Part shown: piece after piece, positions 1-31,828 of the stretch | How the letters are laid out: every line of letters begins with the position of its first letter | Numbering within the stretch: position 1 is the stretch's first letter | IMG/VR virus record: IMGVR_UViG_3300035703_000308 | Span: 1-31,828 of that record | Length of the DNA: 31,828 nt | Reading direction: 5' to 3' (one strand) | From: a virus | The notes under the pieces: generated by a model | What the model saw: the letters and a program-made list of their open reading frames with translations, nothing else | What the model was told of the DNA's origin: nothing | The model's database searches: none | Position numbers and translations under genes: made by a program

Positions 1-316
1 GTATTTTTTGGGTATCCTCGAACTCGGTGGTATGTGGCATTTCCCTTAAATAAAATTCGGGTTCTTTTACTTTGTGAAGGTCAAAGGAAAATATACCTAT
101 CGGAGTGGAGTTAATATACCGAACAGGTTTGCATTTTATCAGCTTATCCCACTTCATTTTCTCGATTAAGATAGTATCATAGTGCCTATGTCTGCACTTC
201 AGTTCAATAGTTAAATTAAACTTAGGGGAGTAACCATCTCGGTAACTGAATTGGTCAGTCCTTTTCAGGTCGGGTATTACCGACTTGATTAGGTTAAAGA
301 GTATCTGCTCGTTCAT
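1..316 (-). CDS. PD-(D/E)XK nuclease-like protein, 3' end cut by the window
   Basis: This leftward gene begins with ATG at 316 and runs off the left edge, so only the first 105 residues are visible. The N-terminal part has D27, then beta-strand-like sequence ending in E38-L39-K40, then a helix with a KMKWDKL stretch at about 53-59. A D...ExK pattern followed by such a helix is typical of small PD-(D/E)XK restriction-fold or Holliday-junction-type nucleases, and later hydrophobic strands (about 70-80) fit an alpha/beta fold. The start overlaps the stop of the upstream zinc-finger gene (ATGA), so the two are translationally coupled. The nuclease assignment is inferred from this short pattern; the gene could also be a nonenzymatic relative. 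Confidence 0.55.
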   Translation of the reverse strand, partial: MNEQILFNLIKSVIPDLKRTDQFSYRDGYSPKFNLTIELKCRHRHYDTILIEKMKWDKLIKCKPVRYINSTPIGIFSFDLHKVKEPEFYLREMPHTTEFEDTQKI

Positions 317-507
317 AGGAAGTAGTGTTTCATCCAATCATCTTCTCCGCAGATAACTCCTATCCATCCATCGGGATTACTATTCCTTCTTTCTTTTGCT
401 TTTGCTTTCTCGCATTGAATACAATGGGGAGAGTAGTAGTTACCACTCTTGATAAAGTAAAAATCTCCTGAGTGTTTAGTCTGCTTACAGATAGTACATT
501 TTTTCAT
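313..507 (-). CDS. Small zinc-finger protein (two CxxC pairs)
   Basis: A 64-residue protein with C4-x2-C7 near the N-terminus and C29-x2-C32 about 21 residues later, a spacing able to hold one zinc ion. A lysine/arginine-rich helix (about 33-42) follows, and the C-terminus is W/D-rich. Such mini zinc fingers often sit next to HNH or other nucleases in phage early regions and may bind nucleic acid or a partner protein. Both ends share ATGA overlaps with neighbours, placing it firmly in the early operon. No specific function can be assigned. Confidence 0.6.
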   Translation of the reverse strand: MKKCTICKQTKHSGDFYFIKSGNYYSPHCIQCEKAKAKERRNSNPDGWIGVICGEDDWMKHYFL

Positions 508-776
508 TTGGTTAAATTATAGATGATTAAAAGAATGTCCGCTAAGTTCTGAGCCTCTTTGCCTTCGTAGTATTTGTATGCGTAAGGCTTGAAGTTTATT
601 TGCTCTTGATCCATTTCTTGATACGCTCCTTCTTTCTTGTAGGCTGCTATTATTGATTCACAGACTGTACGTATAGACTTAAACTTCCTATACGTATTAA
701 GGAAGTTCCTTCCATCTTTTTGATACTCGTTAGCGTAGTAGAAACTAAGGTTAATTAGATGCTGCTCGTATGTCAT
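504..776 (-). CDS. Hypothetical early protein
   Basis: A 90-residue protein of unknown function that appears mainly helical, with many tyrosines and charged residues. The frame is open further upstream, to 887. I chose ATG 776 because it makes an ATGA overlap with the stop of the preceding gene, like nearly all junctions here, whereas the longer form would overlap that gene by 115 bases with low-complexity basic sequence. The protein starts MTYEQHLINL. No catalytic motif, signal peptide or membrane segment is visible. Confidence 0.6.
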   Translation of the reverse strand: MTYEQHLINLSFYYANEYQKDGRNFLNTYRKFKSIRTVCESIIAAYKKEGAYQEMDQEQINFKPYAYKYYEGKEAQNLADILLIIYNLTK

Positions 777-1309
777 AGCGTATAGATTAAACTTACTCCG
801 TTTACTTTGCAAGCCTTGAAGTAATCTCCTACTGCGGTTTGTTTTGCATATGGAACGTGATAGTTCTTCGCTATGTAAGGAGTACAAGAATCTCTGTCTA
901 TACGTTGGTCAAGGCTTAACCTGTCGTAGATGTCAGGATGAAATAGAGTTACATCTCCGTTATTCAAATAGCTTACATAAGCCTTATTCGTTTCTCTCAT
1001 CCATTGCTCAGGACTTGTAGGATATCCGATGTCGGTTATTTGTAGACTCGGATTAACGAGAGGCTGATTCAGGTATCTATCGCTTTGCGAGTTATTATTA
1101 GTAAACTTACTAATCCAATTTAGTAAAGTGCGTGGATCAAGAGAATAGTAATCTCCGTAGTCTCCGCAGATACCATTCTCGAAGCACTCTATTACTTGCT
1201 TCATTGTTAGTTCTGGATAGCGAGTTCTGATTTTACGGATAACTAAATCCTCGGTCTCTTCGCTTACTTGCTTAAATGTTCTTAGATAGTCAAAGGCTGC
1301 GTTACTCAT
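773..1309 (-). CDS. Conserved-looking hypothetical phage protein
   Basis: A protein of about 178 residues of unknown function. A helical N-terminal half leads into a CGDYGDYYSLDPRTLLNWI segment, a pattern I associate with hypothetical proteins of Bacteroidetes phage replication modules. The C-terminal half is richer in proline, tyrosine and asparagine. The start is ambiguous: ATG 1309 gives an 8-base overlap with the upstream gene and ATG 1324 gives 23 bases. I prefer 1309 because short overlaps are the rule here. Its place beside replisome-organizer-like and DnaA-like genes suggests a replication or regulatory role, but no motif proves this. Confidence 0.6.
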   Translation of the reverse strand: MSNAAFDYLRTFKQVSEETEDLVIRKIRTRYPELTMKQVIECFENGICGDYGDYYSLDPRTLLNWISKFTNNNSQSDRYLNQPLVNPSLQITDIGYPTSPEQWMRETNKAYVSYLNNGDVTLFHPDIYDRLSLDQRIDRDSCTPYIAKNYHVPYAKQTAVGDYFKACKVNGVSLIYTL

Positions 1310-1547
1310 TTGTGTAAATTTCATTATAATAACAATCACCTAAAGTTAAATCGGTTTTCCCAATTCTATTAAAGCATATAGGATGAATAATAAGTGGATT
1401 TTGAGCATCATTTATTGCATTAACTATCTGCTCTTTCTCCATTGCTTTGGCTTGTTCTGCTATTCCATCAATATCGAAGCCTCTTAATCTCAAATTTGGG
1501 TCTTTTTTTATTTGCTCAACCAACCATTCTATTGCTGTTTGTTTCAT
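1302..1547 (-). CDS. Small hypothetical protein, related in pattern to the gene at 2157-2396
   Basis: An 81-residue protein starting MKQTAIEWLVEQI, with a central AKAMEKEQIVNAINDAQ helix and a tyrosine-rich YYNEIYTNE tail. A similar order (MRQT start, then L-x-x-EQEQL-x-x-A-W-N-D-G) occurs in the protein encoded at 2157-2396, so the two look like paralogs flanking the replisome-organizer-like gene. The coding sequence is more AT-rich than its neighbours. It is coupled through an ATGA overlap to the upstream gene. Function unknown. Confidence 0.6.
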   Translation of the reverse strand: MKQTAIEWLVEQIKKDPNLRLRGFDIDGIAEQAKAMEKEQIVNAINDAQNPLIIHPICFNRIGKTDLTLGDCYYNEIYTNE

Positions 1548-2164
1548 AGTTCAGTAAATTTTCGGTTTTGAATTTCGTTTAGTTTCTCTTTAATTGATTC
1601 GCTGCGAACTTTAGATTCAGGTTTGATTCGGTTCAGCCAGGTGCTTACAGATGCTCTCCAGGACTTCATTTTATTTCTGCCTATCATCCATCCATTGGAC
1701 TCGTAGTAGTTAATGAATTTCTCTGCTTCTATTTTACACTTTTGAGCATCGCTTAACTTCTCCTTCATTTCGTTGTAGACATCTGTATAACTCGGTGCGT
1801 TAAAGCTCTGAGATACTTTCTTAACTTCGATAGGTAGGTTATACTTCTCAAGAATCGAAATCACTTTAGCGTGAATCGGACTCGTAGGATTTAACTTCCC
1901 TCCGTATTGAAAGTCTATAAATCCCTTGCAGAGAATCTTTCCATCGGATAGCTTCTCGAACTGCTCGCCATCATCGACTAAGAGTAGATCATCTTCATCT
2001 ACTTGCTCTCCGATATAAACGGAAGCGAGAGTATAATTAGGATGCCATAGACCTGCGATATCGCATTTATCTCGAACGTACTTTACAAAGCATTTCATCT
2101 TAGGGGATAGAGACATAAACCAAGCCTTATCCCATATCTCGGTATCGGTAAATCGTTTAGCCAT
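1544..2164 (-). CDS. Replisome-organizer-like replication initiation protein
   Basis: A 206-residue protein starting MAKRFTDTEIWDKAWF, followed by a helical LSPKMKCFVKYVRDKCDIAGLW segment that resembles the N-terminal winged-helix region of phage replisome organizers. The C-terminal part has a long charged helix and an NGWMIGRNKMKSWRASVSTW stretch, resembling the DnaD/DnaT-like end that contacts the host helicase loader. ATG 2164 gives the typical family start and an 8-base overlap; upstream in-frame starts only add basic residues. The likely role is origin binding or helicase recruitment, together with the DnaA-like protein just upstream. The assignment is by pattern only. Confidence 0.65.
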   Translation of the reverse strand: MAKRFTDTEIWDKAWFMSLSPKMKCFVKYVRDKCDIAGLWHPNYTLASVYIGEQVDEDDLLLVDDGEQFEKLSDGKILCKGFIDFQYGGKLNPTSPIHAKVISILEKYNLPIEVKKVSQSFNAPSYTDVYNEMKEKLSDAQKCKIEAEKFINYYESNGWMIGRNKMKSWRASVSTWLNRIKPESKVRSESIKEKLNEIQNRKFTEL

Positions 2165-2396
2165 TTTTTTCATTTTGGTATTGTTCAAAGGTAGAAAAAC
2201 TATTCGTAACTATATCTTGATGAGCTTTTTTATATCCATCATTCCAAGCCTCTTTTAATTGTTCTTGCTCAAGACTTAAAGCGGTTTTCAAAATATACTC
2301 AACATCTTTAACTGAATCATCTAAAGATTTTATATCTGCGGATGAATGTATATTAGTTAATTCACTAAGCATCCAAGTACATATAGTTTGTCTCAT
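2157..2396 (-). CDS. Small hypothetical protein, likely paralog of the gene at 1302-1547
   Basis: A 79-residue, largely helical and acidic protein with a central SLEQEQLKEAWNDGYKKAH segment. It shares the general layout of the protein at 1302-1547 and lies on the other side of the replisome-organizer-like gene. It overlaps the gene before it by ATGA and the gene after it by 8 bases. The DNA is AT-rich compared with the adjoining replication genes. No motif indicates an activity. Confidence 0.55.
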   Translation of the reverse strand: MRQTICTWMLSELTNIHSSADIKSLDDSVKDVEYILKTALSLEQEQLKEAWNDGYKKAHQDIVTNSFSTFEQYQNEKNG

Positions 2397-2791
2397 ACGT
2401 TTGATTTAGGTACTACAATAAAGTTCTTATATGGCACTCTCTGTATCTTAATGTGCGGTGGATATTCTTTAGCTACTTCCAGAAGATTGTTATAGTAACT
2501 CATAAAGACTATATCATTATTCTTAATGTAGTTCTTTATTTTGGTGTAGTGATAGCTTATTACGGAGTGGTCGTTATATCCGATAAGCCTTGCTATTTGA
2601 GTTAAAGTTACAGGGTAATTATGATATATGTAATGTCCGAGAGCCATTCGCATAGTTGATAGACTTACTGCTCCGACCACTTTTCTTTTCTTACCTCCAG
2701 ATGTTACGAATAAATCTTTGCGAGTGATTCCATAGGACTCGCAGTATTTATCTACGAGTTCGATTAGTTGTTTAGTTTGTTCTTGATTCAT
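2393..2791 (-). CDS. DnaA domain IV-like DNA-binding protein
   Basis: A 132-residue protein whose middle resembles the C-terminal DNA-binding domain of the bacterial initiator DnaA. A helix (about 43-58) is followed by TLTQIARLIGYNDHSVISY, with DHS at 74-76 matching the DHST-type signature of the DnaA box-reading helix, then a long basic helix with KIKNYIK. There is no AAA+ ATPase, so it is a stand-alone domain IV-like protein. It may recognise DnaA-box-like sites in the phage origin or compete with host DnaA; both roles are inferred. Its start overlaps the end of the methyltransferase gene by 20 bases. Confidence 0.7.
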   Translation of the reverse strand: MNQEQTKQLIELVDKYCESYGITRKDLFVTSGGKKRKVVGAVSLSTMRMALGHYIYHNYPVTLTQIARLIGYNDHSVISYHYTKIKNYIKNNDIVFMSYYNNLLEVAKEYPPHIKIQRVPYKNFIVVPKSNV

Positions 2792-3791
2792 ATTGTTGTA
2801 TTGTTTTGAAAATTTGTAAAGCTACTTGTGGTACTATTGCATTGCCTCCTGCTTTGATTGATTCTTTTCGCCATTTAGAAAAGGTAATTCCGTCCAATCT
2901 GTCGGAAAGCCCATCATTTCCAGTACAAAGTGGGGAGACAGATGGGAACGAGTCCCATTTATTCCGTTCAAAACTGAATTCAAATCGCTGTCCCCTTTCC
3001 AATTCTCGGATGGCCATTTTGGAACACAATCCGATGCTCTCGGTGTTGGTAGTATTCCCATTGCCATTGCTCTCGTTAATGTCACCGAGTGCATTGAACC
3101 CTCTTTGACTTGACTCGATTTCATCTCCGCAGTGGCATTTGTAGAGTCCATTGTTGTTGGAGTTGGAAGTAATCCCCTGAATTGAAGTGTCGCATATAAA
3201 TTGCTGTTCCCCTTTATTCCCGATTCCCTTATCGGTTTCGCTACTCCATCCTTGCTTATATGGATTTGATTGTTGCATTGTTGTTCTCCTATCGCCGAAG
3301 CTGTTGGAGTGGGCAACAAACCATACCCGATCCCTTCGATGGGGAGCATTGACGGCTGCAGCTGGCAATACATACGGGAAAACTTCGTACCCTTCAGCTT
3401 CCAGGTCAGCTTGCACTTCGTGGAAAACCAATCCTCCTGACCAATTAACAAGGCCGAGAACGTTCTCGCCAACGACCCAACGGGGCTTAACTTCTCTAAT
3501 GCATCTAAGCATTTCTGGCCAGAGATGTCTCTCATCTTCTTTGCCTTTTCGTTTCCCTGCCATTGAGTAGGGTTGGCAAGGGAATCCTCCTGTGAGAATG
3601 TCAATTCGGTTTGCATATTTTGTAAAATCGGTTTTAGTTATATCGTGAAAAGATTCAGCATTCGGCCAATAATGTTTCAATACTTTTTGACCAAACTCAT
3701 TCCATTCACAATGAAATTTGTTTTCCCACCCCATCCATTCAGCAGCCAGGTCGAAGCCTCCTATACCTGAGAACAGTGATCCGTGAGTCAT
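2772..3791 (-). CDS. dcm: DNA cytosine-5 methyltransferase
   Basis: A 339-residue C5-cytosine methyltransferase that transfers a methyl group from S-adenosylmethionine to cytosine in DNA. Visible motifs are SLFSGIGGFDLA (5-16, cofactor), GGFPCQPYS (68-76, catalytic C72), GENV (108-111), HRRDRVWF (151-158) and a C-terminal GGNAIVPQ (315-322). The region 160-300, normally holding target recognition, is rich in Ser, Asn, Thr and Gly with repeated HSNS/SNSN/TNTES-like segments. That part is read in another frame by the nested gene at 2834-3616. The likely role is protection from host restriction or methylation signalling. No matching restriction enzyme is seen. The start forms an ATGA overlap with ninG. 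Confidence 0.93.
   Translation of the reverse strand: MTHGSLFSGIGGFDLAAEWMGWENKFHCEWNEFGQKVLKHYWPNAESFHDITKTDFTKYANRIDILTGGFPCQPYSMAGKRKGKEDERHLWPEMLRCIREVKPRWVVGENVLGLVNWSGGLVFHEVQADLEAEGYEVFPYVLPAAAVNAPHRRDRVWFVAHSNSFGDRRTTMQQSNPYKQGWSSETDKGIGNKGEQQFICDTSIQGITSNSNNNGLYKCHCGDEIESSQRGFNALGDINESNGNGNTTNTESIGLCSKMAIRELERGQRFEFSFERNKWDSFPSVSPLCTGNDGLSDRLDGITFSKWRKESIKAGGNAIVPQVALQIFKTIQQYESRTN
2834..3616 (-). CDS. Nested overlapping gene: LPTP-repeat, methyltransferase-associated protein
   Basis: A 260-residue open frame lying wholly inside the methyltransferase gene, same strand, other frame. It looks like a real protein. The N-terminal half has SPVGSLARTFSALLIGQEDW and STKCKLTWKLKGTKFSRMY segments (about 44-82). 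Three LPTP repeats follow at 101, 150 and 189 (LLPTPTAS, LLPTPTTMDS, ILPTPRASD), and the end has LSPHFVLEMMGFPTDWTEL (226-244). I recognise this architecture from database proteins that accompany phage cytosine methyltransferases. Each LPTP copy is read by the methyltransferase as AHSNS, TSNSN or TNTES. Function is unknown; a partner or specificity role is possible. It would start at ATG 3616 by internal initiation, and whether it is translated cannot be told from sequence alone. Confidence 0.6.
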   Translation of the reverse strand: MQTELTFSQEDSLANPTQWQGNEKAKKMRDISGQKCLDALEKLSPVGSLARTFSALLIGQEDWFSTKCKLTWKLKGTKFSRMYCQLQPSMLPIEGIGYGLLPTPTASAIGEQQCNNQIHISKDGVAKPIRESGIKGNSNLYATLQFRGLLPTPTTMDSTNATAEMKSSQVKEGSMHSVTLTRAMAMGILPTPRASDCVPKWPSENWKGDSDLNSVLNGINGTRSHLSPHFVLEMMGFPTDWTELPFLNGEKNQSKQEAMQ

Positions 3792-4180
3792 TTGTAGTAG
3801 TTTATTATTTCTTCAAGTTCGCTTCGTGTCCATTTCTTTAATGGATTCTCCAAAGCATATTCTTCTAATTCCTTTACGAACTCTTCTCCATATCTCGATA
3901 CAAGTCCTAAGCGGTATCTAATAAGATTACCTGATAGAAACATATTGCATCTAATACATTGACCATTCGTGTTGTAGTATGCTAACGAATCTGGGAGACC
4001 GAATCTTAGTCCGCTATGTTGACCTTGTGAATGATAGTGTCCTGCTTGCTGAACCTCTGCTCCGCAAGAAATACACCCGAAGTCTTTATCTCTTTCTCGA
4101 ACGTGTGCGTTGAACTTTTCCTGTGCTTTCTTTAATAGCTTCGGGAGAGGGGTTAACTTTTTCTTCGGAGAGTTTTTCAT
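3788..4180 (-). CDS. ninG: NinG-like recombination protein
   Basis: A 130-residue protein like lambda NinG (Rap), a recombination nuclease that acts on branched DNA. A basic N-terminus with LTPLPKLLKKAQEKFNAHVRERD leads to a CISCG zinc-ligand pair, then QAGHYHSQG, a Y-x-x-x-N-x-QC-x-x-CN segment and a C-terminal helix rich in acidic residues. The C-x2-C and C-x2-C pairs with the GHY histidines fit an HNH-like zinc fold. ATG 4180 is chosen because the in-frame codon at 4189 is TTG. The gene overlaps its upstream neighbour by 95 bases, unusually long for this operon. With ERF it suggests phage-encoded recombination. Confidence 0.8.
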   Translation of the reverse strand: MKNSPKKKLTPLPKLLKKAQEKFNAHVRERDKDFGCISCGAEVQQAGHYHSQGQHSGLRFGLPDSLAYYNTNGQCIRCNMFLSGNLIRYRLGLVSRYGEEFVKELEEYALENPLKKWTRSELEEIINYYK

Positions 4181-4316
4181 AGCGTACAAAGAAACGGTTT
4201 CCGTGATTGTTTACAAAACATAAGTCGAGGTCTTTTCTGATTACTTCTACCTTATCGCCTTTGCGACCATAGACTATCCGAGAAGCTGCTCCTATTATGT
4301 CTTCAGTTAGATACAT
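4086..4316 (-). CDS. Small basic early protein, possible SH3-like fold
   Basis: A 76-residue protein starting MYLTEDIIGAASRIVYGRKGDKVEVI and continuing with FVNNHGNRFFVRYEKLSEE. The alternation of beta-strand-like segments around GRKGDKVEVI and NRFFVRYEKL resembles short KOW/SH3-like phage proteins that I know only as hypotheticals. The last 30 residues are basic and lie over the 5' end of ninG in another frame, so the tail may be under little selection of its own. Its start overlaps the upstream stop by one base (TAATG). Function unknown. Confidence 0.6.
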   Translation of the reverse strand: MYLTEDIIGAASRIVYGRKGDKVEVIRKDLDLCFVNNHGNRFFVRYEKLSEEKVNPSPEAIKESTGKVQRTRSRKR

Positions 4317-4549
4317 TAGAAAGGTAAATCAGATTTCTTTTCTTTCGGCTCATAGGTATCAACTGAGACCTGGACATCTTTACCGAACTTATCTGGCTCT
4401 CCGAGTAGATTGATGTTTAGCTTAATGAACTTTGATCCATTGTACTCTTGGATGTAATCCTTAATCTTGTCAGGATTGATAGTAATTTGCAGCCAAGTGT
4501 CGTTCTTTTTTTTACCGCTTCCGCAGTAGATTTTTGTTTTCTTTTCCAT
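4316..4549 (-). CDS. Small beta-rich protein with SSB-like acidic tail
   Basis: A 77-residue protein with strand-like segments (TWLQITINPDKI, GSKFIKLNINLL, KDVQVSVDTYEP) and a final KKSDLPF. A terminal D-x-P-F/DLPF tip is the hallmark by which single-stranded DNA-binding proteins recruit replication and recombination partners. No classic OB-fold signature is obvious at this length, so it may be a minimal or divergent ssDNA-binding protein, or a partner using the same peptide. Lying between ninG and ERF, it fits a recombination set. The start is preceded by a nine-A leader instead of a Shine-Dalgarno. Confidence 0.65.
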   Translation of the reverse strand: MEKKTKIYCGSGKKKNDTWLQITINPDKIKDYIQEYNGSKFIKLNINLLGEPDKFGKDVQVSVDTYEPKEKKSDLPF

Positions 4550-4560
4550 TTTTTTTTGTT

Positions 4561-4785
4561 TTATGCTTTAGTTAAAATATAAACTTCATAATTATCGTTG
4601 TCCGAGTTTTTATTAAGATAAAAATTTAGATTCTCTGTTTGATTAAATTCAGCTTCTTTGTTATTATCATATAAAACTCCAAAATTTACTTCTGCATCTT
4701 GATCTAATTTACTAAGTATTAAAATTAAATCCTTAATGTAAAAAGATGGTTTACCAACAATTTGATGTAGTACGTTTAATTCCAT
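4561..4785 (-). CDS. Small hypothetical AT-rich gene
   Basis: A 74-residue protein of unknown function. A hydrophobic helix (IKDLILILSKL, about 17-27) is followed by DQDAEVNFGVLYDNN and a C-terminal strand YEVYILT, a pattern seen in small phage proteins with one helix packed on a sheet. The DNA is distinctly more AT-rich than ERF or the methyltransferase. It is the first gene downstream of the terminator at 4805-4831 on this strand, so expression must come from read-through or from a promoter I could not identify. Confidence 0.55.
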   Translation of the reverse strand: MELNVLHQIVGKPSFYIKDLILILSKLDQDAEVNFGVLYDNNKEAEFNQTENLNFYLNKNSDNDNYEVYILTKA

Positions 4786-4804
4786 AACATTTAATTTGAT
4801 AGTT

Positions 4805-4831
4805 AAAAAAATGGGGGGACTTTCACCCCCC
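4805..4831 (-). terminator. Intrinsic terminator, leftward
   Basis: On the minus strand six G (4831-4826), a seven-base loop and six C (4818-4813) are followed by A and seven T (4811-4805). This is a textbook rho-independent terminator, directly after the 49-residue gene at 4839-4988. It would reduce expression of the left half of the early arm, including replication genes, unless antiterminated. Confidence 0.8.
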
Positions 4832-4838
4832 TGTAGGG

Positions 4839-4988
4839 TTAACGGTACTTCGCTCGGAATTCAAGAGCAGCTTTCTTCGTGGCGAAGTTTTTAGAAATCT
4901 GCTTTCCTTTGACTTTCAGACGTACTCGGTATGAGTTACCATCTTTTGAGATGTTTGCAGCTACGCTGCGATACGTGGTTGTTGCCAT
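4839..4988 (-). CDS. Arm-type (AP2/integrase N-terminal-like) DNA-binding mini-protein
   Basis: A 49-residue protein that starts MATTTYRSVAANISKDGNSY and continues RVRLKVKGKQISKNFATKKA. The order of three short strands (the first around residues 8-13, then YRVRLKVKG and KQISKNFATK) followed by a helix (AALEFRAKYR) is that of arm-type DNA-binding domains of tyrosine integrases and AP2-like domains. It has no catalytic part, so it is a free-standing domain. It is strongly basic, suggesting DNA binding, perhaps for chromatin-like or regulatory use. A strong terminator follows at once. Confidence 0.7.
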   Translation of the reverse strand: MATTTYRSVAANISKDGNSYRVRLKVKGKQISKNFATKKAALEFRAKYR

Positions 4989-5014
4989 AGTTTAGGCTTT
5001 AGGGGTTAAGAAAA

Positions 5015-5284
5015 TCAGTAAATATCTTCATCTTCTGATAGGATTTCATCCCAATCAAGTTCGTAAGCTTCTTTCAAAATTCGTTTAGCGAGGTCAGAAT
5101 CTTTATCGACTCCGTTCCAATCCAGAACATCTAATCGGAAAAATCCTTGATGCGGTATGTGGTGAAGGCTTGCAGGTTCGGAATCTTCCCAATCTACTTC
5201 TACAAATAAATCGTAATGAGTGCATACTTCTGTTCCATCTTCTTGCTCATCCCATAGTTCGACTGTAATGTTTAGCTTTCTCAT
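5015..5284 (-). CDS. Acidic hypothetical protein
   Basis: An 89-residue strongly acidic protein. The N-terminal part has strands (LNITVELWDEQEDG, THYDLFVEVDW), the middle has HHIPHQGFFRLDVLDWNGVD, and the end is DWDEILSEDEDIY. High Asp/Glu content can indicate DNA mimicry or a partner-binding protein, but many phage early proteins are acidic and no motif supports a precise role. The start has an ATGA overlap with the ERF stop, so it is expressed with ERF. Confidence 0.55.
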   Translation of the reverse strand: MRKLNITVELWDEQEDGTEVCTHYDLFVEVDWEDSEPASLHHIPHQGFFRLDVLDWNGVDKDSDLAKRILKEAYELDWDEILSEDEDIY

Positions 5285-5877
5285 TTTAGTTTTTTGATGT
5301 GGTTAGATATTTCTTTTTGAGTAGGGTTAGTAACCTGGTCTAAAGGTAACTGCAAATCCTCTAAGCGAAACTGAATCTTCTGATAAGTTTCGTAGTTAAC
5401 GCACTTCTCGATAGATTCAAAAGCTGACTCTCTCTGCTCTTCGGTTAAAGTAGTGTTGAATACTAAGTTACGTAGTATCTGCTTCTCAGCATCGGTAGGT
5501 ACTTCGTGCTTATTTGTTGCATCAGAATCGGCAGTATCATCGATGGCGAAGAGACCATTCAAAGCATATTTCCGAGCATAGCTCGAGGATGCCCCAGAAA
5601 TTTGACTGCCATCCATTCCTTTCTTTTGATCTTCTTCTCTGGCATAAGCTACGGACTCATAGGTCTCAGTTCCGTTAGAAATGCGTGCGGTTGATTTAAT
5701 GTAAAATCGGTTTCCAATAAATACTACCTCATCGGTGAGCGTGAGGTAGAATCCGAGCGGATTGATTACAGGTTTAACGGCTTCTACGATATCCTCGCAA
5801 GAGCGATACTTGTACTTACCGAAGGAGTTAAACTGTCCTTTCGGTGCTTTAATTAGTGATTGAATTTTTGCTAACAT
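5281..5877 (-). CDS. erf: ERF-family single-strand annealing protein
   Basis: A 198-residue ERF-superfamily recombinase, which anneals complementary single strands during phage recombination and genome circularisation. The start MLAKIQSLIKAPKGQFNSFG and following KYKYRSCEDIVEAVKP (about 21-36) are typical, and the diagnostic segment GASSSYARKYALNGLFAIDD lies at about 95-114. The tail (about 120-198) is variable and helical. The frame is open upstream to a TTG at 5919, but ATG 5877, next to a TACCTAT element that also precedes the next gene, gives the family-like N-terminus. It probably works with NinG and the SSB-tailed protein. Confidence 0.88.
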   Translation of the reverse strand: MLAKIQSLIKAPKGQFNSFGKYKYRSCEDIVEAVKPVINPLGFYLTLTDEVVFIGNRFYIKSTARISNGTETYESVAYAREEDQKKGMDGSQISGASSSYARKYALNGLFAIDDTADSDATNKHEVPTDAEKQILRNLVFNTTLTEEQRESAFESIEKCVNYETYQKIQFRLEDLQLPLDQVTNPTQKEISNHIKKLK

Positions 5878-5891
5878 ATAGGTATTTTTTA

Positions 5892-6050
5892 TTAATTTGA
5901 TTCTTTTTGAATTAGCCAATCATAGAAAATATCTGCAATACCTAAAGCAGTTGCAGAATTAAATCCTGCACCGAAAATTACTGCTAATGATAAAGCTAAT
6001 TGTCTATCAGATAAATTATTTAATGGCATTGATATTGTTTGCTTTTGCAT
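5892..6050 (-). CDS. Small membrane-type protein
   Basis: A 52-residue protein starting MQKQTISMPLNNL, with a nonpolar LALSLAVIFGAGFNSATALGI segment (about 17-37) that could span the membrane, and a short DIFYDWLIQKESN tail. ATG 6050 is preceded by CTACCTAT, almost the same element as before ERF; the longer frame starts at GTG 6119 inside a hairpin and is rejected. It lies between the terminator-like hairpin at 6070-6123 and ERF. Function unknown. Confidence 0.5.
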   Translation of the reverse strand: MQKQTISMPLNNLSDRQLALSLAVIFGAGFNSATALGIADIFYDWLIQKESN

Positions 6051-6069
6051 ATAGGTAGATTGATATTTG

Positions 6070-6123
6070 AAAAATAAGGAGGGGGAGAACCAAACCAGAA
6101 CATTCAAAAAACTCCCCACTCCT
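6070..6123 (-). terminator. Terminator-like hairpin, leftward
   Basis: On the minus strand AGGAGTGGGGAG (6123-6112) can pair with CTCCCCCTCCT (6087-6077), with one bulge. The 24-base loop is long, and TATTTTT follows (6076-6070). It sits after the gene at 6146-6310 and before the 52-residue gene. It may be a leaky terminator or a processing site. Confidence 0.55.
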
Positions 6124-6145
6124 GTCTCGGTTCATATTAGAGACC

Positions 6146-6310
6146 TCACCGAGATGGTCTGTTTCTTTGCTGATGAATGTATAATAACCATTCCGAGAAG
6201 TTCTTAGGCTCGTTTATTTTTGGTTGAGCCTTTATCTTGATTAATTTATCTCGGTGGATATATCGCATCCAAGCGTTGAACTTATCGCACTCTCTCTGGT
6301 TCTGTGCCAT
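6146..6310 (-). CDS. Small hypothetical protein
   Basis: A 54-residue basic protein that starts MAQNQRECDKFNAWMRYIHR and continues DKLIKIKAQPKINEPKNFSE. The end is WLLYIHQQRNRPSR. Tryptophan- and arginine-rich helices suggest a compact helical protein. It overlaps the end of the upstream gene by 29 bases and fills an otherwise empty gap, followed by a terminator-like hairpin. Protein-like composition and context support it, but I do not recognise the family. It could start later, at the internal methionine 15. Confidence 0.5.
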   Translation of the reverse strand: MAQNQRECDKFNAWMRYIHRDKLIKIKAQPKINEPKNFSEWLLYIHQQRNRPSR

Positions 6311-6527
6311 AGCTTGAGTATTGAAGGTCTAATCCGTAAGTAATACCTGCTGCGAACATAGTCGCACCAACGAGAGTCGAATCGTAATAGTCTGCGAATT
6401 TAATCGTAGTCCAATAAAGATGAGGGTCTTCGTTATTATCTTCAACAGATACTGATTCGATACCTGATAGATTACAGGTCTTAAGATACTCAGTAGCCTT
6501 TAGGCTTGTTAGAATTTTAATAGTCAT
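6282..6527 (-). CDS. Hypothetical early protein
   Basis: An 81-residue protein with a helix (LKATEYLKTCNL), an acidic NNEDPHLYW stretch, then strand-like TIKFADYYDSTLVGATMFAAGITYGLDLQYSS. The alanine/glycine-rich stretch VGATMFAAGITYG is weakly hydrophobic, too polar to call a membrane segment. The start forms an ATGA overlap with the small membrane protein upstream. No known motif. Confidence 0.5.
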   Translation of the reverse strand: MTIKILTSLKATEYLKTCNLSGIESVSVEDNNEDPHLYWTTIKFADYYDSTLVGATMFAAGITYGLDLQYSSYGTEPERVR

Positions 6528-6679
6528 TGTTTATTGTTTTTGGCGTTATTAAATACTTCGTTCCAATAGTTTTCCCATTCCTTTTTATCCTCTTGCCGGA
6601 TAGTCCATATCTCGTACATCATCTTGAGGTAGAATCCGAAGATAAGTAAAAGAAATGAGTAAAGAAGAATCTCTTTCAT
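6524..6679 (-). CDS. Small single-span membrane protein
   Basis: A 51-residue protein starting MKEILLYSFLLLIFGFYLKM, which is an evident N-terminal membrane segment, followed by a charged, tryptophan-rich tail with KKEWENYWNEVF. ATGA overlaps on both sides make it part of a chain of tiny genes at the head of the early operon. Such proteins may change the envelope or exclude other phages, but nothing specific is visible. Confidence 0.6.
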   Translation of the reverse strand: MKEILLYSFLLLIFGFYLKMMYEIWTIRQEDKKEWENYWNEVFNNAKNNKQ

Positions 6680-6765
6680 AGCTGCTCAAGTTTAGAGGTT
6701 AGGAATAAGATTACTGCGAGAATCAGTAGGAACAGTCCTGGGTGTAGGTCTTTTTGCTTTTTCAT
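6676..6765 (-). CDS. 29-residue membrane mini-protein
   Basis: A tiny protein, basic at the start (MKKQKDLHPG), then a strongly hydrophobic segment LFLLILAVILFLTS and a short polar end KLEQL. The stop overlaps the next start by ATGA, which supports translation despite the size. A similar chain of small membrane genes is common in early phage operons. Function unknown. Confidence 0.5.
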   Translation of the reverse strand: MKKQKDLHPGLFLLILAVILFLTSKLEQL

Positions 6766-6785
6766 TGGTTTAGTTTTTAAGGTTA

Positions 6786-6992
6786 TTAATATTTATTGCA
6801 AACGTTCAAAAATAAAGAATCAGCAATCTCAACAGCTTTAGAGTAAGTATTTGCAAACTTTTCAATGAAGATTTCATTTTCTTCATCATATACCAATATA
6901 GAGAAGTTATCCATAAAGGTTTCTTCAATTTCACAAGTAATAATGTTAATTGAGTTTACCTTTTTTGTTTTGTAGATTGTAGATGTAGTCAT
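6786..6992 (-). CDS. First gene of the leftward early operon, unknown function
   Basis: A 68-residue acidic protein from AT-rich DNA with strand-like segments (VNSINIITCEIEETF, FSILVYDEENEIFIEKFA) and a C-terminal helix (YSKAVEIADSLFLN). It is the promoter-proximal gene of the early arm, lying just after the promoter at 7033-7065, so it should be among the first proteins made after infection. Position suggests host takeover or regulation, but no family is recognised. Confidence 0.55.
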   Translation of the reverse strand: MTTSTIYKTKKVNSINIITCEIEETFMDNFSILVYDEENEIFIEKFANTYSKAVEIADSLFLNVCNKY

Positions 6993-7022
6993 TTGGTTTA
7001 GTTTTTAGTGCCTTTCGGCGTT

Positions 7023-7036
7023 TTTGATATATCAAA
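7023..7036. promoter_or_regulatory. 14-base perfect palindrome over the early promoter (candidate operator)
   Basis: TTTGATATATCAAA is a perfect palindrome that overlaps the -7 box and the expected start of the early promoter. A dimeric repressor bound there would block initiation. No repressor gene has been linked to it in this window. Confidence 0.5.
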
Positions 7037-7065
7037 GATAAGGTCGACTTGTACACAATTCCAAA
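7033..7065 (-). promoter_or_regulatory. Bacteroidetes-type early promoter, leftward
   Basis: On the minus strand TTTG (7065-7062) is followed by a 21-base spacer and TATCTTTG (7040-7033), an exact match to the Bacteroidetes -33/-7 form TTTG-N17-23-TAnnTTTG. Transcription would begin near 7025 and enter the gene at 6786-6992. This indicates that the early arm is read by the host's primary sigma factor. Confidence 0.75.
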
Positions 7066-7164
7066 TTTTTGGGCAACTATTTTTTAAGAAAGTTGCCGAA
7101 ATCAGCGTATTTTACTGAAAATCAAGCATTTAGGCTTAAAAGTTTTTTTGAAAATAGTATTTTG

Positions 7165-7223
7165 ATACCTATTTAATACCTATTGTATAGGGTATCTAGT
7201 ACCCTATAAGCATAAGCATAAGC
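7165..7223. repeat. Cluster of small repeats in the control region
   Basis: Two direct copies of ATACCTATT (7165-7173 and 7176-7184) are followed by an inverted repeat with nine-base arms TATAGGGTA (7186-7194) and TACCCTATA (7200-7208), then three tandem ATAAGC hexamers (7206-7223). They lie between the divergent arms upstream of the sigma-like gene. They look like operator or activator sites for the rightward arm, though an origin function is not excluded. Confidence 0.55.
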
Positions 7224-7271
7224 AGTGGATATGGAAGAATAAGAAGATAGGAAGAAGAAGAAGATAATGAC

Positions 7272-7278
7272 AAGGAGG
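7272..7278 (+). promoter_or_regulatory. Strong Shine-Dalgarno deciding a TTG start
   Basis: AAGGAGG lies four bases before TTG 7283. Most other starts here have A/T-rich leaders without such a site, so this is exceptional. It supports TTG as the start of the sigma-like gene, since no in-frame ATG exists between the upstream stop at 7268 and codon 33. Confidence 0.6.
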
Positions 7279-7282
7279 ATTT

Positions 7283-7804
7283 TTGAAGCACGACATCGGT
7301 TACATTCGAATTGTGAACCGCACGGACATCATAACGGAACTCTACTTATCGAAGGACATTAACGAAGCCATCGGTAAGATGAAACCCTACGAACTGCAAG
7401 GGGATTTATTGCAAGAAGTTTTTCTTGTGTTGTGCGAGATGGATGAGGAACGTTTACTGAAGATGCACAAAGATGGTTACCTCAAGTATTTTGTAGTCCG
7501 TACCATCGTGAATATGGCTAAGAGCGACCGCAGTAACTTTGCTCGGACATTCCGCAAGGTTTACGAAGAGGTTGGCGATTTAGGATCAGTAGAGCCTTAC
7601 GATGAGTCTATAACCGAGAAGCTGAATAAGTCAATGGAAATACTCCATTGGTACGAGAAAGAAATTTTTCGCCTATTTTCTGAGACAGGTAACTTGCTTC
7701 AGGTTTCAAGAGACACGAAGATTCCGTATAGGTCGCTTCTAAAAACCATTAAGAAAGTAAAGACTCTACTTAAATACAAAATACGCAACTATGCACACGA
7801 TTAG
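7283..7804 (+). CDS. Sigma-70-like (ECF-size) transcription factor
   Basis: A 173-residue protein with a sigma-like layout. Residues about 36-52 (YELQGDLLQEVFLVLCE) and 64-86 (GYLKYFVVRTIVNMAKSDRSNF) resemble region 2, with the acidic/aromatic core-binding helix. Residues about 122-166 (HWYEKEIFRLFSE, then LLQVSRDTKIPYRSLLKTIKKVK) resemble the region 4 helix-turn-helix that reads the upstream promoter element. It heads the rightward arm, uses a TTG start with a strong Shine-Dalgarno, and precedes all virion genes. It could direct host polymerase to late promoters, possibly the (T/C)CTATTTA sites found downstream. It might instead be a non-sigma DNA-binding regulator. Confidence 0.65.
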   Translation: MKHDIGYIRIVNRTDIITELYLSKDINEAIGKMKPYELQGDLLQEVFLVLCEMDEERLLKMHKDGYLKYFVVRTIVNMAKSDRSNFARTFRKVYEEVGDLGSVEPYDESITEKLNKSMEILHWYEKEIFRLFSETGNLLQVSRDTKIPYRSLLKTIKKVKTLLKYKIRNYAHD

Positions 7805-8045
7805 TATCATCCTTGCTGCGAACCTATTTACGTTCTATGCTATTACTCAGTCTCGTTTATTCGAGAAGTGGGGATGGAACTTTAAGCCGTTTACCTGTCC
7901 TTTGTGTTTAACCGCCTGGGTAGGTCTAGCTCTATTCCTATTACCTGACTTCGTTACCTACGGAACTCTTGCTATGTTCGGCTCTGGAGTATTCGCTCCT
8001 TACTTTAAGAACTTCCTAATCAACATCTACAATAAATTCAACTAA
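7791..8045 (+). CDS. Small membrane protein with CPLC motif
   Basis: An 84-residue protein with a hydrophobic N-terminal helix (ISIILAANLFTFYAI), a conserved-looking FTCPLCLTAWVGLALFLLP segment (about 34-52) forming a second membrane helix, and a third weakly hydrophobic part. The CPLC cysteine pair before a membrane helix is typical of a group of small phage and bacterial membrane proteins without known role. It overlaps the sigma-like gene by 14 bases and is therefore expressed early in this arm. Confidence 0.6.
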   Translation: MHTISIILAANLFTFYAITQSRLFEKWGWNFKPFTCPLCLTAWVGLALFLLPDFVTYGTLAMFGSGVFAPYFKNFLINIYNKFN

Positions 8046-8050
8046 ATGCT

Positions 8051-8263
8051 ATGAACAAAATGTTTGAAAAATTACAAGACAAATTTGATTTATTAATTTC
8101 ATTTATTATCCAATTTTCCATTGGTACTTTTTTCGTGTGGTTATTTCTTTTAGTTTGGTATATGATGCTTACATCTGTAAACCTAATAGAAGACAGCTTT
8201 CATTTGTTTGAAAATAACTGTGATACTAAAACAAGAATAATAACAGTACCAACTAAATTCTAA
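8051..8263 (+). CDS. Small membrane protein from AT-rich DNA
   Basis: A 70-residue protein with one long membrane segment (LLISFIIQFSIGTFFVWLFLLVWYMML in part, about 14-40) after a charged N-terminus, and a polar tail. The DNA is much more AT-rich than the genes on both sides, suggesting later acquisition. No family recognised. Confidence 0.5.
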   Translation: MNKMFEKLQDKFDLLISFIIQFSIGTFFVWLFLLVWYMMLTSVNLIEDSFHLFENNCDTKTRIITVPTKF

Positions 8264-8269
8264 ATTCCA

Positions 8270-8566
8270 ATGACAAATGCAGAGGTAGATTTCCTTATTC
8301 AGCATAAGTTAAACTTCGATTCAGTTCGACTCGGATTCACGAGAAACATTCCTTTCGATGTTCTCGGAGAATACGAGCAACTCTATCGGAAGTATTTAGA
8401 TGCTCAGTTCATTCTTACCTATTGGTGCGGTGCTTGTGTGTTTGATATGCTTGAAAGATTGATTAGATACTGCGAAGACCAAGAGGAATACATTAACGCT
8501 ATCAATCCACAAACGTATGAACCTACAAAAGTGGAACCTAAAAAAAGAGGGAGACCTAAGAAATGA
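8270..8566 (+). CDS. Hypothetical protein with AT-hook-like tail
   Basis: A 98-residue mostly helical protein with a central EYEQLYRKYLDAQFILTYWC region and a C-terminal KKRGRPKK, the core of an AT-hook that inserts into the minor groove of AT-rich DNA. The helical part resembles hypotheticals from Bacteroidetes phages. The DNA-binding role is inferred from the short tail only. An ATGA overlap links it to the glycosyltransferase gene. Confidence 0.55.
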   Translation: MTNAEVDFLIQHKLNFDSVRLGFTRNIPFDVLGEYEQLYRKYLDAQFILTYWCGACVFDMLERLIRYCEDQEEYINAINPQTYEPTKVEPKKRGRPKK

Positions 8567-9573
8567 GAATACTCGTAATAACTCAGCAGAACTCAGGAGT
8601 AGGATACCACAGGTTGATGCTACCTGTTCACTTTCTCCCGAAGGCTTATGCTTTAATAACTGACGTTCTAAGCGAAGAGACTCTTAAAGAAGGATGGGAT
8701 ATTGTTTACATTAATCGATTCATTCCTACTATACACATCTCAGTCCTGGAAGACTTCAAAGAGCGGTATGGATTCAAGTTAGTAATCGACATAGATGACT
8801 ATTGGCATTTAGACCAATGGCACATACTCAAAGATGTTTATCCTACTCAGGCGGTAATAGATCATATCAAGATAGGAGACTTAATCACTACAACCAATGA
8901 AAGACTTTGGAGAGTTATTAGGGATATTAATTCTAATGTCGCTATTCTACCTAATGCTTTACCTTATGGTGAAGACCAATTCACTTCCGTTAAAACCGAA
9001 TCAGATAAAGTACGATTCATCTACGCAGGCTCAATCACTCACGAGAAAGACCTTCAGCTACTCCAGAACCCACTAAAGAAAGTAGCATCGGACTCCGTAC
9101 TTAAATCAAAAGTTCACTTCCGTTTGTGTGGGTATGATAACCCGAACAGATACTCGGAAGCGGTATGGCATAAGATGATACATTACTTTACTGCAGGACT
9201 TAAACTCGGAGACATTGAAAGGAATAAACCTGTAACTGAGTATATGAACTTCTACAATAACGCAGATGCTACCATAGTTCCTCTCGTTCATTCTACTTTC
9301 AACTCAATGAAGAGTAACCTTAAAATCTTAGAAGCAGCTTGTAAGAAAATACCTGTTATAGTTTCTAACGTACCTCCATACGATGATGCACCGCACGTAA
9401 TCAAGATAGACAAACAAACCGAGTGGTATACTGCGATTAAAAAAATCACCGAGGATGCTATTTATAGGAAAGAACTCGGAGAAGCGAATTACGAATGGTG
9501 TAACGAGCATTTCAATTTGCACAAAGTAAACGTACTTAGAAAACAATTATTTGAATCGATATGCCAAAAGTAA
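8563..9573 (+). CDS. GT-B glycosyltransferase (family 4-like)
   Basis: A 336-residue glycosyltransferase with two Rossmann-like halves. The N-terminal half has a first strand RILVITQQNSGVGYHRL and an LVIDIDDYW segment. The C-terminal half starts at VRFIYAGSITHEKDL (about 149-163) and carries an FNSMKSNLKILEAACKKIPVI segment (about 246-266), equivalent to the nucleotide-sugar-binding E-x7-E region of GT4 enzymes. It would move a sugar from a nucleotide donor to an unknown acceptor. It heads a sugar cassette with an acyltransferase-like protein and a second glycosyltransferase. The target may be virion protein, phage DNA or host envelope glycan; the sequence does not say which. Confidence 0.8.
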   Translation: MRILVITQQNSGVGYHRLMLPVHFLPKAYALITDVLSEETLKEGWDIVYINRFIPTIHISVLEDFKERYGFKLVIDIDDYWHLDQWHILKDVYPTQAVIDHIKIGDLITTTNERLWRVIRDINSNVAILPNALPYGEDQFTSVKTESDKVRFIYAGSITHEKDLQLLQNPLKKVASDSVLKSKVHFRLCGYDNPNRYSEAVWHKMIHYFTAGLKLGDIERNKPVTEYMNFYNNADATIVPLVHSTFNSMKSNLKILEAACKKIPVIVSNVPPYDDAPHVIKIDKQTEWYTAIKKITEDAIYRKELGEANYEWCNEHFNLHKVNVLRKQLFESICQK

Positions 9574-9680
9574 GTGAAGCAGCAAAAATAACTTTCGGGA
9601 AAAGAAGAAAGGGAAAGGCTCATAAGAGCATAAACAAACACAATCGTAAAGAAAGAAACTACAGAGGTCAAGGAAGATGA
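9561..9680 (+). CDS. 39-residue very basic mini-protein
   Basis: A short protein starting MPKVSEAAKITFGKRRKGKA and rich in Lys, Arg, His and Asn up to its NYRGQGR end. It overlaps the end of the glycosyltransferase gene by 13 bases and shares an ATGA with the next gene, supporting real translation. Similar FGKRKxGKxKKxxNKHN peptides occur in other phages; they may bind nucleic acid. Function unknown. Confidence 0.6.
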   Translation: MPKVSEAAKITFGKRRKGKAHKSINKHNRKERNYRGQGR

Positions 9681-10165
9681 TACACGAATCAGCTTATATT
9701 CATCCTACTGCGGTAATCTACGATGGAGTAGTAATCGAAGAGAATGTTTATGTCGGTGCTTATTGCATTATCGGAAGTCCTGCTGAATGGAAAGGTAAAG
9801 AGGATAACACAGGTAAAGTGATTATCAAGAAAGGAGCAAGGCTCACAGGGTTAGTAACTGTCGACTCAGGAACGCATCAGAATACAACTATCGGAGAGAA
9901 CTGCTACCTAATGAAACACTCTCACGTAGGACACGATGCGATAGTCCAGGATGGAGTTACGATAAGTTGTGGTGCGAAAATCGGAGGGCATTCGATTATC
10001 CATCAGAATACTAACATAGGATTAAATGCAGTTATCCATCAGAAGGTAGTAGTACCCGAAGGATGTATGATAGGTGCTTCCGCTTTCGTAGGTAAGAAAT
10101 CAGAGTTACAACCATTTCATAAATACGCAGGAGTACCTGTAAAAGATTTAGGATGGAATCGATGA
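9677..10165 (+). CDS. Left-handed beta-helix acyltransferase-like protein (LpxA/hexapeptide family)
   Basis: A 162-residue protein starting MIHESAYIHPTAVIYDGVVI, followed by the hexapeptide-repeat pattern ([LIV]-G-x4 turns) throughout: VIEENVYVGAYCIIG, CYLMKHSHVGHDAIV, VTISCGAKIGGHSII, TNIGLNAVIHQKVVVPEGCMIGASAFVG. It resembles UDP-N-acetylglucosamine acyltransferase LpxA and related sugar acyltransferases, which work as trimers. A histidine in KHSHVGHDA could be the catalytic base. Between two glycosyltransferases it probably acylates a sugar intermediate. The substrate is unknown. Confidence 0.8.
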   Translation: MIHESAYIHPTAVIYDGVVIEENVYVGAYCIIGSPAEWKGKEDNTGKVIIKKGARLTGLVTVDSGTHQNTTIGENCYLMKHSHVGHDAIVQDGVTISCGAKIGGHSIIHQNTNIGLNAVIHQKVVVPEGCMIGASAFVGKKSELQPFHKYAGVPVKDLGWNR

Positions 10166-10800
10166 ACATAAACGTAATACTCTTAGACTACGACAGGCAC
10201 GACTATACTCAGAGGGTAAAGGATGTGAACTTTAATAACGCAGGATATCCTTTTGACTTTACCATAGTCGATATGAAGGGAATCTCACGAGCATTAAATC
10301 ACGGAATCTTTCAGTCGAGGACATACGATGCGGTAGTTACAATGGCTAACGATATCTTAATGCCTAATAGTTGGCTCGAAAGAATGGTGCAAGCGATGAT
10401 AACTATTCCCAATTCTGGGATGATAGGAATACACACAGTCGAAAGTATCTCAGAGCCTACCACTATCAACGGACTCCAAGTACACATACAAGAAGCAGCC
10501 TTCGGGAATGTTCTTATTCCGATGAAAGCAATCGACAAGATAGGATACTTTAACGAGGCTTATGATCCTTATGGAATGCAGGATAGAGATTACTCTTATC
10601 GGTTACAAATGACAGGACATCTGAATTACTATCTAAGCGGACTAAGAGCAGAACATATCGGACACGATGTAGGACAGGACACACCCTATCGAAAGATGAA
10701 AGATGAGGGACTAAGCAAGTGCGATTATTTGTGGGCAAGAGAGACAGGAAAATATCAAGAAGAAAATAACTACACTATCTATCAAACAGAATGGCTATGA
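10162..10800 (+). CDS. GT-A (family 2-like) glycosyltransferase
   Basis: A 212-residue protein with a GT-A-like fold. A first strand MNINVILLDYDR leads to TMANDILMPNSWLERMVQAM (about 57-76), similar to the metal-binding D-x-D neighbourhood, then GMIGIHTVES and a C-terminal YGMQDRDYSYRLQMTG segment, matching the E/Q-D-x-D acceptor region of GT2 enzymes. ATG 10162 overlaps the acyltransferase stop by ATGA; the codon at 10153 is an alternative that adds three residues. Third member of the sugar cassette. Its donor and acceptor cannot be inferred. Confidence 0.72.
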   Translation: MNINVILLDYDRHDYTQRVKDVNFNNAGYPFDFTIVDMKGISRALNHGIFQSRTYDAVVTMANDILMPNSWLERMVQAMITIPNSGMIGIHTVESISEPTTINGLQVHIQEAAFGNVLIPMKAIDKIGYFNEAYDPYGMQDRDYSYRLQMTGHLNYYLSGLRAEHIGHDVGQDTPYRKMKDEGLSKCDYLWARETGKYQEENNYTIYQTEWL

Positions 10801-11147
10801 TACTACTACCTGCACAAGTCGAGACTATCACTACACGAAAGGATAAGACAGTCAAGATAACAATAGGCACACAGGAACTAACTCCTGCGGATGCAGCTAA
10901 GATATTTTACCTTAATCAGCAGTTCTGCTATATGGCTCTCAAGCCTGAACCATTCACTAAGGAAGAGAGCGACCTAATCGGCTCAATGAAAGCAGACCTC
11001 GACTCAGCAAAGACCCCAGGTCAAAGACTCAGGGGAATTCTATTTAGGAACTACGAGCAGGACAACAAAGGCTATCAGGACTTCAACTCCTACTACTTAG
11101 GAGAGATGGATAGGATATGCGAACACTACAAAAGCAAACTCGATTAA
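10797..11147 (+). CDS. Hypothetical protein upstream of terminase
   Basis: A 116-residue protein starting MILLPAQVETITTRKDKTVK. Strand-rich KITIGTQELTPADAAKIFYL is followed by helices including PGQRLRGILFRNYEQDNKGY and FNSYYLGEMDRICEHYKSKL. I associate this layout with a gene placed just before terminase in Bacteroidetes phages. It might take part in packaging or DNA handling. ATG 10797 is chosen for its ATGA overlap; ATG 10791 would add two residues. Confidence 0.6.
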   Translation: MILLPAQVETITTRKDKTVKITIGTQELTPADAAKIFYLNQQFCYMALKPEPFTKEESDLIGSMKADLDSAKTPGQRLRGILFRNYEQDNKGYQDFNSYYLGEMDRICEHYKSKLD

Positions 11148-11169
11148 AATAGTGAGAAAATAGAGAGAG

Positions 11170-11532
11170 ATGGCTAATGAACAGAATCTAAGACCATTCA
11201 AGAAAGGAGAGGTAGCTAATCCAAATGGCAGACCTCGTAAGTACGTTTCACTACTCAAGGAGCAAGGCTATAAACTCTCTGAGGTGAACGATGCTATACA
11301 GGCTCTAATGTCTATGGATGTCGAGGAACTTAAAACGGTATTAGATAATCCGAAAGCGACTATACTCGAACTGACTATAGCTAATGCTATGCTCAAGTCT
11401 CTGAAGAAAGGAAGCCTATACTCTATGGAGACTCTGCTCACACGTGTATACGGAAAGCCTAAGGAGACACAAGAGGTAACACAAGATTCGAAGATAGAGG
11501 TAGTGTTCGTGACAGGTAAAACAATTTTATAG
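11170..11532 (+). CDS. terS: Putative terminase small subunit
   Basis: A 120-residue protein with a basic start PFKKGEVANPNGRPRKYVSL, then helices (KLSEVNDAIQALMSM, EELKTVLDNPKATILELTIANAM) and a GSLYSMETLLTRVYGKPKE segment. The latter is typical of small terminase or terminase-like proteins that bind the packaging site and recruit the large subunit. The FKKGxxxNPxGRP start is shared by several phage DNA-binding proteins. Direct placement before the large subunit supports the call. A hairpin with a T-run separates the two genes. Confidence 0.72.
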   Translation: MANEQNLRPFKKGEVANPNGRPRKYVSLLKEQGYKLSEVNDAIQALMSMDVEELKTVLDNPKATILELTIANAMLKSLKKGSLYSMETLLTRVYGKPKETQEVTQDSKIEVVFVTGKTIL

Positions 11533-11545
11533 CATTCTGGTCATC

Positions 11546-11580
11546 GGAGGTTTGTTTCTACTTACCTCCCTTATTTTTTA
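11546..11580 (+). terminator. Terminator-like hairpin before the terminase large subunit
   Basis: GGAGGT (11546-11551) and ACCTCC (11564-11569) form a six-pair stem with a twelve-base loop, followed by CTTATTTTTT. The ATG of the large subunit comes right after, so it may act as an attenuator or limit terminase translation. Confidence 0.45.
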
Positions 11581-11581
11581 T

Positions 11582-12733
11582 ATGAGAATCGAACTACCGA
11601 ACCCACATATTAACCAGAAAAGAATCCTCGACTCGCAATCGAGGTTTCGTGTTGTTATGTGCGGTCGAAGATTCGGGAAGTCAGAGTTATCGCAGATAGA
11701 GATCATAACGAACGCACTACTCGGAAAGAACGTAGCCTACATAACTCCTACCTATCAATTAGCAAGGGTATTCTTTGAGCGATTGACTCAAGCAGTTCCG
11801 TTTCAGTCAAACAAATCAGAACTTACTATTAAGTTCCCGAACGGAGGCTCGGTGGATTTCTTTACAGGGGAAAGGATGGATAACCTTCGTGGTAGGAAGT
11901 TTCACCTCGTAGTAGTGGATGAGGCTTCGTTTATTCCTAACCTCGAAGATGGATGGCTTAACTCTATTCGACCTACCTTAACCGACTACAAAGGGCGAGC
12001 GATATTCCTGTCCACTCCGAAGGGAAAGAACTTCTTCTACTCTCTGTTCTTAAAGGGAGGCGAACCCGATTGGGAGTCCTTCAGATTTACCACATACGAT
12101 AACCCTTATATCGATAAGGGCGAGATAGATGATGCACGCACCCAACTCCCTGAGGTAGTCTTCGAGCAGGAGTATATGGCGAATCCTGCGGAGAACTCAT
12201 CTAACCCATTTGGCTCTTCATACATAAAGCAATGTACATACTCATTAAGTACTGAAGTACCTATAGTGTATGGAATCGACTTAGCGAAGGCGGTAGACTG
12301 GACTGTGATTATCGGACTCGATAGGAATGGATCAGTATGTCACTTCGATAGATTCCAAAAGGATTGGCGACAAACAAAGCAAACCATCCTAAGCCTAAAT
12401 AAAGCCCCTATTTTGATAGATAGCACAGGGGTAGGTGACCCTATCTTCGAGGATTTACAGCGTGAAGGATTGGCTATAAATGGCTTCAAATTCAGTTCTA
12501 CGAGTAAGCAGCAGTTAATGGAGGGTTTATCCTCAGCGATTCAGCAAAGAAAGATAACTTACCCTGAAGGGAATATCGTAAACGAGTTAGAGGTATTCGA
12601 GTATCAGTACACCGCAACAGGAGTTCGGTATTCCGCTCCTCCTGGGTTTCACGATGACTGCGTTATGAGTCTTGCTCTCGCTTGGCATCACTATACTCGG
12701 AACTCAGGACAGGGCCGATATTCGTTTGCATAG
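11582..12733 (+). CDS. terL: Terminase large subunit
   Basis: A 383-residue ATPase/nuclease that packages DNA into proheads and cuts concatemers. The ATPase half has Walker A CGRRFGKS (27-34), Walker B LVVVDEAS (109-116) and coupling motif STPKGKN (144-150). The nuclease half has an RNase-H-like fold with acidic residues D233 (GIDLAKAVDW), D280 (LIDSTGVGD) and D358/D359 (GFHDDCVMSLALAW). ATG 11582 is preferred to the upstream TTG 11552, which lies in a hairpin loop. A palindromic array begins immediately after the stop. Confidence 0.95.
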   Translation: MRIELPNPHINQKRILDSQSRFRVVMCGRRFGKSELSQIEIITNALLGKNVAYITPTYQLARVFFERLTQAVPFQSNKSELTIKFPNGGSVDFFTGERMDNLRGRKFHLVVVDEASFIPNLEDGWLNSIRPTLTDYKGRAIFLSTPKGKNFFYSLFLKGGEPDWESFRFTTYDNPYIDKGEIDDARTQLPEVVFEQEYMANPAENSSNPFGSSYIKQCTYSLSTEVPIVYGIDLAKAVDWTVIIGLDRNGSVCHFDRFQKDWRQTKQTILSLNKAPILIDSTGVGDPIFEDLQREGLAINGFKFSSTSKQQLMEGLSSAIQQRKITYPEGNIVNELEVFEYQYTATGVRYSAPPGFHDDCVMSLALAWHHYTRNSGQGRYSFA

Positions 12734-12786
12734 TGTAACACCTGTAACACTTGTAACACCCTGTTACACTTGTTACACCTGTTACA
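12734..12786. repeat. Palindromic array: three TGTAACA then three TGTTACA
   Basis: Seven-base units TGTAACA start at 12734, 12743 and 12752, followed by their reverse complement TGTTACA at 12762, 12771 and 12780. Spacing is 9, 9, 10, 9 and 9 bases, so the whole is symmetric around 12760. As RNA it would fold into a long stem with two internal mismatched bubbles; as DNA it offers six protein-binding half-sites. It starts one base after the terminase stop and ends 97 bases before the T5orf172-HTH gene. It could be a terminator, an operator or a nuclease target. Confidence 0.85.
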
Positions 12787-12855
12787 GATTGCTGATTGCA
12801 AACAAAGAACGTAAGTATATAGTTTTACACATCTATTACAATAAGTTTACTTTTC

Positions 12856-12863
12856 TCTATTTA
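12856..12863 (+). promoter_or_regulatory. Late motif copy TCTATTTA
   Basis: TCTATTTA lies 20 bases before the ATG of the T5orf172-HTH gene and after the palindromic array. It is one of seven copies ahead of rightward genes. Confidence 0.4.
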
Positions 12864-12883
12864 CTATTAAAAAGTAAATCTAT

Positions 12884-13360
12884 ATGTTGTATTTTATCAA
12901 AAATGGTGGGTATGTAAAAATTGGTCATACTAATAACATCAAATTAAGATTATCTGATTTACAGGTAGCTAATCCAGAAAAGTTAAGCGTTATTGGATTA
13001 ATTGAAGGTTCTCGTAATGATGAATCTGAATTGCATAATAAGTTTAAGCATTTATCAGTAGGTGGGGAATGGTTTTATTATACAGAAGAATTAATCGATT
13101 TTGTTCAAAATCTTGAAACTGATTTAATGTGGCGTTATGGATTTATTAATGAGCAAAAAAGTCCAATAGGTTTAATAAAGTTATGTAGGTTAGAAAAACA
13201 TATTTCTTTAGAGGAGTTGGGAAATCTAATTGGAGTTACAAAGCAATCTGTAAAAGCTATGGAGAAAAGAGAAATTCAAGGAGCTATAACAATAAAATCC
13301 TTGAACAATGTTTTGAGTTCTATGGGGTATAAATTAGATTTAAGAGTCATTGCAAACTAA
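12884..13360 (+). CDS. T5orf172/GIY-YIG-like nuclease domain fused to helix-turn-helix
   Basis: A 158-residue two-domain protein. Residues 1-66 match the T5orf172 (MUG113) branch of GIY-YIG folds: YFIKNGGYVKIGHT (3-16), R22, E49-L50-H51 and GGEWFYY (60-66). Residues 95-158 form an XRE-type helix-turn-helix with LEELGNLIGVTKQSVKAMEKR and a GAITIKSLNNVL tail like that of mobile mystery protein A. The combination suggests a DNA nuclease or site-specific binder; the adjacent palindrome may be its site. The gene is AT-rich, non-overlapping, and bounded by repeat and hairpin, so it looks like a moron inserted between terminase and tail genes. Activity is unproven. Confidence 0.72.
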   Translation: MLYFIKNGGYVKIGHTNNIKLRLSDLQVANPEKLSVIGLIEGSRNDESELHNKFKHLSVGGEWFYYTEELIDFVQNLETDLMWRYGFINEQKSPIGLIKLCRLEKHISLEELGNLIGVTKQSVKAMEKREIQGAITIKSLNNVLSSMGYKLDLRVIAN

Positions 13361-13362
13361 CA

Positions 13363-13397
13363 TTTTGAGCCGATAATGTTACTTATTCGGCTCAAAA
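13363..13397. terminator. Hairpin after the T5orf172-HTH gene (possible bidirectional terminator)
   Basis: TTTTGAGCCGATAA (13363-13376) pairs with TTATTCGGCTCAAAA (13383-13397), giving a 14-pair stem with one bulge and a six-base loop. The T and A ends lie inside the stem and no long T-run follows on the plus strand, so termination is likely but not certain. Confidence 0.5.
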
Positions 13398-13424
13398 ATA
13401 ACATAGGACACAACTCTAAAAATA

Positions 13425-13432
13425 TCTATTTA
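13425..13432 (+). promoter_or_regulatory. Late motif copy TCTATTTA
   Basis: TCTATTTA lies 27 bases after the hairpin at 13363-13397 and its last base is the first base of the ATG at 13432. A leader this short would favour the second ATG, at 13438, if this is a promoter. Confidence 0.35.
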
Positions 13433-14201
13433 TGAATATGACTTGGAAAAACGTAAACGTATTTCAATGGCAGCAGATCGTGGACTTGTTCACGAAGTCT
13501 AAAGATGTAACTGAGTTAGACTTAGCGGTTAAGTGCGTAGCTATCTTAAAGGGGATGACTGAGTATCAGATAGATTCTATGCCTCTCGGTGAGTTAAACC
13601 CACTTCTCAAGTCTATCGACTTCATTCACGAAGAGATAAAGCCAGAGCCTCAGAAGTACATTAAAGTAGGGAAGAAACGCTACAAGTGTATCTACGATGT
13701 GCGTAAGATTCCTGCTGCTCGGTATATCGAGAGCAAATACTTTGCTAAAGATGTTAACGCTAACCTACATAGAATCGGTGCTTGTATGGTTATGCCTATG
13801 AAGAAAACTCTATTCGGATGGAGAGTAGATAAGTACGATGCGAGTAAACACGAAGACTATGCTCAGGATTTATTGGAAGCACCTGTAACTGCGGTTCTTG
13901 GAAGTGTGGTTTTTTTTTGTCTCGTTTACAGGAATTGGATAAAGGCTTCGAAGGACTATTTGGTAACAGAGATGATGGAGAAGAGCTTAACGAAGTACCA
14001 AGCCGAAGTTCTGTATCAAACTTTATGCGAGACTTTGGATGGATTTATCAAGCCTCATTGGTGGCTGAGTTCGAGAGAATCACGATGGAAGAGGTTTACG
14101 ATATTCCTACAATCCAATTCCTTAACGACCTTTCTTACCTCAAAGCGAAAAACGAGTACGAAGCAGAGCAGTTAAAAAAGATAAATGGCAAAGTCAAGTA
14201 A
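13432..14201 (+). CDS. Tail assembly chaperone-like gene with apparent -1 frameshift
   Basis: Two frames together make one protein of about 256 residues. The first frame starts MNMTWKNVNVFQWQQIVDLF and carries LDLAVKCVAILKGMTEYQID, a GWRVDKYDASK segment and LLEAPVTAVLGSVVFF. At nine T (13910-13918) it must shift by -1 to continue as LSRLQELDKGFEGLFGN, then FGWIYQASLVAEFERITMEE and IPTIQFLNDLSYLKAKNEYE. Without a shift, the first frame runs to 14175 with unconvincing basic sequence. Tail chaperones of lambda-like phages use such -1 shifts to make two products. The tape measure is three genes away rather than next, which is unusual. A sequencing miscount in the T run (ten T) would give a single frame instead. 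Confidence 0.65.
13909..13920 (+). other. Slippery T9 frameshift site
   Basis: GTTTTTTTTTGT: nine T after GG. In the upstream frame the codons read GTT TTT TTT TGT, and a one-base backward slip gives TTT TTG TCT. T runs allow re-pairing of a phenylalanine tRNA in the -1 frame. No clear downstream pseudoknot was found by eye. Confidence 0.6.
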
Positions 14202-14868
14202 ACAGATAGAGGCAGAGATGCTGCAATTTTTGGAAGGGGTAGCAACGAATCAGAATTATGATTTAGCTACTCGTTCAACAGTTGATAAGTATATGCTTGA
14301 ATCTGCTAAAGCATTTATAGACAGAGCTAAAGATAATATACGGAAAAATAATCTAATCGCATCGGGTGATTTAGAGAGTCAGTTAACATTCGAAACTGAG
14401 GTAGGTTCAGATACTTACATTCTATACATTGGATATCCTGCGGAGTCAACCGCAGCAAAGTATTACGATTATGTAAATAAAGGAGTAAGAGGTTATACAT
14501 CTGGAAGTCCTAATTCTATATATAGCTTTAAGAGTCCTTTCCCAAATAGGAAAATGGCTGCGAGTATTTTCTCTTGGGCGAATAGATTAAGGATTCGAGA
14601 TAAATATGAAGCTGAAGCAATTAAAACAAAATTCGGTAAGAAAAGAGCAAGAATAACAAAGATGATTTCAGAAGCAGAAAATAAGAAAAAACTCGCTTAT
14701 GCTATCTCATCATCAATTAAAAAGAAAGGTATAAAGAGATCACTATTCTTTGACAATGCTAAAGACTTCGCTTTTGGTAGAGATTTCGTGAATGGTCTAT
14801 CTAAGATTATGGGTAAAGAAGTTAGCTTAGTTATTAAATCAGCAACAAATGGCAATAACAGTAAATAA
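14185..14868 (+). CDS. HK97 gp10-like tail completion / minor tail protein
   Basis: A 227-residue protein. A helical start (KQIEAEMLQFLEGVA, then YMLESAKAFIDRAKDNIRKN) leads to GDLESQLTFETEVGSDTYIL, YYDYVNKGVRGYTSG and FKSPFPNRKMAASIFSW, ending with a KKLAYAISSSIKKKGIKRS helix. The neutral-to-basic helix, beta core and YxxYVNxGVRG motif resemble HK97 gp10-type proteins that complete the tail terminus. It overlaps the frameshifted gene by 17 bases. The DNA is somewhat AT-rich relative to its neighbours. Confidence 0.5.
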   Translation: MAKSSKQIEAEMLQFLEGVATNQNYDLATRSTVDKYMLESAKAFIDRAKDNIRKNNLIASGDLESQLTFETEVGSDTYILYIGYPAESTAAKYYDYVNKGVRGYTSGSPNSIYSFKSPFPNRKMAASIFSWANRLRIRDKYEAEAIKTKFGKKRARITKMISEAENKKKLAYAISSSIKKKGIKRSLFFDNAKDFAFGRDFVNGLSKIMGKEVSLVIKSATNGNNSK

Positions 14869-16033
14869 TACTCCAGGTGCTTTCCAATCCTTTCACGAGG
14901 ATATGTGGTATGTAGTTACCTCGGATAACATAGCACAAACGAGTTTCAAGTACGTCTTTGATGTGTACGTTAATTCCGTATTGGTAGCGAGAATCAAATC
15001 ATTCCCTCAGCCTGATACTGATAAAGGCTTATTCAATATTGCTCCGATTATTCGTAACTATTGGGCGAGTTACTTTCAGCCTGCTACCTCACAGACTGCT
15101 TTCAATCACACAGGATCAGGGAATATGGTTTCTTTTACCATTCAGTTCGGTGAAGATTACGCAGGTACGACTTACACTAATTTAACCTCAAGTGCAGGTA
15201 CAGGATATAACTACTATCCTAATATCTCAGAGGGTAAGGGTGCTTTCGATGGTACTTGGTTTGAGAATGGTTATGCAGGGGTTAACTTACTTACTAAGAG
15301 AGACCTAACGCAACTGCAAACTAATCAGAGCGGTAATAGGCTTTTCATTTCTATGAATAACTTCACCTCTGGAGTTGTTTACGATTGGAAGCTAAACGTA
15401 ACTCGTAGTAATGGTAATGATACCACAGGTGGAACATTCGTAGATGTGTCAGGAATAGCGGTGATAGATATCTCTCCTGCTGCTATCAACAATTATTTAG
15501 GTGGCACTTTCATATCTTCCGCTACGGATTCTTATGTGGTAGGATTTGAAGAGTTAGGAGCAGGAACGCAAGCAGAAGTTACAGTCACAAAGATTTGTCA
15601 GCCTCGACATACTCACATACCTCTGCACTTTCTGAACTCTTTAGGTGGATACGATACGATGATATTCACTCTTGTAAATCGTGAGAGTCGTAATATAGAG
15701 CGTAAATCCTTCGAGCAATCGGAATGGCATTATCGCTCTTCTGATATGTATCGTTGGAATCAGTACAACGTATTTAACGGAGGTGCGGTTCAATTCAACA
15801 CTCAGCACACAATAACCTACAAGCTCACAAGCGATTGGCTTACTCTAAAGGATTACACTTGGCTTAGAGACTTGATAGCATCTCCTGAAGTCTATATGGA
15901 GAATAGCGGTACATTCATTCCTATAAAGATTACTACAAGCCAATGGACTCAGAAAAAGCAGTATGTCGATAAGGTATATAACCTTGAATTAGATATTGAA
16001 TTCGGAAGCAAAGAATTTAGCCAATACCGATGA
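14849..16033 (+). CDS. Tail structural protein (Bacteroidetes-phage type)
   Basis: A 394-residue beta-rich protein. The N-terminal region reads FHEDMWYVVTSDNIAQTSFK and then YVFDVYVNSVLVARIKSFPQ, followed by PDTDKGLFNIAPIIRNYW, a pattern I know from tail proteins of Bacteroidetes phages. The C-terminal part (about 250-394) has HIPLHFLNSLGGYDTMIFTL, many aromatic residues and a distal-tail-like EFGSKEFSQ end. It probably forms part of the tail tip or baseplate with the next gene, to which it is joined by ATGA. No enzymatic motif is seen. Confidence 0.6.
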   Translation: MAITVNNTPGAFQSFHEDMWYVVTSDNIAQTSFKYVFDVYVNSVLVARIKSFPQPDTDKGLFNIAPIIRNYWASYFQPATSQTAFNHTGSGNMVSFTIQFGEDYAGTTYTNLTSSAGTGYNYYPNISEGKGAFDGTWFENGYAGVNLLTKRDLTQLQTNQSGNRLFISMNNFTSGVVYDWKLNVTRSNGNDTTGGTFVDVSGIAVIDISPAAINNYLGGTFISSATDSYVVGFEELGAGTQAEVTVTKICQPRHTHIPLHFLNSLGGYDTMIFTLVNRESRNIERKSFEQSEWHYRSSDMYRWNQYNVFNGGAVQFNTQHTITYKLTSDWLTLKDYTWLRDLIASPEVYMENSGTFIPIKITTSQWTQKKQYVDKVYNLELDIEFGSKEFSQYR

Positions 16034-18108
16034 GAACTGAAATCTACATAGAGAATCAACAACTCGACCTGTATAGGGATATCTCCGCAGAGTTTACCTA
16101 CAACATCGATGATGTTAAGGACTTCTCTTCTCGCAATACTAACTTTTCGAAAACAATCGTAATCCCAGGTAATGCAACTAACAACAAACTATTCGGGCAT
16201 ATTTTCGAATTCGGGAGTGGTAACTTCTACAATCCTTCAGCCGATAACGTGGGTTACAACTTCAACGCGTCCAAGTCTGCTGCTTGTGTTGTCTATGTAG
16301 ATAAGATACAAATCTTCAAAGGGATTATAAGACTGCTTGAGATAATCATCGATAACGGAAGCATAGAGTACGAGTGTGCAGTATTCGGTGAGTTAGGTGG
16401 ATTTGTTTCTGCTATTGCTAATAGGAAGTTAGAGGATTTAGACTTCTCTGCTTATAATCACGTTTGGAATGCTGATAATATAGTAAACTCGTGGGATCAA
16501 GCATCTGGCACTACTGCTTCAGGGATGGGGTATTTCTATCCGCTTATCGACTATGGTCAAGTGTCAGTAGGTAAACACGATTGGCAGTATAAGGCTTTTA
16601 GACCTGCTTTATTCGTTCGTGAGTACATTGATAAGATTATCACAGGAGCAGGATATACTTGGGAGAGTACTTTCTTTAATAGCAATTTATTTAAGAGATT
16701 AGTAGTTCCTAACAATCAGAAGGACTTGAGCAAAGCGACTACTTTGCAGTTCAAGGCTTACGATAGTTTGATGAGTTACTTCTTTGCTTCTCCTTCAGGT
16801 ACTACGAATATAGAATACATAGCTACTAAACTCGGTCAGTTTACTGTCCTCGGTAGTTATGCTTTCCAATACACAGGGGCATCGCTAAGTGCTGAGGCTA
16901 AGATAGTCTGCTCAGGTGCGACTGTGGTAGGAACAGGACAAACAGGAACTGTTCATATAGGATGGTACAAGAACGGAGTCTTTCAGGCTCAGTCATTACT
17001 CGGTCAGAATCGAGGGAACTTTAATAAGACTATCACCTTCCCGATTACATTAGCTACGAATGATACTATTCAATTCAGATTGATTTTCTCTGGAGTCTCT
17101 AATAATATGCAAGTAGATTTCTTGACTAATGATCTACAAATCAATACAAGCATAGCTACTTTAGTTCCTTATAATCTGAATGAAACTATCGAAATAAACG
17201 AGGTTACTCCGAGAGGTATATTCCAAAAAGACTTCTTTGCTTCGATTGTGAAGATGTTCAATCTATACGTAACTGAAAGCACAGAAAAGGTAAAGCATCT
17301 AATCATTACTCCATTTATCGACTATTACGATTTTGATGATACGATAGATTGGACTTTGAAGGTTGATAGGTCTAAGCCGTTTAGGATAAAGCCTATGAGC
17401 GAACTGAACGGAAGATTCTTTGAATACAAGTACAAGCAGGATGTTGATTTCTATAACGAGAATTACTTTAAGAAGTACAATGAAGGCTACGGAGATTTCT
17501 TAGAGGATACTGGTTTTGAGTTTGCAAACGACAAACAAACCGCAGAGATAATCTTCGCTGCTACTGCTCTCGTTCTTCCTGCTGCAAATGATAAAGTGCA
17601 TTCTTCTATTTTCAAGCTGAGTAATACTCAAAACTCTACTTCAGAAGATAAGATGGATAGCGTAATCCGTATTCTACAAGTAAGAAAGATAACAGGTAGA
17701 AACCAATGGAAGATAGAAAACGGAACTTCTAACATTACCCCAGGAGGCGGTCAGATAACTTACTACGGATATGGTGGACATTTAGATGACCCCTACACTC
17801 CTACTTCAGATATTAACTTCGGTGCGCCTAAAGAGATTTACTTTACTCTGTCAGGTACTTATCCTTCCGCTAATTTATTTAACGGATATTGGGGTGATTA
17901 CGTTGCTGAGATTTCCGATAAAGATTCTAAGCTACTTACCTGTAACGTGCGTTTAACGGATATCGATATCTATAACCTAGACTTCTCTCGACCTATTTGG
18001 ATAGATGGTTCATTATGGAGATTGAATAAGGTTATGGATTACAATCCAATGGTAGATGATACCACGAAATGTGAATTTATTAAAGTAATCGAACAAACAT
18101 ACGCATAA
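16030..18108 (+). CDS. Large tail-tip/baseplate hub-like protein
   Basis: A 692-residue protein starting MRTEIYIENQQLDLYRDISA, then FTYNIDDVKDFSSRNTNFSK and TIVIPGNATNNKLFGHIFEF. The domain layout, beta-rich N-terminal third (1-130), large middle with FRPALFVREYIDKIITGAGY (about 190-209), and C-terminal third with WTLKVDRSKPFRIKPMSELNGR (about 437-458) resembles tail hub proteins of Bacteroidetes phages. It overlaps the tape measure gene by one base (TAATG). The position between gp10-like and tape measure genes supports a tail role. Confidence 0.6.
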   Translation: MRTEIYIENQQLDLYRDISAEFTYNIDDVKDFSSRNTNFSKTIVIPGNATNNKLFGHIFEFGSGNFYNPSADNVGYNFNASKSAACVVYVDKIQIFKGIIRLLEIIIDNGSIEYECAVFGELGGFVSAIANRKLEDLDFSAYNHVWNADNIVNSWDQASGTTASGMGYFYPLIDYGQVSVGKHDWQYKAFRPALFVREYIDKIITGAGYTWESTFFNSNLFKRLVVPNNQKDLSKATTLQFKAYDSLMSYFFASPSGTTNIEYIATKLGQFTVLGSYAFQYTGASLSAEAKIVCSGATVVGTGQTGTVHIGWYKNGVFQAQSLLGQNRGNFNKTITFPITLATNDTIQFRLIFSGVSNNMQVDFLTNDLQINTSIATLVPYNLNETIEINEVTPRGIFQKDFFASIVKMFNLYVTESTEKVKHLIITPFIDYYDFDDTIDWTLKVDRSKPFRIKPMSELNGRFFEYKYKQDVDFYNENYFKKYNEGYGDFLEDTGFEFANDKQTAEIIFAATALVLPAANDKVHSSIFKLSNTQNSTSEDKMDSVIRILQVRKITGRNQWKIENGTSNITPGGGQITYYGYGGHLDDPYTPTSDINFGAPKEIYFTLSGTYPSANLFNGYWGDYVAEISDKDSKLLTCNVRLTDIDIYNLDFSRPIWIDGSLWRLNKVMDYNPMVDDTTKCEFIKVIEQTYA

Positions 18109-20054
18109 TGGCAGAGAAAGTAGGTATAGAAATAGAAGTAAAAGGTGGTCAAACTATTGGCAATCTTAAGAAAGACTTAAAGGAAGCTAACCTTCAATTA
18201 ATAGAAGCTCAAAAGAACTTCGGTGATTATTCTAAGGAGGCTATCGCTGCTGCTCAGAAAGTAGCAGGGTTAAAAGATTCAATCCAAGAAGCGAAAGAGA
18301 CTGCTGACTTATTTGACCCAGGTAAGAAGTTCCAAGCCTTTACAGGTGTGCTTACATCTGTAGCAGGCGGTATAAGTGCGGTTCAAGGTGCGTTCGGTTT
18401 GTTGGGTTCTGAAGGTAAAGAAGTAGAAAAATCATTATTAAAAGTTCAGTCTGCTCTTGCTTTATCTCAAGGATTGAATACTATAGTAGATAGTGCTAAA
18501 GACTTTCAGAGATTTGGTGCTGTTATTAAACAAACTACTGTAGTTCAAGGTATCTATAATTTCGTAATGAATGGTACAGCTAAAGCTACATCTCTTACGA
18601 ATATAGCTACTAAGGCTGCTGCTGTTACGATGAATTTCTTTAAGAATTCAGTAAACGCAGTAAAGACAGCAAGTATAACTACTGCGACTGCTATGCGTGT
18701 TCTTCGTGGTATTATGGCATCTCTTGGTATTGGTGCTTTGATTCTCGGAGTTACTATGTTGATTGATAAACTTACAAGCTTTGCCAGTTCATCAGAGAAA
18801 GCAGCGGAGGCTCAGAAAAAACTCGCAGAACAAAATGAAGTAGTTAACGGAGCTTTACAGAATCAGATAGATGTTTTAACTGCGGTAGGTAACAAAGAGA
18901 AGGAAATCTTAGCACTTAAAAAGCAGCAGATAGATAATGAATTAAATGTTCTTCGTACCGCTGCAAAAGCAAAAGGTGAGCTTACTCTTGATGAGCTTAA
19001 GAAGTTTAGAGACTTAAAGACTCAGAAAGAAGTTTTAGACATCGAAGAGCAGAACAGGTTAAATAAGATTGACAAAGAAGCAAAGGAAAAGCAGGATGCT
19101 AAAAATAAAGAGCAAGCAGAAAAGAATAAAGCAGCTGCTCAGGAGCGTGTAGCTGCTAATAAGCAAGCTGAAGAAGATATTAGAAAACTACGTCAGGAGG
19201 CTGAATTAAATGCTATTACAGATGAGAACCAAAAGAAGATTCGCCAAGCTGAAATAGATTTTGAAAATAGAAAGCTTGAAATAGAATCACTTAAAGCAAG
19301 CGAAAAACTAAAGACTCAGCTATTAGTAGAAGAACAAAAGATAAGAGATAAAGCAATAGCGGATGCTAAAGCAGCAGCACAACAAGCGGAATTCGATGCT
19401 ATTTTTGCAAGATTAGAAAGAGAGCAGGAGTTAGAAGAAATAGAAAAGAAAAGAATAGCAGATGCTAATCAAAAGGAGTTCGATGATTTATTCGCTCAAT
19501 TAGATGCAGAAACTAAAGCGGAGGCAGCAGCAGCAGAAGCACAGAAGGAGATAGAGAAACAAAAAGCAGACTTTAGAAAGCAGCAATTAGATGAAGTAGC
19601 TGATGCTTTAACTAAACTTGGAGATATTGTAGGAAAACAAACCGCAGCAGGTAAGGCTCTTGGTATTGCTACTGCTTTGATTAACACTTATCAGGGTGCT
19701 ACTGAGGCTCTGAAACAGAAATCTACATTACCTTCTCCATTTGACTTCGTAGCTAAAGCTATTAACGTAGCAGCTATTATTGCTTCAGGTATTAAATCAG
19801 TAAAGGCTATCGCTGCTGTAAAAGTACCTGGAGGCGGTGGTGGTGGCACTCCTCCTATACCATCTACTTCAATAGGTGGAGGTGCTGCTCCTATTTCACC
19901 TTCTGCTCCAATACAAAATACTTTAACTCAATTAGACCAACGCTCTATTAATCAGTTAGGTTCTGCTACTAATAGAGCCTATGTATTGGAATCAGACGTT
20001 ACAAACTCTCAGGAAAGAATCACTCGTATTAACAGAGCAGCAAGATTAAATTAA
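18108..20054 (+). CDS. Tape measure protein
   Basis: A 648-residue tail-length protein. It has an N-terminal coiled coil (about 15-65), a glycine/alanine-rich section with a membrane-like helix (IMASLGIGALILGVTMLID, about 203-221), a long charged coiled coil rich in E, K, A and Q (about 230-500), a second hydrophobic region (about 515-580) and a Gly/Pro-rich end (GGGGGTPPIPS). This matches tape measure proteins that span the tail and help DNA cross membranes. The modest length predicts a short tail, roughly 90-100 nm at the usual 1.5 angstroms per residue. Confidence 0.85.
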   Translation: MAEKVGIEIEVKGGQTIGNLKKDLKEANLQLIEAQKNFGDYSKEAIAAAQKVAGLKDSIQEAKETADLFDPGKKFQAFTGVLTSVAGGISAVQGAFGLLGSEGKEVEKSLLKVQSALALSQGLNTIVDSAKDFQRFGAVIKQTTVVQGIYNFVMNGTAKATSLTNIATKAAAVTMNFFKNSVNAVKTASITTATAMRVLRGIMASLGIGALILGVTMLIDKLTSFASSSEKAAEAQKKLAEQNEVVNGALQNQIDVLTAVGNKEKEILALKKQQIDNELNVLRTAAKAKGELTLDELKKFRDLKTQKEVLDIEEQNRLNKIDKEAKEKQDAKNKEQAEKNKAAAQERVAANKQAEEDIRKLRQEAELNAITDENQKKIRQAEIDFENRKLEIESLKASEKLKTQLLVEEQKIRDKAIADAKAAAQQAEFDAIFARLEREQELEEIEKKRIADANQKEFDDLFAQLDAETKAEAAAAEAQKEIEKQKADFRKQQLDEVADALTKLGDIVGKQTAAGKALGIATALINTYQGATEALKQKSTLPSPFDFVAKAINVAAIIASGIKSVKAIAAVKVPGGGGGGTPPIPSTSIGGGAAPISPSAPIQNTLTQLDQRSINQLGSATNRAYVLESDVTNSQERITRINRAARLN

Positions 20055-20056
20055 AA

Positions 20057-20064
20057 TCTATTTA
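20057..20064 (+). promoter_or_regulatory. Late motif copy TCTATTTA
   Basis: TCTATTTA lies 5 bases before the ATG of the protease gene (20070) and just after the tape measure stop. Confidence 0.4.
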
Positions 20065-20069
20065 AGAAT

Positions 20070-20960
20070 ATGGAAAAGGAATTACCAATTTACAGACTCG
20101 ATATAAACGAAGATCAAGACTCCAACGTAGAGGTGGACTTCGTGGCTCTTGTAGACAGACCTGCTATAGAGCGGTCGTTCTTGGCTTTCGCTGACTCGTA
20201 TAGCGATTACCCAGATGCGGTTAAGAATAACGCAAAGAACGCTCTTAAATGGGCAGAAGAAAACGGATGGGGTTCGTGCGGTACTCCTGTAGGTAAACTC
20301 CGAGCCAATCAATTAGCGAACGGAGAGCCTATCAGTTTAGAGACTATCAAGCGGATGTATTCGTTCCTTAGTAGACACGAATCCAACGCGGATAAGTCTA
20401 AAGGCTATGGAGATGGATGCGGTCAGTTGATGTATGATGCTTGGGGTGGTAAGTCTGCTCTTAGTTGGGCAGAGTCTAAGATTCGCCAATCGGAGAAGAT
20501 GTCTTTCGAGATTCAAGATGAGGAAGAAAGAATTATATCTGGCCCTCTGATGTTAGCTGATACTCCTATTTACCGATACGATTCAAGCGGAGAATACTAC
20601 GTTGTATTCACCGCAGATACTATCAAGAAAATTGCTCAGAAGTATTTCAAAAAGGGTTATCAGTCTAACGTAAATCTGATGCACGATAACGGAATGACAG
20701 TCCAAGGTGTAACAATGTTCGAGAGTTGGATAGTCGATGAGAAGCGTGGGATCAAGCCGATGAAGGGTTTTGAAGATGTAAAGGATGGCTCTTGGTTCGG
20801 TTCTTTCAAAGTAGAGAATGAGGATGTCTGGGAACTCGTTAAAGAAGGTAAACTAAAAGGATTCTCAGTTGAGGGGGTCTTTAACTATTCGAAGAGCGGA
20901 ATAAGTAATCCACAGAAAATGATGCAGGATATTATAGATATCTTACATCAAGTATCTTAG
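20070..20960 (+). CDS. XkdF-like prohead protease with inserted domain
   Basis: A 296-residue protein. The start (MEKELPIYRLDINEDQDSNV, then VDFVALVDRPAIERSFLAF, to about 40) and the body from about 143 (MSFEIQDEEERIISGPLMLA, YYVVFTADTIKKIAQKYFKK, LMHDNGMTVQGVTMFESWIV, LKGFSVEGVF) match XkdF-type proteases that mature the prohead. Between them, about 43-140, sits an extra domain with NNAKNALKWAEENGWGSCGT, GEPISLETIKRMYSFLSRHE and GCGQLMYDAWGGKSALSWAE. The same kind of domain occurs in several unrelated phage proteins. It probably does not destroy the protease fold, as it falls in an external loop. A terminator follows. Confidence 0.75.
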   Translation: MEKELPIYRLDINEDQDSNVEVDFVALVDRPAIERSFLAFADSYSDYPDAVKNNAKNALKWAEENGWGSCGTPVGKLRANQLANGEPISLETIKRMYSFLSRHESNADKSKGYGDGCGQLMYDAWGGKSALSWAESKIRQSEKMSFEIQDEEERIISGPLMLADTPIYRYDSSGEYYVVFTADTIKKIAQKYFKKGYQSNVNLMHDNGMTVQGVTMFESWIVDEKRGIKPMKGFEDVKDGSWFGSFKVENEDVWELVKEGKLKGFSVEGVFNYSKSGISNPQKMMQDIIDILHQVS

Positions 20961-20993
20961 TAGTCTCATAGCGTTTAGTTTTTGGTTAAAATC

Positions 20994-21019
20994 GGGGGGC
21001 GTTTCTACGCTCCCCTTTT
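20994..21019 (+). terminator. Intrinsic terminator after the protease gene
   Basis: GGGGGGCG (20994-21001) pairs with CGCTCCCC (21008-21015), with one G-U pair and a six-base loop, followed by TTTT. It separates the protease gene from scaffold and capsid. Confidence 0.75.
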
Positions 21020-21045
21020 CTATGTGGTAACATTCAACTCCCTCA

Positions 21046-21053
21046 CCTATTTA
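21046..21053 (+). promoter_or_regulatory. Late motif copy CCTATTTA
   Basis: CCTATTTA lies 26 bases downstream of the terminator and 15 bases before ATG 21069. This is the expected place for a promoter of the scaffold-capsid unit. Confidence 0.45.
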
Positions 21054-21068
21054 TGGTTAAATTATTTT

Positions 21069-21656
21069 ATGACCCCATTAGAAGCACTCTTGCAAATTAA
21101 GCAGATGTTCGCTGAGATGCCTCCTGCTCCTGTGCAAGCACAAGAGATAGAGGTATCAATCGAGCCTGCTGCTCCTGAGTACAAAGAATATGTACTTAAG
21201 AACGGAGCTAAGATCAAGATGGATAAGCTCGAAGTCGGTGGTAAGGTTATGTTGGTAGATGATGCAGGTCAAGAAAGTCCTGCCCCTGCTGGCGAACACG
21301 AACTCGCTGATGGAATGATTATCGTACTTGATGAGAATTCTGTGATTACTGAAATCAAGCAACCCGAAGAAGCACCTGTAGAAGAGGTAGTCGATGAGGA
21401 GCTAAGTAAGAAAATCGCAGAGATGGAAGCACAGATTGAGGAGATGAAGAAGGGCAAAAAAGAACAAGAAGTTAAGATGGCAGAAGCAGAAGCAAAGTTT
21501 TCGGCTGCTATCAAAGAACTTACTGATGTCGTTTTGCAACTGATTCAGACTCCTTCTGCCGATGCTACCGAGAAACCTAAGCAAACATTCAACAAAGTAG
21601 TACCGAGCAAAGATTCTCGGATTAATACTTTTTTGACTAAATACGCAGGAAAATAA
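21069..21656 (+). CDS. Head scaffolding-like protein
   Basis: A 195-residue acidic protein starting MTPLEALLQIKQMFAEMPP. A beta-type segment (YVLKNGAKIKMDKLEVGGKV, then MIIVLDENSVITEIKQPEE) is followed by a long charged coiled coil (about 105-150) and a basic tail ending SRINTFLTKYAGK. Acidic, coiled-coil proteins just before capsid genes are usually scaffolds. The frame extends upstream to 20982 but that part contains the terminator; ATG 21069 is preferred. Confidence 0.68.
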   Translation: MTPLEALLQIKQMFAEMPPAPVQAQEIEVSIEPAAPEYKEYVLKNGAKIKMDKLEVGGKVMLVDDAGQESPAPAGEHELADGMIIVLDENSVITEIKQPEEAPVEEVVDEELSKKIAEMEAQIEEMKKGKKEQEVKMAEAEAKFSAAIKELTDVVLQLIQTPSADATEKPKQTFNKVVPSKDSRINTFLTKYAGK

Positions 21657-21687
21657 AAATTAAAATTAAAATCTAAAATTTACAACA

Positions 21688-22632
21688 ATGGCTTTTGACG
21701 TAACCGCACTAACCAATTATACCAAAGAGAACGAGGCACTCTTGGTAACCAGTTCTGTACTGGGTGCAAAAACTGCCACATTGATTAAGAACGCTGGCAA
21801 TGTATTACCAGGGGTGAAGTCAAGTGAGAAGGTGAACATAATGGATACTGATGCTATTTTCCAAGCAGGTGGTACTTGCGGGTTTAATAGTTCGGGAACG
21901 ACCAGCTTCTCTCAGCGAACCCTCACAGTTGGCAAAATAAAAATCAATGAGTCTCTGTGTCCTAAGACTCTTGAAACTAAGTATCTGCAGAAGGCTCTTC
22001 CAGAAGGAAGCCGCTACGATTCTATCGCTTTCGCTGCTGACTACACAGATAAGAAGTCTGCTCGAATCGCTGCTCAGTTGGAAACTTCTTTGTGGCAAGG
22101 TGATACCGCTTCAGTTAACGTAAACCTGAATAAGTTCGATGGTTTGGTTAAGTTGATTGGTACTTCTGCCGTTGAAGCTAACAACGCTACATACTATGGT
22201 TCTCCTGCTACTTCTATCACTTCTGCTAACGTGGTAGCTATCGTAGATGCTCTGTACAAGGCTATCCCTGCTGAAGTAGTTTCTAAGGATGATATGACCA
22301 TCTTCGTAGGTCAGGACGTATTCCGCACTTATACCATCGCTCTGAAGAACGCTAATATGTTCAACTATAGCTTTGATGGTAAAGCAGATAGCGAGTTCTT
22401 CCTGCCAGGTACTTCTATCAAGGTAGTAGCTACTCCAGGTCTGAATGGTGTAAACAAACTCTACGCTATGCGTTTGAGTAATATGTTTTTGGGTGTCGAC
22501 CTTTTGGACGAAGAGGCTAATCGTTGGGAGCTGTTCTTCGCCAAAGAAGCGGACGAAGTGAGATTCGTATCTGAATTCAAGATGGGCGTTCAAGTAGCCT
22601 TCTTGGATGAGATTGCTTCTTTCATCATCTAA
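21688..22632 (+). CDS. Major capsid protein
   Basis: A 314-residue protein starting MAFDVTALTNYTKENEALLV, with a central YLQKALPEGSRYDSIAFAAD segment and a long beta-rich C-terminal half including VVSKDDMTIFVGQDVFRTYT and a FFAKEADEVRFVSEFKMGVQ end. It has the expected size, an HK97-fold-like mix of helices and strands, and lies after the scaffold with a terminator behind. The leader is A/T-rich with no Shine-Dalgarno. Expression is expected to be very high late in infection. Confidence 0.82.
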   Translation: MAFDVTALTNYTKENEALLVTSSVLGAKTATLIKNAGNVLPGVKSSEKVNIMDTDAIFQAGGTCGFNSSGTTSFSQRTLTVGKIKINESLCPKTLETKYLQKALPEGSRYDSIAFAADYTDKKSARIAAQLETSLWQGDTASVNVNLNKFDGLVKLIGTSAVEANNATYYGSPATSITSANVVAIVDALYKAIPAEVVSKDDMTIFVGQDVFRTYTIALKNANMFNYSFDGKADSEFFLPGTSIKVVATPGLNGVNKLYAMRLSNMFLGVDLLDEEANRWELFFAKEADEVRFVSEFKMGVQVAFLDEIASFII

Positions 22633-22638
22633 TAAATA

Positions 22639-22664
22639 GGGGGGCTAATCACCCCCCACTTTTT
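22639..22664 (+). terminator. Intrinsic terminator after the major capsid gene
   Basis: Six G (22639-22644), a seven-base loop and six C (22652-22657) are followed by AC and five T (22660-22664). Nearly the same structure ends the leftward unit at 4805-4831. Confidence 0.82.
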
Positions 22665-22684
22665 AACTTAATAAATCTTATATA

Positions 22685-23197
22685 ATGGCTTGTGCTTTAA
22701 CTCAGGGATACACTCTCGATTGTAAGGAATCGCTCGGTGGTATTAAAGCGGTATGGCTGATTTCTCACGCAAACGTGAGTGCAGTTACAGAGGCTTCTGG
22801 TATCGTTTCTGCGATTACTAAAAGTGGAGGAAATGTATTCTATAAATATGAGTTGGTAAAGAACACAGGTGCTTTGACTGAGACTATTACTGCTTCCGTA
22901 GAGAACGGAACTGTATTCTATGCTCAGGAACTCAGCATTGTTCTGAACAAACTCCAAGCGAATACTCGTAATGAGATTCTGCTTCTCGCTAAGAATACTT
23001 TGATGGTTGTAGTTCAAGATGCAAACGATAAGTATTGGCTCTTGGGTCGCTATCAAGGTTTGGACATCACGGGCGGTACAGCAGGTACAGGTACTGCTCA
23101 AGGAGATCGTAGCGGATATACGTTGACTTTCACAGGTGGTGAGAAAGAACTCGCTCCTGAGGTTAACAGCGGTATCATCGCAGGTCTTACTTCCTAA
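22685..23197 (+). CDS. Virion structural protein, possible major tail (tube) protein
   Basis: A 170-residue beta-rich protein starting MACALTQGYTLDCKESLGGI, with KAVWLISHANVSAVTEASGI, a helix LSIVLNKLQANTRNEILLLA and YWLLGRYQGLDITGGTAGTG. The last part, GYTLTFTGGEKELAPEV, is like the strand that closes tail-tube subunits. It lies between terminators, after capsid. This suggests an abundant structural protein, consistent with a tail tube, but it could also be a capsid decoration protein. Confidence 0.6.
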   Translation: MACALTQGYTLDCKESLGGIKAVWLISHANVSAVTEASGIVSAITKSGGNVFYKYELVKNTGALTETITASVENGTVFYAQELSIVLNKLQANTRNEILLLAKNTLMVVVQDANDKYWLLGRYQGLDITGGTAGTGTAQGDRSGYTLTFTGGEKELAPEVNSGIIAGLTS

Positions 23198-23230
23198 GGC
23201 TTTCGTGGCTCGTTATAGGTAGGTAGATAA

Positions 23231-23255
23231 GCCGTCTCTTCGGAGGCGGTTTTTC
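23231..23255 (+). terminator. Intrinsic terminator with UUCG tetraloop
   Basis: GCCGTCTC (23231-23238), the loop TTCG and GAGGCGGT (23243-23250) form an eight-pair stem with two wobble pairs, followed by a T-run. This is a very stable terminator after the tail-tube candidate. Confidence 0.85.
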
Positions 23256-23279
23256 TTTTTGGGAAAAAATCAGAATTTA

Positions 23280-23287
23280 TCTATTTA
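23280..23287 (+). promoter_or_regulatory. Late motif copy TCTATTTA
   Basis: TCTATTTA lies 24 bases after the UUCG terminator and 5 bases before ATG 23293. It would start a new unit containing portal and connector genes. Confidence 0.45.
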
Positions 23288-23292
23288 GTAGT

Positions 23293-23805
23293 ATGATTCA
23301 CTTCACTAAGAACACAAGCTCCACAGCGATAATGACTTTAACGGAGAAGCAGACTTTAACGAGTCCGAATTATTTGTTCTGGTTTAAGAGTCGTGGCACT
23401 AATCAAGAGGTGGCTTTTGTTATGCTTAACGCTACCGATGTATCTCAGCACAAAGAAAGGTACAATGAATTTTCGGTAGATGTAGATACTCACTTTGCTG
23501 ATAGTCCCGAAGGGGATTGGGAGTACGAGATTTACGAGCAGGCTTCTACGAGTAATACTGATCCTGACTTAGCTACTACTCTTTTGGAAACAGGTATTAT
23601 GCGATTGAATAACTTAGGAAATCTTTTGCAAGTTAACGTATATAGCAACGAATACGATGCAGAGCCTGTGGATGCTTTGCTGATTTCTGATGAAGATTAT
23701 AGCGGATATCTAAATAACGAACCTGATAATACTGTGATAGTTCCTGAGTATCAACCTACGAGCTACACTACAAACAATCCTGATAATACATTCATAAGTT
23801 TATGA
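23293..23805 (+). CDS. Hypothetical virion-region protein
   Basis: A 170-residue beta-rich acidic protein. Segments include SPNYLFWFKSRGTNQEVAFV, a YNEFSVDVDTHFADSPEGDW stretch and YEIYEQASTSNTDPDLATTL. Such immunoglobulin-like beta proteins are often virion decorations. The C-terminal part has two similar proline/asparagine motifs (NNEPDNTVIV, NNPDNTFISL). It has an ATGA overlap with the portal gene. No exact family recognised. Confidence 0.55.
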   Translation: MIHFTKNTSSTAIMTLTEKQTLTSPNYLFWFKSRGTNQEVAFVMLNATDVSQHKERYNEFSVDVDTHFADSPEGDWEYEIYEQASTSNTDPDLATTLLETGIMRLNNLGNLLQVNVYSNEYDAEPVDALLISDEDYSGYLNNEPDNTVIVPEYQPTSYTTNNPDNTFISL

Positions 23806-25787
23806 TGGACAACATTGTGATATTAAGTTTCGCTGAGGCGAAGCAGCCTGAGTACCGAGAGAAAAAGGGTGTGGGGTATATTGAGTTCGGTGATAAGAAC
23901 GACTATCCTACTTATCTCTTGGGTCTTTACAATAAGAGTGCGAAGCATAATGCTATCGTGCGAGGTAAAGTTAACTACATCATCGGGAATGGTTGGCAGA
24001 GTGATGAGGTAGATGCTCAGGCAGAATTATTTATCAAAGCTCCCAATCCTTACGAGAGCCTTATCGATATTACTCGCAAAGTATCAAGCGATGTTGAGAT
24101 TTTCGGAGGTGCTTACTTGGAGGTGATTTGGAGTAAGGTCGGTGGAATGTTGGCTGAGATTTCTCATATCGATTACACTAAGATTCGTTCAAATAAAGAC
24201 AATACTCAATTCTGGTATAAGAGTGATTGGTCGGATAGAAAAGAAGAGCCTAAGGTTATTCCTGCTTACAATACTCAGAACCGAGTAGGTAAGCAAATAA
24301 TGTACATTAAAGAGTACCGACCTGGGTTGGATACCTACGCACTACCTGGGTATATGGGTTCTCTGAATTATATCGAGAGTGATGTAGAAGTATCTAAGCA
24401 CGTTTTAGGTAACGCACAGACTGGGTTTTCTGCAAGTAAACTTATTACTCTACCGAATGGTGAGCCTTCTCCCGATGAAAAGCGGAACATCGAGAGGAGA
24501 TTTACAGATAGGTTCAGCGGTTCAGATGGTAAGAAATTTATTCTTTCTTTTGTTCAGGACTCAGCACGCAAGCCTATCGTAGAGGATTTAGGGGCGAGTG
24601 ATTTGACTAAGGAAGATTTCGGTCGTGTCGATGAGATGATTCAGCAAAACATTTTCGCAGGTCATCAGATTACCGCTCCTGATTTGTTTGGTATCTCTAC
24701 TCCTGGGGCTTTAGGTTCACGCTCTCAGATTCGTGATGCATACGAGATTTTCAAGAATACTTACGTTAATGATAAGCAGCAATTCTTAGAGGCTATCTTT
24801 AACAACTTAGCTAAGCAGAGAGGGGTTACTTCAGAGCTTACGATTAAACCTGTTGAGCCTATTAGCTACGAGTTTAGTGAAAGCATTATCGCTGCAAATA
24901 TGACTAAGGATGAGATTCGTGAGAAACTTGGTCTCCCTCCTTTGAGTCAACCTAGCAATAATCCTTCTGCTGCTCCTGAGCCTTCTCAAACGATGATTAA
25001 CGAGCATCTGAAGGGAATGAAGGGTAGAGAGTGGCAGAACTTCCAAAGGATCATTCGTGAGTATAACAAAGGAAAGATAACTCGTGAGCAAGCCTCTCAG
25101 ATGTTAAAGAGTGCTTACGGACTCGGAGAAGAAGAGTTAGCTACTTGGTTGGGTGCGGATGAGTTTTCTAACGATATGGACGCGGTTATTCAAGTGTTCT
25201 CTGAGTACGGAGAATCGGTTGATAACTATAAGACTTTAATGACTCGACAAGTATTCGGTAAGGATTTGGAGCAGGAAGAATTGGCTTTTCGGGATGAGGT
25301 AATCGATGATACTCTCGATAAGAAGATTCTGGATGTAATCGCCAAGAACAAAGGGATTCGCGATGAGGATATCGCTAAGGCGGTTAAAGAGGATTTAGTT
25401 GTCGTTCAGGAGCGTATTAACAAGCTGAAAGAGTTGGATATTATTACAATCAATTCTAAGGGGGTTAAGAGCCTCACCAAGCCTCTATCTGATATTATTG
25501 ATAAACCTGTTAAGACTTCGTTTTTAGTCCGCTATTCGTACGAATGGAAGTCTATCGTGCCTACGAGCGAAAGAAATACCGCTGCTCACCCTTCTCGCCC
25601 ATTTTGTGCTAAGCTGATGCAGTTGGATAGACTTTACTCTCGTTCTGAGATTGAGTCTATTTCTCGGAGATTGGGTTACTCAGTATTCGATAGAGGCGGT
25701 GGATGGTGGAATATGGGGGATGGCGTTAACTCTCCTTCTTGCAGACATCAATGGGTCTCCAAGGTGGTAATCAAAAAAGATAAATAA
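23802..25787 (+). CDS. Portal protein fused to winged-helix and MuF-like C-terminal domains
   Basis: A 661-residue protein. Residues 1-380 are portal-like: YNKSAKHNAIVRGKVNYIIG (43-62), EIFGGAYLEVIW (99-110), a long stem region (225-300) and GISTPGALGSRSQI (297-310). After a linker (385-400) come helices, then a winged-helix-like unit at 506-550 (ILDVIAKNKGIRDEDIAKAV). The C-terminal domain (571-661) has HPSRPFC (596-602), a DRLYSRSEIESISRRLGY helix and CRHQW (647-651), like metal-binding ends of MuF-type head proteins. The portal forms the DNA gate; the fused end may act in head morphogenesis. Portal after capsid is an unusual gene order. Confidence 0.8.
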   Translation: MMDNIVILSFAEAKQPEYREKKGVGYIEFGDKNDYPTYLLGLYNKSAKHNAIVRGKVNYIIGNGWQSDEVDAQAELFIKAPNPYESLIDITRKVSSDVEIFGGAYLEVIWSKVGGMLAEISHIDYTKIRSNKDNTQFWYKSDWSDRKEEPKVIPAYNTQNRVGKQIMYIKEYRPGLDTYALPGYMGSLNYIESDVEVSKHVLGNAQTGFSASKLITLPNGEPSPDEKRNIERRFTDRFSGSDGKKFILSFVQDSARKPIVEDLGASDLTKEDFGRVDEMIQQNIFAGHQITAPDLFGISTPGALGSRSQIRDAYEIFKNTYVNDKQQFLEAIFNNLAKQRGVTSELTIKPVEPISYEFSESIIAANMTKDEIREKLGLPPLSQPSNNPSAAPEPSQTMINEHLKGMKGREWQNFQRIIREYNKGKITREQASQMLKSAYGLGEEELATWLGADEFSNDMDAVIQVFSEYGESVDNYKTLMTRQVFGKDLEQEELAFRDEVIDDTLDKKILDVIAKNKGIRDEDIAKAVKEDLVVVQERINKLKELDIITINSKGVKSLTKPLSDIIDKPVKTSFLVRYSYEWKSIVPTSERNTAAHPSRPFCAKLMQLDRLYSRSEIESISRRLGYSVFDRGGGWWNMGDGVNSPSCRHQWVSKVVIKKDK

Positions 25788-25788
25788 G

Positions 25789-26379
25789 ATGAGCAGAAAC
25801 ATACTTTTTATATCAGTACAGACTATCAAAGATAGAACGGGCTTGCACTCAAATGTTGATGACAAACTGATTAACCCTGAGATTCTAACGGCTCAGGATA
25901 TGTATATACTTCCTGCGTTGGGAACAGGACTATACGAGCGGTTGCAAGATGGCATACAGAACCAAGATTTGACTAACGATGAATCGACTTTGTTGGATAC
26001 TTATATTACTCCTTGTCTGGTTTATTTTGTTATTTCAGAACTTCCGATGGGTCTCTCGTATCAGTTCTACAACAAAGGAATGATCCGTAAAAGCGGAGAA
26101 GGTCAAGAGAATCCGAGTGCTTCTGATATGATAGACGTAGCGGATAGGTATAAGTCGAGAGCGGAGTTCTATAAGCAAAGACTCGTTAAGTATCTTAAAG
26201 AGAAGTCAGGTACTAATATCTTCCCTCTCTACAATAACCCAGGGAACGGCTACGATGTTATCGTACCAGATAACGAAGCCTATACTACTTCTATTTGGCT
26301 CGGAGATGATGATTGTTGTGCAGGTAAATCATTCGAAGAGCGATATCAAGGTAACATAACCCGATGCTGTGGCAAATAA
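25789..26379 (+). CDS. Head-tail connector-like protein
   Basis: A 196-residue mostly helical protein: MSRNILFISVQTIKDRTGLH, NPEILTAQDMYILPALGTGL, a TYITPCLVYFVISELPMG helix and a cysteine-rich tail ending DDDCCAGKSFEERYQGN and RCCGK. The layout resembles small helical adaptor proteins that dock on the portal in Bacteroidetes phages. It directly follows the portal gene. The four tail cysteines might bind metal. Confidence 0.6.
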   Translation: MSRNILFISVQTIKDRTGLHSNVDDKLINPEILTAQDMYILPALGTGLYERLQDGIQNQDLTNDESTLLDTYITPCLVYFVISELPMGLSYQFYNKGMIRKSGEGQENPSASDMIDVADRYKSRAEFYKQRLVKYLKEKSGTNIFPLYNNPGNGYDVIVPDNEAYTTSIWLGDDDCCAGKSFEERYQGNITRCCGK

Positions 26380-26551
26380 AACCTACTCACTTAAAAACCA
26401 AAAGAAGCTAAAAGTCTTCTTAGAAAAGCAAGAAAATGGCTCAAACCTTAAATCAGATAGTTCAGACAATAACCAACTTAGCGAACGCACATCAACAGAT
26501 AGAGAGCGTTTACTTCGGAGACTTTCCCGATTACCTAAGTCGGGGAACTGA
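26369..26551 (+). CDS. Possible small GTG-start gene
   Basis: A 60-residue frame starting at GTG 26369 with KTYSLKNQKKLKVFLEKQEN, which looks like a real short basic helix and fills an otherwise empty 56-base gap. The second half lies over the 5' end of the next gene and looks like random low-complexity sequence. It may be a real mini-gene, but evidence is weak. Confidence 0.3.
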   Translation: MANKTYSLKNQKKLKVFLEKQENGSNLKSDSSDNNQLSERTSTDRERLLRRLSRLPKSGN

Positions 26552-26888
26552 TAACGTATATCCTTCCCTTTATTTTGATTTGACAGGAGGTCAGATTCAA
26601 GAGAGAAGTTTAGTTCTGAATTTCTCTTTGTATTTCTTTGATAGGATGCTTCACGAAGAGACTAACGAGACTGAGGTTCTTAGTGATATGTTAGAGGTGT
26701 GTCAGGATATTATCGCTCAGTTGCGTTCACAGACTTTTGAGTTCGATGAGGGACTGAGTGCTACTCTCTCTTTCTTTACTGAAGATACTCCCGATTTGCT
26801 CGCAGGAGTTCGTGCAGATATTACCTTAGACCTTCCGTATATCGCTAATAGATGCGTAGTGCCATCGACTTTCCAATATCCAAGTTAA
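26436..26888 (+). CDS. Tail completion / head-tail joining-like protein
   Basis: A 150-residue protein starting MAQTLNQIVQTITNLANAHQ, then VYFGDFPDYLSRGTDNVYPS, LYFDLTGGQIQERSLVLNFS, a helix ETEVLSDMLEVCQDIIAQLR and a final beta part TLDLPYIANRC. A helix/beta layout like that of tail-terminator proteins supports a role at the head-tail joint. It lies between the connector and tail fiber genes. Confidence 0.5.
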   Translation: MAQTLNQIVQTITNLANAHQQIESVYFGDFPDYLSRGTDNVYPSLYFDLTGGQIQERSLVLNFSLYFFDRMLHEETNETEVLSDMLEVCQDIIAQLRSQTFEFDEGLSATLSFFTEDTPDLLAGVRADITLDLPYIANRCVVPSTFQYPS

Positions 26889-26896
26889 TCTATTTA
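26889..26896 (+). promoter_or_regulatory. Late motif copy TCTATTTA
   Basis: TCTATTTA begins one base after the stop of the previous gene and lies 16 bases before the tail fiber ATG (26913). Confidence 0.4.
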
Positions 26897-26912
26897 TAGA
26901 AAATAAAATAAG

Positions 26913-29393
26913 ATGCCAAATAAAAAGATAAACGAATTAACTCCAAGAACTCCTACGCTTACAGACTTGATTATCGTGGGTGATCCTTCTTCGGGTTTTT
27001 CATTCAAAGCTACTCTTTCGGTTATTTCTAATTTTGTAGGGAATAACATTCAGTTCAGTTCTTTAGGTGGCATTTCTTTAACCTCTCCTACCAATGGTCA
27101 GGTATTAACTTACAATGGAACTAATTGGGTTAATCAGACTCCTGCTGCTGTTCCTGTTTCAAGTGTGTTCGGTCGCACAGGTGCGGTTGTAGCTGCGGAA
27201 GGTGATTACTCTCTGACTCTTTTATCTGATGTTACTTTATCTTCTCCTACTACTAATCAAGTTTTACAATACAACGGAACTGCGTGGGTTAACGCTACTT
27301 TCGTGGCAGGTATTAATTCTTTGAATGGATTAACTGCTACTACGCAGACTTTCGCTACCGATACTAACGGAACGGATTTCGCTATTACATCTACTACTTC
27401 TACACATACTTTCAGCTTACCTATTGCTTCCGCTACGAATACAGGTAAACTCTCTTCAACTGATTGGAGTACGTTTAATGCAAAGCAGTCTGCGATTACT
27501 TTAACTACCACAGGATCAAGCGGTGCATCTACTCTCGTAGGTGCTACTCTTAATATCCCTACTTATACGCTCGCAGGATTGGGTGGAGTTAGTGGTTCAG
27601 GAACTACCAACTACGTTTCCAAGTGGACGAGTTCTACTGCATTGGGGAACTCACAGATATTTGATAATGGAACGAGTGTATCGATAGGAACGAATACGCC
27701 TGTAACAAGGCCGGGAAAATGGTTGCAAATCACTACTGATGTAAATGACCAAACCGCTCTTGTAATTAATAGAAATCAATCAGGTGGTAGTTTCAATTCA
27801 AGATGGGATATTTATATACCTGCAAGTTCAAATGCTTTGCGTTTATATAATTCAAATGCTGGTGACATTGCAACATTTACAAATAGTGGGCGACTACTAA
27901 TCGGAACAACTACCGAATCGACTTTTGAATTAGACGTAGTGGGAGACATCCGTTCTACATTAGATGCCAACATAAACGGATTGACAGTAGGTCTTGGTGG
28001 GGGTCAACTTGTAGGAAATACTGCGGTAGGATTTCAAGCTATAAATGCAACTTCAACAGGTGGTGCCAATACTGCTTTGGGTTATGAATCATTGAGAAAC
28101 TTAACAAGCGGAGTAGCAAATGTCGGATTGGGTTATCGTGTTTTAAGAAGTATAACAACAGGTCAGAGAAATATTGGGATAGGGTCTAATTATTTAGGTG
28201 ATGGAACATCGACATTATTCACAACAACAACAGGAAGTTATAACACGGCGGTTGGTATTGGCTCGTTTTATAGTTCAAATTCGGATGGTAATACTGGTCT
28301 TGGTTATGGCACAGGTCGTTCTGTATCTTCGGGTACATACAATACGTTAGTTGGTTATGAAAGTGGTGGAACGATAACAACTGGTGGTTTCAATACTGGT
28401 CTTGGAATGGGTGCTGCGTTTAGTGTTACAACAGGAACATATAACACATTCATCGGGGGCAACCCTACTTCATATTTTGCGGCTGGCGGTAGTGGAATTA
28501 CAACAGGAAGTTTTAACGTAGTTATTGGTTCAAACGTAACAGGTCTCTCCTCTTCCCTCTCCAATACAATCATATTAGCAGATGGACAAGGGAATCAGAG
28601 GTTGAGAATAGAAGGAGGTGCATCTGCTGGGTTATTTACAAGTACTCCATCAACATACTTAGCTGGTGTTGTTGGGTTATCAATTTTTAACGGTACTTCT
28701 GCTGGATTTTCCCTTGCGACATCAAGCACAAACTATACTCTTGCATATTTATCGTCAGGTGGTCTTTATAGTTGGTATTCTGGAACAGTTGGTGGAAGGG
28801 TTGGAACAATGTTTAATGCAACAGGAAACTGGCTATTAGGTTCAGGAACCACAGACGCAGGCTTCCGTCTTGATGTCAACGGTACTGCGAGAGTGAATAG
28901 CGTTATTTTCAGCAGTAATGCAAACCAAAGAATAATAGAGTATAATAATATATCAGGTTTATACCTACAAAATACAGCCGGTCCAGTATATCTTAATGGT
29001 ACAATGACCGTAAATAGAACTGGTGATGTTTATATAAATAATAATCAAGCAGGTTCAAGATATATCAGTTTAACTTCCAGTTATAGAATTAATACTAACG
29101 ATGGTTTAGGTAGTCAATTTGGATTAAATATTGGTGCAGATGGGACTCGAGTAATGCAAATTTTTAATGGAGGTAATGTTGCGTTTGAAAAAGCTATTGA
29201 TTATACAAGCACAAACAATGCAAGTGCTTTAGTATCTATAAACTCTACCACTCAAGGTTTCCTACCTCCGAGAATGACTACAACTCAAAAAAACGCTATC
29301 ACAAGTCCAGCAGCAGGTCTTGTTGTCTATGATACAACATTAGGCAAACTATGCGTTTATACTACCGCTTGGGAAACAATAACAAGTGCATAA
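26913..29393 (+). CDS. Tail fiber / receptor-binding protein with YadA-head-like repeats
   Basis: An 826-residue fiber. Residues 1-260 are a virion-anchoring part with repeated SPTNGQVLTYNGTNWVN / SPTTNQVLQYNGTAWVN units and FGRTGAVVAAEGDYSL. From about 369 to 552 it has YadA-head-like beta-roll repeats (NTALGYESLRNLTSG, NVGLGYRVLRSITTG, NTAVGIGSFYSSNSD, NTGLGYGTGRSVSSG, NTLVGYESGGTITTG). The C-terminal end (about 770-826) has a QGFLPPRMTTTQKNAI tip as in many Bacteroidetes phage fibers. Codon and base use changes near 27700, towards more ACA/ATA, suggesting that the tip came from elsewhere. It likely binds the host surface. Confidence 0.8.
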   Translation: MPNKKINELTPRTPTLTDLIIVGDPSSGFSFKATLSVISNFVGNNIQFSSLGGISLTSPTNGQVLTYNGTNWVNQTPAAVPVSSVFGRTGAVVAAEGDYSLTLLSDVTLSSPTTNQVLQYNGTAWVNATFVAGINSLNGLTATTQTFATDTNGTDFAITSTTSTHTFSLPIASATNTGKLSSTDWSTFNAKQSAITLTTTGSSGASTLVGATLNIPTYTLAGLGGVSGSGTTNYVSKWTSSTALGNSQIFDNGTSVSIGTNTPVTRPGKWLQITTDVNDQTALVINRNQSGGSFNSRWDIYIPASSNALRLYNSNAGDIATFTNSGRLLIGTTTESTFELDVVGDIRSTLDANINGLTVGLGGGQLVGNTAVGFQAINATSTGGANTALGYESLRNLTSGVANVGLGYRVLRSITTGQRNIGIGSNYLGDGTSTLFTTTTGSYNTAVGIGSFYSSNSDGNTGLGYGTGRSVSSGTYNTLVGYESGGTITTGGFNTGLGMGAAFSVTTGTYNTFIGGNPTSYFAAGGSGITTGSFNVVIGSNVTGLSSSLSNTIILADGQGNQRLRIEGGASAGLFTSTPSTYLAGVVGLSIFNGTSAGFSLATSSTNYTLAYLSSGGLYSWYSGTVGGRVGTMFNATGNWLLGSGTTDAGFRLDVNGTARVNSVIFSSNANQRIIEYNNISGLYLQNTAGPVYLNGTMTVNRTGDVYINNNQAGSRYISLTSSYRINTNDGLGSQFGLNIGADGTRVMQIFNGGNVAFEKAIDYTSTNNASALVSINSTTQGFLPPRMTTTQKNAITSPAAGLVVYDTTLGKLCVYTTAWETITSA

Positions 29394-29412
29394 TCTCTTA
29401 AAATAAAAACAA

Positions 29413-29688
29413 ATGAAAACAATTCAATCAGTTAACGTATGGCAGAACGGAGTAGTAAAATCTGCAACTAAGTTCAATATGAACTCGGTATTCGATAACC
29501 TGGAAGATTCAGCTACGTTCTTTTACGAACTCCTTTCAGCGAGTCAAGATTCAGAAGGTAATGAAGTTCTGACTCAGGTCGCTCAAGGTAACCTGTCTTT
29601 GAACGGAACGGAGTACGAAGGATGGGATGGATCAAATGATGCTGCCTATATTTGGGGAGCAGGTCAGTTGAGCCTGACAATTATTTAA
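29413..29688 (+). CDS. Small protein after the tail fiber (possible fiber accessory)
   Basis: A 91-residue beta-rich protein starting MKTIQSVNVWQNGVVKSATK, with a FFYELLSASQDSEGNEVLTQ stretch and YIWGAGQLSLTII end. I know similar short proteins beside fiber genes in Bacteroidetes phages. A fiber assembly or virion role is plausible. A/T-rich leader with no Shine-Dalgarno. Confidence 0.55.
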   Translation: MKTIQSVNVWQNGVVKSATKFNMNSVFDNLEDSATFFYELLSASQDSEGNEVLTQVAQGNLSLNGTEYEGWDGSNDAAYIWGAGQLSLTII

Positions 29689-29693
29689 GAATT

Positions 29694-29701
29694 TCTATTT
29701 A
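29694..29701 (+). promoter_or_regulatory. Late motif copy TCTATTTA
   Basis: TCTATTTA is 15 bases before ATG 29717 and 5 bases after the preceding stop. It stands ahead of the lysis block. Confidence 0.4.
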
Positions 29702-29716
29702 CCTAAAATACCTAAT

Positions 29717-30133
29717 ATGACATTAAAACTGCACGAAGTAATCAATCTCTACTACGAACTTAACGGAGTAACGAAGCAAACACAAGAGGGAAACGAAGTC
29801 GTTAGCCTCGGTATCTTGAAACAGAAAATGTCCTTAAAGAGTAAGGTCTATCTTCAAAGATTGAACAAAGTAGTATCCGATGAGGTCAAACTCTACGAGG
29901 ATGCTAAGAAAGAACTATTCGAAAAGTACGGAAAGCAGGAAGGTGATTCTATGTTTATTCCTACTGAAAGTATCGAAGCGTTCAATCAGGAGCATTTAGA
30001 TTTACTTACCGCAGAGAAGAGCGTAGATGTATCTAATCTGTGGGGATCAGACCTGACTCTGGAAGCATTGGAAACTATCGAGACTGATGAGTTCTATCCT
30101 CAATTATTTGACTTGATAGATTCTAAAAAATGA
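29717..30133 (+). CDS. Helical hypothetical protein before the lysis genes
   Basis: A 138-residue helical and charged protein: MTLKLHEVINLYYELNGVTK, then GILKQKMSLKSKVYLQRLNK, LYEDAKKELFEKYGKQEGDS and TLEALETIETDEFYPQLFDL. The form recalls small phage proteins of unknown role near tail or lysis modules. It is joined by ATGA to the XhlA-like gene. Confidence 0.6.
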   Translation: MTLKLHEVINLYYELNGVTKQTQEGNEVVSLGILKQKMSLKSKVYLQRLNKVVSDEVKLYEDAKKELFEKYGKQEGDSMFIPTESIEAFNQEHLDLLTAEKSVDVSNLWGSDLTLEALETIETDEFYPQLFDLIDSKK

Positions 30134-30348
30134 CAGATTTAGTTTTGTTTTTAGTAGGTCAAGCCATTGCTATATTAGTTGGCTTGATTACTATTTACAG
30201 TAAGATTACTCTTAAATTAAAAGAGTTAGAGATTAGAGTAGAAGTGATTGAAAAGGAAGATGATTATATGATGCAGAAACTTGATAAAATCGAGAGAGCT
30301 ATCAATAACATCGCAATAGAATTACAAAACAAAAAAGACAGAGAATGA
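30130..30348 (+). CDS. XhlA-like membrane protein with coiled coil
   Basis: A 72-residue protein: an N-terminal membrane segment (LVLFLVGQAIAILVGLITIY, about 4-23), then a long charged coiled coil (about 30-68). A single membrane helix next to a coiled coil, before a holin, is typical of XhlA-like lysis accessory proteins, although in XhlA the membrane helix is at the other end. Alternatively it may be a lysis regulator or antiholin. Confidence 0.55.
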   Translation: MTDLVLFLVGQAIAILVGLITIYSKITLKLKELEIRVEVIEKEDDYMMQKLDKIERAINNIAIELQNKKDRE

Positions 30349-30557
30349 GCAAACTCTCTTTTGGTTGGTCGCACTACTTCAAACCCACTCCTAAACGGAT
30401 GAGAGTCCTCGGAGATTCTTTAGCAGCAGCAGGAACATTCGGAGCAGGTATCATTATCCTTAACGGACATCCCATTTTGGGAACTATTGTAATGTGTTTA
30501 GCGGTAGTAGGTAAGTTTATTTCAAACTTCTTTACTGATGAACCTAATACAAACTGA
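30345..30557 (+). CDS. Putative holin
   Basis: A 70-residue protein with KPTPKRMRVLGDSL before two membrane helices (about 23-40 and 44-62: AAAGTFGAGIIILNG, LGTIVMCLAVVGKFISNFF) and a charged end (TDEPNTN). The size, topology and position just before the amidase fit a class II holin. The amidase start lies inside this gene (20-base overlap), so they are coupled. Confidence 0.75.
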   Translation: MSKLSFGWSHYFKPTPKRMRVLGDSLAAAGTFGAGIIILNGHPILGTIVMCLAVVGKFISNFFTDEPNTN

Positions 30558-31170
30558 TTTTCCATCTTCTCAGTATTTCGCTGAGGAGACTCCTAAAAAG
30601 CAAATTTATCTGCATCACACCGCAGGTAATTCTAACGCTATTAATACGTTCAAATGGTGGGCGAGTAATCCTGAGCGTATAGCTACTTGTGTAGCGATAG
30701 CAGGAGATGGGCAAATCGTACAAGGTTTTTCCTCTAAGTATTGGGCGTATCATTTAGGAGTGAAGCGGTCTGTGTTTGATGTTTATGGCTTTCCGTTTAT
30801 CAACTTAGATAAGATATCTATCGGTATTGAGATTTGTAATTGGGGTCAATTAAGCGAATCCAATGGCAAGTTCTATAACTATGTCGGTGGAGAAGTTCCT
30901 AAGAGTGAAGTAGTCGAGTTATTAAATCCTTACAAGGGGTGGAAGTATTTTCATAACTATACGGATGCTCAGATAGAGAGTGTGCGTGAATTATTGGTAT
31001 TGTGGAATCAGCGTTATGGTATTCCGCTTACTTACAACGAAGATATATGGGCGGTAACTACGAGAGCCTTGAAGGGAGAGCCAGGAGTGTTTACTCATAA
31101 CTCAGTCCGCAAAGATAAAGTCGATATTTACCCTCATCAGAAGATGATACAAATGCTCAAATCTTTATGA
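30538..31170 (+). CDS. N-acetylmuramoyl-L-alanine amidase (endolysin)
   Basis: A 210-residue Amidase_2 family enzyme cutting the bond between muramic acid and L-alanine in peptidoglycan. IYLHHTAG has zinc ligand H26; SIGIEICNWG holds E98. VFTHNSVRKDKVDIYP carries H187 and D196, with D in place of the cysteine found in some members. No signal peptide is seen, so it depends on the holin for release. Holin, amidase and spanin-like lipoprotein form a complete three-step lysis set. It shares an ATGA with the next gene. Confidence 0.88.
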   Translation: MNLIQTDFPSSQYFAEETPKKQIYLHHTAGNSNAINTFKWWASNPERIATCVAIAGDGQIVQGFSSKYWAYHLGVKRSVFDVYGFPFINLDKISIGIEICNWGQLSESNGKFYNYVGGEVPKSEVVELLNPYKGWKYFHNYTDAQIESVRELLVLWNQRYGIPLTYNEDIWAVTTRALKGEPGVFTHNSVRKDKVDIYPHQKMIQMLKSL

Positions 31171-31670
31171 AGTCTTATCGCTTAGCTTTGTATTATGCTT
31201 TTATTCTGACTCTGATAGCTATTCTGCTATCGTGTAACCCTGTCAAGCAGGTTCTAAAAGATAAAGAGAAGCTCGATAAGGTCGCTGAGGTAGTAGTCAA
31301 AAGTGGGTATTGTGCTAACGATACTACGATAATTACGAAGAGCGATACTACGATTCAATACGATACTACTTACGAAACTCAAATACAAATCAATGAAAAA
31401 ACAGATACAATCCGCATACCGAAAGTTATCACTCGAACTATCATTATTCGTGATACGATTAAAAGTGTGGTGGTTGATAACGCTCGAATCAATCTTCTCC
31501 AACAGGAGATAAACGCCTACAAAGAGTCTACCTACAAGCTGAAAGAAGAGTTATTAAATTGGAAAGAATTAGCTAAGAAAAGATGGTGGAATCTTTGGGG
31601 TCTGATTATTTTATTCAGTATCTACATTCTACGTAAACCCATCTTAAAGCTAATCAATGTTGCTATCTAA
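31167..31670 (+). CDS. Unimolecular spanin-like lipoprotein
   Basis: A 167-residue protein with an N-terminal signal ending in a lipobox ILLSC (C23 lipidation site), a periplasmic part with repeated T/D-rich motifs (NDTTIITKSDTTIQYDTTYE, about 51-70), a coiled coil (about 105-136) and a C-terminal membrane helix WWNLWGLIILFSIYIL (about 140-156). A lipoprotein tied to the outer membrane with an inner-membrane C-terminal helix is the architecture of unimolecular spanins such as phage T1 gp11, which fuse the two membranes at the last step of lysis. Position right after the amidase supports this. It also confirms a Gram-negative host. Confidence 0.68.
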   Translation: MKSYRLALYYAFILTLIAILLSCNPVKQVLKDKEKLDKVAEVVVKSGYCANDTTIITKSDTTIQYDTTYETQIQINEKTDTIRIPKVITRTIIIRDTIKSVVVDNARINLLQQEINAYKESTYKLKEELLNWKELAKKRWWNLWGLIILFSIYILRKPILKLINVAI

Positions 31671-31828
31671 AAGAAGGAGACTATACTTCGATATCGAGAC
31701 AAGCTGTAACATCGTATTTAGTTGGAATGTTGGTCATAAGATCAACATCGATTACTCTAACATCATTAAGGAGAGAGCCATTATCTGCATCTGCTACAAG
31801 TGGGAAGACGACCGCCAGGTCTATGGCT
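31657..31828 (+). CDS. DnaQ-like 3'-5' exonuclease, 3' end cut by the window
   Basis: Only 57 residues are visible: MLLSKRRRLYFDIETSCNIV, then SWNVGHKINIDYSNIIKERA and IICICYKWEDD before the window ends. YFDIETS supplies the DxE (D12, E14) first motif of DEDD exonucleases with an RNase-H-like fold, and the following NIIKERAIICICYKW fits the family. It could be a stand-alone exonuclease or the first part of a DNA polymerase. The ATG overlaps the spanin gene by 14 bases. Confidence 0.75.
   Translation, partial: MLLSKRRRLYFDIETSCNIVFSWNVGHKINIDYSNIIKERAIICICYKWEDDRQVYG

Follow-up and report, generated by a model that had tools for sequence, protein, structure and literature searches.

What is a stop-free frame of 260 codons doing inside the cytosine methyltransferase gene of a phage, on the same strand as the gene itself? 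In bacteria and phages there are few documented cases of two conserved proteins sharing a long stretch of the same strand. The window, i.e. the whole stretch of DNA which we analysed, is a virus record of 31.8 kb, in which the methyltransferase gene (dcm, 339 aa) occupies positions 3791-2772 of the minus strand. It is flanked by a NinG homolog at 4180-3788 and, at 2791-2393, by a short protein which weakly matches the DnaA C-terminus. An ERF-type annealing protein (5281-5919) and the NinG homolog (3788-4180) belong to the same minus-strand early region as dcm; far from it, a short tandem array of TGTAACACC units lies at 12734-12786, between two plus-strand genes. The nested frame runs on the minus strand from an ATG at 3616 to a stop codon at 2834-2836, with a +1 offset and wholly within dcm. 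We call alpha what we take to be the protein of the dcm frame and beta what we take to be the protein of the nested +1 frame. The parts of the locus are the following:

2772..3791, minus strand: alpha, the catalytic chain (dcm, 339 aa) of a cytosine-C5 methyltransferase (PF00145 2e-46, TIGR00675 3e-39)
2834..3616, minus strand: beta, the nested protein of 260 aa, a candidate for the subunit with target recognition and motif IX (phrog_1008 8e-29; 298 viral relatives; codon-position constraint; stop depletion)
3314..3616, minus strand: N-terminal part of beta, residues 1-101, which overlaps alpha motifs IV-VIII (helices and a hairpin predicted, at low confidence)
3170..3316, minus strand: LPTP module 1 (LPTPTASAIGEQ...LQFRGL), also in L007 at position 1 and L120 at position 2
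3053..3169, minus strand: LPTP module 2 (LPTPTTMDSTNATAEMKSSQVKEGSMHSVTLTRAMAMGI), in a cluster that spans 56 loci and occupies position 1, 2 or 3
2942..3052, minus strand: LPTP module 3 (LPTPRASDCVPKWPSENWKGDSDLNSVLNGINGTRSH), cluster of 21 loci, at positions 1-4
2882..2941, minus strand: motif-IX-like segment of beta, LSPHFVLEMMGFPTDWTELP, its most conserved part (hhalign to single-chain methyltransferases)
2790..2878 (limits approximate), minus strand: alpha motif X region (SKWRKESIKAGGNAIVPQVALQIFKTI), conserved in alpha (predicted helices)

A first-pass annotation, made from sequence alone, had claimed this stop-free frame, an LSPHFVLEMMGFPTDWTEL end to its product and three LPTP repeats, each of them the shifted reading of a Ser/Asn-rich segment of dcm. 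All of this held and the coordinates were confirmed: the LPTP copies stand at beta residues 101, 150 and 189 (3316-3305, 3169-3158 and 3052-3041), where dcm reads VAHSNS, ITSNSN and NTTNTES. No function had been given for the nested protein; the comparative evidence indicates a second subunit of the same methyltransferase.

Both frames are under selection

We compared 110 distinct homologous dcm genes with versions of themselves in which the dcm codons were shuffled synonymously. The +1 frame contains 4 stops where 501 are expected and is open in 106 of the 110 genes (0.5 expected), while the stops of the +2 frame are near expectation (2108 for 2253). The word LPTP is read 254 times in the +1 frame, for 6.4 expected. 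The +1 frame of the window taken alone stays open in 3% of its synonymous shuffles. When the shuffle is reversed, so that the nested protein is kept, the LPTP zones of 105 genes show no dcm stop at all against 353 expected. Hence, both frames are kept open.

We then counted the differences at dcm codon positions 1, 2 and 3 between 806 close pairs. Before the overlap they amount to 0.128/0.070/0.383; motifs IV-VIII give 0.135/0.069/0.262, the LPTP zone (dcm codons 161-275) 0.473/0.280/0.267 and the motif IX zone (codons 281-300) 0.205/0.060/0.040. At alpha codons 101-150 the third positions have already dropped from 0.38 to values of 0.17-0.26. In this geometry dcm position 3 is nested position 2, and dcm position 1 is nested position 3. 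The rates being inverted in codons 161-275, it follows that constraint acts there on the nested frame; dcm first positions differ at the rate of unconstrained, neutral sites. Amino-acid identity in the LPTP zone is 24% for alpha and 41% for beta, and reaches 78% at the IX end of beta. This means that both frames are under selection, and that in the LPTP zone dcm is maintained as an open frame whose sequence is free.

Dual coding, which the first-pass annotation had proposed over about 800 bases, is thus supported over about 780: it survives both the search for stops in the nested frame of homologous genes, which are almost never present, and the examination of synonymous positions in the overlap, which are strongly constrained. 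Its statement that both frames are conserved held only in part, as in the LPTP zone the nested frame alone is conserved in sequence and dcm is merely open. For the same reason the idea of repeats locked across two frames must be qualified: LPTP is a feature of the beta frame, of which the SNS and NTES readings are a by-product.

Two proposed chains and their single-chain relatives

Alpha satisfies the criteria of a cytosine-C5 enzyme (motif I, PCQ of motif IV, ENV of VI, RxR of VIII, motif X), with FSGIGG, GGFPCQP, GENV, PHxRxR and GNAIVPQ as invariant columns. It fails those of a recognition region and of motif IX, no recognisable copy of the latter being present in the alpha chain, so that the earlier claim that dcm keeps all its motifs was wrong: it keeps I-VIII and X only. 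The homology with M.HhaI ends at residue 166, after VIII, and the Pfam match ends at 244 of 339, before the IX/X end. In the AF2 model, residues 1-176 and 304-339 are folded while 177-303 are disordered (pLDDT about 30); helices are predicted at 304-313 and 321-338, in motif X, with a pLDDT >90 from residue 321. The best PDB matches of this model are M.HhaI structures (Foldseek 2.6e-14, about 166 columns). The middle zone is not conserved, and the stretch of alpha from VIII to X is probably a disordered linker.

Most of beta matches phrog_1008 (8e-29, residues 3-249 to profile positions 36-286 of 329). Searches of Pfam, NCBIfam and PDB with beta gave no match, by which a stand-alone family of known function was ruled out; neither was there any match to a nuclease family. 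The AF2 model of beta alone is poor (pLDDT 57), and the fold search made with it found nothing, a search which is meaningless with a model of such low confidence; the fold of a recognition domain is accordingly not shown for beta. Its most conserved part is the IX-like end, over which alpha third positions are so nearly fixed. By hhalign this end aligns with RLxxAFPEWMMGWPAGWVT of single-chain methyltransferases (E 1.8e-6), over only 25 columns around motif IX, and LSPHFVLEMMGFPTDW aligns with the segment which precedes motif X in these relatives, an assignment resting on homology and not on a structure.

In mycobacteriophage Fancypants and its relatives, one polypeptide contains motifs I-VIII, the LPTP modules, RLxxAFPEWMMGWPAGWVT and motif X, and such proteins span most of PF00145 (1-317 of 324 in L185, 1-313 of 324 in L189). 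In phage NiebruSaylor (gp6/gp5) the same cassette lies in a second gene, in the +1 frame, whose overlap with the first amounts to 209 bases. A single profile, phrog_1008, matches three forms: the beta of the window, the C-terminal parts of single-chain enzymes and NiebruSaylor gp5. Since the single-chain layout, NiebruSaylor, phrog_1008 and the profile alignment all agree, we concluded that beta and the VIII-to-IX segment of the single-chain enzymes are homologous, the segment having been shifted to another frame.

For the first 100 residues of beta, single-chain relatives offer no equivalent in their main frame; a +1 frame of similar content often persists in them. Beta may consequently do more than complement alpha, and a separate role for this part is possible. 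An ATG is found at or upstream of the conserved start region of beta, or within its first codons, in 109 of 109 genes; no promoter signal specific to beta was found.

Several mycobacteriophages deserve a separate mention. Between L192, L193, L195, L197 and L167 on one side and L169-L187 on the other, the cassette of LPTP modules, IX and X alternates between the main and the +1 frame, giving a single-chain or a split enzyme. Some single-chain versions also retain a short +1 frame; it contains an LPTP module and stops just before the LPTP of the main frame. Apart from these, a change of frame in L162 (2489-3226) fuses dcm 1-157 to beta 148-251 in one open frame, as a natural variant or as an assembly error.

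LPTP modules and the spread of the nested layout

Strict LPTP copies number from zero to five per beta. The 275 modules fall into 83 clusters, and a single cluster can occur at different positions and in loci whose alpha identity is as low as 0.48. Module 2 of the window is common to 55 other loci, with alpha identity down to 0.50, and module 1 is found elsewhere only in L007 and L120. When the 5' ends of alpha are more than 93% identical, module content is usually still different: the lengths of the two betas differ by at least 10 residues in 30 of 38 pairs. LPTP modules are therefore exchanged as units, between phages and between positions. In this they resemble exchangeable target-recognition domains or cassettes; that each module would read one site is an inference by analogy.

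A search of IMG/VR with the nested protein gave 298 relatives, and nearly all of the best 80 have both frames open. This set is biased by its query toward the nested protein, and hence a second search used dcm residues 1-76, most of which lie beyond the overlap: a colinear nested homolog is present in 80 of 80 loci (the best 80 of a longer list, some of them shared with the first set). Among bacterial and prophage loci the layout is fully nested in 72 of 80, the bacteria being mainly Bacteroidota, and it also occurs in Paenibacillus larvae Fernvirus and in Lacticaseibacillus and Bacteroides phages. Isolates which have it include Paenibacillus larvae phage Redbud/Rani, Lacticaseibacillus phage R9.1 and Bacteroides phage BKO1-TP3. 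As distant dcm families were not surveyed systematically, the universality of the nested frame is restricted to close relatives of the window dcm. The phrog_1008 entry "DNA methyltransferase" and the Fernvirus "g50 internal gene" (Redbud gp51) belong to the same family as beta; they were annotated by position or clustering only, and no role is given in the annotations we examined. Such internal genes and phrog_1008 annotations were thus already known, without the present explanation; what is new is the breadth of the family, the evidence for selection on two frames, the assignment of recognition to the nested frame and the shuffling of modules.

Some loci depart from the common pattern. In L005, L015/L016, L134 and L144/L145, beta contains a single stop, alpha is intact and both pieces of beta are conserved, for which recent loss, error or recoding are all possible. 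In the GenBank record of Kosakonia phage Kc259 (L168), the nested-type ORF (QVV96923) is annotated and the surrounding dcm frame is not: nested-type frames can supplant the real methyltransferase in annotation. In six loci of Bacteroides and Parabacteroides (L265, L269, L270, L276, L277, L278), beta is open and alpha has in-frame TGA codons, at codon 18 in 6 of 6 (Trp in relatives) and at further sites, including the Trp of KWR, in 4 of 6. Purifying codon-position rates persist in alpha between this group and the others. UGA readthrough, recoding and repeated mutation of TGG to TGA could each account for this; we found no support for UGA recoding in these loci, neighbouring genes having no clear in-frame TGA and no tRNA being nearby.

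A proposed two-chain methyltransferase, its rivals and its meaning

The locus likely encodes a cytosine-C5 DNA methyltransferase made of two chains in overlapping frames, the heterodimer, its activity and its expression being inferred. In this proposal alpha would bind AdoMet and carry catalytic motifs I-VIII and the closing helix of motif X; beta, whose translation would begin at an internal +1-frame start, would supply the parts absent from alpha, namely its tandem LPTP modules as target-recognition domains and motif IX. Once assembled, the two chains would methylate the DNA of the phage, each module probably accounting for one site, and host restriction would be escaped. Phages would alter the specificity by exchanging LPTP modules, which would be tolerated because alpha needs only an open frame there. 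Physical association is inferred from complementarity and homology, and enzyme activity, the one-site rule, the expression of beta and its start codon are likewise inferences. On a bolder reading, toward which we lean only slightly, beta is a modular specificity subunit with one LPTP module for each DNA site that it reads; its specificity is remade by module swaps, the frame of the catalytic partner being an open linker there.

The closest known system is M.EcoHK31I (YGGCCR), a two-polypeptide cytosine-C5 methyltransferase in which motif IX resides in the smaller chain, and motifs I-VIII and X in the large one (PMC3404938, citing Lee et al. 1995). The small chain of M.EcoHK31I is encoded in another frame within the gene of the large one. 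Alpha meets the description of the large chain (I-VIII and X, without IX), and beta that of the small one, by homology and not by structure; the nesting in an alternative frame is shared as well. The predicted target-recognition domain of M.EcoHK31I is assigned to the large chain (PMC3404938), unlike here, where that zone of alpha shows no constraint and is predicted to be disordered, the modules, usually in one to five copies, being in beta; the likeness is drawn from layout alone. M.AquI (CYCGRG) is likewise a two-chain enzyme, the break falling in the variable region from VIII to IX (PMC3404938). NiebruSaylor gp6/gp5 resembles that layout, with motif X in the second chain, whereas in the window motif X remains in alpha and beta is fully nested. 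Multispecific methyltransferases of Bacillus phages (SPbeta/phi3T type) have several exchangeable recognition modules in one cytosine-C5 enzyme. They are single chains in a single frame, unlike the split enzyme of the window, and are not known to contain LPTP modules. In the literature we searched, nothing relevant on nested or overlapping phage methyltransferase genes was found beyond the M.EcoHK31I and M.AquI papers.

Three other explanations must be weighed. The nested frame might be an accident of the amino-acid and codon composition of dcm, without any product; the 3% of shuffles which stay open show that a single gene is weak evidence, but the depletion of stops and the excess of LPTP over 110 genes, the inverted codon-position rates and the exchange of beta-frame modules as units leave this practically no room. 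Beta might instead be an independent protein, which binds DNA, counters restriction or regulates alpha, and not a structural part of the methyltransferase. Its N-terminus without counterpart, the short +1 frame which some mycobacteriophages keep alongside a complete single-chain enzyme and the open beta of loci where alpha has TGA codons speak in favor of this; yet alpha has neither motif IX nor a conserved recognition region, and the absent part is found in frame in relatives, so that we hold it to be unlikely.

Less probable still is that beta has no start of its own and that a programmed +1 frameshift after VIII joins the N-terminus of alpha to the LPTP/IX chain of beta. The alpha and beta frames are indeed colinear with the single-chain enzyme, and L162 is a natural switch of frame of this kind. 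However, beta is also constrained upstream of LPTP, which a shift after VIII does not need, an ATG accompanies the beta start in all the genes, and the transframe product would lack motif X, which stays in the frame of alpha.

Returning to the two-chain reading, on the evidence given the two overlapping proteins are halves of one enzyme, and the overlap is a natural case in which one frame controls the sequence and the other must only remain open. It explains why the middles of such phage dcm genes are variable and rich in Ser, Asn and Thr. We predict that "dcm" genes of this type would be inactive if the nested frame were disturbed on cloning, and that specificity would be readable from the LPTP modules, which bears on methylome prediction, restriction evasion and the engineering of split methyltransferases. 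If M.EcoHK31I is of the same lineage, the assignment of its recognition domain may need revision. Should the bolder reading be true, this would be a combinatorial specificity system nested in the gene of its own enzyme, one that is common among the phages and prophages of Bacteroidota and also occurs in other phages.
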